This document shows, one piece after another, positions 1-64,000 of a DNA stretch of 64,000 nt (positions are counted from its first letter, which is position 1; every line of letters starts with the position of its first letter). The notes beneath the pieces were generated by a model, which saw only the letters and a list, made by a program, of their open reading frames with translations, was not told where the DNA came from and did not search any database. Position numbers and translations under genes: made by a program. This DNA is from Phototrophicus methaneseepsis (GTDB lineage: Bacteria; Chloroflexota; Anaerolineae; Aggregatilineales; Phototrophicaceae), in the NCBI RefSeq assembly GCF_015500095.1, contig NZ_CP062983.1, positions 2,480,001-2,544,000 of the forward strand. The letters run 5' to 3'.

Positions 1-978
1 CGTCACTATGCACATGTTGACTGCCCAGGTCACCGTGACTACATCAAAAACATGATCACGGGTGCTGCCCAGATGGACGGCGCAATCCTGGTTGTTAGCG
101 CACCGGATGGCCCGATGCCTCAGACACGTGAACACGTGCTGCTGGCTAACCAGGTGAACGTGCCTGCGATGGTTGTGTTCCTGAACAAAATCGACCAGAT
201 GGACGATCCTGAACTGATCGAACTGGTTGAGATGGAACTGTCGGAACTGTTGGAATCCTATGAATTCGATCCCAACACCCCCATCGTCAAGGGTAGCGCT
301 CTGGCTGCTACCGAGAGCGATAGTGAAGACTATAACGCTCCGGAATATGCACCCATCATTGAGCTGATGAAGACTGTTGATGAATGGATTCCGACCCCGG
401 AACGTGAAACCGACAAGCCCTTCCTGATGCCTGTTGAAGACGTCTTCAGCATCAAGGGCCGTGGTACTGTTGTGACCGGTCGTGTTGAACGTGGCACCCT
501 CAAGAAGGGTGAGGAAATCGATATCGTCGGCCTGCGTGATGCTATCCAGCACACCACCGTCACCGGTATCGAAATGTTCCACAAGGAACTGGACCAGGCT
601 CAGGCTGGCGACAACGCTGGTATCCTGCTGCGTGGTACCACTCGTGACGAAGTGGAACGTGGTATGGTGCTCGCCAAGAAGGGCAGCATCAACCCGCACA
701 AGAAATTCCGTGGCGAAGTCTACATCCTCAAGAAGGATGAAGGTGGTCGTCATAAGGCTTTCTTCAGCGGTTACCGCCCGCAGTTCTACCTCCGTACCAT
801 GGACGTTACGGGCACCATCACTCTGCCGGAAGGCGTGGAAATGGTTATGCCTGGTGACAACGTCAACCTGGATGTGGAACTCATCATGCCGGTCGCCCTG
901 GAACAAGGTTCCAAATTCGCGATCCGTGAAGGTGGTCTGACCGTCGGCGCTGGTGTTATCACCCAGATTCTGGACTAG
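1..978 (+). CDS. tuf: Elongation factor Tu, 5'-truncated by window edge
   Basis: GTPase that carries aminoacyl-tRNA to the ribosomal A site. The reading frame is open from base 1 and gives 325 residues of a protein usually about 400 long, so the P-loop and first switch lie outside the window. Visible are the G3 box DCPGH, then [17 protein letters not shown], the G4 box NKID, and domains 2 and 3 to the normal C-terminus. The residue after the catalytic His is Arg (GHRDY) where bacterial EF-Tu normally has Ala; Arg is the eukaryotic/archaeal EF-1A residue. It lies directly upstream of rpsJ, the usual str-S10 order. Identity is certain. Confidence 0.98.
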
Positions 979-1001
979 GCACCGCCATAATACGGTATGT
1001 G

Positions 1002-1056
1002 TATGCCGGGGTTCAAGTTATGGCCCCGGTATATTTATCCCAGGCTTTTTCTGGGG
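1002..1056 (+). terminator. Two consecutive hairpins after tuf
   Basis: A 10-bp stem (1002-1011 with 1024-1033, core CCGGGG/CCCCGG, 12-base loop) is followed by a second stem (1038-1043 with 1051-1056, loop containing five Ts). Neither has a clean run of Ts after it. They could slow or partly terminate transcription between tuf and rpsJ, or be a processing site; a strong terminator is not supported. Confidence 0.4.
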
Positions 1057-1092
1057 ACAATAGCTAGTAGGTGACGAACTGAAGGGTTCGCA

Positions 1093-1404
1093 ATGGCAGT
1101 CAGAAACAAAATTCGCATTCGGTTGAAAGCATACGATCATCGTGTGTTGGATGAATCCGCTCGGCGGATTGTCGAAACCGCCGAACGTGCGGGGGCTAGG
1201 GTTGTCGGCCCGGTGCCATTACCAACAAAGCTAGAACGCTTTACGGTACGGCGCTCGACCTTCATCGACAAAGACTCCCAGGAGCACTTCGAAATCCGGA
1301 CGCACAAGCGTCTTATCGATGTGCTTGATCCTGAGAGCAAGACGATTGACGCGCTCATGCGGCTGAATTTGCCCGCGGGCGTCGATATCGAGATGAAGAT
1401 TTAA
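1093..1404 (+). CDS. rpsJ: 30S ribosomal protein S10
   Basis: Protein of the 30S head; in other bacteria it also pairs with NusB in antitermination. The 103 residues match the family length, with the typical [14 protein letters not shown] start and a [22 protein letters not shown] core. A GAAGGG ribosome-binding site lies 5-10 bases before the ATG. It heads the ribosomal gene run. Unlike the tightly packed genes that follow, it is separated from rplC by 287 bases of structured sequence. Confidence 0.98.
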
Positions 1405-1691
1405 CGCGAAGATTACGAACAAGGCACGCTTCACAACGTCGCACGACACCATAACTATGAAGCTGTTTTGCAAGAAAAAAGATCCGCGTTAGGGTGCTAG
1501 CTTTAATAAAATCGCTAGCGCACTCGTCTGAGAGGACGAGCCACCCCGTTCGGTGAGATAACAATGAAATCAGGTAGTTTGTGTGGGAGGGGAACTAGTC
1601 CCGCGCTGGTTTAATATCGCATGTTGGAGATGGTAACAATGTTTCTCGTACGCGAAGATTGCGCGTCTAACCCCCCTCTGGAGGCTGAATC
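1405..1691 (+). promoter_or_regulatory. Structured leader between rpsJ and rplC
   Basis: This 287-base gap holds consecutive hairpins: 1494-1501 with 1514-1521 (GCTAGC repeated as an inverted repeat, 12-base AT-rich loop), 1523-1528 with 1535-1540, 1542-1545 with 1552-1555, 1590-1593 with 1599-1602, and ACGCG/CGCGT at 1650-1666. Elsewhere ribosomal proteins (L4 in enterics) autoregulate S10-type operons by binding such leaders, so an autoregulatory RNA is my inference. No T-run marks a simple terminator. A short frame at 1639-1695 overlaps the rplC start. Confidence 0.45.
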
Positions 1692-2327
1692 ATGAAGGGC
1701 ATGATTGGCAGAAAAGTGGGCATGACCCAAGTTTTTGATGAACAGGGTAACGTGATCCCTGTAACAGTGATCGAAGCAGGCCCCTGCTACGTCACTCAAA
1801 TCCGCGATGCGGAGCGCGATGGCTACGCTGCAATTCAGCTCGGTTTTGAAGAAACCAAGCCGCAGCGTTTGACCAAGGGGCAAATCGGCCACCTACAAAA
1901 GAACAACCTGCCAGCACTGCGCATCTTACGCGAGTTCCGCGTGCGCAATGGCGACGCGACGGAACTGGCAGAGGGCGTAGAAATTAAGGTGGATGTCTTC
2001 TCAGAAGGTGACGTGGTCGATGTCATCGGGACGAGCAAGGGCCGTGGTTTCGCTGGTACCATTAAGCGGCACGGTTTCGCTCGTGGGCCTAAGACACATG
2101 GTCAATCCGATCGTATGCGCTCCCCAGGTTCGATTGGTATGTGCGCGGCACCCGGTCGCACTTTGAAGGGCCAGCGCATGGCAGGTCGTATGGGCAATGA
2201 TCGTGTGACGGTGCAGAACTTAAAAGTGGTTCGCATCGACTCGGAAAAGAACCTGCTCGCTGTGCGCGGGTCGGTGCCGGGTGCACGCGGTGGTATTGTC
2301 ATTATCAAGTCCGCACATCAAGCGTAG
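1692..2327 (+). CDS. rplC: 50S ribosomal protein L3
   Basis: Early-assembly 50S protein whose long extension reaches toward the peptidyl transferase centre. It has 211 residues, normal length. It starts [15 protein letters not shown] and contains the family signature region with [18 protein letters not shown] and [18 protein letters not shown] at 1680-1684 sets the ATG start. It is the first gene after the structured gap, so it is the likely entry point for any leader-mediated control. Its TAG is 17 bases before the rplD ATG. Confidence 0.98.
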
Positions 2328-2344
2328 TGCGGAGGAGGTTAACA

Positions 2345-2995
2345 ATGGCACAAGTTCCGGTGATGAACGCAGCAGGTAAAGAAATCGATAAGGTGACTTT
2401 GCCCGCTGATATTTTCGAAGTCGAAGTTAATGTTGGTCTGATGCATCAAGCATTTGTGCGCCAGATGGCGAACGCTCGTCAGGGCACCAACAGCACCAAA
2501 CGCCGTGGCGAAGTTCGTGGCTCAACCGCCAAGATCTATCGCCAAAAAGGCACAGGCCGCGCCCGTCATGGTGCGCGTACAGCGCCGATCTTCGTTGGCG
2601 GTGGCCAGGCCCATGGGCCCAAGCCACGCAGCTACGAAAAGGATATGCCGAAGAAGATGCGCCGTGGCGCCATCCGTAGTGCGCTTAGCGCGCTGCTGCG
2701 CGATGAGCAACTGGTCATTATCGATAAATTTGGTATCGATCAGCCGCGCACCAAGGACATCAAGCAGATTCTGCAGGCGCTAACCGGTGGTGAAAATGCA
2801 CTCGTGCTGTTTACCGAAGGCAGCGAGAACATTCAACGCAGTGTCAGCAACCTGCCGAAGGCGCAGGCCCTGCGTGCGAATTACCTCAACGTGCGTGACC
2901 TGTTGCAATATGACAAGGTTATCCTGCCGCTAGATGCACTCGACGTTATCGTCAGCATCTGGGGTACGCAGAAGGAGGGCGCTACCAATGCCTGA
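2345..2995 (+). CDS. rplD: 50S ribosomal protein L4
   Basis: Exit-tunnel protein and, in some bacteria, translational/transcriptional repressor of its own operon. The frame also opens at a GTG at 2327, but AGGAGG sits just before the ATG at 2345, which gives 216 residues starting MAQVPVMNAAG. The conserved tunnel-loop region with RQKGTGRARHG and the FVGGGQAHGPKPRSY stretch are intact. Its end overlaps the start of rplW by 8 bases, implying translational coupling. Confidence 0.97.
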   Translation: MAQVPVMNAAGKEIDKVTLPADIFEVEVNVGLMHQAFVRQMANARQGTNSTKRRGEVRGSTAKIYRQKGTGRARHGARTAPIFVGGGQAHGPKPRSYEKDMPKKMRRGAIRSALSALLRDEQLVIIDKFGIDQPRTKDIKQILQALTGGENALVLFTEGSENIQRSVSNLPKAQALRANYLNVRDLLQYDKVILPLDALDVIVSIWGTQKEGATNA

Positions 2996-3287
2996 GTTGC
3001 ATGAGTATGAAGTCATACGCCGCCCGGTCATTACAGAAAAAAGCAACACCCTGACCGAGTCAAACCAGTATGTCTTTGAAGTGGCATCCAACGCGAATAA
3101 GATCCAAATTAAGAACGCGGTGGAAACCATCTTCGACATTCCTGGTAAGGTCGTTAAAGTCCGTACCATGGTGATGCCCGCTAAGCGCGGTCGCCGTGGT
3201 CGTAAAATGTTTATTCGTCATCGCGAGTGGAAAAAAGCAGTTGTCACACTCGAAGCTGGCGAAGAACTTGAACTGTTCAACGTCTAA
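2988..3287 (+). CDS. rplW: 50S ribosomal protein L23
   Basis: Protein at the rim of the peptide exit tunnel, docking site for trigger factor and SRP. The frame extends upstream, but the ATG at 2988 fits the family (99 residues, [19 protein letters not shown]) and has GGAGG about 10 bases upstream, inside the end of rplD. The basic C-terminal loop [10 protein letters not shown] is present. Twelve bases containing AAGGAGG separate it from rplB. Confidence 0.97.
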
Positions 3288-3298
3288 GGAGGCCAACA

Positions 3299-4132
3299 AT
3301 GCCGATTAAAGCCTATAAACCGACCTCGGCAGGCCGTCGTGGCATGACGGGGTTCACGTTCGAGGAAGTGACAAAGAGCCAACCAGAACGCTCCCTGACG
3401 ACAGCCCTGCGCCGCAGCGGTGGTCGTAACAACCAGGGTCGCGTCACAGTGCGCCATCGTGGTGGTGGTCACAAGCGTCGTTACCGTATTATTGACTTCA
3501 AGCGCAACAAGTTCGACAGCCGCGCCGAAGTCATTGCCATCGAATACGACCCGAACCGGTCCGCACGTATTGCACTCGTGCAGTACGAAGATGGTGAAAA
3601 GCGCTACATCATTGCGCCTCTGGGCGTTAAGGTGGGCGACACAATTGGTAACGGTGAACTTGCAGAACTTCGCCCGGGGAATGCCCTCATCTTGAGAGAC
3701 ATCCCTGTTGGTACCGTGGTTCACAATGTTGAATTGAAGCCAGGTAAGGGCGGCCAGGTCGCTCGCTCAGCTGGTGCATCCGCCCAGTTGCTGGCTAAAG
3801 AAGGTACCTATGCCACACTGCGTATGCCCAGTGGCGAAATGCGCCAGATTCATGAGAATTGCATGGCGACCATTGGCCAGGTTGGCAACACAGAACATGG
3901 CAACATCACCCTGGGTAAAGCAGGCCGCCGTCGCTGGTTAGGCTGGCGTCCTGGTGTGCGTGGTACTGCACAGGATCCCGCATCCCACCCACATGGTGGT
4001 GGTGAAGGCCGCAGTGGTATCGGTATGGCTGCGCCGAAGACACCCTGGGGTAAACCCGCATTGGGCGTTCGGACGCGTACAAACAAGCGTACCGATCGTT
4101 TCATCATTCGTCGGCGCGGTAAGCGGCGTTAA
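3299..4132 (+). CDS. rplB: 50S ribosomal protein L2
   Basis: Largest primary rRNA-binding protein of the 50S, needed for subunit joining and peptidyl transferase activity. It has 277 residues, standard length. The C-terminal [12 protein letters not shown] segment holds the conserved functional His, followed by [14 protein letters not shown] and a basic tail. AAGGAGG lies 6-12 bases before the ATG. Confidence 0.98.
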
Positions 4133-4155
4133 TCTGGTACGAGGAGTGTATTGAG

Positions 4156-4431
4156 ATGGGACGTTCATTAAAGAAGGGCCCGTACATCGAGCCTAGCCTG
4201 CTCAACAAGGTGGAAACGCTGAACGAGCAGAACAAAAAGACCGTCATCAAGACCTGGAGCCGTGCCAGCACGATTTTCCCGCAGATGATTGGTCACACAA
4301 TTGCAGTCCACGATGGTCGCCGCCATGTTCCGATTTACATCACGGAAAACATGGTTGGCCACAAGCTTGGCGAGTTTGCACCCACCCGTACCTATCGTGG
4401 GCACCTGGCCGAGCGCAAGAAGAAGAGATAA
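4156..4431 (+). CDS. rpsS: 30S ribosomal protein S19
   Basis: Protein of the 30S head that works with S13 at the subunit bridge. It has 91 residues, with the typical [16 protein letters not shown] start and the conserved [23 protein letters not shown] region (quoted in part). GAGGAG precedes the ATG. It stands between rplB and rplV as in all S10 operons. Confidence 0.98.
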
Positions 4432-4440
4432 TAGGAGCGC

Positions 4441-4785
4441 ATGATGGACGTTAAAGCTAAGACTCGCTTCCTGCCGATCTCTTCTCAAAAGCTGGCACTG
4501 GTATGCGATAAAGTTCGTGGCATGGGGGCAGAAGAAGCACTTGTCGTGCTCAACTATATGCCCCATAAAGGTGCAGATTTTGTGCGTAAGACCGTCGCCA
4601 GTGCGATGGCAAACGCCGAGAACAACTTCGAACTGGACCGCGATGATCTCTATATCTCTGCGATCTGGTCTGGCGAAGGTCCCCGGTTAAAGCGCTACAA
4701 AGCTGGTGCTCGTGGTCGCTATAAACCGCGTGTGCGCCGTCTTTCTCACCTTTGGGTCACACTGTCAGAGCGAGAGGAAGAGTAA
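4441..4785 (+). CDS. rplV: 50S ribosomal protein L22
   Basis: Protein contacting all 23S domains; its beta-hairpin lines the exit tunnel and is a macrolide-resistance site. It has 114 residues. Two adjacent ATGs (4441 and 4444) are possible starts; AGGAG only a few bases upstream suits the second slightly better. The hairpin region GPRLKRYKAGARGRYKP is conserved. The rpsC ATG follows after 4 bases. Confidence 0.96.
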   Translation: MMDVKAKTRFLPISSQKLALVCDKVRGMGAEEALVVLNYMPHKGADFVRKTVASAMANAENNFELDRDDLYISAIWSGEGPRLKRYKAGARGRYKPRVRRLSHLWVTLSEREEE

Positions 4786-4789
4786 GCAT

Positions 4790-5452
4790 ATGGGGCGTAA
4801 AGTTAACCCGATTGGGATGCGGTTAAAAATCACGCGCGATTGGGATGCGCGTTGGTTTGCAGAAGGCGAACGTTATGTCGAGCTGCTGCAAGAAGACCGC
4901 ATGATTCGTGAATTTGTCAAGAAAGAAACGGAACGCGCTGGTGTCAGCCGTATCGAAATCGAGCGTCAGCCGAATGTGGTGGTTATCACCATTCACACCG
5001 TCCGTCCTGGCCTGATCATTGGCCGTAAGGGCGAGACCGTGAAGAAGCTGCGCCAGGCACTTCAGGGACGTACAGGTGGTAAATCTGTCCGTGTCGAAGT
5101 CAGCGAGATCGAAAAGCCCGACCTGGATGCGACCCTCGTCGCCGAGAACATCTCCGGCCAGTTGGAACGTCGTATTGGTCACAGCCGCGCCATGAAGCGT
5201 GCCATGACCCAGGCGATGCGCCAGGGCGCAGAAGGCATCCGTATCGAAGTCAGCGGGCGCCTGGGTGGTGGTGACATGTCTCGTCGTGAGATGATGTCCG
5301 AAGGCCGCGTGCCTCGTAACACCCTGCGTGCTGGCATCGACTATGGCACCGCCGAAGCAGATACGACCTTTGGTCGCATCGGCGTCAAAGTGTGGGTCTA
5401 CACGGGTGATGTCTTGGAAGAAGAGTCGCGGTCTGACGTTTACGTCAGTTAA
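4790..5452 (+). CDS. rpsC: 30S ribosomal protein S3
   Basis: 30S head protein at the mRNA entry channel, with RNA helicase activity shared with S4 and S5. The frame is open further upstream inside rplV, but the ATG at 4790 gives the canonical MGRKVNPIGMRL start and 220 residues. The KH-type RNA-binding motif VIGRKGE-like segment (IIGRKGETVKKL, residues about 75-86) and the RMSRREMM-like C-terminal region (SRREMMSEGRVP) are visible. GAGGAAGAG in the end of rplV serves as ribosome-binding site. Confidence 0.97.
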   Translation: MGRKVNPIGMRLKITRDWDARWFAEGERYVELLQEDRMIREFVKKETERAGVSRIEIERQPNVVVITIHTVRPGLIIGRKGETVKKLRQALQGRTGGKSVRVEVSEIEKPDLDATLVAENISGQLERRIGHSRAMKRAMTQAMRQGAEGIRIEVSGRLGGGDMSRREMMSEGRVPRNTLRAGIDYGTAEADTTFGRIGVKVWVYTGDVLEEESRSDVYVS

Positions 5453-5486
5453 GCGCACGCCGTAGTGTGAACGAGGAGTAATTACG

Positions 5487-5921
5487 ATGCTAATGCCAAA
5501 GCGGACAAAGTACCGCAAGCAAATGCGTGGTCGCATGCGGGGTAAGGCGTATCGTGGCTCAACAGTCGCCTTTGGCGATTATGGCCTACAAGCGACGTCA
5601 CCGGTATGGATGACCAGCCGCCAGATTGAAGCGGCTCGCCGTGCGCTGGTGCGCTACATCAAGCGTCGCGGTAAGGTGTGGATTCGTGTCTTCCCCGATA
5701 AACCTTATACCCAGAAAGCTGCGGAAACGCGCATGGGTAGTGGTAAGGGCTCGGTGGAGTATTACGTGGCCGTTGTCAAACCAGGGCGTGTCTTGTTCGA
5801 AATGAGTGGTGTGCCAGAAGATCTGGCCCGTGAGGCCTTCCGCCTTGCCGCAGCAAAGCTGCCTTGCTCGACCAAGTTCGTCAAACGGGTTGACCCCATC
5901 AGTGGTTTGGAGATGAGCTAA
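5487..5921 (+). CDS. rplP: 50S ribosomal protein L16
   Basis: Late-assembling 50S protein near the A-site tRNA elbow, required for peptidyl transferase function. It has 144 residues starting [16 protein letters not shown], so the first ATG is used rather than the third-codon ATG. GAGGAG lies upstream. The conserved [14 protein letters not shown] and [14 protein letters not shown] segments are intact. The TAA shares its last base with the rpmC ATG. Confidence 0.98.
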
Positions 5922-6145
5922 TGGCTTCAATATATTCCGCTGAACTGCGTGCAATGTCTGACGACGAGCTGGGTGATAAGCTGGAAGAGCTTAAGCAAGA
6001 TATGCTCACCATGCGCCTGAACTACTCTATCGGTGAACTCACCGATACGTCCGAGTTCAAGAAGTCACGTCGCACCATCGCCCGCATCGAGACGATCTTG
6101 CGCCAACGCCAATTGGCCGCGCAAGTAGCGAGTGAGGAAAGCTAA
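5921..6145 (+). CDS. rpmC: 50S ribosomal protein L29
   Basis: Small two-helix protein at the exit-tunnel rim next to L23. It has 74 residues; the family hallmark ELxxKLEELKQDMLTMR is seen near residues 17-33, followed by RRTIARIETILRQRQ. The start overlaps the rplP stop by one base (TAATG), so translation is probably coupled to rplP. Confidence 0.96.
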   Translation: MASIYSAELRAMSDDELGDKLEELKQDMLTMRLNYSIGELTDTSEFKKSRRTIARIETILRQRQLAAQVASEES

Positions 6146-6148
6146 ACG

Positions 6149-6403
6149 ATGGCGAATCAACGTAGACGACTGATTGGTCGTGTAGTCAGCGACAAGATGC
6201 AAAATACGGTTACGGTAGCCATTGAACTCCGTAACATGCATCCTGTCTATAAAAAGGTTGTGTCGTCCACCAAAAAAGTGTACGCACATGATGAAAGTAA
6301 TTCGATCCCGGTTGGCGCCGTCGTGCGCATTGTCGAAAGCCGACCGCTCAGCAAGTTAAAGCGTTGGGTGGTCGAAGAAGTCCTCGACCAACCGGCCAGT
6401 TAA
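6149..6403 (+). CDS. rpsQ: 30S ribosomal protein S17
   Basis: Primary binder of the 16S 5' domain that helps start 30S assembly. It has 84 residues, with [19 protein letters not shown] at the N-terminus and the conserved [27 protein letters not shown] region (quoted in part). GAGGAAAG at the end of rpmC serves as ribosome-binding site. Confidence 0.97.
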
Positions 6404-6416
6404 GGGAGCTAACAGC

Positions 6417-6788
6417 ATGATCCAGCCAGAATCCAGGTTGAAGATTGCCGACAACAGCGGTGCACAGGAAATCCTCGTCATTCGCGTGTTGGGTGGCTCC
6501 AAAGTGAAGTACGGTCATGTCGGTGATATCGTCGTGGGTGCTGTCAAGAGTGCCAGCACACAGGGCAATATCAAAAAGGGTGAAGTCGTGCGTGCGGTTG
6601 TCGTGCGGGTGAAGAAGGAATATCGCCGCAGCGATGGTTCCTATATCGCCTTCGATGACAATGCTGCCGTCATCCTGGCTGATGACCTGACGAACCCGAG
6701 GGGAACACGCGTCTTCGGGCCGGTAGCGCGTGAATTGCGCGACAAAGGCTTTATGAAGATTGTGTCGTTGGCCCCAGAGACGTTGTAA
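6417..6788 (+). CDS. rplN: 50S ribosomal protein L14
   Basis: Subunit-interface protein that also binds the silencing factor RsfS in other bacteria. It has 123 residues. The start [19 protein letters not shown] and the C-terminal [13 protein letters not shown] plus [10 protein letters not shown] are textbook. GGGAG lies 6-10 bases upstream. Eleven bases separate it from rplX. Confidence 0.98.
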
Positions 6789-6799
6789 GGAGTCCTACG

Positions 6800-7123
6800 A
6801 TGCAGCGTGTAAAGAAGGGCGATACCGTTGAGGTGATCGCCGGCAAAGATAGAGGCGAGCGCGGCGAAGTCATCAAAGTGCTCCCTAAAGAAAATCGGGT
6901 CATCGTTGGGGGCGTCAATATGGTTAAGCGCCATATGAAAGCTCGCCAGCAGGGTGGTCAGACCATCCCGGCCCAGATCGTCGAAAAAGACGCACCTTTG
7001 CAACTGTCTAACGTGATGGTGGTATGCCCCGCGTGCGAAGAACGCACCCGTGTTGGCTACCGCGTCCGCGACGACGGTCACAAAGTCCGCGTCTGCAAAA
7101 AATGTAACGCAGATATTGAGTAA
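6800..7123 (+). CDS. rplX: 50S ribosomal protein L24 with zinc-ribbon tail
   Basis: Assembly initiator of the 50S, sitting by the tunnel exit. It has 107 residues. A KOW motif occupies the N-terminus ([20 protein letters not shown]). The C-terminus carries CPAC (76-79) and CKKC (99-102), a four-Cys zinc ribbon found in the zinc-binding form of L24. AAGGAG precedes the ATG. Confidence 0.97.
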
Positions 7124-7139
7124 ACCGGAGCATAGCCTG

Positions 7140-7691
7140 ATGAGCGAAAAGACGTTACCCAGGTTGCAAGGTCGCTACCGGGAAGAGATCGTGCCAGTTT
7201 TGATGGAAGAGTTCGGCTACGATAACGTGATGCAAGTGCCGAGCATTAAAAAAGTCGTCGTCAACATTGGTATGGGCGAAGCAAACGATAATCCGAAGAC
7301 GATGGATGGTGCAGTGCAAACTCTGCGGACGATTACCGGCCAACAGCCCGTGATCACCCGCGCTCGCAAAAGCATCGCGACATTCAAACTGCGCGAAGGC
7401 CGCGCCATCGGCGTTAAGGTCACCCTGCGTGGTGAGCGTATGTGGAGTTTGTTAGACCGTCTGATGAACGTCGCGCTGCCGCGTATTCGTGACTTCCGTG
7501 GTATCCCCGCGAAGCTCGACGGTCGTGGTAACTACACGGTCGGCCTGCGCGAACAGTTGATCTTCCCGGAAATTGACTTCAACTCGGTCGATAAAGTACG
7601 TGGTATGGAAATTACCATCGTCACGACCGCCCAAACAGATGAAGAAGGCCGCCGACTGCTGGATTTGATGGGCATGCCGTTTACGGAATAG
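7140..7691 (+). CDS. rplE: 50S ribosomal protein L5
   Basis: 5S rRNA-binding protein of the central protuberance that contacts the P-site tRNA. The frame runs open upstream through rplX, but the ATG at 7140 (CGGAG upstream) gives 183 residues, the family norm. The conserved [32 protein letters not shown] and FPEIDFN segments are present. Confidence 0.97.
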
Positions 7692-7729
7692 GCCCGCAAA
7701 GATAGCTGATAAGCGAGTGAGGAAGATAA

Positions 7730-7912
7730 ATGGCTAAAAAATGTATGCCGTATCGTGAAGAACGCCGTAAGTATGAAGTACGCGTGCATAACCGCTGCAA
7801 GAAATGCGGTCGTCCGCGTGGGTACATTCGCCGTTTTGGTTTGTGCCGTATCTGCTTCCGCGAGATGGCGCTGGCTGGGCAGATCCCTGGCGTGGTGAAG
7901 TCGAGCTGGTAA
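7730..7912 (+). CDS. rpsZ: 30S ribosomal protein S14, zinc-binding short form
   Basis: 30S head protein. The 60-residue length and four cysteines (CKKC at 23-26, CRIC at 39-42) identify the short zinc-containing type (as in Bacillus RpsN) rather than the 100-residue zinc-free form. The C-terminus [11 protein letters not shown] is fully typical. GAGGAAG precedes the ATG. Confidence 0.97.
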
Positions 7913-7930
7913 ATAGGGAGCAACATCGCG

Positions 7931-8341
7931 ATGAACACGACAAATGACCCGATTGCAGATATGCTGACGCGCGTTCGTAACGCGTTACTGGCTAAGCACC
8001 GCGAGGTCGCTGTGCCGGTCAGCAAAATCAAACTGGAAATAGCCCGCATTCTTAAAGAAGAAGGCTATGTCGAGGATTATAGCATGGGCGAAGAAAGCCC
8101 TGTGCCGATGATCCATATTTCGCTCAAGTATCATGGCTCGCGCCGCACCCGTCGTCCGGTTATCACCAAGCTGCAACGCATCAGCAAACCGGGCCGCCGC
8201 GTGTACCGTAAGCGCAGCGATCTGCCGATTGTCCTCAGCGGCACCGGTATCGCCATCGTCACCACCCCCAAGGGTGTGATGACCGCGCAGCAGGCACGCA
8301 AAGAAGGTGTTGGTGGTGAAGTGCTGTGCTACGTCTGGTAA
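7931..8341 (+). CDS. rpsH: 30S ribosomal protein S8
   Basis: Primary binder of the 16S central domain; in enterics it represses the spc operon at the L5 start. It has 136 residues. The N-terminus NDPIADMLTRVRNAL and the C-terminus GVMTAQQARKEGVGGEVLCYVW are canonical. GGGAG lies upstream. Confidence 0.97.
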   Translation: MNTTNDPIADMLTRVRNALLAKHREVAVPVSKIKLEIARILKEEGYVEDYSMGEESPVPMIHISLKYHGSRRTRRPVITKLQRISKPGRRVYRKRSDLPIVLSGTGIAIVTTPKGVMTAQQARKEGVGGEVLCYVW

Positions 8342-8355
8342 AGGGGTAAGCGATC

Positions 8356-8904
8356 ATGTCACGTATTGGGAATAAACCCGTCGCTGTGCCCAATAAGGTA
8401 CAGGTGACTGTCAATAAGAACGAAGTGACTGTCAAAGGTCCGAAGGGTGAGTTGAAGGAAACCTTCAACCCGGATATGACGATCAAGGTCGAAGACGGCC
8501 AGATCATCATTGAGCGCCCCAATGACCTCAAGCATTTTAAGGCACTGCATGGCCTGACACGCGCCCTGCTGGCAAACATGGTCACAGGCGTCAGCGAAGG
8601 ATTTCGCAAGACCTTGTTGATCACAGGCGTTGGTTATCAGGCTCAGATGCAGGGCAACAACCTCCAGCTTCGGCTGGGGCATTCCCACGAAGTTATTGTG
8701 GAACCGCCCGAAAATGTGAGCTTTGATGTGCCGAAAGACTCTCGTGGTCAGATGATTCACGTTGATGGCATCGATAAGCAAGTTGTCGGGCAAACGGCTG
8801 CGAATATTCGTGGGTGGCGTCCGCCGGAGCCTTATAAAGGCAAGGGTGTGCGCTATTCAGACGAGAACATTATCCGCAAAGCTGGTAAGGCCGGTAAGAA
8901 ATAA
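8356..8904 (+). CDS. rplF: 50S ribosomal protein L6
   Basis: 50S protein beside the sarcin-ricin loop and the stalk base, near the factor-binding site. It has 182 residues. Two tandem L6 folds are visible, with SRIGNKPV at the start and the signature RPPEPYKGKGVRYSDE near the end. GGGGTAAG lies before the ATG. Confidence 0.97.
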   Translation: MSRIGNKPVAVPNKVQVTVNKNEVTVKGPKGELKETFNPDMTIKVEDGQIIIERPNDLKHFKALHGLTRALLANMVTGVSEGFRKTLLITGVGYQAQMQGNNLQLRLGHSHEVIVEPPENVSFDVPKDSRGQMIHVDGIDKQVVGQTAANIRGWRPPEPYKGKGVRYSDENIIRKAGKAGKK

Positions 8905-8916
8905 AGGTAGGGCAGA

Positions 8917-9291
8917 ATGGCTGATATTCAAGGTCGTCAAAAGTATCAGGCACGCCGCCGCCGCCAGCGCCGCGTACGTGGTAAGGTGGCTGGCACCGCC
9001 GCACGTCCGCGTCTGTGCATCTTCCGCAGTACGAAGAACATCTTCGTGCAGGTGATTGATGACGAGACAGGGCGGACCCTGGTTTCTGCTTCCACCATCG
9101 ACAGCGAAGTCGCTGCACAGGTGGTTGGTAAGACGAAAACAGAAGCTTCACGCATTGTGGGGCAAGTGGTGGCAGAGCGCGCCAAAAACGCCGGTATCGA
9201 AACAGTTGTTTTCGACCGGGGTGGGTTCAAATATCATGGACGGGTCGCTGCGGTTGCCGATGGTGCCCGCGAAGCTGGCCTGAAATTTTAG
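8917..9291 (+). CDS. rplR: 50S ribosomal protein L18
   Basis: 5S rRNA-binding protein of the central protuberance. It has 124 residues, with a basic N-terminus ([11 protein letters not shown]) and the conserved [20 protein letters not shown] and [21 protein letters not shown] motifs (each within family norms). AGGTAGGG precedes the ATG. Confidence 0.97.
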
Positions 9292-9306
9292 ACGGGAGAC
9301 GAACGT

Positions 9307-9864
9307 ATGGCAGACAATCGTGGTCGTCGCCGTGACAGACGTCGCGACGATGAGCGAGAAGAACTGGACGAGCGCGTAGTCGATATTCGGCGCGTCGCCA
9401 AAGTAATTAGAGGTGGTCGCCGTTTCGCCTTTCGTACCGTTGTGGTGGTTGGTGATGGCAAAGGCCGCATCGGCATTGGTGTCGGCAAGGCTCGTGCTGT
9501 GCCGGATAGCATCCGTAAAGCCAACGAAAAAGCGCGTGCAAACATCAAGCGCGTTTCTCTTGCGGATACCACCATCCCTTATACGGTGACGGGCCGCTTC
9601 GGCGGAGCGCGCGTATTGTTGAAGCCAGCCGCCCCTGGTACCGGTGTTATCGCTGGTGGTGGTGTGCGTGCTGTGCTAGAAGTCGCTGGGGTGCACAACA
9701 TCCTTTCCAAGAGCCAGGGCAGCGCCAACTTGCTGAACGTGGCTATGGCAACGATTGATGCGCTCATACAGCTTAAGAGCCCGGAAATGCTCGCCGAGAT
9801 GCGTGGCAAGCCCCTCGTTGAGGTGATGCCAGTCTGGCAGCGCCGAGGCCGTGGTAAGGAGTAA
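9307..9864 (+). CDS. rpsE: 30S ribosomal protein S5
   Basis: 30S body protein important for decoding fidelity and mRNA unwinding at the entry channel. It has 185 residues; the first 30 are an Arg/Asp/Glu-rich extension (DNRGRRRDRRRDDEREELDE) longer than in E. coli. The double-stranded RNA-binding-like domain (RVAKVIRGGRRFAFRTVVVVGD) and KARANI motif follow. The rpmD ATG is 3 bases after the stop. Confidence 0.96.
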   Translation: MADNRGRRRDRRRDDEREELDERVVDIRRVAKVIRGGRRFAFRTVVVVGDGKGRIGIGVGKARAVPDSIRKANEKARANIKRVSLADTTIPYTVTGRFGGARVLLKPAAPGTGVIAGGGVRAVLEVAGVHNILSKSQGSANLLNVAMATIDALIQLKSPEMLAEMRGKPLVEVMPVWQRRGRGKE

Positions 9865-9867
9865 ACG

Positions 9868-10068
9868 ATGGCCGAGCAGACCGCTAACAAACTGAAGGTG
9901 ACGCTGGTCAAAAGCGCCATTGGTTATGACCAGAAGCAAAAGAAGACGGTTGCCGCGTTGGGGCTGCGTAAGCTCAACACCAGCGTTGTCGTGACCGATA
10001 CCCCCGTTATGCGTGGCATGATCGCTAAGGTCGGCCATCTCGTGACGGTTGAAGAAGTGGCCGAATAA
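9868..10068 (+). CDS. rpmD: 50S ribosomal protein L30
   Basis: Small 50S protein near 5S rRNA. It has 66 residues, with [21 protein letters not shown] and LGLRKLN, the family signature for helix-strand packing. GGTAAGGAG at the end of rpsE is its ribosome-binding site, so the two are probably translated together. Confidence 0.95.
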
Positions 10069-10177
10069 GCGTCTTCGCGCATTGATGTCGCAAGACGATA
10101 AGGTAAGCGAAAGGAGAAGGCGTTGGTTCCGTTAGCGCGCCTGGCAGGCTAGGCTTGCAAAGGCGAGACGGATAACG
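10069..10177 (+). other. 109-base rpmD-rplO spacer with hairpin
   Basis: Longer than the 3- to 38-base gaps of the rest of the spc cluster. CGTCTT at 10070-10075 can pair with AAGACG at 10092-10097, extended by neighbouring G-C pairs with a bulge. No T-run and no ORF of note. It may be an RNA-processing or control site before rplO; nothing more is visible. Confidence 0.3.
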
Positions 10178-10717
10178 ATGCCGAAAACAGGTATGAAGCT
10201 GCATGATTTGAAGCCAACACCTGGGTCAACGACCAAAAAGACGCGCGTCGGTCGCGGTATCGCGGCTGGTAAAGGTAAGACGGCTGGGCGTGGTATCAAG
10301 GGCCAGGGTGCCCGTGGTCGCCGTGGCAAGCGTGCTTACTTCGAAGGTGGTCAGCTGCCATTAGTGCGCCGGTTGCCGTTCAAGCGCGGTTTTACCAACA
10401 TCTTCCGTATTGAATACCAGGAAGTCAACGTGGCAGACCTCGAAGCTCGCTTCGACAGCGGCGCTGTTGTTTCGCCAGAAACATTGGCTGAGGTTGGCCT
10501 GGTACGCAATGCAGAAGTTCCGGTGGTCGTGTTAGGCCAGGGTGAACTCAACAAAAAATTGACGGTGCAAGCCCATCGCTTCACCAAGAGCGCTCTCGAT
10601 AAAATCGAGAAAGCGGGTGGCAGCAGCGAAAAGCTGGAACTGCTCCTGACGGGCGCCAGGGCAACTGTCAAGAAGCTGCGTAAAGAAGACCTGGCGAAAT
10701 TACAGAACCAGGGATAA
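10178..10717 (+). CDS. rplO: 50S ribosomal protein L15
   Basis: Late-assembly 50S protein contacting several 23S domains. It has 179 residues, longer than the roughly 145 of E. coli because of a Lys/Glu-rich C-terminal extension after the [11 protein letters not shown] region. The basic glycine-rich N-terminus [22 protein letters not shown]-like (quoted in part) and [18 protein letters not shown] are diagnostic. An alternative ATG lies 15 bases downstream; neither start has a strong ribosome-binding site. A terminator follows immediately. Confidence 0.95.
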
Positions 10718-10724
10718 TTGCGGC

Positions 10725-10765
10725 GGGCAATGGCACGTAACCCATTGTCCGTTTTCGTTTTTTTT
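10725..10765 (+). terminator. Intrinsic terminator between rplO and secY
   Basis: A 9-bp stem, GGGCAATGG (10725-10733) with CCATTGTCC (10742-10750, one G-U), has an 8-base loop and is followed by GTTTTCGTTTTTTTTT-type T-runs to 10765. It ends the ribosomal run before secY, so secY needs read-through or its own promoter. Confidence 0.85.
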
Positions 10766-10870
10766 ACAAAATTCTGTTACGATTTGGACGCCGGTTTGCG
10801 AGATGCAGCCAGACGCTCACGACTAGGGGTGGCTTTAGAGGCCGCCTTCATCTTGCAACGTCGGTACAAA

Positions 10871-10902
10871 ACGTAATTCGTAAGACACGTAGTTCGTAAG
10901 AT
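10871..10902 (+). repeat. Tandem 16-bp direct repeat upstream of secY
   Basis: Two adjacent copies, ACGTAATTCGTAAGAC (10871-10886) and ACGTAGTTCGTAAGAT (10887-10902), differ at two positions. They lie right before the secY ribosome-binding site (AAGGA, 10903-10907) and after the rplO terminator. The placement suggests an operator or RNA-level site controlling secY; a chance duplication is also possible. Confidence 0.6.
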
Positions 10903-10915
10903 AAGGACGAGCGAG

Positions 10916-12244
10916 ATGCTGCAAGCTGTGCGGAATGCCATCCGGGTGCCGGATGTGCGGAACAAACTTCTCTTTACTTTCTTTATTCTCGTGGTGTATC
11001 AGTTTGCCACGCACATCCCCGTTGTGGGTGTGGATGAAACGGCGCTGCGCAGCGTCCTGGAGAGCCAAGTCGCGGGCGGTTTCGTCGGTGTGCTCAACCT
11101 GCTTTCCGGCGGTGCGGTGTCTAACTTTAGCATTCTAGCTAATGGTGTATATCCTTACATCACCGCCTCGATCATTTTCAACCTGCTGACCCCTGTAATC
11201 CCTGGGCTTGAAGCGCTCCAGCGTGAACCGGGCGGGCAGGAAAAGCTCCAGCGTTACACTTATTATCTGACGATCCCGATGGCTGTTTTGCAATCGATTG
11301 GTCAGATCGCGATTTTCTCTGGCCTTGGTGGCGCGGCGATTATCCCTGGCTTCGGTACAGATGTCTTGTTGACCATTTCCGTGGTTCTGACGATGGTTGC
11401 AGGCACCATGTTCGCTGTGTGGCTGGGTGAACTCATCACCGAGCAGGGCATCGGTAATGGTATTTCCATCATCATTTTCGCTGGTATCGTGGCGACAGCC
11501 CCGCTGAACCTGGCTAACTTGCTACAGAGCAACCCTGAACGCCTGGGCTATAACCTGATTATCTTCCTGCTTATTGTCATCATCAGTGTTTTTGCCATCA
11601 TCTACATCCAGGAAGGCGTCCGCCGTATCCCGGTGCAGTATGGTAAGCGCGTACGTGGTAACAAACAGTATCAGATGGGCCGCGGCCAGTACATCCCGCT
11701 GAAGGTCAACCCGGTCGGCATGATCCCGCTCATCTTCGCACAGGCCATTATCGTCTTCCCGGCGGTGATTGTCAGCTTGTTTAACCCGCAGCCGGGTCAG
11801 CTCGGTTACGAGATTCAGCAGGCGTTTGGCAACCAGCAGGGTTTGCTGTATTGGGGGACATTCTTCCTCATGACAGTCGCCTTCACATTCTTTTATGCGG
11901 ATGTGATGGTAGGACAGTATCGACTGGCAGAGACACTACAGCGGCAGGGTGGTTTTATCCCAGGTATTCGCCCAGGTAAGCGCACGGAAGATTACATCAT
12001 CCGTACCACGCGCCGTATTACCTTCGTCGGGGCCTTGTTCCTGGGTATTATCGCGGTTGTACCGGGCATCGTTGATTTCATCAATCAACTGATCTTCCCG
12101 CTAGAAGCAACCACGACTTCTAACAATCCGGCTATGGTGCTCTCCGGCGCAGGCCTGATCATCGTTGTCGGCGTGGTGATTGATACCCTTCGCCAGCTAG
12201 AAGCCCAACTCGTTATGCGCAATTACGAAGGCTTCATGCGTTAA
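10916..12244 (+). CDS. secY: Protein translocase subunit SecY
   Basis: Channel-forming subunit of the SecYEG translocon in the cytoplasmic membrane. It has 442 residues and ten membrane helices as expected, with the family motifs THIPVVGVD, GIGNGISIIIFAGIV, and the cytosolic loop RRIPVQYGKR near residue 240. AAGGA precedes the ATG. It is separated from rplO by a terminator and 198 bases, and has its own strong terminator downstream, so it looks like an independent transcription unit. Confidence 0.97.
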   Translation: MLQAVRNAIRVPDVRNKLLFTFFILVVYQFATHIPVVGVDETALRSVLESQVAGGFVGVLNLLSGGAVSNFSILANGVYPYITASIIFNLLTPVIPGLEALQREPGGQEKLQRYTYYLTIPMAVLQSIGQIAIFSGLGGAAIIPGFGTDVLLTISVVLTMVAGTMFAVWLGELITEQGIGNGISIIIFAGIVATAPLNLANLLQSNPERLGYNLIIFLLIVIISVFAIIYIQEGVRRIPVQYGKRVRGNKQYQMGRGQYIPLKVNPVGMIPLIFAQAIIVFPAVIVSLFNPQPGQLGYEIQQAFGNQQGLLYWGTFFLMTVAFTFFYADVMVGQYRLAETLQRQGGFIPGIRPGKRTEDYIIRTTRRITFVGALFLGIIAVVPGIVDFINQLIFPLEATTTSNNPAMVLSGAGLIIVVGVVIDTLRQLEAQLVMRNYEGFMR

Positions 12245-12282
12245 ACGGTCGGATGATTCCACCAACCATTTTGATAGAGATA

Positions 12283-12314
12283 GGGTGGCGTGTACGATTC
12301 ATGCCACCCTTTTT
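12283..12314 (+). terminator. Intrinsic terminator after secY
   Basis: A 10-bp stem (GGGTGGCGTG, 12283-12292, with CATGCCACCC, 12300-12309, one G-U), a 7-base loop and TTTTT directly after. It isolates secY from adk. Confidence 0.9.
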
Positions 12315-12411
12315 CGTTGTCATTTGTTCTTGATTATTCGTGATATGTTGTACAAACTAAACCTATACTGACACTTTCAACAAATTGCGTTTCAACGATG
12401 GAGGCACTCCG

Positions 12412-13116
12412 ATGGGGTTGTACTTAATTTTTATGGGCGTGCAGGGCGCGGGTAAGGGCATGCAGGCCGGTGCGATCAGCAAAGCGCATAATATTCCACA
12501 TATTTCTACAGGCGATCTGTTCCGTGCCATGCGCACACGCCAGGATGAACTGGCTCAGCGCGTCCAGGCCATCATGGCAGAAGGCCGCCTGATTGACGAT
12601 GATACGACCAATGCCGTCGTCGCAGATCGACTTTCCCAGGAAGATGCTAAAAACGGCGCTATCCTGGATGGCTACCCGCGCAATGCGGCTCAGGCGGATT
12701 TCCTGGCGGATTATCTGGCGGAAAATGGCGAGCAGGTTAGCGCTGTGGTGCTGCTGGAGCTGCCGCTATATGTTGCTTTCAAGCGTGCTTTTGGTCGCGT
12801 CAAAATGCCGGATTCTGACCAAACCTACAATATCTACTATAATAATGAAGGTATTGAAGTCACGTTTGAAGATCATCCAGAAGGGACATTCCCCCCGCGT
12901 GTTGTCGCCAAATTAAATGGTCAACCGTTGGAGCGCCGCAAAGACGATGCCAATGCGGCGGCGGTCATCAAGCGTATTGATACCTACCTGGAAACAACCC
13001 AACCACTCATTGAGTATTATGAGGAAAAAGGGCTGCTGCGTCGTATTGAAGCCGACCAAGAAATTGAAGCCGTCCGAGCAGATATTGAAGCTGTCATTGA
13101 GAGCGTAAAAGCGTGA
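12412..13116 (+). CDS. adk: Adenylate kinase, divergent P-loop
   Basis: Catalyses ATP + AMP to 2 ADP. It has 234 residues from the ATG at 12412 (GGAGG upstream; nine more codons are open but lack a ribosome-binding site). The P-loop is GVQGAGKGMQ, with Met where Thr is nearly invariant (GKGT). STGDLFRA, DGYPRN, a Gly-Arg pair before the LID and RKDD...KR follow. The LID has no zinc cysteines and is sequence-divergent. The secY-adk-map position supports adenylate kinase. The Met replacement could alter Mg-nucleotide binding, or a second adk may exist elsewhere. Confidence 0.85.
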   Translation: MGLYLIFMGVQGAGKGMQAGAISKAHNIPHISTGDLFRAMRTRQDELAQRVQAIMAEGRLIDDDTTNAVVADRLSQEDAKNGAILDGYPRNAAQADFLADYLAENGEQVSAVVLLELPLYVAFKRAFGRVKMPDSDQTYNIYYNNEGIEVTFEDHPEGTFPPRVVAKLNGQPLERRKDDANAAAVIKRIDTYLETTQPLIEYYEEKGLLRRIEADQEIEAVRADIEAVIESVKA

Positions 13117-13135
13117 GTAAGAGAGGCCATGTGAA

Positions 13136-13930
13136 ATGCCACAGGTAACATTAAAGACGCCCGAAGAAATCGAGATTATGCGCGAAGCGGGCAAAATTGT
13201 CGCAGAAGTGCTGCAAACCACACGAGAAGCATTGCGACCGGGCATTTCCACCAAGGAATTAGACACAATCGCGGAAACAATCATTCGCGATCACGGTGCA
13301 ACCCCGGCATTCTTAGATTATGCGCCGGGCGGTCACCCGCCATACCCTGCGACGATTACAGCCAGCATCAACAACGAATTGGTGCATGGCATCCCAAGCG
13401 AAAGTCGCATCTTGCAAGAGGGCGACATCGTTAGCATTGACGTGGCTTGCTTCCACAAAGGGTATGTTGGCGATGCGGCCTATACGGCTGGTGTCGGTGA
13501 GGTTGCCCCTTCTGTCGAGCGCTTGCTGCGTGTGACTGTTGAGACGCTGTGGCAAGCGATTGAGCTTTGCGTCCCCGGCAATCACATCAGTGATATTGCC
13601 CGGATGACAAGCAAGTATGCGTCGCAGCATGGTTATAGCGTGGCATCGGAGTATACCGGGCATGGCGTGGGGACTGCTATGCATGAGCCACCGCAGGTGC
13701 CGAATTGGTGGCCGCGCAAATTACCGCGTGGCATGCGCGGCCCCGTAGATTACGAATTGAAGCCGGGGATGACCTTCGCCATTGAGCCGATGCTCATCGC
13801 GGGCCGCAACGAATTGATGGAGTTGGAAGACGGCTGGACGGTTGTCACTAAAGATGGCTCCCTCAATGCGCATACTGAACACACTGTTGCAATCACCGAT
13901 GGCGAACCGCTTGTTCTGACGCTGCCTTGA
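13136..13930 (+). CDS. map: Methionine aminopeptidase, type I
   Basis: Removes the initiator Met from new proteins. It has 264 residues of the M24 pita-bread fold. Metal ligands are visible: Asp in VSIDVAC, Asp in GDAAYT, His in TGHGVG, Glu in AIEPM and Glu in AHTEHTV. It lacks the N-terminal SH3-binding zinc extension, as type Ia enzymes do. The WWPRKLPRGMRGP stretch (about residues 188-202) is an extra loop. The start lies 19 bases after adk. The stop overlaps the TTG start of the next gene. Confidence 0.95.
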   Translation: MPQVTLKTPEEIEIMREAGKIVAEVLQTTREALRPGISTKELDTIAETIIRDHGATPAFLDYAPGGHPPYPATITASINNELVHGIPSESRILQEGDIVSIDVACFHKGYVGDAAYTAGVGEVAPSVERLLRVTVETLWQAIELCVPGNHISDIARMTSKYASQHGYSVASEYTGHGVGTAMHEPPQVPNWWPRKLPRGMRGPVDYELKPGMTFAIEPMLIAGRNELMELEDGWTVVTKDGSLNAHTEHTVAITDGEPLVLTLP

Positions 13931-15351
13931 ATCGGCTGCTGCTGATTAGCCTCATTTTTTGCCTGGGCATTACGACAGGGCGGGCACAGTCCGCTGTGTA
14001 TGATACGGTGCCATGTCCTGCTGCCTTGGTATCCATTGCGACAGAAAATCACCTTGAGGGCGTTGCTTATACATGTGGCGTCCTCAAAGTGCCGGAAAAC
14101 CGGCATACGCCCTCATCTCGCCAGATTGAACTGGCTGTTTCTCGCCTACAGCCCACACCGCCCACTGACCAGCCGCCGATTATTTACCTCGCAGGTGGGC
14201 CAGGCGGCAGCGCCCTGGGCGACATAGCGCTTTGGTTGGATTCCGCCTTACTGGCCCAACATGAGATCATCCTGCTGGAACAACGTGGCACCGCTTTTTC
14301 ATGGCCTTCGTTGATGTGCCCAGAATTATCGAATACGGCGTTCCGGCCTGTGGCAGCTTGCGCCCAACGTTTACGCGATGAGGGCGTGGATCTGGCCGCT
14401 TACAATACCAGCGAGAATGCAGCCGATGTCGCAGACCTGATCCATGTCTTAGGCCTCGCTTCTGTTAACCTGATAGGGCAGTCCTACGGCACACGATTGG
14501 CACTGGCCGTCCTGCGCGATCATCCAGAACGCGTACACGCCGTTATTTTGGATGCTGTATACCCAACACACGCCAGCGTCTATGAAGGCCGTCTCGCGGC
14601 GGCACAGCGCGCGCTAGATGCCTTATTTGCGGATTGTGCGGCAGATGCTGCCTGCAATGCGTCCTACCCGGATCTTGAGGCGACTTTCTATCGCTTACTT
14701 TCACGGTTGGATAGCAGCCCGCAGTTAATAACGCTGTCGAATTATGGCGCGCAGTTCTATTACAACGATGATTATTTAATCCAGGATATGATGAACTGGC
14801 TGTATATCACGGATGAAGTGCCGCTGCTGCCAGGGCGTATCATGGCATTCTTCGACGGTGATTTTAGCTACTATAACGATCTCATCCTGGAACAAACCGC
14901 CACACCGATCAGTATGGGGCTTTATTTCAGTGTGCAATGCCAGGAAGAAATCCCTGTCGATGATATTGAAAGCGTGCTGCGAGGCGATGGGCGCTCACGA
15001 TTTGAAGTGTCGGATCCATTACGCCGCATTCTGCGGGAACAATTTGCGTCATGCCTGGATTGGGATGTGCCGACTGCAGCTGCTTATACACGTGCGCCTG
15101 TAACAAGCGATAGGCCTGTTTTGCTGATGAGCGGACGGTATGACCCTATTACCTCGCCGGAATGGGCGCAGCAAGCGGCTGGCACGCTCACGAATAGCCA
15201 GCATGTCATTTTCCAGAATGGAGCACATGGCGTTATCAACCAGCTCGATTGTGCTGACCGGATTGCCGCAGCGTTCTTTTTGGCGCCTTTCCAGGCTGTG
15301 GAGGCTGGATGTGCGTCACAGGCCCCTGAATGGGTGCTCGCCAACCCTTAA
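13927..15351 (+). CDS. Secreted alpha/beta-hydrolase, proline-iminopeptidase/TAP-like
   Basis: Probable exported peptidase or esterase of 474 residues. The TTG at 13927 overlaps the map TGA and gives a clean signal peptide (MNRLLLISLIFCLG then a RAQS cleavage region); later ATGs would remove it. An AGGPGGS oxyanion loop (about 89-95), nucleophile Ser186 in GQSYG, an acid in SGRYDPITSP and His in NGAHGV form a complete triad. The C-terminal part resembles the TAP-like domain of tripeptidyl aminopeptidases. Its insertion between map and rpmJ is unusual, since infA is the common neighbour there. The substrate cannot be told. Confidence 0.8.
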   Translation: MNRLLLISLIFCLGITTGRAQSAVYDTVPCPAALVSIATENHLEGVAYTCGVLKVPENRHTPSSRQIELAVSRLQPTPPTDQPPIIYLAGGPGGSALGDIALWLDSALLAQHEIILLEQRGTAFSWPSLMCPELSNTAFRPVAACAQRLRDEGVDLAAYNTSENAADVADLIHVLGLASVNLIGQSYGTRLALAVLRDHPERVHAVILDAVYPTHASVYEGRLAAAQRALDALFADCAADAACNASYPDLEATFYRLLSRLDSSPQLITLSNYGAQFYYNDDYLIQDMMNWLYITDEVPLLPGRIMAFFDGDFSYYNDLILEQTATPISMGLYFSVQCQEEIPVDDIESVLRGDGRSRFEVSDPLRRILREQFASCLDWDVPTAAAYTRAPVTSDRPVLLMSGRYDPITSPEWAQQAAGTLTNSQHVIFQNGAHGVINQLDCADRIAAAFFLAPFQAVEAGCASQAPEWVLANP

Positions 15352-15501
15352 AGGCCCCGTAGGGGCGTTCAGAAGCGAAATAACCCTACACAAGTGGGCA
15401 AATCTGTGCTATCTTACTGGGCGCGGAGGAAAAACCCCGTCTATTTTTTGTGCCTCGTTACGGTAAATTGCACAAAATCGTCGTAGACAAATTTAGGTAA
15501 C

Positions 15502-15529
15502 TTTGCTAGCATTGCCAATTCGTTATATA
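15502..15529 (+). promoter_or_regulatory. Possible promoter for rpmJ-rpsM
   Basis: TATATA (15524-15529) with a weak TTTGCT (15502-15507) 16 bases upstream, about 22 bases before the rpmJ ATG. The preceding hydrolase ends at 15351, leaving a 200-base gap. Weak -35 match, so only a candidate. Confidence 0.35.
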
Positions 15530-15551
15530 GGCATAGATTAAGGCTGAGATA

Positions 15552-15668
15552 ATGAAGGTTTCAACATCAATCAAGCGCCGCTGCTCGGCCTGCCGTGTGA
15601 TTAAACGCAAGGGGCGCGTCATGATCATTTGCTCCAAGTATCCCAAGCATAAGCAGGTGCAGGGTTAA
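15552..15668 (+). CDS. rpmJ: 50S ribosomal protein L36
   Basis: Smallest 50S protein, 38 residues, binding one zinc ion. It starts [20 protein letters not shown]. The ligands are Cys11, Cys14, Cys27 and His33 (C-x2-C-x12-C-x5-H), the zinc-containing form. The GGCTGAGAT upstream is only a weak ribosome-binding site. It is the first gene of the alpha cluster, with no infA before it. Confidence 0.95.
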
Positions 15669-15704
15669 GCATCGCTTGGCCTGGCGTAGAAGGAGATTGA
15701 AAAC

Positions 15705-16091
15705 ATGGCTCGTATAGAAGGTGTCGATTTACCGCGCGATAAGCGCGTTGAGATAGCCCTGACGTATATCTACGGCATTGGTCAGACAACCAGCCAGAAA
15801 ATTCTCGAACAAACGGGTGTCAACCCGGATACACGTGTTCGCGATCTGTCAGAAGCAGAATTGCAGAGCATTCGTGAATTGGTTGGTGGGCTCACAACAG
15901 AAGGTGATTTGCGCCGTCAGGTGCAGCTCAACATTAAGCGTCTGATGGAAATTGGCGCTTATCGTGGGATGCGTCATCGTCGTAACTTACCCGCTCACGG
16001 GCAGCGGACCCGTACAAACGCACGCACACGTCGCGGTGCCAAGAAGACGGTACCAGGGCGTGGTCGTCGGCGTGGTGCAGGCAAGAAGTAA
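15705..16091 (+). CDS. rpsM: 30S ribosomal protein S13
   Basis: 30S head protein contacting the P-site tRNA and the 50S bridge. It has 128 residues. It starts [25 protein letters not shown] and ends in the basic [13 protein letters not shown] tail (each quoted in part). AAGGAG lies before the ATG. The next gene is 286 bases away, an exceptional distance in this cluster. Confidence 0.97.
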
Positions 16092-16377
16092 GCGATCTAT
16101 ATCGGAGTTTGTCTGTCAAAGACTGGTAGATTCAAAGATTGATACATCAGACTTTGGCATCTCTCAGATTTCGATGGAGCGGTTTAGCTTCGTCGCCTAG
16201 CAAGAGGTTAGGGAACCTGTATACACAGATGCTTCATGGCATACAGATGCAGGTAAAAAGCGACTCATGAGAGGCTGTGCCGTGCACTTTGGCGGCACAA
16301 TATATCGTAGGCTACAAGCGCCCGGTTTGACGTCACTGGGCGCATCTTTCACGTAATTCCAGTGCTGGAGAAATCAT
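16092..16377 (+). promoter_or_regulatory. Structured 286-base gap before rpsK
   Basis: No gene is seen. Hairpins include TGTGCCG/CGGCACA (16276-16282 with 16293-16299) and GCGCCCGGT/ACTGGGCGC (16318-16326 with 16335-16343, 8-base loop); the word ACAGATGC occurs twice upstream. The rpsK ribosome-binding site (TGGAGAAA) follows. In other bacteria the alpha operon is repressed by S4; rpsD is missing here, so the regulator, if any, is unknown. A leader RNA is inferred. Confidence 0.4.
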
Positions 16378-16779
16378 ATGGCAAGAGCGAGAAGAGAAGG
16401 TGGACGCCGCCCAGCGAAGAAGGTCTATAAGAATATTCCTTATGGGCAGGCACACATCTACGCGACATTTAACAACACCATTGTATCCATGACTGATCAG
16501 TCTGGCAACGTTATCACGTGGGCTAGCGCTGGTACGTCCGGCTTCAAAGGCAGCCGCAAGAGCACGCCCTATGCGGCACGTCTCGCTGCGGAAACAGCCT
16601 CAGAGACGGCGAAACAGCATGGTATGAAAGAAGTGGACGTCTTCGTCAAAGGTCCTGGCCCAGGTCGAGAAGCAGCAATTCGCTCGATCCAGAGCAGCGG
16701 CCTGAAGGTGCGTTCCATCACCGATGTGACCTCCGTGCCACATAACGGTGTACGCCCGCCGAAGAAGCGCCGCGTTTAA
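16378..16779 (+). CDS. rpsK: 30S ribosomal protein S11
   Basis: Platform protein of the 30S beside the mRNA exit. It has 133 residues. [45 protein letters not shown] and the C-terminal [17 protein letters not shown] are canonical (each under family norms). TGGAG precedes the ATG. rpoA follows directly; rpsD, the usual next gene, is absent. Confidence 0.98.
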
Positions 16780-16880
16780 CCCACGTTGTGCTTGACGAAA
16801 ATCGTACAGGGCACAGCCTTGTGCAAATGTTGTAGTCGCATGTGAGTGTTGCGGATAAGTATTTAGGAGAACCGATCTAC

Positions 16881-17891
16881 ATGGTTTATCCCTCATCAAC
16901 GTCAAGTTCTAACAATGTGAACCAGATTACCAGCAATATGGTCCTGCCGCACAAGGTAGAGACCAATGCGGTAACCCAGAACTATGGGCGTTTTATCATT
17001 AGCCCGCTGGAAAGTGGGTTTGGTCTGACATTGGGGAATGCGCTGCGGCGTATTTTATTGTCTTCCTTACCGGGTGCTGCCGTCACAAGTGTGCGCGTTT
17101 CCGACGTGCATCACGAATTTAGCGCCATCCCGGATGTGCGTGAAGACATGACCCAACTCATTCTGCAGGTCAAGCAACTGCGCTTGATGCTGCACGAAGG
17201 GGAGAGTGCGCGTCTGCGCCTCGACCATCGTGGTGAAGGTACCGTGCTGGCATCCGATATCTGGTGCCCGCCAGAAGTACAGATCATCAACCCTGAACTG
17301 TACCTCTTCACGGTCGATTCCCCCGATGCCCATATCGAAATGGAATTCGAAGTCCGCGCCGGTCGTGGGTTCAGCCCTGCGGAAGACCGCGGTCGTCTGC
17401 CGATTGGCGAACTGCCAGTCGATGCTATTTTCAGCCCGATCCGTCGTGCGAACTTCACGGTAGAAAGTGCTCGTGTCGGCCAGCGTACCAACTACGATAA
17501 GCTCGTGTTGGAAGTCTGGACGGACGGTACCATCCGCCCTGAAGAAGCGATGAGCCAGGCTGCACAAATCCTGATGCGCCATCTGGTCATCGTCAGCGGT
17601 ATTGATCCAGATACCCTCGGCGACTTTGAGCCGCAGGAACCGCCCCAGGCAGAAACACAGCGCCCGCCGCTGTATGATAAGCCGATTGAAGAGCTGGACC
17701 TGAGCGTGCGTGTGTTTAACTCACTCAAGCGTACAGGCATCACCAGCGTGGGCGATGTTATTGATATGCTGCATCGCGGCCAAGATGCGATGCTGGCAAT
17801 CCGCAACTTCGGTGAGAAATCCCTGGATGAACTTACCGATAAGCTGAGTGAAAAGGGTTACTGGCCCGTCGACGACGGTGAAGACGAGTAA
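16881..17891 (+). CDS. rpoA: RNA polymerase alpha subunit
   Basis: Assembly platform of RNA polymerase and contact point for activators and UP elements. The frame is open from a GTG at 16842, but AGGAGA at 16865-16870 points to the ATG at 16881, giving 336 residues. The N-terminal domain shows GRFIISPLESGFGLTLGNALRR (quoted in part). A proline-rich linker near residues 245-265 leads to the C-terminal DNA-binding domain with LSVRVFNSLKRTGI and IRNFGEKSLDEL. A small hairpin (16811-16824) lies in the leader. Confidence 0.97.
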   Translation: MVYPSSTSSSNNVNQITSNMVLPHKVETNAVTQNYGRFIISPLESGFGLTLGNALRRILLSSLPGAAVTSVRVSDVHHEFSAIPDVREDMTQLILQVKQLRLMLHEGESARLRLDHRGEGTVLASDIWCPPEVQIINPELYLFTVDSPDAHIEMEFEVRAGRGFSPAEDRGRLPIGELPVDAIFSPIRRANFTVESARVGQRTNYDKLVLEVWTDGTIRPEEAMSQAAQILMRHLVIVSGIDPDTLGDFEPQEPPQAETQRPPLYDKPIEELDLSVRVFNSLKRTGITSVGDVIDMLHRGQDAMLAIRNFGEKSLDELTDKLSEKGYWPVDDGEDE

Positions 17892-17938
17892 CGCTCAATA
17901 ATCGATCTTGAGTTATTCTGAGTACGGAGTACGCGAAA

Positions 17939-18343
17939 ATGCGTCATCGCATCAATGGTAAAAAGCTGGGCCGTGATAGCGGCCAACGCAAAGCACTGGC
18001 GAAGAACCTCACCTATGCTTTGTTGACAAATGGAAGCATCAAAACCACCAAGGCCAAAGCCCAGTTCGTTCGCCCTTATGCTGAACGTCTGATCACCGTC
18101 GCCAAGCGCGGGTTGGCCAAGGCTGAGGCTGATGGCAACGACGAAATTGCTGTGCATGCACGCCGTGTTGCAGCCAGCCGTCTCGGTAATGACCGTGATG
18201 TCGTCCAGAAGTTGTTCGACGAAATTGCACCGCGCTATGCTGATCGTAACGGTGGTTACACCCGCATGTACAAGCTGGGCGCACGCAAGGGCGATAACGC
18301 GCCGATGGTGCTGCTGGAACTGGTCGATAACGAAGCTGAGTAA
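17939..18343 (+). CDS. rplQ: 50S ribosomal protein L17
   Basis: 50S protein at the exit-tunnel side. It has 134 residues, with MRHRINGKKLGRDSGQRKAL at the start and KLFDEIAPRYADRNGGYTRM (quoted in part) at the core. It follows rpoA as in most bacteria. truA starts 26 bases downstream. Confidence 0.97.
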   Translation: MRHRINGKKLGRDSGQRKALAKNLTYALLTNGSIKTTKAKAQFVRPYAERLITVAKRGLAKAEADGNDEIAVHARRVAASRLGNDRDVVQKLFDEIAPRYADRNGGYTRMYKLGARKGDNAPMVLLELVDNEAE

Positions 18344-18369
18344 GCTCGCTGCGATACAGGCTAAACGCG

Positions 18370-19161
18370 GTGACGACGCGCTACCGGGCGACGCTCGCTT
18401 ATGATGGCACTGCTTATCAGGGCTATCAAAAGCAAGCTGAGCATACACCAAATACGGTGCAGGGCGTTGTAGAAGCGGCCCTTGCTGCCATCCTGGGCAC
18501 CCCGACGACAGTCTGGGGCGCTGGACGGACAGATACCGGTGTACATGCCCGTGGGCAGGTCATTGCGTTTGATGCAGAGTGGTCTCATGAGCCGGAAAAG
18601 CTCCTGAAGGCGCTCAACGTCAAGTTGCCGGATGACATCGCAGTGCAAGATGTGGCACCAGCACCGGGGTTTCATCCTCGGTTTGATGCGGCGTCTCGGC
18701 GGTATGGCTACCAGGTCCTCATTGCCCCTGTGAGGCAGCCCCTATGGGCGCGCCGCGCATGGCAGCTTCAACGTCCGCTGGATGTTGAAGCGATGCAGCA
18801 GGCAGCAGCATTGTTGCTTGGGGAACATGACTTCGCCACGTTTGGCAAGCCGCCACGCGGCATTAATACAGTCCGCGAGGTATTCGTCTCGGAGTGGGCA
18901 CAGCAGGATACTGCCGAAGGTCATCTGCTTGTCTACACCGTAGAGGCGACAGCTTTTTTACAGCATATGGTCCGGCGCATCGTCGGTATGCTGGTCGAGG
19001 TAGGTATGGCGCTCCGCAGTGTTGCGGATTTTGAAGCAGCCTTCCTCAGCGCGGATCTCGCGCAATCGGGCCATCTGGCCCCTCCATATGGTTTATATCT
19101 GGAAGCTGTTCGCTACGCAGAAGCCCCGGCAGAGGCGAGTGGTAGCAGCCAGACAGATTGA
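18370..19161 (+). CDS. truA: tRNA pseudouridine(38-40) synthase
   Basis: Converts uridines 38-40 of tRNA anticodon stems to pseudouridine. It has 263 residues from a GTG start that immediately yields TTRYRATLAYDGTAYQGYQKQ (quoted in part). The catalytic Asp is in GAGRTDTGVHARGQ (about residues 55-68). FLQHMVRRIVGMLVEVG is the conserved C-terminal helix. The ribosome-binding site is weak. rplQ-truA-rplM is a common order. Confidence 0.95.
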   Translation: MTTRYRATLAYDGTAYQGYQKQAEHTPNTVQGVVEAALAAILGTPTTVWGAGRTDTGVHARGQVIAFDAEWSHEPEKLLKALNVKLPDDIAVQDVAPAPGFHPRFDAASRRYGYQVLIAPVRQPLWARRAWQLQRPLDVEAMQQAAALLLGEHDFATFGKPPRGINTVREVFVSEWAQQDTAEGHLLVYTVEATAFLQHMVRRIVGMLVEVGMALRSVADFEAAFLSADLAQSGHLAPPYGLYLEAVRYAEAPAEASGSSQTD

Positions 19162-19213
19162 AAACGAATCGTTAGATGAGTTACGGCTCTGAGTAAATCT
19201 GAAGGAAAAGATA

Positions 19214-19657
19214 ATGAGAGCACAGATTCAAAAGACCTACGCTACCACACCGGATGACATTAAGCCGAGTTGGTACGTGGTCGATGCACAGGGGCTGACC
19301 CTGGGACGCCTGGCGTCCAAAATTGCACCGGTTCTGACGGGCAAGAATAAGCCGCACTTCGCCAATAACCTGGATTGTGGTGATTATGTCGTGGTCATCA
19401 ACTGCGATAAAATCCACGTGACGGGCCGCCGCATGGATCAGAAAAAATATTACAGCTATTCCGGTTACCCCGGTGGCTTGAGCGAAACCAACCTGCGTGA
19501 GCTGTTGGATCGCCATCCTGACCGTGCGATTAAGTTCGCCGTGAAGGGCATGCTGCCCAAGGGCCCGCTGGGACGTAAAATGCTGAAGAAGCTGAAGGTT
19601 TACGCCGGTGCGGAGCATCCTCACGAAGCGCAAAAGCCCGAAGTTCTGGAAATATAG
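19214..19657 (+). CDS. rplM: 50S ribosomal protein L13
   Basis: Early 50S assembly protein. It has 147 residues. WYVVDAQGLTLGRLASKIA, GDYVVVINCDKIHVTG, KYYSYSGYPGG and the signature KGMLPKGPLGRKMLKKLKVY (quoted in part) are present. AAGGAAAAG precedes the ATG. It forms a pair with rpsI 20 bases downstream. Confidence 0.98.
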   Translation: MRAQIQKTYATTPDDIKPSWYVVDAQGLTLGRLASKIAPVLTGKNKPHFANNLDCGDYVVVINCDKIHVTGRRMDQKKYYSYSGYPGGLSETNLRELLDRHPDRAIKFAVKGMLPKGPLGRKMLKKLKVYAGAEHPHEAQKPEVLEI

Positions 19658-19677
19658 GCGATCAGGAGTAGATAACG

Positions 19678-20073
19678 ATGGCTACACAGTACTATGAAGG
19701 TGTTGGTCGCCGTAAGGCTTCGACTGCGCGTGTGCGGTTGTTCCCCGGTGGCACAGGTAACATTGTCATTAACGATAAGCCTGCGGATGAATATATGCCG
19801 CGTGAAGGCGATTTGATGGGCTTGTTGATGCCCCTCGTCATTGTTGGGCAGGAACGTGCTTACGACGTCACAGTTCATGTGAACGGCGGCGGTGTAAGCG
19901 GTCAGCGTGATGCGATTAAGCTTGGCATCGCCCGTGCTCTGCTTGAAGTCGACGAAGGCATGCGCCCGACCCTTAAGGCTCAGGGTTTCCTGACACGCGA
20001 TGCCCGCGTGAAGGAACGTAAGAAACCAGGCCTCAAGCGTGCGCGTAAGGCTCCGACCTATACCAAGCGTTAA
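19678..20073 (+). CDS. rpsI: 30S ribosomal protein S9
   Basis: 30S head protein whose C-terminal tail touches the P-site tRNA. It has 131 residues. It shows YYEGVGRRKASTARVRL, GGGVSGQRDAIKLGIARAL and the invariant terminal TKR with final Arg. CAGGAG lies upstream. It is the last ribosomal gene here and is followed by a strong terminator. Confidence 0.98.
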   Translation: MATQYYEGVGRRKASTARVRLFPGGTGNIVINDKPADEYMPREGDLMGLLMPLVIVGQERAYDVTVHVNGGGVSGQRDAIKLGIARALLEVDEGMRPTLKAQGFLTRDARVKERKKPGLKRARKAPTYTKR

Positions 20074-20116
20074 GTTGCCCCTGGTTATTTGACGCTGGTC
20101 TCAGGACCGAATAGAG

Positions 20117-20156
20117 CAGGCTCCATTCTTCGTGAATGGGGCCTGTTTTCGTTTTC
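20117..20156 (+). terminator. Strong intrinsic terminator after rpsI
   Basis: A 12-bp stem (20117-20128 with 20134-20145, one G-U), a 5-base loop, then TTTTCGTTTTC. It closes the ribosomal region. Confidence 0.93.
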
Positions 20157-20170
20157 AGCCGGGGTGATAT

Positions 20171-20200
20171 GTGACGATATGCTTGCGGACAACGTATAAC
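20171..20200 (+). promoter_or_regulatory. Possible promoter for the kinase-like gene
   Basis: GTGACG (20171-20176) and TATAAC (20195-20200), 18 bases apart. A second -10-like TATACT lies at 20202-20207. It is about 45 bases before the ATG at 20249 and follows a terminator, so a promoter is needed here. Confidence 0.4.
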
Positions 20201-20248
20201 GTATACTGAACATGAGTCACTGATGGTACGCTATAGAAGAGAGCTTGC

Positions 20249-21307
20249 ATGTTTACAAATAGTAACGACATCACCCCGGAACGTATGACGCTTGTCTTTA
20301 AGGAGCATGGCATCCTGCCAACGGGCAATGTCACGATGGCTCGCGTGCTCAAGGCTTCGGAATCAGCGGAGAACGAGCGCTTTAGCCTGCTGATACATTA
20401 TGACGATGTGCGCGTTATCAGCTCAGCGCCGAGACAGGTCTTCATGAAAATCAGCAAGCCCAGTTTTGAATGGGGCGAAAAAGAAGTCCGCTTTTACAAT
20501 GAGATCGCCCCACGTATGTTTAAACGCTATCGTGCACAAGATTTCCCTGTGCTGCAATGCTACGCTGCGGAATACTTCCCTGAATTGGGCCGTTCGTTTG
20601 TCATTCTGGAAGATATTTCCGACCGTTTTAAACCCGCCCATGATGGCGCGCCCCCCTCATTACTGCATTATGAAAAAATTATGGAAGGGTTGGCGCATTT
20701 GCATGCCTACTGGTGGGAACATGAAGACCTTGGCAATCATACCCCGCTGCCGGATGCAGCCATGCTCGATGAGCAATTAACGGCTTATCAGGCTAAGTAC
20801 GAGGCTTTTAAAGCGCATATGTTGAAAATAGGGCGCTTAGGTGTCCGTCAGCAGCAAATACTGGAAACTGTCACGACAAAATGGCCTTCAGATCAGCGTG
20901 AGCGTCTCTTAGCTGGCAAAGGCATCACCCTGATTCATCGTGATACCCATCCTGATAACTTCATGTATGCCCCTCGTGAGGTTAAGTTGCTGGATTGGCA
21001 GAGTTGGCGTGCTGGCGTAGGCACCACGGATATTGCTTATTTCCTGGCTGGCTTTGCACCGGATAATGTGCGCAAGTTCCAGGAAAAGCGTCTTGTTCAG
21101 CGATACTACGATACGCTGCTGCGACTGGGCGTCAAGAATTATAGCTGGCAGGCGTGCTGGGACGATTATCGTATGTCGGTTGGGTACTGTATCGCGTTCT
21201 TATTGAATGCATGGCAGCCTGCCTGGGTGCAGAGTGGCCGATGGACTATTGCAGAACGCGCGATGAAGGTCTTTGATGAACTTGACGTGATGGCCTTGTA
21301 TGCATAA
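20249..21307 (+). CDS. Aminoglycoside/ecdysteroid-kinase-like phosphotransferase
   Basis: Small-molecule kinase fold of 352 residues. The catalytic loop HRDTHPDNF (Brenner motif H-x-D-x4-N, about residue 233) and the metal-binding LLDWQSW (about 250) are intact. The N-lobe carries FMKISKPSFEWGEKEVRFYNE, with a Lys-Glu pair like those in this superfamily. The family includes choline, aminoglycoside and ecdysteroid kinases; the substrate cannot be assigned. It stands alone between a terminator and a separate reductase gene. Confidence 0.75.
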   Translation: MFTNSNDITPERMTLVFKEHGILPTGNVTMARVLKASESAENERFSLLIHYDDVRVISSAPRQVFMKISKPSFEWGEKEVRFYNEIAPRMFKRYRAQDFPVLQCYAAEYFPELGRSFVILEDISDRFKPAHDGAPPSLLHYEKIMEGLAHLHAYWWEHEDLGNHTPLPDAAMLDEQLTAYQAKYEAFKAHMLKIGRLGVRQQQILETVTTKWPSDQRERLLAGKGITLIHRDTHPDNFMYAPREVKLLDWQSWRAGVGTTDIAYFLAGFAPDNVRKFQEKRLVQRYYDTLLRLGVKNYSWQACWDDYRMSVGYCIAFLLNAWQPAWVQSGRWTIAERAMKVFDELDVMALYA

Positions 21308-21406
21308 TGCTCACGCGTGATTAGGGCCAATTAGATAAGTAACCTTAAAACGCTTGCTCGCCTTTAAAACAGCAGGAATGTACAAGACGGCACAGTGTCT
21401 TCACCC

Positions 21407-21457
21407 TATAATGCATCAGCAGATGGAGCCGCTGATGATATTCCAAAGGGGAAGAAG
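21407..21457 (+). promoter_or_regulatory. TATAAT box and leader hairpin before panE-like gene
   Basis: A consensus TATAAT (21407-21412) with no good -35 is followed by a hairpin CATCAGC/GCTGATG (21414-21420 with 21431-21437) and AAAGGGGAAG before the ATG at 21458. A short structured leader is plausible. Confidence 0.4.
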
Positions 21458-22372
21458 ATGAATAATATGAAAAAAGTGCTTATCGTGGGCCTGGGCGCGA
21501 TTGGCAGTATTTATGCCGTTAAGCTCTCGGCATATGATCCCGATTGTGTTTTTGTGCTGGTGGATGAGGCGCGCAAATTGCGTTACCAGCGTGATGGGAT
21601 CATCTTCAATGGGCAACCCTATAACTTTCATTATCTCACCTCAGCACAAGCCGATCAGGACATTGATTTGATCCTGATTGCGACGAAATCACATGGCCTG
21701 CAGCAGGCATTAGATGATATTGCGCCCTTTGTCCACCCTGGTACGGTGATTATCTCGCTGTTGAATGGTGTTTCCAGCCCGGCGGCTATTGCGGATCGCT
21801 ACGGATGGGAGGGTGTGCTTTACGCGTTCTTTACCGGACATGGCAGCACACGTGTTGATAATGCCATCACCCACGATGGCGTGTGCACGATTGTCTTTGG
21901 AGAGGCAGAAAATAAGACCTATAGCCAGAGTGTACAGCGTGTCACAGCATTGTTTGATCAGGCTGGCATCGAATATGACGTGCCTGAGGATATGCTGCTG
22001 GCCTTATGGAAGAAATTTGTCCTCAATGTTGGCGTCAATCAGGCATCGGCAGTACTGCGAGCAACCTATGGGGACTTCCAACAAAATGAACGTGCGCTTG
22101 GTATCGCCGTCAAGCTGATGGAAGAAGCTGTAGAAGTTGCCAGGGCGGAAGGCATTCATCATGCAGATGAGCTGCTGCCCTGGAGCCTGGACTTCATCCA
22201 TAGTATGACGCCTGCTTTTAAATCTTCTATGTTGCAGGATGTGGAGGCTGGCCGAGCAACAGAGGTCGATTTGTTTGGTGAGGTCGTCTGTGACTTGGGA
22301 GCAAAGCACCAGATTGCTACGCCCTGGAATGCCATGTTCGTTCGGTTGATCCGAGCATTGGAGCCAGCCTGA
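21458..22372 (+). CDS. 2-dehydropantoate 2-reductase family protein
   Basis: NADPH-dependent ketopantoate reductase fold (PanE/ApbA), 304 residues from the ATG at 21458; an upstream frame of 21 codons lacks a ribosome-binding site. The N-terminus carries the Rossmann motif GLGAIGS, then ATKSHGLQQAL with the conserved Lys, ISLLNGVSSP, and the C-terminal helical domain with WKKFVLNVGVNQASAVL. It may make pantoate for coenzyme A or be one of the many paralogues acting on other ketoacids; no pan genes are nearby. Confidence 0.8.
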   Translation: MNNMKKVLIVGLGAIGSIYAVKLSAYDPDCVFVLVDEARKLRYQRDGIIFNGQPYNFHYLTSAQADQDIDLILIATKSHGLQQALDDIAPFVHPGTVIISLLNGVSSPAAIADRYGWEGVLYAFFTGHGSTRVDNAITHDGVCTIVFGEAENKTYSQSVQRVTALFDQAGIEYDVPEDMLLALWKKFVLNVGVNQASAVLRATYGDFQQNERALGIAVKLMEEAVEVARAEGIHHADELLPWSLDFIHSMTPAFKSSMLQDVEAGRATEVDLFGEVVCDLGAKHQIATPWNAMFVRLIRALEPA

Positions 22373-22476
22373 TCTCTGTCAGAAGGGAGCATGGCGTATC
22401 GTGTCAGGACGATCTCTCAATACAATCACTATGGGCATATCGCCTCTAATGCTGGCATAGGCAATTTGTGGCTGGG

Positions 22477-22485
22477 TGGTACAAT
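22477..22485 (+). promoter_or_regulatory. Possible extended -10 promoter for mazG fusion
   Basis: TGGTACAAT, a TGn-extended -10, lies 45 bases before the ATG. No matching -35 is seen. Confidence 0.4.
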
Positions 22486-22529
22486 CAGGCTCCTAACTTG
22501 CGCCAAAGTAAGAAACATGGAAGGCCCCT

Positions 22530-23972
22530 ATGACGCTCACGATTGTTGGTCTTGGCCCTGGGTATGTTGACGATATAACGCGTCATGCATGGCGCATATT
22601 GGAGCAGGCACAGATTGTCTATTTACGGACAAGCCGCCTGGATTGTGTGAATGACTTGCCCAACAGCGCCCAATATCAGAATTTTGATAGCCTGTACGAA
22701 ACAGGCGACAGCCTCAGCAGCATTGATGATGCCATCCTTGCCCGGCTTATAGACGCTGTTCAGCAGGGCGATGTGGTTTATGCTGTGCCAGGGGATCCCC
22801 TCATAGATGAAACACTCACCCGCCGTTTGCAGCAGCAAGCCGCAGAACGTGATTTTGACATCAGAATCGTAAAAGGCATCAGCCTGGTACAGCCTGTGCT
22901 GGATGCGGTAAAAATTCCCGCTGGTGATGGCCTGCAAATCGTGGATGGGTTGCTGCTGGCACAGATGCATCACCCGCCTATTAACCCGCAGTTCCCGGCG
23001 TTGGTTTCCCGCGTTGCGCTAAATGTGGCCGAAAGCGTGAAACACACATTGCTTAACCAGTATCCCGGTGATTTTTTAGTAACTCTGGTGCAGGGTGATC
23101 GTGCAGAAGTGCAGTGCCTCCCACTTCATAAGATTGACAAGAGTCCCTATCTATCGCCCTGGACAACGCTTTTTGTACCTTCTTTGGGTGAATATACCAG
23201 TTATGAGGCTTTTCAAGAAATTATCGCCCATTTGAGGGCACCAGAGGGCTGTCCGTGGGATCGCAAGCAAACCCACGAGTCCTTGCGGCCTTATTTGCTG
23301 GAAGAAGCTTATGAAGTGCTGGACGCCATCGACAAAGGGCAGACAGACGAATTAGCAGGGGAATTAGGCGATTTACTTCTGCAAATTCTGCTGCATACGC
23401 AGATCGCCACAGAAGCAGGCGAATTCATGATGAGCGATGTGCTGGATCAGGTCAATCGTAAGATGATCCGACGGCATCCACACGTATGGGGCACTGTCGA
23501 TGTTGATGGTGATCCTGATCAGGTGACGCAGAATTGGGAAGACATCAAGAAAAAAGAGAAAGCGGCTAATGGGGAATCCTGGAAGGGGCTGCTGGATAGC
23601 GTCCCGGGTGCTGGGCCTGCATTGTGGGTCGCGCATAAGTATCAGCACAAAGTCGCCAAGGTTGGCTTCGATTGGCCGGATGTAAGCGGTGTCGAAGATA
23701 AAATCCGTGAAGAATTGCAAGAAATCCTGGAAGCACCTGATAACGAAGAGAAAGCCAAGGAAATTGGCGATTTGATGTTCGTCATGGTGAATTGGCTGCG
23801 CTGGCTCGGTGTAGAAGACCCGGAATCATTGATGCGCACGAACAATCTCAAATTCTATAATCGCTTTAGCTACATCGAGAAGCAGGCGGCTGCACAGGGC
23901 CGTGAATTGGCTGATATGACGCTGGAAGAGATGGACGTGCTCTGGGATGAAGGCAAGGCCAAGGGATTATAG
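22530..23972 (+). CDS. Tetrapyrrole-methylase-like / MazG NTP pyrophosphohydrolase fusion
   Basis: A 480-residue YabN-type fusion. Residues 1 to about 215 are a SAM-dependent methylase-like domain (TIVGLGPGYVDDIT, VVYAVPGDPLIDE). From about 225 come MazG domains: PEGCPWDRKQTHESLRPYLLEE with EEAYE...ELGD metal-binding residues, IRRHPHVWG, then a second domain with EELQEI...EIGDLMFVMVNWLRW. MazG hydrolyses NTPs to NMP and pyrophosphate (house cleaning or ppGpp-linked). The methylase substrate in such fusions is not established. AAGG before the ATG sets the start. It converges with the zinc-ribbon gene 3 bases away. Confidence 0.92.
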   Translation: MTLTIVGLGPGYVDDITRHAWRILEQAQIVYLRTSRLDCVNDLPNSAQYQNFDSLYETGDSLSSIDDAILARLIDAVQQGDVVYAVPGDPLIDETLTRRLQQQAAERDFDIRIVKGISLVQPVLDAVKIPAGDGLQIVDGLLLAQMHHPPINPQFPALVSRVALNVAESVKHTLLNQYPGDFLVTLVQGDRAEVQCLPLHKIDKSPYLSPWTTLFVPSLGEYTSYEAFQEIIAHLRAPEGCPWDRKQTHESLRPYLLEEAYEVLDAIDKGQTDELAGELGDLLLQILLHTQIATEAGEFMMSDVLDQVNRKMIRRHPHVWGTVDVDGDPDQVTQNWEDIKKKEKAANGESWKGLLDSVPGAGPALWVAHKYQHKVAKVGFDWPDVSGVEDKIREELQEILEAPDNEEKAKEIGDLMFVMVNWLRWLGVEDPESLMRTNNLKFYNRFSYIEKQAAAQGRELADMTLEEMDVLWDEGKAKGL

Positions 23973-23975
23973 CGC

Positions 23976-24155
23976 TTATAATTCGCTGCAATCCCACATA
24001 AAGCCACAGCGACTACAACGCACTTTACACGCCAGCTTATACGTATCCGCACCACAAGCCGGGCAGACTGTGGAAAGGGTATAGTTTGGCAGTGGCCGGA
24101 GCGGCTTTTGTTGATAGATGATCTGCTTGGCGGGCTTCTTGTCTTTGGCGGGCAT
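23976..24155 (-). CDS. 59-residue zinc-ribbon protein
   Basis: Small minus-strand gene of unknown function. A lysine-rich N-terminus (MPAKDKKPAKQII) and a proline-containing linker (KPLRPLPNYT) lead to two Cys pairs, CPACG (31-34) and CSRCG (47-50), plus Cys43 and Cys56: a rubredoxin-like knuckle ribbon that should bind zinc. The two CxxCG knuckles in a short reading frame make coding likely. The ribosome-binding site is poor. It follows the tRNA-Cys terminator and ends 3 bases from the mazG stop. Confidence 0.7.
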   Translation of the reverse strand: MPAKDKKPAKQIIYQQKPLRPLPNYTLSTVCPACGADTYKLACKVRCSRCGFMWDCSEL

Positions 24156-24206
24156 AGGCGCTAACTGGCTCGCGGTTGAGTTGCGACGATTGTAACAAAA
24201 AATGGC

Positions 24207-24235
24207 AATAAAAAAACGCCCTCAGCGGGCGTTTT
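24207..24235 (-). terminator. Terminator of tRNA-Cys
   Basis: On the minus strand CGCCC-loop-GGGCG (24217-24221 with 24227-24231, extended by four A-T pairs) is followed by TTTTTT. It lies directly after the tRNA 3' end. The plus strand carries a shorter T-run and could also terminate. Confidence 0.85.
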
Positions 24236-24237
24236 AG

Positions 24238-24308
24238 AGGCGACGACCGGATTCGAACCGGTGTAAACGGTTTTGCAGACCGTTGCCTAGCCACTCGGCC
24301 ACATCGCC
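24238..24308 (-). tRNA. tRNA-Cys (anticodon GCA)
   Basis: A full cloverleaf can be drawn on the minus strand: acceptor GGCGATG/CGTCGCC (one G-U), D-arm with GAGTGGCTAGGC, anticodon stem ACGGT/ACCGT around CTGCAAA (GCA read), and T-arm CCGGTTCGAATCCGG. The discriminator is U, the cysteine identity base. CCA is not encoded. The loop sequence TTCGAAT is canonical. Confidence 0.97.
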
Positions 24309-24320
24309 ATAACGGAGAGC

Positions 24321-24349
24321 ATTATAACGAGAGGTGCTTTGTGCATCAA
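24321..24349 (-). promoter_or_regulatory. Promoter of tRNA-Cys
   Basis: On the minus strand TTGATG (24349-24344), a 17-base spacer and a perfect TATAAT (24326-24321). The predicted start is only a few bases before the mature tRNA 5' end at 24308. Confidence 0.88.
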
Positions 24350-24365
24350 GGCTGAGTCTGATTGC

Positions 24366-25247
24366 TTAGCTGATATCTTGGCGTCTGAATATCAGGATAG
24401 CCGTTCCGATGGCTCCTGCGATCCAGATGCTCAAAATAAGAATGGACGCAGCTGGAGAGTGACTGACTGTCTGGATAGTATCTTCGCCCATAGGCATAGA
24501 GATAGGAAAGGCTGTACCTACAGTGACCCAGGATAGGAGATTCTGTAAATTATAAGAGGGAATATATAGATACGATAAGGCGACTTGTGCCCAACCAAAT
24601 AAGAGATAAAGCAGGTAGAGAACGACAGGTATCCCTATATCCAGGGCGTTGATAGCTAATGCAGCCAATGTCCCGCCGAGCACAGAACGCGTCGTAAGGG
24701 TAGCGATAGCCGCATAGCTCGCTACAATCCCCCACGAGAGAATGCTAATCCCCATTTTTGCCAGATACTGCTGTATAAGCCCATTGGATATCGCTTCTGC
24801 AAATGAAGGTCCCGGATCTAACCCATAGAAACTGCTGGCGAGCCTGGCTACTAACGCGACTAAAAGCGAAGTGATAATAAAGGTAGCCGTTAGCAGAAAG
24901 ATAACGACCATGAATTTGGCGGTAATAAGTTGCCAGCGCCTGGCGCGGGGAACGATGGTTTTCCAGGTGTGATTGCGATACTCTCCTGCAAATACAGAGG
25001 CCGCAAAGGCGATAAAGATGATTTGCACTTGGAATATAAGCGTATTATTCCAGGTGAGTAAGAGTTGTGTTGTCCATCTTAGATCGTTCTGCATATAAAA
25101 CTGAGTGAGATCGTTCGACAATGCAGTAAAAAATAGGACTACCAACGCAAGCCCAATGATACCTGTGGGGAAAATCCATACAGTAAAGCCTACAAGCCAC
25201 TTATTCTGGATCGTTTTCTGCCACTCTGCATTGAGGATGTGAATCAT
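24366..25247 (-). CDS. ABC-2 type transporter permease
   Basis: Membrane subunit of an ABC exporter, 293 residues with about six hydrophobic helices. The first (GFTVWIFPTGIIGLALVVLF) follows an IHILNAEWQKTIQNKW start typical of ABC-2 permeases of lantibiotic or bacitracin immunity systems; the last lies just before the C-terminal RRQDIS. Its ATG overlaps the ATPase stop by 4 bases. Codon choice (many AGA, ATA, TTA) is clearly more AT-rich than in neighbouring genes, suggesting acquisition. Confidence 0.85.
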   Translation of the reverse strand: MIHILNAEWQKTIQNKWLVGFTVWIFPTGIIGLALVVLFFTALSNDLTQFYMQNDLRWTTQLLLTWNNTLIFQVQIIFIAFAASVFAGEYRNHTWKTIVPRARRWQLITAKFMVVIFLLTATFIITSLLVALVARLASSFYGLDPGPSFAEAISNGLIQQYLAKMGISILSWGIVASYAAIATLTTRSVLGGTLAALAINALDIGIPVVLYLLYLLFGWAQVALSYLYIPSYNLQNLLSWVTVGTAFPISMPMGEDTIQTVSHSPAASILILSIWIAGAIGTAILIFRRQDIS

Positions 25248-26155
25248 AATGTCTTCTCCGTTGCGGCAAGAAAATAATCTTCTAGAGAAGGCTTTTTCGT
25301 TACGACTTGATACACGTCTATATTTGCCTGAGTCAGCATCCGTACGATTTGTGGTGCTGTATCCGGGCTTGTGATGATTTTGAGGTGACTATCTTCTGAT
25401 ATCAACGCAAAGTGCGGTTGCAAAATAGCAATGGCTTTTTCAATGGGCGCAGCATCTACAATCAAATAAGAGGTCCCCTCCAATAGATCATTGATCGTGC
25501 CTTCTTGAATCATGCGACCATTATTGATGATCGCCACACGATCACAGACTTGTTCAATCTCATGTAGAAGATGGCTGCTCAATAAGATCGTTTTCTGATG
25601 TATATCGGCTAATTGTCGGATGAGTAACCTGATTTCTTGAATGCCGCGCGGATCGAGCCCATTTGTGGGTTCGTCTAGAATCACCAGATCAGGGTTGTTG
25701 ATGAGTGCTGCTGCAATACCAATGCGTTGTTTCATACCCGTTGAATAGTTTTTCGCTTTATAGTCAGCTTGTTTCTTCATATCAACTATGTCAATAACTT
25801 CTGCAATGCGTTGCCTATCAAATACGCCGCTTGTCTTTGCCATGACTTCCAGATTTTGGCGGCCAGTCAGATGAGGATATAAGTTGGCACCCTCTACCAG
25901 TGCTCCTACACGCTGTCGTAACAGATCTTTTGCTTCAGACAGGGGCGTGCCAAATAGTTTGATATTCCCATCTGTACATGCACTTAAGCCTAATATCATG
26001 CGGATAGTAGTGGATTTGCCTGCGCCGTTTGGGCCTAAAAAACCATAGACTTGTCCTGCTTCGATGGTGAGCGAGAGATCGTTAACCGCATGTATGGCCT
26101 TTTTGCCATGCCCAAATATTTTATGGAGTCCGGTTAGTTCGATGGCGAATGTCAT
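25244..26155 (-). CDS. ABC transporter ATPase, BcrA-like
   Basis: ATP-binding subunit, 303 residues. Walker A GPNGAGKST (about 40-48), Q-loop region GALVEGANLYPHLTGRQNL, signature YSTGMKQR, Walker B LVILDEPTNGLDPRG and H-loop LLSSHLLHE are all intact. The C-terminal domain after about 225 matches the bacitracin/lantibiotic-export subfamily, so drug or peptide efflux is likely but unproven. AAGAGG precedes the ATG. It shares the AT-rich composition of its permease. Confidence 0.92.
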   Translation of the reverse strand: MTFAIELTGLHKIFGHGKKAIHAVNDLSLTIEAGQVYGFLGPNGAGKSTTIRMILGLSACTDGNIKLFGTPLSEAKDLLRQRVGALVEGANLYPHLTGRQNLEVMAKTSGVFDRQRIAEVIDIVDMKKQADYKAKNYSTGMKQRIGIAAALINNPDLVILDEPTNGLDPRGIQEIRLLIRQLADIHQKTILLSSHLLHEIEQVCDRVAIINNGRMIQEGTINDLLEGTSYLIVDAAPIEKAIAILQPHFALISEDSHLKIITSPDTAPQIVRMLTQANIDVYQVVTKKPSLEDYFLAATEKTL

Positions 26156-26483
26156 TGTTACAACCTCTTGTGTATTCCCGTGCGACAGTTAAATACATCA
26201 GGTCAAATCCCGGAATCGTTCATTGTGAGCAGGCTAATGACAATATTGCTCAGGCTAGGAATGATTACTGCTGTTTATCTCCATTTGTAAAATGTGAGGC
26301 ATTTATTTTGTGTGATTGATACCTGATTACGTCATCTAATGTTATTTTGCTAAGCGGTACGTCACTTAGTGAAATAATAAATATAGTGGGTAATTGTGTC
26401 AATTAAGAACTGAATAACAAGTTTGTCGTGAGCCCTATAAGCCAGACTTGCGCGTTACAGCAAAAGACCGCACAATATGGGCC
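26156..26483. other. AT-rich intergenic region between divergent genes
   Basis: 328 bases separate the ABC operon (minus) from the acidic membrane protein (plus), so promoters for both should lie here. A palindrome TCACTTAGTGA occurs within a stretch rich in AATAAATATAG-like sequence around 26360-26390. A weak TTGATA (26316-26321)-N18-TGTTAT pair faces the plus strand. No gene or convincing promoter can be assigned. Confidence 0.4.
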
Positions 26484-27611
26484 ATGGACGAAGAAAATCA
26501 GAACTCCCAAGAAACTGAATATCCGGAAGATCTTCCTGAAGAGAACATTCCGCCAGAGAATGTGGCAGAGGATGCTGCCTCGGATGACGAGCCAGACGAT
26601 ACACAATGGGCACCCCCGGAAGTAATGGCTGAAGATGCTGCACCCGACGCTGTCTCCGAACAGGAACCGGTGATAGAGCCAGCGCCGGTGGCTTCTGGTG
26701 AGGGGGAATCTGAGGGCGATATCGTTGATGATGGCGATATGGAAGAATTAGCCGCTGTGAATGCTGCCCCTATAGGGCAGGAGACAGAAGATGCTGTGCT
26801 CCTCGTTCATGAAGCTGAAACAGATGCTATTCCCGTTGATGACTTCGATATTTCTGCGGCGTTGGCGGCGGTTGCTTCGCTCGACCAATTGACCGCTGAC
26901 GATGCTTCGCTCGAACAATTCGATGATGAAGAATATGATTTTGAAGATCAGGGCGATTATGTCCCGGCGGACCCTGGCGACGATATAGAGCCTTTTGAGC
27001 GCACCACAACCCGCGAAGCCATGCCCGGCCCTGCGCTGGCTGCAGGCTACACGCAAACAGCGACGATTGCACATCCGGACATGTTTACCATGCGACGTGG
27101 GCAGGTTGCCTCTGTGCTCCCGGCGTTATTGCTCATCGGCATTGGGGCATGGCTTACATTTGTGACGACCACAGCCGATACAGCTCTCCCTGTGCTGGAT
27201 GGTGCGACGGTGTTGGTGCTGTTGGTGGGCGTCGTTGGTGTGGCATTGCTGGCACACTGGTGGGCTAGCCGTCGCTGGGCGCGTGGCAATTTCTTCATTA
27301 GCCTGTCGCTCGTCTTTGTGAGCCTTGTTGCCTTCTTACTCCTACAGCCGAATCAGTTAGGCTTACAAGAGGGTTGGCCCCTCTTATTTTCTGGCCTTGG
27401 GCTGGCGATGATGTTCACAGGCTTATTGACGCAGCCTCGCAGCGGTGGGCTGGCCGCGAATGGCTTACTCGTCATTATCCTGGGTGCTGTCGCCACCACA
27501 GTGACGGCGCGACTTTTACCGGAACAGGTACTTTCGATGGCAGCCGATATCTGGCCTGTGGCAATCGTGATCCTTGTGATTATGCTGTTGGTGCCTGTCA
27601 TCCGCCGCTGA
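26484..27611 (+). CDS. Acidic, membrane-anchored protein of unknown function
   Basis: 375 residues from the ATG at 26484. Residues 1 to about 190 are strongly acidic and low in complexity (repeats of EDAA, DD, EE, PEE), so probably disordered. The C-terminal half has about six hydrophobic segments (LPALLLIGIGAWLTF, GATVLVLLVGVVGVALLAHW, NFFISLSLVFVSLVAFLLL and more). I recognise no family. It precedes the sugar-transferase cluster by 25 bases and may be co-transcribed with it. Confidence 0.7.
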   Translation: MDEENQNSQETEYPEDLPEENIPPENVAEDAASDDEPDDTQWAPPEVMAEDAAPDAVSEQEPVIEPAPVASGEGESEGDIVDDGDMEELAAVNAAPIGQETEDAVLLVHEAETDAIPVDDFDISAALAAVASLDQLTADDASLEQFDDEEYDFEDQGDYVPADPGDDIEPFERTTTREAMPGPALAAGYTQTATIAHPDMFTMRRGQVASVLPALLLIGIGAWLTFVTTTADTALPVLDGATVLVLLVGVVGVALLAHWWASRRWARGNFFISLSLVFVSLVAFLLLQPNQLGLQEGWPLLFSGLGLAMMFTGLLTQPRSGGLAANGLLVIILGAVATTVTARLLPEQVLSMAADIWPVAIVILVIMLLVPVIRR

Positions 27612-27636
27612 GTGGATGAACTGACTGAAGCGCCTG

Positions 27637-28737
27637 ATGTCCCTCAACATCGCCATTGATGCCAGCCGTACCACCGTTGCCCGCGCCACAGGCACAGAGC
27701 ATTACGCGCGTGAACTCCTGCGGCATCTAGTATTACATAACGATTCAAAGGCTGATCCGCACAGATTCACGTTCTATTTTCGTGATGAGCCGCCCGCTGA
27801 CCTGTTCCCTGCATCGGTAAATATCGAAAAGCGAGTGATCCCATTTTCGCGCTTATGGACGCATTTGCGTTTTGCCGCGGCTATATGGCAGCAGCGCCCA
27901 GATGTCACCTTCGTCCCGGCGCATACGCTACCCTTCGTGTTCCCGGGGCCCTCAGTCGTTACCGTGCATGACCTGGGCTATCTGCACTTCCCGCAGGCGC
28001 ACCCGGCTCGGCAGCGTGCCTATCTGGACCTCACAACGCGTTATAGTGCGCGTCGTGCGTCGGTTGTGTTAGCGGATAGTCAGGCCACAGCGGATGATCT
28101 CACACATTTCTACGGTACGCCTCAGGACAAAATCCGCGTTGTTTATCCCGGCGTGGCGGCACCTGGTGGTGGAGAAGGGCTGCATCTCAGTCAGAAGTAC
28201 GGTATCCCTAATGACTACCTGCTGTTCATTGGTACGTTGCAACCTCGCAAGAATATCGCTCGTCTGGTGCGGGCCTTCACGCTCTGGAAGCAGTCACACC
28301 CTGAGAGTGATCTCGGCCTGGTGCTGGCAGGGGGCAAGGGTTGGCTCTTCGATGAAAGCTGGCTGAATGGCACTGAGGATGTTTATCTGACGGGTTACAT
28401 TGACGAAGCCGATAAAGGCCCTATGATGCGGCATGCGATGGGGTTGGTGTTCCCCTCGTTATATGAGGGCTTCGGCTTCCCTGTGATTGAGGCTATGCAC
28501 GTTGGGACGCCCGTCATCGCCAGCAATACCAGCAGCTTACCAGAACTCGTCGGCGAAGCGGGTTTGCTAGTGGACCCTCTCAATGAACAGGCGATTGCCA
28601 GCGCGATAGACCTGCTTGTCTCTCAGCCTCGCCTGAGAGAAAAAGTGCGGCACACGGGCTATGCGCAGGCGGCCCGCTTCACATGGGAACAGGCGGCAGA
28701 GGCCACCTTAGCAGCGCTGGAAGAAGCCGCACGCTAA
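27637..28737 (+). CDS. Glycosyltransferase family 4 (GT-B)
   Basis: Cytoplasmic sugar transferase of 366 residues. The acceptor domain contains VTVHDLGYLHFPQAHP. The donor domain has LFIGTLQPRKNIARLVRAF, VLAGGKGW and the retaining-GT signature SLYEGFGFPVIEAMHVGTPVIAS, quoted here in part, with both conserved Glu residues. Likely role is polysaccharide or glycolipid assembly with the neighbouring GT9-GT26 fusion; donor and acceptor are unknown. No strong ribosome-binding site is seen, and the start is taken from family alignment in memory. Confidence 0.9.
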   Translation: MSLNIAIDASRTTVARATGTEHYARELLRHLVLHNDSKADPHRFTFYFRDEPPADLFPASVNIEKRVIPFSRLWTHLRFAAAIWQQRPDVTFVPAHTLPFVFPGPSVVTVHDLGYLHFPQAHPARQRAYLDLTTRYSARRASVVLADSQATADDLTHFYGTPQDKIRVVYPGVAAPGGGEGLHLSQKYGIPNDYLLFIGTLQPRKNIARLVRAFTLWKQSHPESDLGLVLAGGKGWLFDESWLNGTEDVYLTGYIDEADKGPMMRHAMGLVFPSLYEGFGFPVIEAMHVGTPVIASNTSSLPELVGEAGLLVDPLNEQAIASAIDLLVSQPRLREKVRHTGYAQAARFTWEQAAEATLAALEEAAR

Positions 28738-28753
28738 CAATACAGTTAGCGGA

Positions 28754-28781
28754 TTGTAACGTGCGCAATTCCCCTTAGAAT
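28754..28781 (+). promoter_or_regulatory. Possible promoter for GT9-GT26 fusion
   Basis: TTGTAA (28754-28759), a 16-base spacer and TAGAAT (28776-28781), 34 bases before the ATG at 28816. Confidence 0.45.
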
Positions 28782-28815
28782 AGGCCTTGTAACGAGCTAT
28801 GACGAATCAGCGCGG

Positions 28816-30651
28816 ATGGCGATCTATCGCATGACGACTTTTCGGTTTTTGTTGGTACAACTGGGTGATATTGGTGATCTGGTGTTGACGACACCTGCGA
28901 TTGCCGCCCTGCGTGCTGCCTATCCCCAGTCGCATGTGGCCCTCTTGACGAGCGCCCAGGCCGCCAAGGTCCTTGATCAAACCCTTGTTGATGAGGTCAT
29001 CACCTTCGACAAAAGCAGCTTCAATGGGACGTTATCGCTGTTCCGGCCCAAAAACTTAAAGCGCATCCTCAACCTGCGCCAGGGTCGCTATGATAGTGTC
29101 ATCTTCTTCCAGCACTTTACACTCAAGCTCGGCACTCTCAAATATGTGCTGATTGCCAAAGCTTCTGGCGCACGTGATATTGTGGGCCTGGATAACGGCA
29201 ATGGTTGGTTCCTGACGCACAGCCTGCCTGACGAAGGCTTTGGTGCCAAACATCAGGCTCAATACTGGCTGGACCTGGTTGCATTAGCCGGGGCGAATGG
29301 GGAAGCTCGTCGTGCCCAGGTTGCGCTGGATGGGGGCGTCCTGCCTATCGGTCTGGCCCATGGAAAGCGCATTATCATTCATGCGGGGAGCGGCGGCTAC
29401 AGCCTCGCTCGTCGCTGGTCGCCTGAGAAATTCGCCCAGGTGGCGGATACGCTCTCCCAGGAATATGACGCTGAAATTGTACTGGTCGGCTCGCCAGCAG
29501 ATAATGCTGCCCAGGTGACGGCAGCTATGCAGCAGCCCGCTATCGACCTCACTGGCAAAACCTCCCTAACGCAGTTGGCTGACGTGCTGCGTTCAGCAGA
29601 TCTTTACATTGGTGCTGATAGTGGCGTCATGCATCTGGCGGCGGCAGTTCGCACGCCGACAATCGCCATATTTGGCCCTAGCAACCACGAAGCATGGGGG
29701 CCATGGTCCCCTGGGGGCAAGGTCGTGGTCTTACGCAGCGGTGTGCTGTGCAGCCCTTGCAGCTATGTGGGGCATCATGTTGGCCTGCGAGAAGGCTGTG
29801 AAGCGCGTACTTGTATGCGCCTCGTGACACCGCAGCAAGTTTTAGATGTGGCGCGTGCAATGCTCAATGACAAGCCGCTGGATGCCTTTACACCCCCGCC
29901 GATTATTCAGCCACCGCAGCGTGACCGAGTCAGTATCCTGAGCTTGCCCGTGGACCGCATCACATACAGGCAGTGGATGAACCAGATTGATCGCTGGGTG
30001 CAAGAAACAGATGGCCGAGCGCATCAGGTTTGCACAGTAAACCCGGAGTTCCTGGTGATGGCACAGCGTGACTTCAACTTCTCGACGATTTTGCGGCGGG
30101 CCGATTTGTGTCTGCCCGATGGGGTTGGCTTACTCTGGGCAGCCAAACGCCTGGAGCAACCTCTGCCGGAGCGCGTTACTGGCAGTGATGGCACGGTCAT
30201 GATCGCGGAAGAAGCGGCCAAACGAGGGTGGAAGTTGTTCTTATTAGGCGCAGCCCCTGGTGTAGCGGATCAGGCTGCGGCGGTAATGCGGGAACATCTC
30301 CCTGGTATTCAGGTCGTTGGCACGTATAGCGGTTCCCCTGCACAGGAAGAAGAGGCCGCCATTGTCGAGATGGTCAATGCCAGCGGGGCGGATATTTTGC
30401 TAGTGGCTTATGGTGCGCCTCAGCAAGACAAGTGGATTGCGCGTAACTTGCCACGTTTAAAGGTGAAGATGGCAATGGGCGTCGGCGGTTCGTTGGATTT
30501 CATCGCCGGGGTGATTCCGCGTGCGCCCCAGAAGATGCAGGATTATGGCCTGGAATGGCTGTATCGGCTGTATAAACAGCCATGGCGCATCAAACGCATG
30601 ATGCGCTTGCCCGTATTCGTCGCTTTATTCGTGCTGCGTGGTTCACGCTAG
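28816..30651 (+). CDS. GT9 heptosyltransferase-like / GT26 WecG-TagA fusion
   Basis: One 611-residue chain with two transferases. Residues 1 to about 345 are ADP-heptose:LPS heptosyltransferase-like (QLGDIGDLVLTTPAI, HAGSGGYSLARRWSPEKF, GADSGVMHLAAA 267-278, FGPSNHEAWGPW). After a proline-rich linker (358-370), residues 375-600 are a WecG/TagA/CpsF domain (CTVNPEFLVMAQ, PDGVG 434-438, LLGAAPG, GAPQQDKW 533-540, GVGGSLDFIAG 555-565). GT26 enzymes add ManNAc-type sugars to lipid-linked carriers. The fusion implies consecutive steps of one envelope glycan. An ATG five codons later is an alternative start. Confidence 0.9.
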   Translation: MAIYRMTTFRFLLVQLGDIGDLVLTTPAIAALRAAYPQSHVALLTSAQAAKVLDQTLVDEVITFDKSSFNGTLSLFRPKNLKRILNLRQGRYDSVIFFQHFTLKLGTLKYVLIAKASGARDIVGLDNGNGWFLTHSLPDEGFGAKHQAQYWLDLVALAGANGEARRAQVALDGGVLPIGLAHGKRIIIHAGSGGYSLARRWSPEKFAQVADTLSQEYDAEIVLVGSPADNAAQVTAAMQQPAIDLTGKTSLTQLADVLRSADLYIGADSGVMHLAAAVRTPTIAIFGPSNHEAWGPWSPGGKVVVLRSGVLCSPCSYVGHHVGLREGCEARTCMRLVTPQQVLDVARAMLNDKPLDAFTPPPIIQPPQRDRVSILSLPVDRITYRQWMNQIDRWVQETDGRAHQVCTVNPEFLVMAQRDFNFSTILRRADLCLPDGVGLLWAAKRLEQPLPERVTGSDGTVMIAEEAAKRGWKLFLLGAAPGVADQAAAVMREHLPGIQVVGTYSGSPAQEEEAAIVEMVNASGADILLVAYGAPQQDKWIARNLPRLKVKMAMGVGGSLDFIAGVIPRAPQKMQDYGLEWLYRLYKQPWRIKRMMRLPVFVALFVLRGSR

Positions 30652-30710
30652 GCCTATTTTATTTGTCGGTTGCTCCACACATGCGAGCGTCTCGTTTGGG
30701 AAGAGACTTT

Positions 30711-31697
30711 ATGGAAGTTGATATTTTAAAGCGCCTGATTGCCCGTTTTGAGGGTTGCAATGTGCTGGTGATCGGTGATGTCATTCTCGATGAATATATC
30801 ATTGGTGATGCCCGCCGCATGAGCCGAGAAGCGCCTATCCCGGTGCTGGAACTGCGCGAACGTCGTTATATACCCGGTGGGGCAGCCAACCCGGCTGTGA
30901 CGCTCCATAGTTTGGGGGCAGGTTGTAACCTGATTGGCGTCGTGGGTGAGGATGAAACACACCAGAGCCTCGTAGCCGCTCTGACGGAACGGGGCATTCC
31001 ATCAACCTTATTGGCCGATTCAGCCCGGCCCACCATCGTCAAAACGCGCATCATGGCGACCATGGGCCTGCGCTTTCCGCAGCAGGTCGCCCGCGTCGAT
31101 ACGATCGCGCGGGATCCCGTTAATGGCGATTTACAGGCGGGCATCCTGGCACAACTCACGACATCTGCCCAATATGGTGCGGTGCTGCTTTCTGATTATC
31201 AATGTGGCTTGCTGGCGGAATCCCTGGTTCAGCAGATTGCGGCCTGGTGCCGAGAAAATGATGTCCTGCTGACTGTGGATGCCCAGGGAGAATTGCAAAA
31301 GTACGCGGGTGTTGATCTCGTCAAGTGCAATGCGGACGAAGCCAGCGCCTATTTAGGGCACGATCTTGCGACTGATGAGGACTTTGCCCAGGCTGCTCAG
31401 GCGATTTATGAGCAGCTCGCTTTGCAAGAGGCGATGGTTATTACGCGGGGTGCCTATGGAGCGACGGTCTATACAGCTGATGGGGCACAGCATTGCCCTT
31501 CGCCGCGTGTGCGTGATGTTTATGATACCGTCGGGGCAGGTGATACAGCCATCGCCGTTATGACGTTAGCACGCGTTGCCGGGGCCACCTACGAACAGGC
31601 TGTGATGCTCTCGAATTATGCCAGCGGTATCGTGGTACAGCATGTGGGCAATTACGCGCCTTCCCGCGAGGAACTGCTGACGGCGATCACCAGCTAA
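30711..31697 (+). CDS. PfkB-family kinase, heptose-7-phosphate kinase-like
   Basis: 328 residues from the ATG at 30711; upstream in-frame ATGs lie inside or just after the fusion gene. NVLVIGDVILDEYIIGDARRMSREAP is the RfaE/HldE kinase-domain start (quoted in part). GGAANPAVTLHSLG and the catalytic DTVGAGDT motif near residue 268 are intact. The cytidylyltransferase half of HldE is absent, as in two-gene HldA/HldC systems. Next to a GT9 transferase this supports ADP-heptose synthesis, but other sugars are possible. Confidence 0.85.
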   Translation: MEVDILKRLIARFEGCNVLVIGDVILDEYIIGDARRMSREAPIPVLELRERRYIPGGAANPAVTLHSLGAGCNLIGVVGEDETHQSLVAALTERGIPSTLLADSARPTIVKTRIMATMGLRFPQQVARVDTIARDPVNGDLQAGILAQLTTSAQYGAVLLSDYQCGLLAESLVQQIAAWCRENDVLLTVDAQGELQKYAGVDLVKCNADEASAYLGHDLATDEDFAQAAQAIYEQLALQEAMVITRGAYGATVYTADGAQHCPSPRVRDVYDTVGAGDTAIAVMTLARVAGATYEQAVMLSNYASGIVVQHVGNYAPSREELLTAITS

Positions 31698-32071
31698 ATC
31701 GCTTCCTCCGATGACGTCACTTTCTGGATGAAGACCATGGAGTTCCCATCCGGGTCATAAACAGATGCCGTTTGTATCCCGTCTTGCTCGCGAATGGCTT
31801 CGATTATCTGAGCGCCTGTATCCAGGGCTGTATGCATCGTCAGCGTAATATCATCAACGATGAAATCGAATTGCTGGCGGTTCTGCTTGGCCTCAACCTG
31901 CGCGATGTGGTTTGGGCATAGCAACGTTTCAATACCTGCGATTTGCCCTCTATGGAAGCCATCTGGCGCGCCAGGGATCGGCTCAAAGCCAGCATCCAGG
32001 ACGGCATTATAGTACGTCACCATGGCCGGGATGTTATTTGCGACGAGCGTCATTTTGGCGATTATGGGCAT
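31694..32071 (-). CDS. VOC-superfamily (glyoxalase-like) protein
   Basis: 125 residues from the ATG at 32071 (GGAG upstream). Two beta-alpha-beta-beta-beta modules are recognisable: MTLVANNIPAMVTYYNAVLDAGFEPI and FDFIVDDITLTMHTALDTGAQI (partly quoted), ending ASVYDPDGNSMVFIQ. The family spans glyoxalases, dioxygenases and antibiotic-binding proteins; no substrate can be named. Its stop overlaps the kinase stop by 4 bases, tail to tail. Confidence 0.8.
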   Translation of the reverse strand: MPIIAKMTLVANNIPAMVTYYNAVLDAGFEPIPGAPDGFHRGQIAGIETLLCPNHIAQVEAKQNRQQFDFIVDDITLTMHTALDTGAQIIEAIREQDGIQTASVYDPDGNSMVFIQKVTSSEEAI

Positions 32072-32100
32072 TGGTCGTCTCCATCTCAAAGATATGTTGT

Positions 32101-32130
32101 AGAATAGCCCAAACGTTCTTGTTTTGTAAA
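32101..32130 (-). promoter_or_regulatory. Promoter candidate for the VOC gene
   Basis: Minus-strand TTTACA (32130-32125), an 18-base spacer and TATTCT (32106-32101), 30 bases before the ATG. The divergent alkyltransferase-like gene starts at 32161, so both promoters share 89 bases. Confidence 0.5.
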
Positions 32131-32160
32131 TAAATTGATGAATCAGTAAAGCGGTTAAAA

Positions 32161-32586
32161 ATGATGTGGAATCCGCCTGATCCAGCTTCTTATAACGCCC
32201 TTGTATGGGAAATCGTTCGCCAGATACCCGCAGGTAAAGTCAGCACCTATGGGCAAATCGCCAGTATGATCCCCGCGCCAGACGGTAGCGATCCCGATCA
32301 GCATAAGCGGCTGGGGCCTCGTTGGGTGGGTAGCGCCATGCGCGCTGTCAAAGACCCGGATGTGCCCTGGCATCGTGTGATTAATACCAAAGGTGAGATT
32401 AGCCTCCCGGCAGGGTCCTCCAGTGCGCGCATACAGCAGCAGCGCTTATTAGCTGAGGGCATCCTTTTTGATGAAAATGAACGGGTTGACCTGACGCAAT
32501 ACGGCTGGTCTGGCCCGGATGATGCCTGGTTAGACGCACACGATCTGTTCCCGCCAATTGATCTGGCACCACCACGCCTGTTTTAA
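32161..32586 (+). CDS. Alkyltransferase-like (ATL) DNA-lesion-binding protein
   Basis: 141 residues. It has the fold of the O6-alkylguanine-DNA methyltransferase C-terminal domain: PAGKVSTYGQIA with the nucleotide-flipping Tyr30, VGSAMR with the Arg finger (61), and PWHRVI (69-74). The acceptor Cys of PCHRV is replaced by Trp70, the hallmark of ATLs, which bind alkylated guanine and hand it to nucleotide excision repair instead of repairing it. About 40 extra C-terminal residues end in ...PPRLF. Confidence 0.9.
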   Translation: MMWNPPDPASYNALVWEIVRQIPAGKVSTYGQIASMIPAPDGSDPDQHKRLGPRWVGSAMRAVKDPDVPWHRVINTKGEISLPAGSSSARIQQQRLLAEGILFDENERVDLTQYGWSGPDDAWLDAHDLFPPIDLAPPRLF

Positions 32587-32633
32587 TCCTAGGTGCTCAA
32601 AGCAATCACTAAAAGTTACCTGTTCACATAGCA

Positions 32634-32670
32634 ACAAAAAAGGGCCGCCATTGCTGGCGAGCCCTTTTGT
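32634..32670. terminator. Bidirectional terminator between ATL gene and rny
   Basis: A stem GGGC-CGCCA (32642-32650) pairs with TGGCG-A-GCCC (32655-32664) around a 4-base loop, with an A-run on the left and TTTTGTTTG on the right. It suits both converging genes. Confidence 0.88.
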
Positions 32671-32696
32671 TTGTTTCGTGTGTTTGGGTGGATGTC

Positions 32697-34268
32697 TTAT
32701 TTGGCGTAATCAATCGCGCGCGTTTCGCGGATGACGTGGACCTTGATCTGCCCAGGGTACTGCATCGTATCCTCAATTTGCTTGGCGACGTTTTTCGCTA
32801 GTTCCAGCGCGCCCAGATCGTCGATTTCGTCCGGACGGACCAGGATGCGTACTTCGCGGCCAGCTTGCAGCGCGTAGCTCTGTTCCACGCCTTCGAAGCC
32901 GTTGGCGATCTCTTCCAGCATTTTAACGCGCTTGACGTAGTTCTCCAGGCTTTCGCGGCGAGCACCCGGTCGCGCGCCGGAGATGGCGTCTGCGGCTTCT
33001 ACGATGTAAGCTTCAACGCAGGTTGGCTCAACTTCATGGTGATGGGCCGCCACACAGTTGACAACATCATCGGAGACACCATAGCGGCGGATGAAGTCCG
33101 AACCGATGATGGCGTGTGTCCCCTCAATTTCATGGTCGATGGCTTTACCGATGTCATGCAGCAGGCCACCTGCCTTGGCGACTTCCACATTTGCGCCCAG
33201 TTCAGCTGCGATCATACCAGCCAGATGGGCGGTTTCTATCGCATGAGCGTGCTGGTTCTGGCCGTAGCTGGTGCGGAACTTAAGCTGGCCCAGCAGCTTG
33301 ATGATTTCCGGATGTAGGCCATGCACGCCTGTGACGTAAGCAGCGCTTTCACCTTCTTCACGGATCATCTCGTTCACTTCGACCTGGGTATCTGTGACCA
33401 GCTTTTCAATGCGGGCTGGATGAATACGGCCATCTGTGACGAGTTTTTCCATCGTACGCTTGGCGACTTCACGGCGAACCGGGTCAAAGCTGCTGATTGT
33501 GACTGCTTCCGGCGTATCATCGACGACCACATCGACGCCTGTCGCGATTTCGAACGAGCGAATGTTACGCCCGTTACGCCCGATGATGCGGCCCTTCATT
33601 TCGTCATTGGGTAAGGAAACCACAGAAACGGAAATTTCGCTGACGTGCTCGCTTGCCAGACGCTGCACCACCATCGAGATGATCTCGCGGGCGCGGCGTT
33701 CAGCTTCTTCACGAGCTTCTGCTTCTACCTGGCGGATGATGCGGGCCATATCGTTACGCGCATCTTTTTCCGCCGCTTCCAGGACGGAAGTGCGTGCTTC
33801 TTCCAACGTCATCTGGGCGATGCGCTGGAGTTCTTCAATCTGTTCGTCTTCCTGGACTTTCAGATCATTGGCTTTACGATCCAGGGCGCTCTGGCGTTTA
33901 TTAAGCTGCTGCTCACGCTGTTCCATGCGTTCTGAACGACGTTCAATATCGTCCATACGCTTGTCGAGCTGGATACGGCGGCGCTGAACCGCCTCTTCTT
34001 CTTGTTCCAGCTCGCGGCGACGGCGAGAGATATTATTATCAGCTTCGTCCAACTTGCTCTGGGCGCGTTGGTTGGCATCATCAACAACCTGGTTTGCCTG
34101 ATGCCCGGCTTGTTCCAGTACTTCTTTTGATTTTGCTTCTGCCTCAGTGATGAGGCTCTGGCCTGTGGTTCGCTGCTTATTGAGCAATTGGTTGCGTCCG
34201 TAAAAGACACCACCGACTGCGCCAACTACCAGCGCGATCAGGCCAACGATAATGGTAATGGGTTCCAT
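32697..34268 (-). CDS. rny: Ribonuclease Y
   Basis: Membrane-anchored endoribonuclease starting mRNA decay in bacteria without RNase E. It has 523 residues. The N-terminal membrane helix (ITIIVGLIALVVGAVGGVFYG) is followed by a long coiled coil (about 35-200), a KH domain (GRIIGRNGRNIRSFE) and an HD domain (LLHDIGKAIDHEIEGTHAIIG). It lies just upstream of a bidirectional terminator. A 9-bp inverted repeat lies before it. Confidence 0.97.
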   Translation of the reverse strand: MEPITIIVGLIALVVGAVGGVFYGRNQLLNKQRTTGQSLITEAEAKSKEVLEQAGHQANQVVDDANQRAQSKLDEADNNISRRRRELEQEEEAVQRRRIQLDKRMDDIERRSERMEQREQQLNKRQSALDRKANDLKVQEDEQIEELQRIAQMTLEEARTSVLEAAEKDARNDMARIIRQVEAEAREEAERRAREIISMVVQRLASEHVSEISVSVVSLPNDEMKGRIIGRNGRNIRSFEIATGVDVVVDDTPEAVTISSFDPVRREVAKRTMEKLVTDGRIHPARIEKLVTDTQVEVNEMIREEGESAAYVTGVHGLHPEIIKLLGQLKFRTSYGQNQHAHAIETAHLAGMIAAELGANVEVAKAGGLLHDIGKAIDHEIEGTHAIIGSDFIRRYGVSDDVVNCVAAHHHEVEPTCVEAYIVEAADAISGARPGARRESLENYVKRVKMLEEIANGFEGVEQSYALQAGREVRILVRPDEIDDLGALELAKNVAKQIEDTMQYPGQIKVHVIRETRAIDYAK

Positions 34269-34320
34269 GTTTGGCGGTGGCCCCAGCTATACGAGCCTGA
34301 TAAGCACACCTCACTCCTTT

Positions 34321-34362
34321 CACTGTCGTTATTTAGGTTTTATCGTCCCCTTTACGACAGTG
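34321..34362 (-). promoter_or_regulatory. Inverted repeat between recX and rny
   Basis: CACTGTCGT (34321-34329) and ACGACAGTG (34354-34362) form a perfect 9-bp stem with a 24-base loop, just after recX and about 50 bases before the rny ATG (minus strand). No T-run follows on either side, so it looks like a 5' leader structure or operator rather than a terminator. Confidence 0.45.
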
Positions 34363-34369
34363 CGATGGC

Positions 34370-35029
34370 TTAGCCGTCCTCTTGGAAGAACTCAGGGTCT
34401 TCTTCTTCGAGCTCTGCGACGACCTGGCGCAGAGCCTCCTGGGACGTTCCATAGTTGAACCCGCGCCGTTGCAAAAAACCACCTACTTTTTGTTCAAAGG
34501 CGGCTTTGGTACTGCCTCGCATGCGTCGCGCGCGCTTTTGGGCCGCGCGGTAGGCTGCATCATCTTCTTCCAGTTCTTCGTTAAGAACATCGTCGATGAT
34601 CGTTGAGGCAACCCCTTTTTGCATAAGCTCATAGCGCAGCGCGCGGCTGCCCCGTGGCTTAAAGCGTGTCCGGTTATCGACCCAATACCGCGCAAAGGCA
34701 GCATCATCCAGGTAGCCATATTGCTGTAACCGCTCCAGAACGGCTGCCACCACATCGGGCGGGCGGTCTTTGCGGCTTAGCTTTTGTTTGACTTCCTGGA
34801 TACTATAGGGGCGACGTGCCAGCAGTTGCACGGCCTGATCATAAGCTTTGACGATGGCATCTTTGTGCTTTAGTTCAACAATAGCTGCGTCGTCCAATTC
34901 CTGGCCTTTGCGCAGCAGCACGGCATCCATCACATTTAACCCGAAGGCGAATTCACCATCAAGATAAACGTTGACGCGTTCTTTGTTATTTTTTTGAACT
35001 TCCAGCAATGTTATCGTTGGCATTGTCAT
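34370..35029 (-). CDS. recX: Regulatory protein RecX
   Basis: Modulates RecA filaments. It has 219 residues. Three-helix repeat signatures are clear: ARRPYSIQEVKQKL, YGYLDDAAFARYWVDNR and FKPRGSRALRYELMQKGV. The first 30 residues form the beta-rich N-terminal extension seen in many RecX proteins (VYLDGEFAFGLN). ATG at 35029 or 35023. recA itself is not in the window. rny follows in the same orientation. Confidence 0.93.
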   Translation of the reverse strand: MTMPTITLLEVQKNNKERVNVYLDGEFAFGLNVMDAVLLRKGQELDDAAIVELKHKDAIVKAYDQAVQLLARRPYSIQEVKQKLSRKDRPPDVVAAVLERLQQYGYLDDAAFARYWVDNRTRFKPRGSRALRYELMQKGVASTIIDDVLNEELEEDDAAYRAAQKRARRMRGSTKAAFEQKVGGFLQRRGFNYGTSQEALRQVVAELEEEDPEFFQEDG

Positions 35030-35344
35030 CAGTACGATCGATTACGTACAACAGTCACCACACCAGATAGCAACCGTGTGGGGCAGATGTAACAGCGTCT
35101 GCTATGACAACCACCTATGGTGAGACGTATCCCTAAACAGCATCGCGTGATGAGATGCCTCAGGTACTCTATGATGTCGATCTTGCCAGTGTCATTGCGA
35201 CGGCGGTTTTTTTGTCGTCATACAATTCATTGAGTTATCTTGCTTGAGCTATACGATGACAGATATTGAAAACGCCTATCACGATAATGATTGACCTCTG
35301 TGTGATTGCACATCATTGTTTAAGAACGACATTCCTCGGTGTTG

Positions 35345-35376
35345 AATCTGCTTTTATGAAAGCAGATTTTTATTAT
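35345..35376 (+). terminator. Intrinsic-terminator-like hairpin
   Basis: AATCTGCTTT (35345-35354) pairs with AAAGCAGATT (35359-35368) around TATG, followed by TTTATTAT. No gene ends upstream on this strand, so it may end an unannotated RNA. Confidence 0.6.
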
Positions 35377-35604
35377 CATAGGTTATTGTATATTACATTT
35401 GCCAGGGGCCACAGAACTGGTGTGGCGACCCTCATCACATGCCTGCCAAGTGTGGCACAGGTCCAACCCCATCGCACTCTCTTCATTAAAGGCGACGGAT
35501 TGTATATTAAATGTTAACCACGAATGTATATGAAAACGATTTTTATAGCAAGTGTAGTGCTGGTTTTTTGTAAACTTTATATAGGCAAATTTGGCAAAAA
35601 TGCC

Positions 35605-35633
35605 TTGTATCGCTCTCTTACGATGGTTACAAT
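35605..35633 (+). promoter_or_regulatory. Promoter before a short terminated RNA
   Basis: TTGTAT (35605-35610), exactly 17 bases, TACAAT (35628-35633). The predicted start near 35640 gives an RNA of about 60 bases up to the terminator at 35677-35703, or a leader for the SDR gene at 35737. Confidence 0.65.
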
Positions 35634-35639
35634 CAGACG

Positions 35640-35703
35640 AACTTTTGCATCGCGAGATACGATGATCGTCAGTCAGACGCACACTCCCGTGCGTTTTTTT
35701 ATC
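35640..35703 (+). ncRNA. Candidate short RNA or attenuated leader
   Basis: Interval between a 17-spaced promoter and an intrinsic terminator, ending 33 bases before the SDR start codon. It contains the inverted repeat ATCG/CGAT and no frame with a ribosome-binding site. Proposed from sequence only. Confidence 0.4.
35677..35703 (+). terminator. Intrinsic terminator upstream of SDR gene
   Basis: ACGCAC (35677-35682) with GTGCGT (35689-35694), 6-base loop, then seven Ts. It lies 33 bases before the next start codon. Confidence 0.8.
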
Positions 35704-35736
35704 TATCCAGAGCCATAGTGAACACGGTAAAAATCC

Positions 35737-36561
35737 ATGGCGGTTAGCAACCCAAAGCGTGTTGTTGTCACAGGTGGGGGGACTTTCCTGGGGATCAGTA
35801 TTGCTTCTGCGTTATTGGCGGAAGGCGCTGAAGTCACGCTTATTTTGCGCCCCGGTAACGAGAAAAAGCTCGGCCCGTTGGCGTCGCGCGTCCGCTGGCA
35901 TGTTGCCGATATGTGGGACCCTGCCAGCTTGCGCGGGCGCTCACGGGGGCATGGCGTCCTGATTCATACCGTCGGCAGCATGACTGCAGACCCGGCACGA
36001 GGCCTGACGTACCATCGGCTGAACTTTCTTTCTGCACGCAATGCAGCCAATATGTGCATCAGCGATGGCGTTCCACATATGGTGCTGCTGAGTGCTGCAT
36101 CTGCCCCGTGGATTAATCGTCAGTACGTAAAAGCAAAGCGAGAAGCAGAAGCCTATCTGCGCCGTGTGGGCATTCAATCGTCTGTCATCCGCGCCCCGCT
36201 GACTTATGTACGCGGTCAACAACGTCCGCTTTTCTATCAGGCTATCAGCACATTAGGTGCCATACCGATTGTGAACTTGTTCGGCCTGCGGTACGTCGCG
36301 CCCATCCCGCTGGACCTCGCCGCGCGTGGTATTGCTCGTATTGCGCTTTCACCGACACACACACGTACAATTTATACGGCTGTGGATTTGCGCCGCCTCA
36401 ATAAGCGAGAAGAACTACAGGGCACGCTGCCCAGTATGCGCGCTTTTGATGAGACATTGACGGAAGCGCCGGAGTCGCCCTATGCACATCTCGATGAGGA
36501 TACTCCCTTCGGTTGGATGCCAGAATCGGGCGATAAGCCATCTGGTGGGGGTGTTCGATGA
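35737..36561 (+). CDS. NAD(P)-dependent epimerase/dehydratase-like SDR
   Basis: 274 residues of the atypical extended SDR type (NDUFA9/NmrA-like). The dinucleotide motif is VVVTGGGTFLGISIASAL. The usual YxxxK becomes YVKAKREAE, so the active-site Tyr/Lys pair is present at a shifted context. APLTYVRGQQRPLFYQ and PIPLDLAARGIARIAL follow, as in quinone-biosynthesis or complex I-associated relatives. Its last 4 bases overlap the flavoprotein gene. Substrate unknown. Confidence 0.75.
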   Translation: MAVSNPKRVVVTGGGTFLGISIASALLAEGAEVTLILRPGNEKKLGPLASRVRWHVADMWDPASLRGRSRGHGVLIHTVGSMTADPARGLTYHRLNFLSARNAANMCISDGVPHMVLLSAASAPWINRQYVKAKREAEAYLRRVGIQSSVIRAPLTYVRGQQRPLFYQAISTLGAIPIVNLFGLRYVAPIPLDLAARGIARIALSPTHTRTIYTAVDLRRLNKREELQGTLPSMRAFDETLTEAPESPYAHLDEDTPFGWMPESGDKPSGGGVR

Positions 36562-37268
36562 AGCCCTATGACCCGATGCCACTTGCGTTCAATCGCTTAT
36601 CAACAGAGGCGCAACTTCAGCGCTCGCGTCAGTTTCTGTCAGATATGCAAAAACGCCGCACCGTCCGCGATTTTAGCCGGGAACTGGTGCCATATGAACT
36701 TATCGCTAATGCGGTGGCAACAGCAGGCACAGCCCCATCTGGCGCCAACCAGCAGCCCTGGACCTTCGCTGTTGTGAGCGATCCGGCTCTTAAGCGCAAA
36801 ATCCGCGAAGCCGCAGAGGCAGAAGAAAAAGAGAGCTACGAGCGCCGCATGAGCCAGGAATGGCTGGATGCGCTGGCCCCGCTGGGTACAGATTGGCATA
36901 AGCCGCATCTAGAAGCCGCGCCATACCTGATTGTCGTTTTCAGGCAGGCGTATGGGCTTGACGACGTGGGGGAGCGCATCAAACATTATTATGTCGATGA
37001 ATCTGTTGGCATTGCTTGTGGCATGCTGTTGGCGAGCTTGCATCTAGCGGGCTTAGCGACATTGACGCACACGCCAAGCCCTATGAAGTTCCTCAGCGAG
37101 GCCTTAAATCGCCCGGAAAATGAACGCGCCACGATGATTATTGCAGTAGGCTATCCGTCAGAAGACGCAACTGTGCCGCATATCAGCAAAAAGTCGCTTG
37201 ATGAAATTTTGATTCTCTATGGAGATGAAACAGACCCTGCGGAAGTAGTAGAAGAAGACGAAGGCTGA
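36558..37268 (+). CDS. Nitroreductase-family flavoprotein, iodotyrosine deiodinase-like
   Basis: FMN enzyme of 236 residues. FMN-binding RRTVRDF (33-39) and APSGANQQPWTF (59-70) are intact. Glu90, Tyr94 and Lys115 lie in EEKESYERR...TDWHKPHL with spacings 4 and 21, the same as the Glu-Tyr-Lys triad that binds the amino-acid zwitterion in iodotyrosine deiodinase. GIACGMLLASLHLAGLATLTHTPSPM (partly quoted) is also IYD-like. Reductive dehalogenation of halotyrosines is therefore the best guess. Translation is coupled to the SDR by an ATGA overlap. Confidence 0.85.
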   Translation: MKPYDPMPLAFNRLSTEAQLQRSRQFLSDMQKRRTVRDFSRELVPYELIANAVATAGTAPSGANQQPWTFAVVSDPALKRKIREAAEAEEKESYERRMSQEWLDALAPLGTDWHKPHLEAAPYLIVVFRQAYGLDDVGERIKHYYVDESVGIACGMLLASLHLAGLATLTHTPSPMKFLSEALNRPENERATMIIAVGYPSEDATVPHISKKSLDEILILYGDETDPAEVVEEDEG

Positions 37269-37955
37269 CTAAACGCCTTCGAAGGCAAGATCCGCTGCGA
37301 AAGCGACTGTTTCCCCAGGTTCACCCTCAGCCATGACGGTCAGGTCCACATACATGCCGCCGCACACATATAAATCTTCACCATCAGCCGATAGCTGGAA
37401 GACTTGCAGCTTCAGCCGGGCCTGATCATACCATTCTGGTGTCATATCGAGCGCGTAGGTGTTCACACTCTGTCCGAGTTTGATGATTTTGTCTTCATGC
37501 TGGCTGATGTCTGCATTGAGGGCTTCCAGACGCAGGACCACGTCTATAGGACGATGAAAACGTGTATCTTCAGGGAAGCCGATCTGCACAGGTACGGTTT
37601 GCCCAGCGACCAGGGAGCGAGGTACGGCTATATACACGCGCCGGATCGCTTCTTCAGGCGTTTCTTCCAGCGGTTCATCATCCGTACGATCATAAGTCGC
37701 CAACTCTTGTGCGGCACGCTCGCCATTGTGGGTTAGCCCATAGGTGAGATGAGCGTTCATCTGCACGTACCCTAATGTCACCAGGCGGCGAATCGCTTTG
37801 CCAAAGCGAATATCCCCAATATCCAGGTCATCGCAAATAACATCGACAACAGCCTCATGCTCTGGCTGCCGATTCAGATAGCGGATGATGTCCAGGGCGC
37901 TTGGCAGGAGTTCGATGCGTTTAAGGTGCATAGGGAGGTCTTGTGTCATTGTCAT
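37269..37955 (-). CDS. Winged-helix-like protein with beta-rich C-terminus
   Basis: 228 residues, no family recognised. Residues about 8-85 resemble a winged helix (LPSALDIIRYLNRQPEHEAVVDVI, then IGDIRFGKAIRRLVTLGYVQ and GLTHNGERAAQEL, partly quoted). From about 105 a beta-sandwich-like domain begins (VYIAVPRSLVAGQTVPVQIGF...) ending YVCGGMYVDLTVMAEGEPG. It could be a DNA-binding or Ca-independent protein-interaction module. It is convergent with the deiodinase-like gene, stop next to stop. Confidence 0.6.
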   Translation of the reverse strand: MTMTQDLPMHLKRIELLPSALDIIRYLNRQPEHEAVVDVICDDLDIGDIRFGKAIRRLVTLGYVQMNAHLTYGLTHNGERAAQELATYDRTDDEPLEETPEEAIRRVYIAVPRSLVAGQTVPVQIGFPEDTRFHRPIDVVLRLEALNADISQHEDKIIKLGQSVNTYALDMTPEWYDQARLKLQVFQLSADGEDLYVCGGMYVDLTVMAEGEPGETVAFAADLAFEGV

Positions 37956-38065
37956 ATCTCTAGGTTAGATGAATGCTAAAAATGACGGAGATCTACACTC
38001 AGTATAGCAAGCGACAGGATACCCCACAACCAGGCTTGGGGCATCCTGCCGGCGTTGATGCTTCT

Positions 38066-39379
38066 CTACAACGTCACAACTCGCGCATCTGCGGGGTATG
38101 TTTGCATGACGTGGCGCGTATCGACCACGACCTTGCTATGGGCGAATATCTCCGCCCAATCGTAGTGGCTATGGTTCGTCAGGATGACGACGCAATCCGC
38201 ATCTGCTAAAAGCTGCGTGCTGTAATCCGTATGGCTCATAGGTGCTTCGCCATCGAAACGCAGTGTTGGCACATGGGGGTCGTTGTAAACCACGTTCGCG
38301 CCTTTCTGCCGCAAAATTTCGATGATGTCGATAGCGGGGCTTTCTCGCACGTCATTGACGTCCGGTTTGTAAGCCACGCCCAGCACCACAATACGGGAGC
38401 CGCGCACAGCTTTACCATCTTCGTTGAGCGCATCGGTCACTTTATTGACCACATACAGCGGCATGGAGGTGTTGATCTCGCTTGCAAGCTCAATGAAGCG
38501 GGCCGTATAGTTCACTGTCTTGAGCTTCCAGCTCAGGTAGTGCGGGTCAATCGGGATGCAGTGACCGCCCAGGCCCGGCCCAGGATAGAATGGCATGAAG
38601 CCGAAGGGCTTGGTCGATGCCGCATTGATGACTTCCCACACATCAATACCCAGCTTATCGCACATCAGCGCTACTTCATTGGCAAGGCCGATGTTCACCG
38701 CGCGGAAAGTGTTTTCCAACAGTTTAGACATTTCCGCCGTTGTGGGGGAAGAAACAGGCACCAGGTTATTCACGGCATGTTTGTAAAAGGCACAGGCGAC
38801 TTCTGTACAATCCGGCGTGACACCGCCGACGACCTTGGGCGTGTTACGGACGCTGTAGGTCTTATTGCCAGGGTCGATGCGCTCCGGCGAGAAGGCGATG
38901 AAGATTTCTTCGCCAACTTTCAGGCCACCTTCTGTCAGGCGGGGCAGCATGACTTCCAACGTGGTGCCAGGGTAAGTCGTGCTCTCTAATGTGACGAGCA
39001 TGCCCGCTTTTGCAATCTGCTGAATGCTCGTCGTCGCCTGATTGATGAACGACATATCCGGGTCGCGGTTTTTGCTGAGCGGTGTGGGTACACAGATGCT
39101 GATAGCGTCTGCCTGACGCAAATCATCGTAGCTTGTCGTACCACACAATTTGCCGGATTGTATGAGAGGGGCAATACGTGACTGGGGAATATCTTCAATA
39201 TAGCTCTCACCCCGGTTGAGCATAGCGATTTTCTCGGCGTTCAGGTCGAGTGCGATGGTCGTTAAACCCGCTTCAGCCATTTCGACAGCGAGTGGCAGGC
39301 CCACATATCCTGCCCCGACGACGCCAACGACGGCTGATTTGTCGTTGATCTTATTGAGTAATTCTTGCTTCAAGCTCAT
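38066..39379 (-). CDS. UDP-N-acetyl-hexosamine / UDP-glucose 6-dehydrogenase family
   Basis: Four-electron NAD-dependent oxidation of a UDP-sugar C6 alcohol to a uronate. It has 437 residues. NAD motif GVVGAGYVGLPLA, SICVPTPLSKNRDPDMSFI, the central STTYPGTT, and the catalytic Cys in GPGLGGHCIPIDPHYLSWK are present. The sequence matches the WbpA/WecC-type (UDP-GlcNAc or UDP-ManNAc) more than UDP-glucose dehydrogenases, which fits a GT26 (ManNAc) enzyme at 28816. AAGGA precedes the ATG. Confidence 0.93.
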   Translation of the reverse strand: MSLKQELLNKINDKSAVVGVVGAGYVGLPLAVEMAEAGLTTIALDLNAEKIAMLNRGESYIEDIPQSRIAPLIQSGKLCGTTSYDDLRQADAISICVPTPLSKNRDPDMSFINQATTSIQQIAKAGMLVTLESTTYPGTTLEVMLPRLTEGGLKVGEEIFIAFSPERIDPGNKTYSVRNTPKVVGGVTPDCTEVACAFYKHAVNNLVPVSSPTTAEMSKLLENTFRAVNIGLANEVALMCDKLGIDVWEVINAASTKPFGFMPFYPGPGLGGHCIPIDPHYLSWKLKTVNYTARFIELASEINTSMPLYVVNKVTDALNEDGKAVRGSRIVVLGVAYKPDVNDVRESPAIDIIEILRQKGANVVYNDPHVPTLRFDGEAPMSHTDYSTQLLADADCVVILTNHSHYDWAEIFAHSKVVVDTRHVMQTYPADARVVTL

Positions 39380-39467
39380 GTATGTATTGTTCCTTCAAGA
39401 GACTTGTGGAGAAAATCAAACGCCGCTGTCTCACCTGATTGACAGTAACAAATGATCTGCATTGGCT

Positions 39468-39476
39468 AGTATAGCA
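39468..39476 (-). promoter_or_regulatory. Extended -10 promoter for UDP-sugar dehydrogenase
   Basis: Minus-strand TGCTATACT (TGn plus TATACT), about 90 bases before the ATG at 39379. No clear -35. Confidence 0.45.
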
Positions 39477-39547
39477 TTAGCTCGAATGCGGGAGTGTTAA
39501 CTTTCTACCACACCGTTATTCCCTAGACGCTGGCAGCGAAGCCCCTT

Positions 39548-40570
39548 TTACGAATTCTTGTCATCCTTATCGCCAGAGAAGCGCTTTGTGATGGCTGTGC
39601 CGAACAGCGAACTCATGATGTTTTGCCCACGGTCAACATCCGGGATTTTGGCTGCTTCGTCCCAATTGGCTTTATAGCGCTGGTTGATCCACTTCTCGTA
39701 TTGCTCCGACGATGAAACGACAGCACCTTCTAATGTCTCTGTGTCGCCTTCTGCCAACAACGTGCGATACGCTTGTAAGACGGTGATCAACTGGTCAATG
39801 CCGCGCACGAGGGTATCTGCATTTTGTGCGAATTCATCCCGCAGTGCGTCCGGGTGGGTATCGAAGAGGGGTTGCGTCAGCACGCCGAAGCCCGGATTTG
39901 TGAACCACTGCATATCAACCCAGCTTGGATGTTGCAGTAATGTCTGGAAGAGGGCCATACCCAGCAGGCGCGGCAGACCTTCCGTCAGGCCCAGGATTGC
40001 GTCATGTTCTAATGGGTCCAGGAATCGAGGTTTGCTACCCAGGATGCCCGCGAAGTTAAAGGCCAGGTCGACTGCCGCTTTAATACAATTTGCTGCCGGG
40101 CTGAGCAAGATTGCGCTGTCATCAAACAGGTCTTCTGTGGCGTTATCCAGGCTGTCGCTGCCTTCGAAGATATAGCGCGGGTTCACAATCGGCGTGATGC
40201 CTACCAGGTGATGTTCTTCCCCGAGATGCTGCTGAGACAAGCCCAGAGACGGTTGCTTGAGTGGTGCTGTATCGAGTATGACAGCGCCATCACGAAGAAT
40301 ATTGCTGAGGAGCTTCAGTGTCTCTTCGATGTCTTCGTAACTGACAGCCAATACAATCAGGTCAGCATCTGCGACAGCACGGGCGAGATCATGTTCTCCA
40401 TGATCGATAGCGCCCATTTTCTGAGCATCTTTTTCTTTCGAGGTGTCATAGTCGTGACCGATGATTTGAAAGGCGTGTTTGCCACCTTTCTTCATATATC
40501 GCTTGAGGGCCAGGCCCATCGACCCTGTGACGCGGTTCAGACCAACGAACGTAACTTTTAAGCTTGCCAT
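39548..40570 (-). CDS. Prephenate/arogenate-dehydrogenase-like protein
   Basis: 340 residues from the ATG at 40570 (AAGGAG upstream; nine extra codons upstream are not needed). N-terminal Rossmann fold: TFVGLNRVTGSMGLALK, then ADLIVLAVSYEDIEETL and GAVILDTAPLKQPS. A mostly helical C-terminal domain (FLDPLEHDAILGLTEGLPRLLG) follows, as in TyrA. No shikimate-pathway genes are close, and the protein carries about 60 extra charged C-terminal residues, so a role in tyrosine synthesis is possible but not secured. Confidence 0.75.
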   Translation of the reverse strand: MASLKVTFVGLNRVTGSMGLALKRYMKKGGKHAFQIIGHDYDTSKEKDAQKMGAIDHGEHDLARAVADADLIVLAVSYEDIEETLKLLSNILRDGAVILDTAPLKQPSLGLSQQHLGEEHHLVGITPIVNPRYIFEGSDSLDNATEDLFDDSAILLSPAANCIKAAVDLAFNFAGILGSKPRFLDPLEHDAILGLTEGLPRLLGMALFQTLLQHPSWVDMQWFTNPGFGVLTQPLFDTHPDALRDEFAQNADTLVRGIDQLITVLQAYRTLLAEGDTETLEGAVVSSSEQYEKWINQRYKANWDEAAKIPDVDRGQNIMSSLFGTAITKRFSGDKDDKNS

Positions 40571-40756
40571 ATGGGTGTAACTCCTTGTAACGATCAACGG
40601 GATTGTCGACGACTATGCCGAAATTAGGCCCATTATGCCACGCAACCATTGAAAAGTGATGAACAGGCTCAGTCCAATAGGGCGGTCAGCGGTTTGGAAT
40701 GCGCATTTAAACGGGTCAAATCGGGCCAAGAGTGAAAAGACGCCTAAAAAGAGGCT

Positions 40757-41284
40757 TTAATTAGCATCGTCAGCGGCTTTGAGGCGGGCCAATAAGGGGG
40801 CCTGTGGATGGTCTTTCCACTGGCTGAATGGGTCGGCATGATGTTCTACCAGCCAGATCAGTCCCGGCGCAGCGTCGATTTCTCGCAGCATCTGCGCGCC
40901 CCAGGCTGGGTGTTGCTCTCGTACGACGAATGGCGCGCGCCACCAACGGAGGTGGCCTTCTTCCTGGCTCAGTTGGTCAAACAGCGAGGGTGCGAGTTTT
41001 TCCGTCAGCACAGAAGCTGTCTTCTGCCAGACGGCCATATGATAACGTGCCTTACCCACATCGTGGAGTAGCGCCGCCGCGGCTAATTCCGGGGATGTGT
41101 GTGTTTCTTGGGCAAGCAGCGTTCGCAGCACATTGAGGCTGTGTAGCTGCTCCGGGCGGGCCATCTGTTGGAACAGAGCGAGCTGGCTGCGGCTGAGATA
41201 ATGCTGAGCCAATTCGATATCGATCGGTGTGCTAAACGCGAACAGGGCACGAAGGCCCTGTTTGAGACGTGTTGTGATCGCCAT
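40757..41284 (-). CDS. HD-domain phosphohydrolase-like protein
   Basis: 175 residues. The metal-binding pattern is complete: His in HSLNVLRTL, His-Asp in ALLHDVGKA, His in EQHPAWGAQML and VEHHADP, and Asp in LKAADDAN. The family hydrolyses phosphomonoesters or (d)NTPs and cyclic nucleotides; the substrate is unknown. It lies 21 bases after the M50 protease on the same strand and is probably co-transcribed with it. Confidence 0.85.
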   Translation of the reverse strand: MAITTRLKQGLRALFAFSTPIDIELAQHYLSRSQLALFQQMARPEQLHSLNVLRTLLAQETHTSPELAAAALLHDVGKARYHMAVWQKTASVLTEKLAPSLFDQLSQEEGHLRWWRAPFVVREQHPAWGAQMLREIDAAPGLIWLVEHHADPFSQWKDHPQAPLLARLKAADDAN

Positions 41285-41305
41285 AGGATCGTTAGAATCC
41301 CAATA

Positions 41306-42133
41306 CTAGAAGCCCAGTAACAGATTCAACGCTCTGATCGTCGGCTCTGAGATGAGGAAGTCCAGCGGGCTTGGGATACCCGGTAGGAAGCTGATCAGGA
41401 TTAAGATCAGGAAGACCATCTGAGAGGCTTGTGCCCATCGCTGCCATTGGAAGGCCGGTTCTTGCAAGAAGCGTGATAAGGGGGCCATATTCTGCTGAAT
41501 CCACACCGGGACTTGCTTCCGCATCAGGAACTGCCCTGGCAAGATAGAGAGCATCATACGCCAGCCATCTAACGGGAAGAGCGGGATCAGGTTGAAGAAG
41601 CCGAGCAGCAAGTTGTAGTAGATCAGCATCATCAAAAACATCGCGACGATGCCAATGGGCGCAGCGAGGCGGCTAGGATCGGCCATCAGGTAGAAGGCAG
41701 AGAGCGGATTGAAGAAAAGCCGCAGTAAAAGCGCCCCGGCTATCGCCAGCAGGAAGTTTGAAATAGGACCTGCCGCCGTTGACCAGAAGGACCCCCAACG
41801 CGGGTTGCGCATACGATGCGGGCTGATGTATGCCTGACCAAGCGCCATAAAACTCATGCCACGGCCACCTTGCGTGTACATGAAGATAAACAGCAAGATC
41901 ACCAGGATCACGCCAATATCGCCGAGCAGGCCACCCATCAGGATAAATATCGCCAGGTAAACCGCCCAACCCTGTGGCGAAACATGGGCCATGGGGTTTA
42001 GGGTGAGTTTGTTCATTTCGCGGGGTGTCGGGTCGCCCCACCAATAAGCGACAAGATTATGAGCAAATTCGTGCACAGTCACGCTGATGAGCAAAATCAG
42101 CAGGGTGAGGACGAGTGTGAGGATGAATTCCAA
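41306..42133 (-). CDS. Site-2 protease-like M50 membrane metallopeptidase
   Basis: Intramembrane or membrane-associated zinc protease, 275 residues with about six hydrophobic segments. The zinc motif is HEFAH (about 21-25) and the third ligand Asp lies in NLIPLFPLDGWRM. Short family member without PDZ or CBS domains. The start is TTG at 42133 with GGAG 9-12 bases upstream; no ATG fits. Substrates of such short forms are mostly unknown. Confidence 0.9.
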   Translation of the reverse strand: MEFILTLVLTLLILLISVTVHEFAHNLVAYWWGDPTPREMNKLTLNPMAHVSPQGWAVYLAIFILMGGLLGDIGVILVILLFIFMYTQGGRGMSFMALGQAYISPHRMRNPRWGSFWSTAAGPISNFLLAIAGALLLRLFFNPLSAFYLMADPSRLAAPIGIVAMFLMMLIYYNLLLGFFNLIPLFPLDGWRMMLSILPGQFLMRKQVPVWIQQNMAPLSRFLQEPAFQWQRWAQASQMVFLILILISFLPGIPSPLDFLISEPTIRALNLLLGF

Positions 42134-42167
42134 GGTTTATTCTCCAACACCTTTATTATCACGCGCC

Positions 42168-42195
42168 AGTATACCATAATCCTATGGGTAGGATT
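42168..42195 (-). promoter_or_regulatory. Extended -10 promoter with overlapping inverted repeat
   Basis: Minus-strand TGGTATACT (42176-42168) about 30 bases before the M50 TTG start. The inverted repeat AATCCTA-TGGG-TAGGATT (42178-42195) covers the -35 region, where a repressor could act. Confidence 0.5.
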
Positions 42196-42355
42196 CCATA
42201 ACGTAGGGCTTTCATATGGGGTTTATATACACAATAGGGCCGTGTTATCTTTGGTGTGGTAGATTGTTATCGTCATGACACGGGCCGAACAGTTACCAAC
42301 TTATGATGCAATTGATAACTGTCAAAAAATATTCCTATTGGCTACAAGGTAGTCA

Positions 42356-43552
42356 ATGCTTATGGATGAGGGGAGTAATCGATTGGTAAAACGGGTCCTG
42401 TTTTTAATGTCTGATACAGGTGGCGGGCATCGTGCTGCCGCGGAAGCGATCCGCGATGCGCTGTACGAACGGTATGGTACCGAGCAAGTACAGACCACAC
42501 TGGTCGATGTCTTTAAAGAAAGTCGCTTTCCATATAACTATATGCCAGATTTTTACCCCTGGATTGTCAATCACGGCAAGACGACCTATGCGATAAGCTA
42601 TCGTTTATCCGATACAAAACAACGAACAGCGGTCCTTGCCCGTTGGATGTATATGATCAACGGGCCGCGCTATCGTAAAATGGCGCGCGAAAATCCCGCG
42701 GATGTGGTCGTTTCGACGCATAGCATCCTCACACGCCCGATGATGCATACTTATGCGCGCCTGCCAGAGCGCCCACCGTTTCTAACGGTCATCACAGACC
42801 TGGTGACGACGCATCACTTCTGGTACGAGGACCGCAGCGAATTTACCTTCGCACCCACGCAGTTTGCTTATGATCGCGGTGTCGAAATCGGTATGCCTGC
42901 CGATAAGATGAGCGTTGTCGGCCTGCCCGTACATCCTCACTTTATCGAATCCCTTGTGACGCGCGATGAAGCTCGTCAGCAGCTTGGCTGGGACCCGGAA
43001 AAGCCAACCATCCTGATGGTGGCCGGGGGTGATGGTATGGGTAGCCTCTACGAAACAGCCTGTGCCATCAATCAACGCCAGCTTGATTGCCAGTTGGCGA
43101 TTGTCGCTGGCCGTAACGAGTCGTTGCGCAGTGACCTCAAAGAAGTGCAGTGGAACCAGGCAACGCATATCTATGGCTTTGTGACCAATATGCCTGTGTT
43201 GATGGCTGGTGCCGATATCATGGTGACGAAGGCAGGTCCTGCGACGATCACAGAGGCTTCTATCGCCGGGTTGCCGATGATCCTCAATGACCGCATTCCC
43301 GGCCAGGAAGATGGCAACATCATCTATGTGGCGGAACATAATGCCGGTGTTTATGCCCCAGAGCCTGAAATCGTCGCTAGTACGGTTGTTGGCTGGCTGA
43401 GCGAAGGGCGAGAGGGGCTTCAGCGCCGCTCTAAATCTGCACGTAAGCTGAGTAACCCGCAAGCTGTATGGGAGATTGCCGATGCCGTTTGGGAATGGGC
43501 GCAGCACCCGCTCATTGTCAACGAACGTCGGCGTTGGAAAAGGCGCACTTAA
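42356..43552 (+). CDS. GT28 glycosyltransferase, MGDG synthase/UgtP-like
   Basis: Processive or single-step glycolipid synthase family, 398 residues. N-terminal MSDTGGGHRAAAEAIRDAL is the MGDG-synthase-domain signature. FLTVITDLVTTHHFWYEDRS and the UDP-sugar-binding TKAGPATITEASIAGLPMILNDRIPGQE (partly quoted), then GN, follow. It likely adds glucose or galactose to diacylglycerol at the membrane surface. AAGG precedes the ATG; a second ATG lies two codons on. Confidence 0.9.
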   Translation: MLMDEGSNRLVKRVLFLMSDTGGGHRAAAEAIRDALYERYGTEQVQTTLVDVFKESRFPYNYMPDFYPWIVNHGKTTYAISYRLSDTKQRTAVLARWMYMINGPRYRKMARENPADVVVSTHSILTRPMMHTYARLPERPPFLTVITDLVTTHHFWYEDRSEFTFAPTQFAYDRGVEIGMPADKMSVVGLPVHPHFIESLVTRDEARQQLGWDPEKPTILMVAGGDGMGSLYETACAINQRQLDCQLAIVAGRNESLRSDLKEVQWNQATHIYGFVTNMPVLMAGADIMVTKAGPATITEASIAGLPMILNDRIPGQEDGNIIYVAEHNAGVYAPEPEIVASTVVGWLSEGREGLQRRSKSARKLSNPQAVWEIADAVWEWAQHPLIVNERRRWKRRT

Positions 43553-43863
43553 AGCCCTGGGGTCTCTGTTTCTAGATTCACCTGGCTAAAGTGCTCGGCA
43601 ACAGGGAAGGGCTCATAAAAATGATGTAGGAGTGCCTTCCACTGTTGATATTCTTCGGATTGGCGAAACCCAACCGTATGATCCTCTAGCGTTTGCCACC
43701 AGACGAGCAGTAAATACTTGTTGCTATCTTCATGGCAGCGATGCAGTTCATGCCGAATATAACCGGGCATTGCGGCGATAATGGTACTGGCCTGACGAAA
43801 GGCGGCTTCAAATGCTTCTTGGGTGCCTGGTTTGGTCGGTAGCATCGCAGCTTCCAGGATCAT
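43549..43863 (-). CDS. Antibiotic-biosynthesis-monooxygenase (ABM) domain protein
   Basis: 104 residues from the ATG at 43863 (GAGGAG upstream). Dimeric ferredoxin-like fold of the ABM/YgiN type: MILEAAMLPTKPGTQEAFEAAF, MPGYIRHELHRCHEDSNKYLLLVWW and HTVGFRQSEEYQQWKALL (partly quoted). Members are small monooxygenases or heme/quinol-acting enzymes; no substrate can be given. It overlaps the GT28 stop by 4 bases, tail to tail. Confidence 0.85.
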   Translation of the reverse strand: MILEAAMLPTKPGTQEAFEAAFRQASTIIAAMPGYIRHELHRCHEDSNKYLLLVWWQTLEDHTVGFRQSEEYQQWKALLHHFYEPFPVAEHFSQVNLETETPGL

Positions 43864-43901
43864 GGTTGCTCTCCTCAATAGGCCTGGGTATGATGGCGAC
43901 G

Positions 43902-43910
43902 ATTATAGCA
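43902..43910 (-). promoter_or_regulatory. Extended -10 promoter for ABM gene
   Basis: Minus-strand TGCTATAAT (43910-43902), a perfect TGn-extended -10, 39 bases before the ATG and within the 69-base divergent space shared with the sirtuin gene. Confidence 0.55.
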
Positions 43911-43932
43911 TGTCGATGGGCCGAGTGAGCAT

Positions 43933-44691
43933 ATGTCCCAGGAAGCACTGCATCGGGTAGCCAATCTCATTCAATCAGCGAAGCATCTGGTCATCCTCAC
44001 GGGGGCGGGGGTGAGCAAAGAATCTGGCGTGCCAACTTTCCGCGATGCGATGGATGGCTTGTGGTCGCAATACGATCCGCAGCAGCTTGCCACGCCGCAA
44101 GCCTTTGAGCACGATCCCCGGCTGGTATGGGAGTGGTACCAATGGCGGCGCGATCTCGTTCATCAGGCGAAACCAAACGCGGGGCATTATGCCTTAGCCC
44201 AGCTAGAAGCCCAGCATACCGGCGAAGTCCTCACTGTGACGCAGAATGTTGATGATCTACATGAGCAGGCTGGCACGCGCCGGATTGTGCATCTGCATGG
44301 CAATATCGCCCGTAGCAAATGCGCTTCAAGCTGCCAGGGCGAGCCGACAATCATTGACCTAAATACGTTGCAAACGGAGGATGTCCCGCCGCGATGCCCA
44401 CATTGTGGCGCTTATCTACGGCCTGATGTCGTTTGGTTTGGGGAGTCGTTACCGCCTTATGCCATCGCACGGGCGATAGAGGCATCCCAGAATTGTGATG
44501 TTATGCTCGTTGTAGGGACTTCCGGCTTAGTCAGCCCAGCGGCGCAACTGCCATCCATGGCGGCCCAACGCGGCGCAGCTATCATAGAAGTGAATCCAGA
44601 GAGTACGCCGATTACGCCAATTGCTGTGGCTAAACTGAATGATTATTCCGGCGTTGTGCTGCCACAACTCCTTGACGCGATAGGGGCATAA
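43933..44691 (+). CDS. cobB: NAD-dependent protein deacylase, class III sirtuin
   Basis: Removes acyl groups from lysines using NAD. It has 252 residues. GAGVSKESGVPTFRD (24-38), TQNVDDLHEQAG (103-114), catalytic His122 in HLHG, zinc cysteines 130, 134, 155 and 158, and VVGTSGLVSPAA are present. Tyr69 and Arg72 in EWYQWRR match the Tyr-x-x-Arg pair of SIRT5 and E. coli CobB, which prefers succinyl and malonyl groups. It is followed after 5 bases by a secreted-protein gene. Confidence 0.95.
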   Translation: MSQEALHRVANLIQSAKHLVILTGAGVSKESGVPTFRDAMDGLWSQYDPQQLATPQAFEHDPRLVWEWYQWRRDLVHQAKPNAGHYALAQLEAQHTGEVLTVTQNVDDLHEQAGTRRIVHLHGNIARSKCASSCQGEPTIIDLNTLQTEDVPPRCPHCGAYLRPDVVWFGESLPPYAIARAIEASQNCDVMLVVGTSGLVSPAAQLPSMAAQRGAAIIEVNPESTPITPIAVAKLNDYSGVVLPQLLDAIGA

Positions 44692-44696
44692 AGCTG

Positions 44697-45767
44697 ATGC
44701 GCCGAGTTTTACTCTTGAGCTTGCTGCTACTCATGACGGGTGTGGCTGCCGTCCAATCTGAAACAGGCGGCATCTGGGATGTGTTTTTGCAACGTGGTGC
44801 TGGTGAGAATGGGTCGGATGCGCTGATCTTCGTGGATGGCCTGACGGGCAATTCACAGACGGTAAGCGTACAGGGTGAGCGTTATACGCCTCTGCGAGAT
44901 GGTATTTTGTTTTATGATGCGTCTCAGCGCCGTATCCTTATTGCTCGCCCAGATCAGACGGTTGAGCCACATCCTTTCATCCGTATGGATGCAGAGGCGC
45001 GCCGGATTGATTGGATAGTTTCTGAAGATGGACGGGCAATTGCCTGGACGCTAACATATGGCACCCCAGAAGCGATTACCACGATTACGTCAGTGATCAC
45101 GCCTGAGATTCCGCGTCCGCAGTTGGTGTTGGAGGATGGCCCCCAGGTGGGGGTGCGTGCGCTGCCCATCGCCTTTAATGAGACACACAGCCTGCTGTAT
45201 ATGGATACATATCCAGATGGTCTGGAGCGTTACGTCGCTTATAAATTGTATGCGGGGCTTTTTCAGCTAGATTTATCCACAGGGGAGACATCTCCCTTGC
45301 CCGGGGAGCCAGGTTGTTTTTGTGGGGCAGGCGTCCGGCGCGATAAATTCGTCCGGCTCGGCCTCAGTGGGGACCTCAGCGGTTTTGATGTCCATTATTT
45401 TGACCTCACATCCGGCCAGGATCGTCATATTGATGCGATTCGTCTGAGCAACTTCACCCAGGCAGGTGATGTCCTGGTCACGGAGGATGGCACATTAGCT
45501 GTCTATGCCTTGTCGGATGTCTCCGATTTTGGCACACCAGAACAATCTATCCGTACGGTTTTCATGCTCATCGATTTGCTTTCGATGGAGCAGCGCCCCC
45601 TGACAGAGCCTATTACGACTTATGTGCATCCCTTGCTCTGGACGGAAGATAACAGCGCGATTCTATTTACGAGCACCCAGCGCGATGGCACGTGGAAGGT
45701 CAGCCTGGATACGGGTGAGTTGCTCAAAGTCGCGGAGGCGACCTATTTAGGCAGTATTCAGGGCTGA
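44697..45767 (+). CDS. Exported protein, probable beta-propeller, unknown function
   Basis: 356 residues. The N-terminus MRRVLLLSLLLLMTGVAAVQS is a classical signal peptide. The rest is rich in short beta strands with repeated patterns such as DLSTGETSPLPG, DLTSGQDRHIDA and SLDTGELLKV, reminiscent of TolB/PQQ-like propellers. Two cysteines in PGCFCGAG may pair. No family is recognised. It directly follows the sirtuin gene. Confidence 0.65.
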   Translation: MRRVLLLSLLLLMTGVAAVQSETGGIWDVFLQRGAGENGSDALIFVDGLTGNSQTVSVQGERYTPLRDGILFYDASQRRILIARPDQTVEPHPFIRMDAEARRIDWIVSEDGRAIAWTLTYGTPEAITTITSVITPEIPRPQLVLEDGPQVGVRALPIAFNETHSLLYMDTYPDGLERYVAYKLYAGLFQLDLSTGETSPLPGEPGCFCGAGVRRDKFVRLGLSGDLSGFDVHYFDLTSGQDRHIDAIRLSNFTQAGDVLVTEDGTLAVYALSDVSDFGTPEQSIRTVFMLIDLLSMEQRPLTEPITTYVHPLLWTEDNSAILFTSTQRDGTWKVSLDTGELLKVAEATYLGSIQG

Positions 45768-45918
45768 TTTTGTCGCCTATCGTTAGCGGTATAAGCGCTG
45801 CGGCTTTGCCGCATGTGGGGAGGTCCCTGTCACTTTGGACTTATACGGAACCTTGGCCTCTCGTGAGGCCATGCTATCCTCATAAAGATTATTTCGCTTA
45901 TTGAGGAAGTTCTACTTA
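45768..45918 (+). other. Intergenic region with two hairpins
   Basis: TGCGGC/GCCGCA (45799-45804 with 45808-45813) and GGCCTC/GAGGCC (45855-45860 with 45865-45870) can form, but neither is followed by Ts. They could be leader structures of the MFS gene. Confidence 0.3.
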
Positions 45919-47175
45919 ATGCGCCTATCTTGGTTATGGACGCGCCCACGCTGGCAGTATTTGCTGGCTGTTATTTTTCTCGCACAATTATTAACCGCAA
46001 TCGGTTTCTCCACAGTTTTTCCCTTTTTGCCGCTCTACATAGAAGAATTAGGCAGCACGACAGGCATGAGTGTCGAAGTCGGTGCGGGCCTTGTGATTTC
46101 TTTACAGGCTCTGACGATGGCGATTGCAGCACCGATCTGGGGTGCGATTGCGGATCGGTATGGTCGCAAGCTGATGTCGATGCGCGCCCAATTTGGCGGG
46201 GCTATTCTATTGGTATTGATGGGGCTGGTGACATCGACTGAGCAGTTGATTTTGCTGAGGGCTATTCAAGGGCTGGTGACGGGCACAGTTGCCGCCAATA
46301 ATGCGCTTGTCGCCAGCGCTGTGCCTCGTAACCGCGTTGGTTTGGCGATGGGCACATTGCAAGTTGGTTTATGGGCGGGTATCGCCATTGGCCCCTTGAT
46401 GGGTGGTGCCCTGGCGGATTCATTTGGTTTCTCTGTGCCATTTATGATTACAGCCGTCATGCTCTTTGTTGGTGGTTTGCTGATCTACTTTGGCGTGCAA
46501 GAGGACTTCGAACCGGAAAAGGCCAAACACGATAAGGAAAGCACAGGGATCGTTAGCATGTTTGTATCGCAATGGCGACATGTGCTTGCGGCTGAGGGCG
46601 TCGTTTTTGTGTTGATGCTTCGATTTTTAGTGGGCGTTGCCCGCAATATGATCTTGCCAATCGCACCTTTATTTGTGGTGGCTCTGCTGCCACCAGATGC
46701 TTCTGGCGAAAATAGTGCTGCGGGTCTCGTGATTGCAGCGTCTTCTGCCACAGCGACATTCAGCGGCGTCTATTTAGGTCGGCTTGGCGACCGGGTTGGT
46801 CATCGCCTGATTTTGATTGCTTGTTCAGCGGCATCCGTCCTGTTTTATATTCCACAGGTATTTGTCAGCGATGTCACACAGCTCTTGTTGCTACAAGGAC
46901 TTTCTGGCTTTGCTGCTGGTGGCCTGATCGCCGCACCGGCTGCATTGCTGGCGAATTACACTGATCAGGGCGAAGAAGGTGCCGTCTTCGGCATCGACAA
47001 TGCTATTGTCGCCGGGGCACGTTCTGTGGCACCGCTTGTCGGGTCTGCAATTGCCTTGGGGTTCGGCCTGCGGGGTACTTTTGGTGCGACGGCATTTGTC
47101 TTCGTGCTGGTGATGGCTGCCGCGATGCTTTTGCTGCCAGACGATGCTAAACAGAAGCGTAATGTGCCAGTATAA
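45919..47175 (+). CDS. MFS transporter, multidrug-efflux-like
   Basis: 418 residues with about twelve membrane helices. The start is ATG 45919 (GAGGAAG upstream; an in-frame TTG at 45901 is less likely). The MFS motif A appears as WGAIADRYGRKLMSMRAQ in the loop between helices 2 and 3, and a second copy as LGRLGDRVGHR in the second half. IQGLVTGTVAANNALVAS is helix 4/5-like as in drug exporters of the MdtG/TetA type. The substrate is unknown. Confidence 0.88.
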   Translation: MRLSWLWTRPRWQYLLAVIFLAQLLTAIGFSTVFPFLPLYIEELGSTTGMSVEVGAGLVISLQALTMAIAAPIWGAIADRYGRKLMSMRAQFGGAILLVLMGLVTSTEQLILLRAIQGLVTGTVAANNALVASAVPRNRVGLAMGTLQVGLWAGIAIGPLMGGALADSFGFSVPFMITAVMLFVGGLLIYFGVQEDFEPEKAKHDKESTGIVSMFVSQWRHVLAAEGVVFVLMLRFLVGVARNMILPIAPLFVVALLPPDASGENSAAGLVIAASSATATFSGVYLGRLGDRVGHRLILIACSAASVLFYIPQVFVSDVTQLLLLQGLSGFAAGGLIAAPAALLANYTDQGEEGAVFGIDNAIVAGARSVAPLVGSAIALGFGLRGTFGATAFVFVLVMAAAMLLLPDDAKQKRNVPV

Positions 47176-47195
47176 CTTGTTACTAACTTAACTCT

Positions 47196-47224
47196 TTGTA
47201 AGCGTAACTTCGTATTTGTATATT
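47196..47224 (+). promoter_or_regulatory. Promoter for the nth-histidine kinase operon
   Basis: TTGTAA (47196-47201), exactly 17 bases, TATATT (47219-47224), 55 bases before the nth ATG. Confidence 0.65.
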
Positions 47225-47279
47225 GTTATGGTATCGGTAGAATAAAGAATATCCATCTACTGTAAGTCGTTGTGTGGTT

Positions 47280-47969
47280 ATGAAAAATCTTGATGTACTG
47301 CAAGAAAAATATCGTCATATTGCCCCTTTGTTGGAAGAAACCTATGGGCGTAAAGAATTCCGGCCACATGATGGAATGGACGAACTTGTCAGTTGCATTC
47401 TCAGCCAGAGCACCACAGATGCCAACCGAGATCGTGGCTTTGACGCTTTAAAGGCCAGATACCCCAATTGGGCCGAAGTTCATCATGCCCCTACAGAAGA
47501 ACTTATCGATACAATCCGGCCTGCTGGCCTTGCCAATAGCAAAGGGCCGCGCATCCAGGCGGCTGTCGCCCAAATTTACGAAGAACGCGGCGAATATAAT
47601 ATCGACTTCCTGGAAGCTCTCCCTGAAGATGACGCAAAGGCCTGGTTGCAAAGGCTGCCGGGTGTCGGGCCTAAGACAGCGGCTATTGTGCTCTGTTTTG
47701 GTTATGGCAAAGCAGCTTTTCCTGTGGATACGCATATCCATCGTGTGGGGAAGCGTTTGGGCTTTTTACCGCCCAAAATCAGTGCAGATAAAGCCCATCC
47801 TGTCATGGAAGCCATCGTGCCACCGTCGGAATATTACGCTTTTCATTTACAAATGATCTATCATGGGCGCAAAATATGTAAAGCTCGTAATCCACAGTGT
47901 GAGCGCTGCCCGATTGCAGCATACTGTGATTACTATAAATCCATAGTCGCCGAGGAAGTATCCTCATGA
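47280..47969 (+). CDS. nth: Endonuclease III (DNA glycosylase/AP lyase)
   Basis: Excises oxidised pyrimidines and cleaves abasic sites in base-excision repair. It has 229 residues from ATG 47280 (an in-frame GTG is two codons upstream). Helix-hairpin-helix LPGVGPKTAAIVL with catalytic Lys132, Asp150 in FPVDTHIHRVGKR, and the iron-sulphur cysteines 200, 207, 210 and 216 (C-x6-C-x2-C-x5-C) are intact. Its stop overlaps the sensor kinase ATG by 4 bases. Confidence 0.93.
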   Translation: MKNLDVLQEKYRHIAPLLEETYGRKEFRPHDGMDELVSCILSQSTTDANRDRGFDALKARYPNWAEVHHAPTEELIDTIRPAGLANSKGPRIQAAVAQIYEERGEYNIDFLEALPEDDAKAWLQRLPGVGPKTAAIVLCFGYGKAAFPVDTHIHRVGKRLGFLPPKISADKAHPVMEAIVPPSEYYAFHLQMIYHGRKICKARNPQCERCPIAAYCDYYKSIVAEEVSS

Positions 47970-49879
47970 GCCGCGTTAGCAATAGTGAAATTGTCGGCGT
48001 TCGTCGGCTGTTACGGTTGCTTCATGCACGTTTGCGCACCCATGTCGACGCTGATTATATGCAGGACCTGCTGAAGCAGATCGAAAACACCGTAGAGTCG
48101 CTCATTGCCGCCCAGCATGAACAACCGGAAAAATCGCGGTTTGACATGCTCTACGAAGTGACCAAAGTGCTGGGTACCTCCCTGGACTTGCAGACTGTCC
48201 TGGAGCAGGTGATGGATGTGGTCATCCAGTTAACGGGTGCTGAAGGTGGCTTTTTGATGCTGCTTTCAGATGATGGTGTCTCCCAAGTGCAGGTCGCACG
48301 TCTTTATAACCGGACCAATATCACACCTGAAGAGCGCAACTATAGCCGGTCGATTGTGCGTTATGCGTTGGATAAGCGCGAAAGCGTCCTGACCAGCAAT
48401 GCCACAGAAGACCCACGCTTTGCCCAGGAAGCCAGCATCGTCAAGAATGCGCTGCTGAGCATTATGGCAGTGCCTTTGTGGGCACGTGGCAATGTGATTG
48501 GTGTTGCCTATGTCCAGAATCAATTGGTAGCGGGTATCTTCACGCAGGATGACCTGGAAGTTCTGGAAACTGTGGCTGCCCAGGCTGCTATTGCCATTGA
48601 TAATGCCCGCTTGTTCAGCTCTACAGATCAAGCCTTATCACAGCGGGTTGTTCAGTTACAGGAACTGCGCCGCATAGATCAGAGGCTCAGCGGGATGCTG
48701 GACTTTGATACAGCAGCGCACTACCTGCTGGAAATTGCGTGTTACTGTACGGATGCAAACCGAGCATTCCTGGGTCAGAAGCTCTTGCCAGAGGGGCCTA
48801 TTTTGCAACTTGCAGGCTATGATATGGAGACTGGGCCGCTGCCCAACGCCAAAAAGATCAACCTCAGTAACCGATACCCGCAGTTGCAAGAAGTATGGCA
48901 ATTCGAGTATGCAGCGGAATTCCTGGAAGATGGCCGCATGCTGCTGGCTGTTCCTGTTTTGCGTGAGGACAGGACGATTTCTGTTATCTTGTTGCAGCGC
49001 GATGATGGCATGAGTTGTACTGATGAACAACGCGATATGCTGGAGCGCCTGGTGTTGCGTGCAGCTATCTCGTTGGATAACGCTCGCCTTTACTCAGAAG
49101 TGCAGGCAGCTAATCAGGCCAAGACAGATTTTGTTGGCATCGTCGCTCATGACCTGAAGTCGCCCATGAGTACCATTCTCGGCAGTGCGGAACTCATCGG
49201 CCTGCACAGTGGTGAATCCGGTGATGACAAGGTCAGATCCTATGCGAAGCGTATCATCAATACGGTTGAACGCATGAATGCGCTCGTCTCTGATCTTGTC
49301 GATGTCAGCCGTATCGAAAGCGGCAGCTTCAACATTGATAATCGCCCGGTTGATGTGCATGAAGTTGTTAAGACCGTCCAGGAAACGATCATTTTTGATA
49401 TACAGGCTCGTAAGCATACCTGGGTGACAAATGTGGCCTCTGATATCCCCAAGGCCTGGGCAGATTTTAATCGTTTGGTGCAGGTACTGACGAACCTCGT
49501 CAGCAATGCTTATAAATACACACCAAATGGTGGCGAAATTAGCCTCAGCATCGTGCAGCAGGACGATAAATTGATCTTCATGGTAAGTGATACGGGGATT
49601 GGCCTTTCTCAGGATCAGATTGATAACCTGGGGACGAAATTCTGGCGTGCTCCTACTGAATTTGTGCGCAAGCAGCCGGGGACGGGGCTTGGTTTTGGCA
49701 TTGCTCGTATGATCATTGAGCAAATGGGTAGTTCTATCAGCATTGAGAGTGAAGTTGGCAAGGGCAGCCGCTTTAGCTTTTCTGTGCCTATTGCCAGGTT
49801 AGATCATAAGGAACCCGGCATTATTAACGCCAAGGCTGATCTTGATAAGGTATCGAAGCGGGCAGATGCCAGTGATTAG
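47966..49879 (+). CDS. Soluble histidine kinase with two GAF-type domains
   Basis: 637 residues without membrane helices. Residues about 60-215 are a GAF domain (DLQTVLEQVMDVVIQLTGAEGG). About 230-375 is a second, more divergent GAF-like domain. The dimerisation helix carries phospho-acceptor His395 in VAHDLKSP. The ATPase domain has Asn514 (N box), DTGIG 542-546 and GTGLGFG 572-578. It should sense a cytoplasmic signal. No response regulator is nearby. ATGA overlap couples it to nth, and the deacetylase follows after 9 bases. Confidence 0.92.
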   Translation: MSRVSNSEIVGVRRLLRLLHARLRTHVDADYMQDLLKQIENTVESLIAAQHEQPEKSRFDMLYEVTKVLGTSLDLQTVLEQVMDVVIQLTGAEGGFLMLLSDDGVSQVQVARLYNRTNITPEERNYSRSIVRYALDKRESVLTSNATEDPRFAQEASIVKNALLSIMAVPLWARGNVIGVAYVQNQLVAGIFTQDDLEVLETVAAQAAIAIDNARLFSSTDQALSQRVVQLQELRRIDQRLSGMLDFDTAAHYLLEIACYCTDANRAFLGQKLLPEGPILQLAGYDMETGPLPNAKKINLSNRYPQLQEVWQFEYAAEFLEDGRMLLAVPVLREDRTISVILLQRDDGMSCTDEQRDMLERLVLRAAISLDNARLYSEVQAANQAKTDFVGIVAHDLKSPMSTILGSAELIGLHSGESGDDKVRSYAKRIINTVERMNALVSDLVDVSRIESGSFNIDNRPVDVHEVVKTVQETIIFDIQARKHTWVTNVASDIPKAWADFNRLVQVLTNLVSNAYKYTPNGGEISLSIVQQDDKLIFMVSDTGIGLSQDQIDNLGTKFWRAPTEFVRKQPGTGLGFGIARMIIEQMGSSISIESEVGKGSRFSFSVPIARLDHKEPGIINAKADLDKVSKRADASD

Positions 49880-49888
49880 GACAACTCA

Positions 49889-50662
49889 TTGAAGCTATTT
49901 TTGTCTCCGCATTTTGATGATGCAGCATACAGTTGCGGCGGCACCATCTATACGCTGAATAAAGGCGATCAATCCGTCCGTGTTGTCACCGTTATGGCAG
50001 GGGAATTGCCGGATCCCTTACCGCATACGCCCATCGTTGAGGATTTGCATCAGCGTTGGCAGGCTGGTTACGACCCTATTGTGACGCGTAAACGGGAAGA
50101 TGAAGCCGCTATGCGTGCTTTAGGCGGTGTGTCCTTCCGCTATTTGCCCATAGGTGATTGTGTTTATCGCACGGATAATGGCGTTGCCCTGTACCCGACT
50201 GAAGAATCCCTGTGGGATAACGTTCATCCTCATGACCCGGCAGTGGCACGATTGGCTGAAACGCCGCTCTATGCACTGACCCAGACGACTGATCTGCTAG
50301 GCATGGAAATTTATGCTCCTATGGGCGTTGGTGCACACGTGGATCACCTCATTGTGCGTCAATGGGCTTATCGGTTGGCGGATGCTAACCCACAGGCAAA
50401 GCTCTATTTTTATGCAGATTATCCCTATATCCGTGATAGCGCGGCCATTGATAAAGCCCTGGTGCATCATCGCCAACTGGTGCCGGAGCTTTTCTCATTT
50501 AGCGAATCTGCGATGAATGCGAAGATTGCAGCAATGCGTTGCTATCGTTCTCAGGTGAGCACCTTCTGGCCGGATGAAGAAGCTATAGATGCGGATGCTC
50601 GTTCAACCTTCACTTACGAAGGCCAATTCGCAGAGCGTTACTGGCACTATATCCCGGTTTAA
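49889..50662 (+). CDS. PIG-L/LmbE family deacetylase
   Basis: Zinc-dependent N-acetyl-sugar deacetylase family, 257 residues. The metal site SPHFDDAAYSCGG (6-18) supplies His8, Asp10 and Asp11, and AHVDH near residue 150 the remaining His ligand. The TTG at 49889 starts the protein exactly at MKLFLSPHFDD with AGGA upstream. Relatives act on GlcNAc-inositol, bacillithiol or mycothiol precursors and antibiotics; here the target is unknown. Confidence 0.9.
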   Translation: MKLFLSPHFDDAAYSCGGTIYTLNKGDQSVRVVTVMAGELPDPLPHTPIVEDLHQRWQAGYDPIVTRKREDEAAMRALGGVSFRYLPIGDCVYRTDNGVALYPTEESLWDNVHPHDPAVARLAETPLYALTQTTDLLGMEIYAPMGVGAHVDHLIVRQWAYRLADANPQAKLYFYADYPYIRDSAAIDKALVHHRQLVPELFSFSESAMNAKIAAMRCYRSQVSTFWPDEEAIDADARSTFTYEGQFAERYWHYIPV

Positions 50663-50810
50663 GCCCATTTTATTGCCCGCTCAGGGTATTTTTCGACAAA
50701 CTTACTGCGATCTCAATGCCCTATGGCGCTAATTTGCATACAATGGGTACATATTATTGTCGGATGTGCGCATGAGATAAGCGCAGGACGAGGAATAAAA
50801 GGACGCAAAC

Positions 50811-51701
50811 ATGCCGGATGAGACTGCATTACAACAAGCTCAGGACCAACTGAATGCCCTGTTGGAGGCCGCACGCAGCGGGCAGATTATTCCGGTTCGA
50901 TTACCTGGCCAGATTGAGACCATCGCTGAATTGCTGAAATCTGCCCAAAAAGAACATGCCCAGGCGCTGGACGAAGCCGCAAGCAAAGCTGGCCCGGCAG
51001 ATATGGACGCTTATATGCAGGATGAGGCCTATTTTGTAGGGCATGCTGTTCACGAGCTGCGCACGCCAATGACGAGTATTCGTGGTTATACCGATATGCT
51101 CGGTAGCATGGGCGAGTTGAATGATATGCAGAAGCAGTTTATGGGCGTTATCAAGACCAATATTAAGCGTATGGAAGGGTTGTTGGCAGACGTTAGCTAT
51201 ATGAACAAAATCCGCAAAGACACGCTCAAAATCGAGAAGAAGATGGATTTGTTCAAGAATATCGCGATGCGTGTCGAGAAGAATATGGAGACTGTCGCTG
51301 AAGAGCTAGGCCGCACGCTCATCTTTGAAACGCCGGATGGCTTGCCATTGTTGATGACCGATGGTGATATGCTGGCGCTGGCGATTGGTAAATTTGTGGA
51401 AAATGGCCTGCGTTATTACGAGGGTGACGAGGGTAAAGTAACGGTCTCTGCTTCTGCGGATGGGAACACGCTGGTGATCAAGATTACCGATAACGGGATT
51501 GGTATTTCTGAAGACGACTTAGCCCAACTGGGCACCATTTACTTCCGTGCTGATCATGACGTTGTGCGGCAGTATAAAGGCAGTGGCCTGGGCATCCCGA
51601 TTGCGTATGGGTTAGTCAAAAAGTTGGGGGGCACATACGACGTGATGAGCACAGTGGACGAAGGAACCACCTTCACAATCCGCTTAGAGGGCATGTCGTA
51701 A
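50811..51701 (+). CDS. Small soluble histidine kinase
   Basis: 296 residues. After a short helical N-terminus without a recognised sensor domain (1-70), the H box GHAVHELRTPMTSI carries His81. Asn198 in KFVENGL, DNGIGIS (227-233) and GSGLGIP (257-263) form the ATP site. No membrane helix and no adjacent response regulator. GAGGAAT lies before the ATG. A 148-base gap from the deacetylase suggests its own promoter. Confidence 0.92.
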   Translation: MPDETALQQAQDQLNALLEAARSGQIIPVRLPGQIETIAELLKSAQKEHAQALDEAASKAGPADMDAYMQDEAYFVGHAVHELRTPMTSIRGYTDMLGSMGELNDMQKQFMGVIKTNIKRMEGLLADVSYMNKIRKDTLKIEKKMDLFKNIAMRVEKNMETVAEELGRTLIFETPDGLPLLMTDGDMLALAIGKFVENGLRYYEGDEGKVTVSASADGNTLVIKITDNGIGISEDDLAQLGTIYFRADHDVVRQYKGSGLGIPIAYGLVKKLGGTYDVMSTVDEGTTFTIRLEGMS

Positions 51702-51967
51702 ACTGAATTTCCAATTTGATTGAAACAAATCCAGAGTGTGAGGTAAGATTCGCCCCGTTTGCTTTGTCTATCGGTTACTAATGATAGGGGTTAAATTTTA
51801 TCGCACTTTTTACTTTACACATAATTTTTTTCGTGATAAAGTGCTGCCGAAGTCGAAAAAGGCAACCTTAACACAGCTTGGGCTGTGTTTTTTATCATTA
51901 TGCTAACATCCAATGTGATATATGCCGGGTACCGGTGGCAAGTTTTACACAGGTAAGGAGGCCGCCA
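51702..51967 (+). promoter_or_regulatory. greA leader region
   Basis: 266 bases. GCACTTT (51803-51809) and AAAGTGC (51838-51844) form a spaced inverted repeat around TTTACA (51814-51819) and GATAAA (51835-51840), a possible promoter with a short 15-base spacer. A transcript starting near 51847 would run about 45 bases into the terminator at 51870-51894. AAGGAGG at 51955-51961 serves greA. Confidence 0.45.
51870..51894 (+). terminator. Intrinsic terminator in the greA leader
   Basis: AACACAGC (51870-51877) with GCTGTGTT (51882-51889), TTGG loop, six Ts. It lies 168 bases after the kinase stop and 74 bases before the greA start, so it may attenuate greA. Confidence 0.88.
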
Positions 51968-52441
51968 GTGGTGGAAAAAGTCGAGTATCTGACGCCTGAA
52001 GGTAAAGCGTCTCTAGAAAAAAGACTAGAATATCTGATTAATGTTCGTCGTCCTGAAGTCGCAGAGCGTCTTAAGTTGGCGTTGGAAGATGGCGGCGAGT
52101 TGATCGAGAATAATCAATACGAAGAAGCCAAGAACGAACAGGCTTTTGTGGAGGCTGAAGTTACGCGTATCAGCCAGATTTTGCGTCAAGCCATCCTGAT
52201 TAAAGAGACAGGCGGCGGCGATACGATTCAGATCGGTTCAACTGTAACAGTGACCGAAAAAGGTACCAAAGAAACAGAAGATTATCGTCTGGTTGGCCCA
52301 GCGGAAGCAAACCCCCGCCAGGGTAAGATTTCCATCGAAAGCCCGCTTGGCCGTGCCCTGATGGGTAAGAAGGTGGGCGACAAAGTGACGATTAAAGCGC
52401 CCGATGGGGATTTGACCTTTGTGATCAAGACCATCGCCTGA
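51968..52441 (+). CDS. greA: Transcription elongation factor GreA
   Basis: Rescues backtracked RNA polymerase by stimulating transcript cleavage. It has 157 residues from GTG 51968 (or GTG 51971; AAGGAGG lies 6 or 9 bases upstream); the longer upstream frame runs back through the terminator. The N-terminal coiled coil (YLTPEGKASLEKRLEYL, EDGGELIENNQYEEAKNEQ with the tip acidic residues) and C-terminal FKBP-like domain (SPLGRALMGKKVGDKV) are intact. Confidence 0.96.
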   Translation: MVEKVEYLTPEGKASLEKRLEYLINVRRPEVAERLKLALEDGGELIENNQYEEAKNEQAFVEAEVTRISQILRQAILIKETGGGDTIQIGSTVTVTEKGTKETEDYRLVGPAEANPRQGKISIESPLGRALMGKKVGDKVTIKAPDGDLTFVIKTIA

Positions 52442-52466
52442 GGCTGAACTGCGATCAGCAGTGATA

Positions 52467-52494
52467 GGGCGCGCTCAATCGAGTGCGCCCTTTG
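52467..52494 (+). terminator. Terminator after greA
   Basis: A 10-bp stem (52467-52476 with 52481-52490, one G-U), AATC loop, then TTTGCATTTAT. Confidence 0.8.
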
Positions 52495-52714
52495 CATTTA
52501 TAGCTATCTCAACTACCATACTTTTAGTTATCAAGCTGTTATCACAAGCCTGCCGCAAGATGACTTCAGACGCTTAGCAAGCGCCTGTATTGTTATGGCA
52601 ATGGCAGATGCAAAAAGCCAATATAAAAGTCCATACAAACGAACGATGAATATGCTCAGACGAGTGTATTCAGTCTAATTTTCGCTCATCAATCCCTGGA
52701 GATAATTCGTACTC
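52495..52714 (+). other. lysS upstream region
   Basis: 220 bases without a gene. A small hairpin CGCTT/AAGCG (52571-52575 with 52579-52583) and a -10-like TATAAA (52622-52627) without a good -35 are all that is seen. No T-box or lysine-riboswitch core is recognisable. GGAGA lies 12 bases before the lysS ATG. Confidence 0.3.
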
Positions 52715-54271
52715 ATGTGGCAGCCCAATAAGCTGGAACAAGAACGCCTGGATAAAGCTCAGCGCCTGCGTGAACTGGGCATTGAACTGTATCCACGGCG
52801 TGTTGAACGCTCGCATACCCTTGGCGAAGCCATCGCCCTTGCAGAAGAAACAGAAAACGGCCTGGATGCCGAAGCCGCAGAAGCCGCCCTGGCAAATGTC
52901 GAAGTGACGGTGACGGGGCGTATTCGCCGTGTTAACGTCAAAGGCGGCGTGAGCTTTATGCATATCGAAGATGAAAGCGGTCGTTTGCAGCTCTTCCTGC
53001 GGCGCAACGATATGCCGGAAGATCAATACGCGCTCGTCAAGGATAAGCTCATCGAGGTTGATGATTTTATCCAGGCACATGGCTACCTGATGCGTACTCG
53101 CGCCGGAGAACTGAGCGTTAAGGTCGGTGACTTCCGCCTGCTGAGTAAGGCCGTTAGCCCGCTGCCCGTCATCAAGAAGCAGGTTCAGGACGATGGCACA
53201 GTCATTGAGCATGGCGAGTTTAGCGATGTTGAACTGCGCTATCGCCAGCGTTATGCAGACCTTGCTGTCAATGAAGATGTGCGCGATGTGTTCCGCAAGC
53301 GGTTCCAGACATTACGTGCTATGCGCGACTTCATGGAAGCAGAGGGCTTCTTGGAAGTCGAAACACCGGTATTGCAGCCGATCTACGGCGGCGCGGCGGC
53401 GCGGCCTTTCGTGACACATCACAACCAGTTGGGCGAAGACCTCTTCCTGCGCATCAGCTTTGAGTTGTACCTCAAGCGGCTGCTCGTTGGCGGCTATGAT
53501 GCTGTCTATGAGATTGGGCGCGACTTCCGCAACGAAGGCGTAAGCTGGAAGCACAACCCTGAATTCACGATGATGGAGTTCTATAAGGCGTATACCGATT
53601 ATCGTGGCGTGATGGATATCACTGAGCGTATGGTTGCCTATATTGCGGAGCAAGTCACAGGCAGCACGACAATTACGTTCAATGGGCATGAGATTAACCT
53701 TGCGCCACCCTGGAAGCGCATGACGATCCGTGAGGCTGTGCAGGAGCACCTGGGTATCGACTATATGGATTACCCGGATGCGGAGTCGCTCGCTGTGATG
53801 CTGCAAGAGCGCTTCGGTGCGCAAATCAAGCCAGGGGAGACCTGGGGCCGCATGGTGGTGGAACACCTGCTGGGGGATTATGTCGAGAAAGATCTCATCC
53901 AGCCGACCTTCATCATGGATTATCCAAAGGATGTCTCGCCTTTCGCTAAAGATACTGGTGATAGCCTGCATGTAGAGCGCTTTGAGTTCTTCATCGCTGC
54001 TATGGAGATGGGCAATTCGTTCACTGAATTGAACGATCCGCTGGTGCAGCAAGAGCGCTTCGAGCAGATGGCGGCTTTGTATGGGACGGGTGACGATGAC
54101 GAAACGCCCCTCGATGAAGATTACTTGCGAGCCATGCGTTACGGTATGCCGCCGAACGGGGGCTTTGGCATGGGGGTTGATCGCCTGGTGATGCTCTTGA
54201 CGGACCAGCATACGATTCGTGACGTGCTGCTTTACCCGCATATGCGCCAGCTCACAGATGGTCAAGCTTAG
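52715..54271 (+). CDS. lysS: Lysyl-tRNA synthetase, class II
   Basis: Charges tRNA-Lys. It has 518 residues. The OB-fold anticodon-binding domain (VTVTGRIRRVNVKGGVSFMHIED, partly quoted; about 65-180) is followed by class II motifs: motif 1 MRDFMEAEGFLEVETPVL, motif 2 FRNEGVSWKHNPEFTMMEFY and motif 3 GMGVDRLVMLLT. RNEGVSWKHNPEFT differs slightly from the common RNEGIDxTHNPEFT. It lies between greA and a kinase gene, as a separate unit. Confidence 0.96.
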   Translation: MWQPNKLEQERLDKAQRLRELGIELYPRRVERSHTLGEAIALAEETENGLDAEAAEAALANVEVTVTGRIRRVNVKGGVSFMHIEDESGRLQLFLRRNDMPEDQYALVKDKLIEVDDFIQAHGYLMRTRAGELSVKVGDFRLLSKAVSPLPVIKKQVQDDGTVIEHGEFSDVELRYRQRYADLAVNEDVRDVFRKRFQTLRAMRDFMEAEGFLEVETPVLQPIYGGAAARPFVTHHNQLGEDLFLRISFELYLKRLLVGGYDAVYEIGRDFRNEGVSWKHNPEFTMMEFYKAYTDYRGVMDITERMVAYIAEQVTGSTTITFNGHEINLAPPWKRMTIREAVQEHLGIDYMDYPDAESLAVMLQERFGAQIKPGETWGRMVVEHLLGDYVEKDLIQPTFIMDYPKDVSPFAKDTGDSLHVERFEFFIAAMEMGNSFTELNDPLVQQERFEQMAALYGTGDDDETPLDEDYLRAMRYGMPPNGGFGMGVDRLVMLLTDQHTIRDVLLYPHMRQLTDGQA

Positions 54272-54318
54272 TTTTAAGCAGGCCTGAAACACGTGTGCCG
54301 GATGAGATGTGCGCTTAA

Positions 54319-54346
54319 TTGTCGCTATCCCATTCAAGGGTATACT
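54319..54346 (+). promoter_or_regulatory. Promoter for degenerate kinase gene
   Basis: TTGTCG (54319-54324), a 16-base spacer and TATACT (54341-54346), 65 bases before the ATG at 54412. Confidence 0.55.
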
Positions 54347-54364
54347 GCTATTAGCGTACTCGGA

Positions 54365-54390
54365 GCATGTGCCTATTTTGGGGCACATGC
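54365..54390 (+). promoter_or_regulatory. Leader hairpin before degenerate kinase
   Basis: A perfect 9-bp stem, GCATGTGCC (54365-54373) with GGCACATGC (54382-54390), 8-base loop, between the promoter and the ribosome-binding site (GGAG, about 54402). No T-run follows, so RNA stability or translational control is more likely than termination. Confidence 0.5.
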
Positions 54391-54411
54391 GAACCCGCAT
54401 TTGGAGTGGGC

Positions 54412-55551
54412 ATGGCGGATGTTTTAGATTTACAACTCGTGTTAGATGGTATAGGCCATGCGGTCTTGATCTTTGCTGCTGATGGACGGCTGATTTTGCA
54501 TAATCGTGCGGCTGGGACGCTACTCGGCAATGATTTGCGCGTCATCCGCAGCGAAGGCTGGCCCCTGGCAGAAGCCCTGTTTGATACGGGTATCGTCGAA
54601 GATGAAAATAAGCTCGCTGCTGTTCGTAAGCGGATGCTGCAAGCGGTTGAGCCGCAGCGCTTCCACATTTTTCGCTCAGGTGAATATATTCCATGTTGGG
54701 CGTCCAGCGTGGTTGGCGCGGATGGCAGTATCTACACTATGCTGACGCTTGATGTGGCTGATTGGGGTGCTGTCGGCCAGGTATTGGGCCGCTTTCGCGA
54801 TGAAATGCGCGAATCGGTCAGCACGACCATCGGCCATATTGACCTGATCCAGCGGACGCTCTCCCAACATGCTGAAAATGGCGATGGAGCAGAGGCACGA
54901 ATTGCACGCCGTATCGGCGGCTTTACGCGCCTGATCGCTAACCATATGAGCCGTGCAGATCGTTTTATGATGCTGCTGGAACGTCTGGAATCATTGCGAA
55001 CGGGCGAGATTCGCCAGATTATCCGGCAAGATCGGCGTAAGATTGATTTTATCGACTTCATGGAAGACTTCATGGAGGCGCTCTACGAAACACGCCTGCT
55101 GGACCCTGAGACGGAAAATCAGGCGGATTACCTGGCGCGTATAGAGCTTGAACTACCCGATGAATTGGTGATCAAAGGGGTGCCGCGCTATGTGCGTTAT
55201 GCCTTGCAGGAGCTCTTACGCAATGCTATCATGTATAGCCTAGCCGGAACACCCATTCGTGTGCGGGCACGGACGCGCCAGACCACAGCCCAGATCGAAG
55301 TCATTGACGAAGGCTATGGTATCCGCGAAAGTGAATGGCTGCGTGTCTTCAATCCTTTTGAACGAGCACGCCAACCGCAAATTATCAGCGAATTTGGCTA
55401 TGGGCTTTGTCTGTATTTGTGTAAGCATGAAATAGAAGCCATGAACGGGCAACTGTGGTTTACATCTGAGGAAAATGTGGGCACCACCTTCTGCATCAAT
55501 TTGCCGTTGTGGTCCTCTTCATCCTCTTATAGTTCTGATAACGAACCGTAA
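54412..55551 (+). CDS. Histidine-kinase-like protein lacking the acceptor His
   Basis: 379 residues from ATG 54412 (GGAG upstream). A PAS domain (about 5-115: LDGIGHAVLIFAADGRLILHNRA), a two-helix dimerisation region and a HATPase domain with Asn271 (ELLRNAIMYS), DEGYGI (299-304) and FGYGLCLYLCKHE (328-340). At the H-box position the sequence is FRDEMRESV with Asp130 where His is expected, so canonical autophosphorylation looks impossible. It ends in a serine-rich tail. It could be an ATP-binding scaffold or use another residue. Confidence 0.85.
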   Translation: MADVLDLQLVLDGIGHAVLIFAADGRLILHNRAAGTLLGNDLRVIRSEGWPLAEALFDTGIVEDENKLAAVRKRMLQAVEPQRFHIFRSGEYIPCWASSVVGADGSIYTMLTLDVADWGAVGQVLGRFRDEMRESVSTTIGHIDLIQRTLSQHAENGDGAEARIARRIGGFTRLIANHMSRADRFMMLLERLESLRTGEIRQIIRQDRRKIDFIDFMEDFMEALYETRLLDPETENQADYLARIELELPDELVIKGVPRYVRYALQELLRNAIMYSLAGTPIRVRARTRQTTAQIEVIDEGYGIRESEWLRVFNPFERARQPQIISEFGYGLCLYLCKHEIEAMNGQLWFTSEENVGTTFCINLPLWSSSSSYSSDNEP

Positions 55552-55580
55552 CCACACCCTGTCTTGGTTGAGGATGCTCA

Positions 55581-55622
55581 AACGCGCCTCCCCTGTAGGC
55601 CAGGGTGGGGCGTTTTTATTTT
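55581..55622 (+). terminator. Terminator after degenerate kinase
   Basis: AACGC...CCCTG (55581-55595) pairs with CAGGG...GCGTT (55601-55614) with one mismatch and a bulge, followed by TTTTTATTTT. Confidence 0.85.
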
Positions 55623-55715
55623 CGGCTTTTATTTTGGGTAGATGCACACAGATAAATGTTTTGTACGAGCCAGCTAAGCAGGAATCCATGAGTGGCTCAC
55701 TGAGGAGAACGGCTG

Positions 55716-55898
55716 ATGAACTTGGACTTCTTAACGCCAGAGCTAGTCGACACGCTCATTATCGCTAATATCATCATTGCATTGGCAATTGCGAGTGTGC
55801 GTTTTTATCGTGATCTGCGACGCCCCACCGCGATGTCGTGGCGAAGTCCGGACGAGACACAGCCTTCTGTGCCAGCCATCCATGAGAGTGACAGTTAA
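55716..55898 (+). CDS. Small single-span membrane protein
   Basis: 60 residues, function unknown. GAGGAG eight bases before the ATG supports translation. One membrane helix (residues about 11-30, VDTLIIANIIIALAIASVRF) is followed by positively charged RDLRR and a polar Ser/Pro/Glu tail, so N-out or N-in topology with a cytoplasmic tail is plausible. It lies between a terminator and serS. Codon use is normal for the window. Confidence 0.6.
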   Translation: MNLDFLTPELVDTLIIANIIIALAIASVRFYRDLRRPTAMSWRSPDETQPSVPAIHESDS

Positions 55899-56022
55899 CA
55901 CTGAGCGATGCTTAACACGAGACGCTACATGCTTCATAGCTGCGTGCTGAAGTCGATATATAGGCATGATAGACACGCAATATTGACTGAATATCACATC
56001 ACCAATCAGGAGACGAAAGACT

Positions 56023-57447
56023 ATGCTGGATATTGCTCGGATACGCCAGGACCCGGAATGGGTCAAACAGCAAATCCGTAATCTGAATGACGAACCTGCT
56101 GCTGCTCGCGTGGATACGATCCTCGAATTGGACGAGCGACGCCGTGAATTGATCCAACAGCGTGATGATTTGCAAGCCAGCCGTAACAAGCTCAACAAGA
56201 ACTTTGGGCGCTTACGCGGTGGCAAAGGCCTTGAGGAAGCGGTCATCATCGGGCGGGCGGCTGCGGCGACAGCCGCCATTGAAATCGGCGATTATGATCG
56301 TGCCGATGTTGTCGTCACGGGCCAGGCAGATGCCGAACTGCCCACTGCTGAGGTTACCAAGGATGATGCTCTGAATGCCTTGATGGATGCCCTGCGCGAT
56401 ATGGGCAACCGTCACGGTGAGCTAGACGAAGAAGTCAAGCAGATTGATGCTGAGCTGGAAGAGAATATGCTCTGGCTGCCCAATTTGCCCCATGAGAGCG
56501 TCAAGGTGGGCATGAGCGACGAAGAGAATATCATCTGGCAGCCAGAAGGCGAGATGCCGGAATTCGACTTTGTGCCGCTACCACACTGGGAATTGGGTCC
56601 TCAGCTCGGCATCCTGGATTTTGAAGCGGGTGTTAAGCTGGCTGGTTCGCGCTTCTATGTCCTCAAGGGATGGGGTCCGCGCTTACAGCGGGCGCTCATC
56701 AGCTTCTACCTGGATATGGCCCGCGAGAAAGGCTTTACTGAGCTTTATGTTCCTTACATGGTGAAGGAAGAAATGCTCTACGGCTCGGCACAATTCCCCA
56801 AGTTCCGCGATGTGGTCTATTACGACCAGGATGCGGATATGTACATGCTGCCAACGGCTGAAGTGGCTATTACCAACCTGCACCGTGACGAAATCCTCAA
56901 CGAAGCTGACCTGCCTCTGTACTATGTTGCGCATACGCCATGCTTCCGTCGGGAGAAGGCGGCAGCGGGGCGCGATACGCGCGGCATCAAGCGCGGCCAC
57001 CAGTTCGAGAAGGTGGAGATGTACAAGTTCACCACGCCTGAAAAGAGCTACGAAGAACTGGAATCCCTCACAGAAGCGGCTATGGATGTGGCTCGTAAGC
57101 TGGGCCTGCCTTGCCGCCGCATCGAGCAGGTGACGGGTGACCTGGGCTTTAGCGCGTCGAAGAAATACGATGTTGAAGTGTGGGCTGCTGGCTGCGAGGA
57201 ATGGCTGGAAGTGAGCTCGTGCTCGAATACGGAAGACTTCCAGGCGCGTCGGGCCAAGATTCGCTACTATCCTGAAGGCGAAAAGAAGGCTCAGTTCGTG
57301 CATACGCTGAACGGCTCCGGCTTAGCGGTGCCGCGTGTGCTGATCGCCGTTATGGAGAATAACCAGCAGGCTGATGGGAGCTTCATCGTACCGGAGGCGC
57401 TGCGGCCTTACCTGGGTGGGGTTGAGCGCATCGGCCCTGAAGCATAG
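56023..57447 (+). CDS. serS: Seryl-tRNA synthetase with enlarged N-terminal arm
   Basis: Charges tRNA-Ser. It has 474 residues, about 50 more than usual. The extra length lies at the tip of the N-terminal coiled coil (about 66-120, a glycine/alanine-rich stretch with VVVTGQADAELPTAEV), the arm that grips the tRNA-Ser long variable arm. Motif 2 reads TPCFRREKAAAGRDTRGI and motif 3 GSGLAVPRVLIAVMENNQQ. AGGAG precedes the ATG. Confidence 0.95.
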   Translation: MLDIARIRQDPEWVKQQIRNLNDEPAAARVDTILELDERRRELIQQRDDLQASRNKLNKNFGRLRGGKGLEEAVIIGRAAAATAAIEIGDYDRADVVVTGQADAELPTAEVTKDDALNALMDALRDMGNRHGELDEEVKQIDAELEENMLWLPNLPHESVKVGMSDEENIIWQPEGEMPEFDFVPLPHWELGPQLGILDFEAGVKLAGSRFYVLKGWGPRLQRALISFYLDMAREKGFTELYVPYMVKEEMLYGSAQFPKFRDVVYYDQDADMYMLPTAEVAITNLHRDEILNEADLPLYYVAHTPCFRREKAAAGRDTRGIKRGHQFEKVEMYKFTTPEKSYEELESLTEAAMDVARKLGLPCRRIEQVTGDLGFSASKKYDVEVWAAGCEEWLEVSSCSNTEDFQARRAKIRYYPEGEKKAQFVHTLNGSGLAVPRVLIAVMENNQQADGSFIVPEALRPYLGGVERIGPEA

Positions 57448-57481
57448 AGAATACATCATATAGCTCTAAAATAGGCACTTC

Positions 57482-57519
57482 AAAACCCCTCTCCAGCAAT
57501 CTACATGGAGAGGGGTTTT
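57482..57519. terminator. Bidirectional terminator after serS
   Basis: A 14-bp perfect stem, AAAACCCCTCTCCA (57482-57495) with TGGAGAGGGGTTTT (57506-57519), 10-base loop. It serves serS and the converging M24 gene. Confidence 0.93.
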
Positions 57520-57544
57520 AGCTTAAAATGTGTGATGGGTGGCT

Positions 57545-58840
57545 CTATAGCAGATAATAGTCTGTCTGGCGGCCATCAATCCAGTGCATGCCGCCGTCAT
57601 AAAGGGCCGCGTCTTCTTCCAACATGATGCGCACCTCCTGCCCATCCCATTCAGCAACATCCCCGCGTACGTTCAGTTCGATGCTGTAGCAGGTATTGTT
57701 ATAGAGGGCGTAGTCACCATTGCCAGGGACGCCTTCCTGATGATCCCATAGGCCGATGGTCGGCCCGGCTGCATGACCATGATAGCCGAGAGGGTGGCTG
57801 TAGACCTGTGGGTTGATGCCTTCACCCTTGGCGCGGTCCAATGCGCTGTGCAAGACATCGTTACCTGTGCGCCCAACGGCCATTTCTTCCATATGGATAT
57901 CTTGCAAGCGATTGCCATGTTTGAGCAGGGCCGTCAGATAGTCCGGTGCAGTGGTTTCATCGGCACGCAGGACATACCCATGCTGCTGCTGGTCCGTGTT
58001 CAATCCCAGATAGGTAAAGCCCATATCAACCCAGAGCAGATCCCCAGGCAGGATGAGCTGGCGTTTGTTTTCTTCTTTATCATAGTTTTCGCCGGGGGCT
58101 TGTAAGTCGAAGCTCGGATGGAACCAGGCTTTCAGGCCTAGGCTTTGCATGGTTTCTCGCATCCACCAGCGGACGTCGTCTAATTCAGTGGCTCCGGGGG
58201 TGATGACGCGACGCGAGAAAGCTGTTGCGATGATGCTGTGACCGATAGCCGTCAGATGAGGATAGACGGCCATTTCTTCAGGGATGCGGGCTTCCAGCCA
58301 GCCGACACTCATTGCCTGGGCGCTCTGTGTGCGAGCGATCAATTCCGGGCCGAGTGCTTCTGCAAGGCGGGTATATTCCCCGTAGCTGAGGCCATCCCCA
58401 AATGCAAAGAGCGGCGCGTGGTTCAGGCCAATGGTCGCCGGGTTGCGTTCTTCGATGACGCGCGCGAGACATGCATATTGGTCAGCGTCTTTGTCAGGGT
58501 CCCAGGCGGATTCATAGTATCCTTCATGAGCGTAACGGCTGAGGTTAAGACGCTCCACAGTGCCATCGTCACGGCGATAGAACAGCAGCATTGTACGTCT
58601 GCGGGCGCTCATAGCTGGTTCTGGCAGCAGCGACATGATGACCGGGTCTTCGTTGTATTCGCGTGCGATAACCAGCCACATATCCAGGCCAGCGCGCGCC
58701 ATCAGGTCCGGTAACAGCGTATCGAGCCGTTTTTTGAGCCAGCGATTGCGCAGGGCCATTTGTTCGCGCAGAGGCAGAATTGTATCAGCCAGTGCTTCTA
58801 ATGGCATAATCTTCATAGGAGTTGGATGATTCATTGTCAT
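57545..58840 (-). CDS. M24-family metallopeptidase (Xaa-Pro aminopeptidase-like)
   Basis: 431 residues. The N-terminal creatinase-like domain (about 1-185) precedes the catalytic pita-bread domain with metal ligands Asp in LLWVDMGF and Asp in GLNTDQQQ, His in GYHGHAAGP, Glu in YSIELNV and Glu in RIMLEED. It may cleave X-Pro peptides, though creatinases and lyases share the fold. Two nearby ATGs (58840, 58834) are possible starts, with weak ribosome-binding sites. Confidence 0.88.
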   Translation of the reverse strand: MTMNHPTPMKIMPLEALADTILPLREQMALRNRWLKKRLDTLLPDLMARAGLDMWLVIAREYNEDPVIMSLLPEPAMSARRRTMLLFYRRDDGTVERLNLSRYAHEGYYESAWDPDKDADQYACLARVIEERNPATIGLNHAPLFAFGDGLSYGEYTRLAEALGPELIARTQSAQAMSVGWLEARIPEEMAVYPHLTAIGHSIIATAFSRRVITPGATELDDVRWWMRETMQSLGLKAWFHPSFDLQAPGENYDKEENKRQLILPGDLLWVDMGFTYLGLNTDQQQHGYVLRADETTAPDYLTALLKHGNRLQDIHMEEMAVGRTGNDVLHSALDRAKGEGINPQVYSHPLGYHGHAAGPTIGLWDHQEGVPGNGDYALYNNTCYSIELNVRGDVAEWDGQEVRIMLEEDAALYDGGMHWIDGRQTDYYLL

Positions 58841-59005
58841 ATGGCTTTTCTGACTAAAGTAGAAACTACCCCGATTGTAACGACGACAAGCTTTGCAACC
58901 TATGACCGTTCTTTTGTTGGACTGCTTGCCTGTATTTGTGGGTTGCTAATGTATGTGTCAATTGTGAGCTATGGAGCGTGCTTGATTATCGGTGCTCTCT
59001 GGATG

Positions 59006-59030
59006 AAAAAGGGCACGGCAAAGCGTGCCC
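59006..59030 (-). terminator. Terminator after S9 peptidase
   Basis: On the minus strand GGGCACG-CTTTGC-CGTGCCC (59030-59011) is followed by TTTTT, 26 bases after the S9 stop. Confidence 0.88.
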
Positions 59031-59055
59031 ATTCTATAATGAATCAGATTTTTGC

Positions 59056-60933
59056 TCAGGCGTAGATGAGGTGCGTCAGTAAGAAACGTTCGATGGTTTC
59101 GTAGTAGTCGATGATATTTTCCGGCTTGCGGAAGCCATGCCCCTCGCCTTCATAGACGTGGTATTCGTGCGGGATACCGTTGCGCTCCAATACGGCAACG
59201 ATGCTGTCAGATTGATTCTTAGGTACGACAGGGTCCTCTACCCCCTGGAAGACGAGCATCGTATCCTGGATTTTATCCGCATGATAGATCGGCGAGCGAT
59301 CCCGGTAGAGCTGGGAGGCTTCTGGTAAGGGGCCAAGAAGCCAATCGTTATAGCTGGCTTCGAACTTGTGCGTTTCCATAGCGAGGCTGAATTGATTGGC
59401 GACACCGTAGGAGCAAATCCCCACTTTGTAAAAGCCAGGGGCGTCTACGAGAGATTGTAGGACGGTGAAGCCACCTGCGCTGCCGCCCATGATAGCGACG
59501 CGCTCTTTATCAATGAGGCCTTCTTCAGCCAGGTAATTTACAGCGTCGATGCTGTCCTGCACATCATAAACACCCCAATTGGTTTTGTGCATATCCATAT
59601 AGGCTTTGCCAAAGCCAGTGCTGCCGCGGTGATTGACCTGCAGCACGGCATAGCCGCGTGTGGCGAAGAACTGCACATCGGCGTCGTAGTTAGCATAGCG
59701 CTGGGAAGTAGGGCCACCGTGTACCAGCACAATCAGCGGTGGCTTGCCCTCAGAGCTATATTTTGAGCTGGTGGGCATGGCATACATGCCATAAGCAATC
59801 TGACCATCACGCGTAGGCCACTCCAACAACTGCGTCTCTGCGAGGTCCTTTTTAGGCAGGCGCTCCGGCATTGAAAAGTGAACGGTCTTTGTGCCACCCT
59901 GTGCATCGTATGTGGCGATCCGCGGCGGGATTTGCGACGATGATGCAATGAAGGCTAACTTGCCATTAGCGGCGACATCAATTTGCTGCTGGTAGGTGTA
60001 AGCACCCAGATCGCTGATGTGCTGATTCGATTTCTGAGAGATGCTGACCTGCCACAGCGTGCAAAAACCTTTGTCATTGCGGATGTAGTAAATAGCGCTA
60101 CCATCTGCCGACCAGGCATAGGTACGCAAGCCCTGCGTCCAGGCGGGTGTACCGTATTCATAATCGCCATCGGTCAGTTGAGTATGCGTACCTTCGACGG
60201 GGTCGTAGAGGTAAAGCTGACTGTAACCGGTCTCGTCGCTGATATAGGCCATGAAACGCCCAGCAGGGGAGAAGGTGGGCTGGAAGATCGCCGTATTCTC
60301 ATCGCCTGCAATGGTCTTCTGGCTGGTGACGTAAGGGATGCTTTGTTCATCATCACGCAATGTAAGCAGGCGCAGCTCTGTGCCGTTCCAGGGCATGTTG
60401 GGCGCGTTCCAGGCGATATAAGCGACGTATTTGCCGTGTGGGTGCCATACGGGCTGCATGACGAAATCATCGCCCTGAGCTAGCTTTTGGGGCCACTGCT
60501 TGCCTTCTGAGTCGACAATCGCCAGTACGTCGTCATTCTGATAGGTGTGGACGTATAGCACCCATCGGCCATCTGCTGAGACGGCTGGCGATGCGACGCT
60601 GCCAAATTGTGGCGTAAGCACTTTCGCAGGACCCGCGCCGAGCGGCATCGCATAGAGTTGGTTGTTTGCGCAGAAGTACACTTTGTCACCATGTAAGGTG
60701 AAGTCGCCGCCACCATAGCCAACACCACCACCTATTTTCAGGCTGGTATCGGTGAGGTCGCGGGTGGGTTCGCCTTCTGTACGGGCGACGAGGCGGGTTT
60801 TGCCGTCCCGGCGCTCCGACCAGACCAGCGTCTTACCATCGCTGCTCCACTGCACATCATTAAGTCGGTTGTTGCCAGCCATCATGCGGGGGGTAATGGC
60901 GCTCTTCCAGGTACCGTATGGGCGCTGAACCAT
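59056..60933 (-). CDS. S9-family prolyl oligopeptidase / acylaminoacyl-peptidase-like
   Basis: 625 residues from ATG 60933; the frame is open 40 codons further but that part overlaps the terminator hairpin and lacks a ribosome-binding site. The N-terminal beta-propeller (about 20-330, with WSSDGKTLVWSE, SADGRWVLYVH and SPAGRFMAYIS repeats) caps an alpha/beta-hydrolase domain with catalytic Ser in GGSAGGF, Asp in GVEDPVVP and His in GEGHGFRKPEN. No signal peptide, so cytoplasmic peptide degradation is likely. A short terminated RNA lies just upstream. Confidence 0.92.
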   Translation of the reverse strand: MVQRPYGTWKSAITPRMMAGNNRLNDVQWSSDGKTLVWSERRDGKTRLVARTEGEPTRDLTDTSLKIGGGVGYGGGDFTLHGDKVYFCANNQLYAMPLGAGPAKVLTPQFGSVASPAVSADGRWVLYVHTYQNDDVLAIVDSEGKQWPQKLAQGDDFVMQPVWHPHGKYVAYIAWNAPNMPWNGTELRLLTLRDDEQSIPYVTSQKTIAGDENTAIFQPTFSPAGRFMAYISDETGYSQLYLYDPVEGTHTQLTDGDYEYGTPAWTQGLRTYAWSADGSAIYYIRNDKGFCTLWQVSISQKSNQHISDLGAYTYQQQIDVAANGKLAFIASSSQIPPRIATYDAQGGTKTVHFSMPERLPKKDLAETQLLEWPTRDGQIAYGMYAMPTSSKYSSEGKPPLIVLVHGGPTSQRYANYDADVQFFATRGYAVLQVNHRGSTGFGKAYMDMHKTNWGVYDVQDSIDAVNYLAEEGLIDKERVAIMGGSAGGFTVLQSLVDAPGFYKVGICSYGVANQFSLAMETHKFEASYNDWLLGPLPEASQLYRDRSPIYHADKIQDTMLVFQGVEDPVVPKNQSDSIVAVLERNGIPHEYHVYEGEGHGFRKPENIIDYYETIERFLLTHLIYA

Positions 60934-61013
60934 GCTTATCACTGCCTTTTCTTTGCGTAAATATGACGATAAAAATGTCGTGAATGATTGTATTGTAGCG
61001 CATGGCAGGGGAA

Positions 61014-61045
61014 GCAAAAAAGCCCCATCAAATGATGAGGCTTTT
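61014..61045 (-). terminator. Terminator in the S9 leader
   Basis: On the minus strand AAAAGCC-T-CATC pairs with GATG-G-GGCTTTT (about 61045-61018), followed by TTTTTTGC. It lies 81 bases before the S9 start and about 65 bases after a consensus promoter. Confidence 0.85.
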
Positions 61046-61109
61046 GAAATCATGTGAAGCGGAAAAAAGTTTATTTATTAAGTTTATTTTGTGCTTCACA
61101 TCTCTATTT
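61016..61109 (-). ncRNA. Candidate small RNA or attenuated leader
   Basis: A transcript of about 94 bases is predicted between the promoter at 61144-61116 and the terminator ending near 61014. It contains a perfect 9-bp stem, ATGTGAAGC (61101-61093) with GCTTCACAT (61060-61052), around an AT-rich 32-base loop that is nearly free of G, then the terminator stem. No start codon with a ribosome-binding site is seen. It is either an independent sRNA or a switchable leader of the S9 peptidase gene. Confidence 0.6.
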
Positions 61110-61115
61110 GACATG

Positions 61116-61144
61116 AGTATATGCTGAAAGAGGGCGTGTGTCAA
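61116..61144 (-). promoter_or_regulatory. Near-perfect sigma-70 promoter
   Basis: On the minus strand TTGACA (61144-61139), exactly 17 bases, TATACT (61121-61116). It is the best promoter match in the window apart from that of tRNA-Cys, implying strong transcription of the short RNA downstream. Confidence 0.88.
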
Positions 61145-61312
61145 ACATCAATTTTGGCGTTTTATGAGAAGGATAAACGTTATAAAGGCCCTCTTTTTTG
61201 AGAGCGCGACCAATGGTCATTGAGATCGCTCTCATTGGATAAATAGTTAATATAAAATTGTTTTTGATATATTGTGAAAAAATTCATAAATTGATTAATG
61301 GGCTTGCAGGTT
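61145..61312. other. Spacer with a large inverted repeat
   Basis: Between the promoter and the L,D-transpeptidase terminator lies GAGAGCG (61200-61206) paired with CGCTCTC (61227-61233), with an inner GACC/GGTC stem (61208-61218). The rest is very AT-rich. It could be an operator or upstream activating element; no gene is seen. Confidence 0.4.
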
Positions 61313-61350
61313 CAAAAAGAGAGACATGTATATGAACATGTCTCTCTTTT
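61313..61350. terminator. Bidirectional terminator after L,D-transpeptidase
   Basis: A 15-bp perfect stem, AAAAGAGAGACATGT (61315-61329) with ACATGTCTCTCTTTT (61336-61350), 6-base loop, A/T-flanked on both sides. Confidence 0.93.
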
Positions 61351-61378
61351 CATGTGTAAAAGGTGAGCGCATGAAGCG

Positions 61379-63145
61379 TTATGTAGATTGGAAAAGCGTA
61401 TCCATATACGACATGGCTTGGCGTCCCAGATCACTCTGAGGGGCGAATTCGCTGGAGATAATTTCAACGACGGTGCCTTCATTAGCCCATTGATACAGGA
61501 ATTCGGAATTCGCCTGGGTCGACATCACACAGCCATACGTATTCTGTGCGCCAACAGCCCCATCACCCAACAGGCCCCCATTCGCCAGATGGACGATGCC
61601 ATGGAAGCCATTGGTGAGATTTTCTGCGACGTCGTAAATACCCATGAAGTATTCCATACGCCACTGACCGCAGACCCCATTGCTGTTACATAAATCGCTG
61701 CTGGACCCAACAGCTTCTTCTGTCTTGCTGAGGATCTGGAAGATGCCAGGGGATGTGGGCGCTTGTGGCATACCTGTCGAGATTTGCCAGTCAAAGGCGA
61801 TTTCACCATTTTCGAAGCCGACAAGCCACTTACGGTCCAGGTCCACCACGATTCGTTTGCCAAGTATGGGCTCAAAGGGCACCACCGCATCGCGCGAGGG
61901 GATGGTAATAACATCGCCCACGCTCAGCACGTCGAGATCAATGTCCGTGTTGGCTTGTTCAATGAGGGTGAAGGGCATGCCATTTTTACGGGCAATGCTG
62001 TAACCGCGGTCGCCGGATTCCACAACATATTCATGGGGCAGATAGCGAATGCGTACATTGGCTTCTGATTCGCCGCTGGTGATGGCTTCTTCTACGGCTA
62101 GCTGGGCTTCATCAAACTCCAGGTAGCGAGGTTGTTCACTCTGGGCGAGTTCGCCATTGACCACGTTAATCAGATCCTGGAAGCGGTCTTCGCGCAGGGC
62201 AAGGCCTGCTGGCCCAACGGCGAGCATCTGCGTCAGGTAATTTTTGTTGGTGCCCCACTGTTTGTATTCATCAATGAATGGATCATAGCCGGTGAGGATC
62301 AAGCCATTGTTGATGAGGCGATAAGCGGCGTCAACGTAAGGGGTTGCGTCGAAGGAGGACGGCGCTGTCTGGTTAGTTTGCAGGTCAAGCTGGCCCTTCT
62401 CGTAAATGGCGAGAGGGTCAAACTGGATCAAGTCCAGTGTAGCGCTGACGTCCAGTTCACGACTGGGCGTCCCACTCATGCTAATAAGGCGGTCATTTTC
62501 CCAGGCAAAGCCTGCATCGTAAGGCGGAATGTAGACAGCATCAATCTGATTGAGCAGGTAGGCTTGTGTTGTGCCGGCATTGATTGATACGACAGGCTCT
62601 ATGGAGACGCCAAAGGGGATGCCAGCGATGCCCTGTTCCTGCGCTTCTGCGACGATAGCTTCTGCATCGAGCTGTAAGCCGAGCTCGCTGGGGGCAACGC
62701 GCGCAAAAGTTTCGCCATCGAGCCGGATGTTAATTTCTTCATTGGCCCATTTTTCTAGCAGGGCAGCCTGTGCTTCCTCAAGGCTGCGCCCGCCAAGCGG
62801 CACTCCCATTGCCCAGACGTTGGGTGGAATCTGCCCACTGAATTGGGAGACCAGCCAGACAATCCCTAAAATGGCGATAATTACCAAAGGGATGAGCTTC
62901 AATAGCGGGCTGCGATTAATGAGATGCCAGACGGTATCGCGAGCATAGGTGACTGCCTGCCCCAGATTACGACTCACGGGCTGCAAATTCAGGTCGTTTA
63001 AGGGTGTTTGCCGTATGCGCGATACGGATTCTTCTTGTAGTGTTGCCATAGCGTCATGGCGTGCTTCGCGCCGGGTGCGGCGTTTTTCTTGCCGCTGACG
63101 GGCCCGGCTGACACGCTTGCGCTGAGATGAAGAGTAGTTATCCAT
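61379..63145 (-). CDS. LysM / L,D-transpeptidase (YkuD) peptidoglycan enzyme
   Basis: 588 residues from ATG 63145; a longer frame would start inside the promoter. A basic cytoplasmic N-terminus (about 1-75), one membrane helix (LLKLIPLVIIAILGIVWLV), peptidoglycan-binding-type regions with GVPLGGRSLEEAQAAL, a LysM domain (YVVESGDRGYSIARKNGMPF...GDVITIPS) and a YkuD domain. His515 in FHGIVH and catalytic Cys539 in TYGCVM are present, but the Arg normally after the Cys (GC-I/V-R) is Met. It should cross-link or modify peptidoglycan outside the membrane. Confidence 0.9.
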   Translation of the reverse strand: MDNYSSSQRKRVSRARQRQEKRRTRREARHDAMATLQEESVSRIRQTPLNDLNLQPVSRNLGQAVTYARDTVWHLINRSPLLKLIPLVIIAILGIVWLVSQFSGQIPPNVWAMGVPLGGRSLEEAQAALLEKWANEEINIRLDGETFARVAPSELGLQLDAEAIVAEAQEQGIAGIPFGVSIEPVVSINAGTTQAYLLNQIDAVYIPPYDAGFAWENDRLISMSGTPSRELDVSATLDLIQFDPLAIYEKGQLDLQTNQTAPSSFDATPYVDAAYRLINNGLILTGYDPFIDEYKQWGTNKNYLTQMLAVGPAGLALREDRFQDLINVVNGELAQSEQPRYLEFDEAQLAVEEAITSGESEANVRIRYLPHEYVVESGDRGYSIARKNGMPFTLIEQANTDIDLDVLSVGDVITIPSRDAVVPFEPILGKRIVVDLDRKWLVGFENGEIAFDWQISTGMPQAPTSPGIFQILSKTEEAVGSSSDLCNSNGVCGQWRMEYFMGIYDVAENLTNGFHGIVHLANGGLLGDGAVGAQNTYGCVMSTQANSEFLYQWANEGTVVEIISSEFAPQSDLGRQAMSYMDTLFQST

Positions 63146-63254
63146 GTTTAAACCCGTTAATATTACACGCTTCCAACAGGTGAATGAGGTTATGTGACCG
63201 CTATTTGCATGACTTGTCGCCAGCAGCGCGGTTAGAATGTTTAGGGATAGTTCC

Positions 63255-63282
63255 ATTATACACGGGTCAGGGAGTCATCCAA
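63255..63282 (-). promoter_or_regulatory. Promoter for L,D-transpeptidase
   Basis: On the minus strand TTGGAT (63282-63277), 16 bases, a perfect TATAAT (63260-63255). Predicted leader of about 100 bases to the ATG at 63145. Confidence 0.62.
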
Positions 63283-63522
63283 ATGAGGCTTGCGAAGAAG
63301 ACATTTGCCTAGGAACGGTTCTCATGTTAGGATGTGACGCCCCAGCTCTACCTTACAGCGTATAACAAATTTTAGGCTCCATATGTAATGTAAAAGCAAG
63401 GCATTACGTGTATATTGCAACTACGAGGTTGATTCATTAGACATTTGAAACCTCTAAATAGATTGTTTATTATCCTACGTTGCAAAGTATAGCCCGTTTA
63501 TGAAGGCCTCATAGGTATCAAC
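63283..63522. other. Intergenic region between divergent genes
   Basis: No gene is seen. Apart from the two divergent promoters (63255-63282 minus and 63445-63473 plus) it is AT-rich, with no clear repeat or terminator. Confidence 0.4.
63445..63473 (+). promoter_or_regulatory. Promoter for GH13 gene
   Basis: TTGAAA (63445-63450), exactly 17 bases, TATTAT (63468-63473), 49 bases before the ATG. Confidence 0.6.
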
Positions 63523-64000
63523 ATGGCAAAGAATTGGCCATCAAATCCAAAGATTTACCAGATTAACACCTGGGTTTGGTTGGATTCGCTCAGTCAAAAG
63601 TATAACAAGCGTATCAAGCTCGGTAATGTGCCTGAAAGTGAAATCGACACGCTGGCGACGTATCACGTGGATGCGATATGGATGATGGGCGTTTGGCATC
63701 GCGGTCCTGCGACGCGGGCAAGCGCATTAAATTACATCCGCGAGTATCGTGGTGCCTTGCCGGATATTAAAAAGCGCGATGTCATTGGCTCCGCTTATGC
63801 GATCCATGATTATGAAGTGGATCCTGGCCTAGGTGGGCGCGGTGGCCTGGCGAAATTCCGCGAACAACTCCAACAGCATGGCCTCAAGCTCTTGCTGGAT
63901 TTTGTGCCGAATCATGTCTCGACAGATCATCATTGGATTACAGAACGCCCGGATTATTTTGTAAAGGGTACGCCGGAACTGTTGGATGTAGACCCCGGTA
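63523..64000 (+). CDS. Alpha-amylase family (GH13) enzyme, 3'-truncated by window edge
   Basis: The first 159 residues are visible. It starts MAKNWPSNPKIYQINTWVWL, then has IDTLATYHVDAIWMMGVWHRGP and the GH13 conserved region I LLLDFVPNHVS (about 125-135) with Asp and Asn-His of the substrate site. GSAYAIHDYEVDPGLGG marks the first barrel strands. Amylases, trehalose synthases and sucrose phosphorylases share these features, so specificity cannot be set from this part. No signal peptide, so cytoplasmic. Confidence 0.88.
   Translation, partial: MAKNWPSNPKIYQINTWVWLDSLSQKYNKRIKLGNVPESEIDTLATYHVDAIWMMGVWHRGPATRASALNYIREYRGALPDIKKRDVIGSAYAIHDYEVDPGLGGRGGLAKFREQLQQHGLKLLLDFVPNHVSTDHHWITERPDYFVKGTPELLDVDPG

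Follow-up and report, generated by a model that had tools for sequence, protein, structure and literature searches.

A candidate small RNA gene with a conserved structure and its own promoter in the Phototrophicaceae (Chloroflexota)

Introduction

RsaE/RoxS and RyhB are intergenic, intrinsically terminated small RNAs (sRNAs) that act in trans. In class-I activation, CRP reaches RNA polymerase along the same side of the helix, at distances that keep the helical phase. The locus that we describe here, predicted from the genome of the deep-sea bacterium Phototrophicus methaneseepsis, resembles the RsaE/RoxS and RyhB kind in its apparently regulated sigma-70 promoter, a length of about 100 nt, a stem-loop with a U-tailed terminator and a putative single-stranded binding region. 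It differs from them in having no Rfam match at cut-off and in belonging to a family in which Hfq (PF17209) was found in none of 98 genomes, a control search having detected it in 5 of 14 named genomes; to the extent that Hfq is defined by PF17209, the RNA therefore cannot be an Hfq client.

Other described RNAs are more distant. Against Rfam 15, no family reached its gathering cut-off at this locus (the single match in the window was a tRNA at 24238-24308), and 20 member loci, searched out of a set of 25 from the family, likewise gave no match at cut-off. The best sub-threshold match was BTnc231 (RF04180; E 0.0014 for 451 bases searched), an sRNA whose general layout of hairpins and terminator is alike, although it was described from Bacteroides and its score lies far under gathering (27.0 against 80.4 bits). 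6S RNA (RF00013) is likewise small and has an opened region rich in A and U, but the Phototrophicaceae RNA is about half as long and terminates at a hairpin of its own. We rejected this identity, as the window held no 6S match at cut-off and a 6S gene lies elsewhere in the genome (3174065-3174240); a separate 6S gene was found in 90 of the 98 family genomes, over cut-off in 85. Chloroflexi-1 (RF01698), also a candidate structured RNA of the Chloroflexota, is listed for Chloroflexus aggregans in Weinberg et al. 2010 (PMC2864571); the present RNA has no Rfam match at cut-off to set beside it.

Among the matches listed for small RNAs in Chloroflexota, Anaerolineae or Phototrophicus in the open literature, titles and abstracts named no sRNA of this lineage, and passages of PMC2864571, PMC11005417 and PMC8941918 contain no description of the present RNA. 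For P. methaneseepsis ZRK33, PMC8941918 gives an annotation with three 'other ncRNAs', which the passage leaves unnamed, and raw RNA-seq data under PRJNA685946 and PRJNA758590.

Results

The analysed window is a 64-kb stretch of DNA (G000:C1:2480001-2544000) lying inside a single contig of 5,631,885 bp, and positions below are those of the window unless a genome is named. NCBI taxonomy assigns P. methaneseepsis ZRK33 to the Phototrophicaceae, and we took genome family f1 of our comparisons to be this family. On the minus strand, the first-pass annotation had read a TTGACA-N17-TATACT promoter, a 9-bp stem closing a 32-base loop, a terminator with six T and, 81 bases on, the ATG of an S9 peptidase gene; all of these coordinates proved exact to the base. 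The features are as follows.

61139-61144 (read 61144-61139), minus strand: -35 hexamer TTGACA, read from the sequence, with a 17-nt spacer to the -10
61116-61121 (read 61121-61116), minus strand: -10 hexamer TATACT, with transcription predicted to start near 61109
61013-61109, minus strand: predicted sRNA of about 95 nt, with a fold z-score of -5.4 and a covariance-model match
61093-61101, minus strand: 5' arm of stem 1, ATGTGAAGC, with both-side changes in 9 of 9 pairs among 51 sequences
61052-61060, minus strand: 3' arm of stem 1, GCTTCACAT, pairing with ATGTGAAGC over 9 bp, with covariation
61061-61092, minus strand: 32-nt A/U-rich loop with zero G, containing two near-identical blocks, AAATAAACTTAAT and AAATAAACTTTTT
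61016-61042, minus strand: intrinsic terminator and U tract, from sequence and fold, with both-side changes in 6 of 7 lower pairs
59056-60933, minus strand: S9 prolyl-oligopeptidase-family peptidase gene, downstream, related by synteny only (Pfam PF00326, E 3.6e-50)
61379-63256, minus strand: YkuD L,D-transpeptidase gene, upstream, related by synteny only (Pfam PF03734, E 1.4e-10)
60992-60997, minus strand: TACAAT, a -10-like hexamer read from the sequence, candidate own promoter of the S9 gene
61200-61233, minus strand: 34-bp nested dyad GAGAGCG..CAATG..CATTG..CGCTCTC, a possible operator whose role is conjectural

The terminator hairpin, AGCCTCATC-ATTT-GATGGGGCT, occupies 61042-61021, with six T at 61021-61016; the S9 ATG stands at 60933, 81 nt past it. 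This terminator was missing from the list produced by an automated terminator scan, in our own reading because, when stems are sought, some of the T residues are paired with the AAAA in front of them. The predicted RNA (61109-61013) folded at -28.0 kcal/mol, compared with -13.4 +/- 2.7 for shuffled sequences (z -5.4), and none of 200 shuffles equalled it. No conserved reading frame was found inside the RNA, with an ORF of at least 12 aa in just 10 of 51 copies from the family; a leader peptide was rejected on this ground, and the window stem reads ATG TGA. Further upstream, the L,D-transpeptidase gene is followed by a near-perfect palindromic bidirectional terminator (61316-61350).

A direct nucleotide search of relatives returned mostly noise, apart from matches in the S9-upstream region of two genomes (G024, E 1.9e-4; G022, E 0.115), which led us to compare the loci of S9 orthologues, present in many genera of the family. 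Of 29 S9 loci compared, among them that of the window, 18 showed the same S9-upstream layout, and these 18 copies were used to build a covariance model, R1, which matched the window copy at 61014-61110 (E 1.6e-11, the window copy being among the model's 18 sequences). A search of 98 genomes of the family with R1 recovered the RNA from 51, in 18 of 24 genera, and 33 of the 51 copies lay outside the set used for the model. Each genome carried a single copy, except for G064, with an equal-scoring match at a contig edge (start of C368, excluded from the locus count), and G006, with an opposite-strand match. In the window's own genome, a DNA search detected no second copy, its other match being the upstream terminator palindrome read on the opposite strand; the model gave one weak further match (G000:C1:4651770-4651873, E 0.005).

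The distribution is patchy at the genus level. Model R1 found the RNA in none of the 34 genomes of genus g17, despite S9 orthologues in at least two of them (G017 and G033), which probably reflects clade-wide loss or absence, and in G001, the only congener of the window's species that was examined, the model gave no match either. No convincing match came from outside the family: the first search of relatives reached at best E 0.055 in 24 genomes of other families, and a search of 396 genomes of the class yielded 11 with a match, ten within the family and one weak match elsewhere (G409, E 6.9e-4, a single-genome E); ten candidates were scored per genome in that search, a setting of lower sensitivity that weak relatives may escape.

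The RNA usually sits between the YkuD L,D-transpeptidase and S9 genes, and it is retained when either of them is not its neighbour. A same-strand S9 gene comes next downstream in 38 of 51 loci, a different gene in 12 and a contig end in one, and in 31 the three closest upstream genes include a YkuD gene. At five loci (L129, L134, L135, L137 and L141) the L,D-transpeptidase gene adjoins the RNA upstream, and S9 is not the next gene downstream. Of the 12 non-S9 genes that come next, nine share the strand of the RNA and three are convergent. These neighbours are mechanical ORF calls, with a Pfam check for L129, L137, L145, L146 and L147 only: the convergent genes at L137 (Iso_dh) and L145 (nitroreductase) have Pfam support and that at L146 has no Pfam match, while L129 and L147 have same-strand genes downstream (FHA/response regulator and SSB, respectively), the minus-strand ORFs there being shadows.

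The first-pass annotation had offered two roles, a stand-alone sRNA or a leader of the S9 gene. A cis-acting leader, whose terminator would be conditionally bypassed to set S9 expression, accords with the 38 loci in which S9 follows on the same strand, and in 11 of these the gap between the end of the model match and the S9 start is just 17-34 nt, leaving little space for a separate S9 promoter; read-through of the terminator into S9 may occur there, and is also possible into the nine same-strand non-S9 genes. Nevertheless, S9 is not the constant downstream gene that a leader, attenuator or riboswitch would call for. S9 orthologues also occur where the model detects no RNA (G001, G017 and G033) or where the RNA sits elsewhere (G006 and G015), a -10-like site with at least 5 of 6 matches is present in 23 of the 38 gaps, compared with 23% of shuffled gaps, and the single predicted fold of the window RNA contains no antiterminator. 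We therefore regard the leader as unlikely in general, though it may hold at the 11 loci with a short gap. As the RNA is kept at 12 of 51 loci next to a non-S9 gene, convergent in three, we favour a stand-alone sRNA gene, which covariation and conservation across the family also support; by these comparisons, the putative RNA gene stands on its own, and the intergenic region that holds it is old.

Covariation was assessed in an alignment of all 51 sequences, which was fitted to the covariance model. Changes on both sides were found in 17 of 18 base pairs, including all nine of stem 1, which none of 500 shuffles equalled. Both partners of a pair had changed in 163 cells, as against 39 +/- 6 in shuffled alignments and at most 37 once partners were slid by 1-3 columns; 96.8% of cells were paired, compared with 80.9% after shuffling. 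A MAFFT alignment of the first 18 copies agreed, with both-side changes in 13 of 18 pairs. The compensatory changes that the first-pass annotation had proposed to look for in the 61052-61060/61093-61101 stem were thus present in 9 of 9 pairs, and the conservation on which it had staked the unit of promoter, stem and terminator extends to the 51 family genomes. On the strength of this covariation, the predicted RNA structure is conserved. Some alignment details should be noted: in the MAFFT alignment (A1) the 3' arm of rows L037 and L047 was out of register, both being retained in the first model, and that of the L037 copy (L127 in A4) still appears so; three opposite-strand matches to already counted copies, which we attribute to the roughly symmetric loop and stem, entered alignment A3 and were excluded from A4 by a tighter cut-off.

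The zero G of the window loop reflects a G-poor composition that the 51 loops (29-47 nt) share, with 6.3% G, 18% C, 36% U and 40% A. They showed no excess of internal structure over shuffles (mean fold z -0.13). The exact loop sequence drifts, and its conservation is looser than one would usually see in a fixed antisense seed; the composition and a two-block period of about 14 nt are retained. A role of the G-poor, apparently unstructured loop as a binding region is plausible. This pattern of a persisting composition and period could also be expected of a decoy or scaffold, in which the two A-rich/U-rich loop blocks would bind an RNA-binding protein other than Hfq (not found, as above, in the 98 genomes) and pairing with mRNA would not be the main function. 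Runs alone, however, can yield such a period, for which the control was a mononucleotide shuffle, and the protein partner is hypothetical, so that we give this reading little credence.

Upstream of the RNA, the window promoter was the best (11 of 12 matches) in a 6-kb scan, which yielded 13 sites where 6.4 were expected; with promoter-like sites twice as frequent as expected, a promoter match alone means little. Across the family, 46 of 51 loci have a TTGAC core followed after 16-18 nt by a -10-like hexamer, and on this evidence the predicted RNA has its own conserved promoter of the sigma-70 type. In the window, a 9-bp inverted repeat, AAAGAGGGC / GCCCTCTTT, brackets the -35 (61126-61195, minus strand), possibly by chance.

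Farther upstream, 33 of 51 loci carry a 40-bp dyad, TTGTG-N9-AYTADCGNTART-N9-CACAA, at 17 or more of 21 matches; the best score among 51 shuffled upstream regions, one shuffle per locus, was 15. The centre of the dyad lies 41-43 bp from the -35 in 14 loci, 51-55 bp in 18 and 47 bp in one, L126, whose promoter is not called with certainty. Genera g12 and g16 each contain loci of both kinds, so genus alone does not explain which distance is found. At two or fewer mismatches, the dyad was matched in 22 of 98 genomes, solely beside the RNA and never twice, and a reversed control pattern gave one match; since the pattern was derived from the same loci, the informative part of this result is its absence elsewhere. 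By analogy with CRP, a dyad placed at either of two distances that differ by one turn of the helix suggests that a dedicated activator works here in a class-I-like way. The half-sites TTGTG and CACAA resemble those of Rex or CRP sites, and we claim neither, as they stand 30 bp apart around another palindrome.

The dyad goes together with a weaker -35. TTGACA was present in 4 of 33 promoters with the dyad, which mostly have TTGACT or TTGACG, and in 11 of 18 without it (Fisher p = 8e-4 at a dyad cut of 17, 9e-4 at 16 and 1.6e-3 at 18, ignoring relatedness throughout); at least four loci scored as dyad-less (L115, L138, L139 and L146) retain the inner palindrome. The helix-phased arrangement seen in the dyad-bearing loci does not extend to the window copy, whose -35 matches the consensus and in which the family dyad cannot be recognised (13 of 21, the noise level). 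It has instead the 34-bp nested inverted repeat GAGAGCGATCTCAATGACCATTGGTCGCGCTCTC (61200-61233), centred 72 bp before the -35 and matched once in the genome at three or fewer mismatches, which might replace the family operator in this species.

Many loci (L098, L103, L122, L125 and L130 among them) have a second element, TTGTGCA-N3-TRYAYGAAYTT, in most cases 240-286 nt ahead of the RNA; the window copy lacks it. In the 98 genomes, 15 of its 16 perfect matches fell at the RNA locus, but 11 of 32 matches with one mismatch. At L129 (G083) and L147 (G088), a sequence like this element occupies the proximal position instead. From -260 to -100, between the dyad and this second element, the sense strand holds more TTAAC than shuffled sequence does (35 occurrences in 51 loci against 11.7). 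A few 10-11-bp spacings of TT[AC]AC occur upstream and a response-regulator site is possible; PhoB-type direct repeats were considered and rejected, the spacing being unconvincing.

A DNA-level feature, in which no functional RNA is made and the stem arms and dyads serve as operators or as sites of recombination, could draw on the single-copy dyad nearby and on the stem arms being DNA inverted repeats. Yet the stem lies in register between a conserved promoter and a conserved terminator, and the separate terminator stem also covaries. G-U pairs exceed A-C pairs in stem 1 (13 against 5) and in the terminator (24 against 3), which favours an RNA over a DNA dyad, the stem contrast being weak. We consider the DNA-level reading very improbable. 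The reading that a promoter-like site and a stem came to lie beside the upstream gene's terminator by chance, for which the excess of promoter-like sites in the scanned 6 kb might speak, can be dismissed, given conservation over 18 genera and in 51 of 98 genomes, the covariation, which refutes it, and the separate hairpin terminator of the L,D-transpeptidase gene (61350-61316).

Discussion

We think it probable that the locus encodes a stand-alone sRNA of about 95 nt, belonging to a new RNA family within one family of Chloroflexota, activated through the dyad in most members and perhaps acting in trans through its loop without Hfq. According to this proposal, which draws on genome comparison, a discrete RNA would run from its own promoter to its own terminator. 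In most relatives, a dedicated activator would bind the dyad at one of two helix-phased distances and act in class-I fashion on a weakened -35, while the window's species, whose -35 is consensus, would have lost that operator or exchanged it for another. Less certain are the steps that follow transcription: the RNA may act in trans without Hfq, and the stem may serve to keep the loop open so that its A-rich and U-rich blocks can base-pair with mRNA targets or be bound by a protein.

More tentatively, and as a possibility that we would not yet call likely, a regulator with its sole clear genomic site at this locus may drive one sRNA as its output, in an Hfq-free system with the two-block loop as platform. 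If this is true, the loop would be a platform for mRNA pairing or for another RNA-binding protein. The helix-phased operator makes the identity of the regulator testable, and a covarying sRNA family, together with a single-site operator and a cultured species with public RNA-seq data, would offer an entry to Hfq-free RNA regulation.
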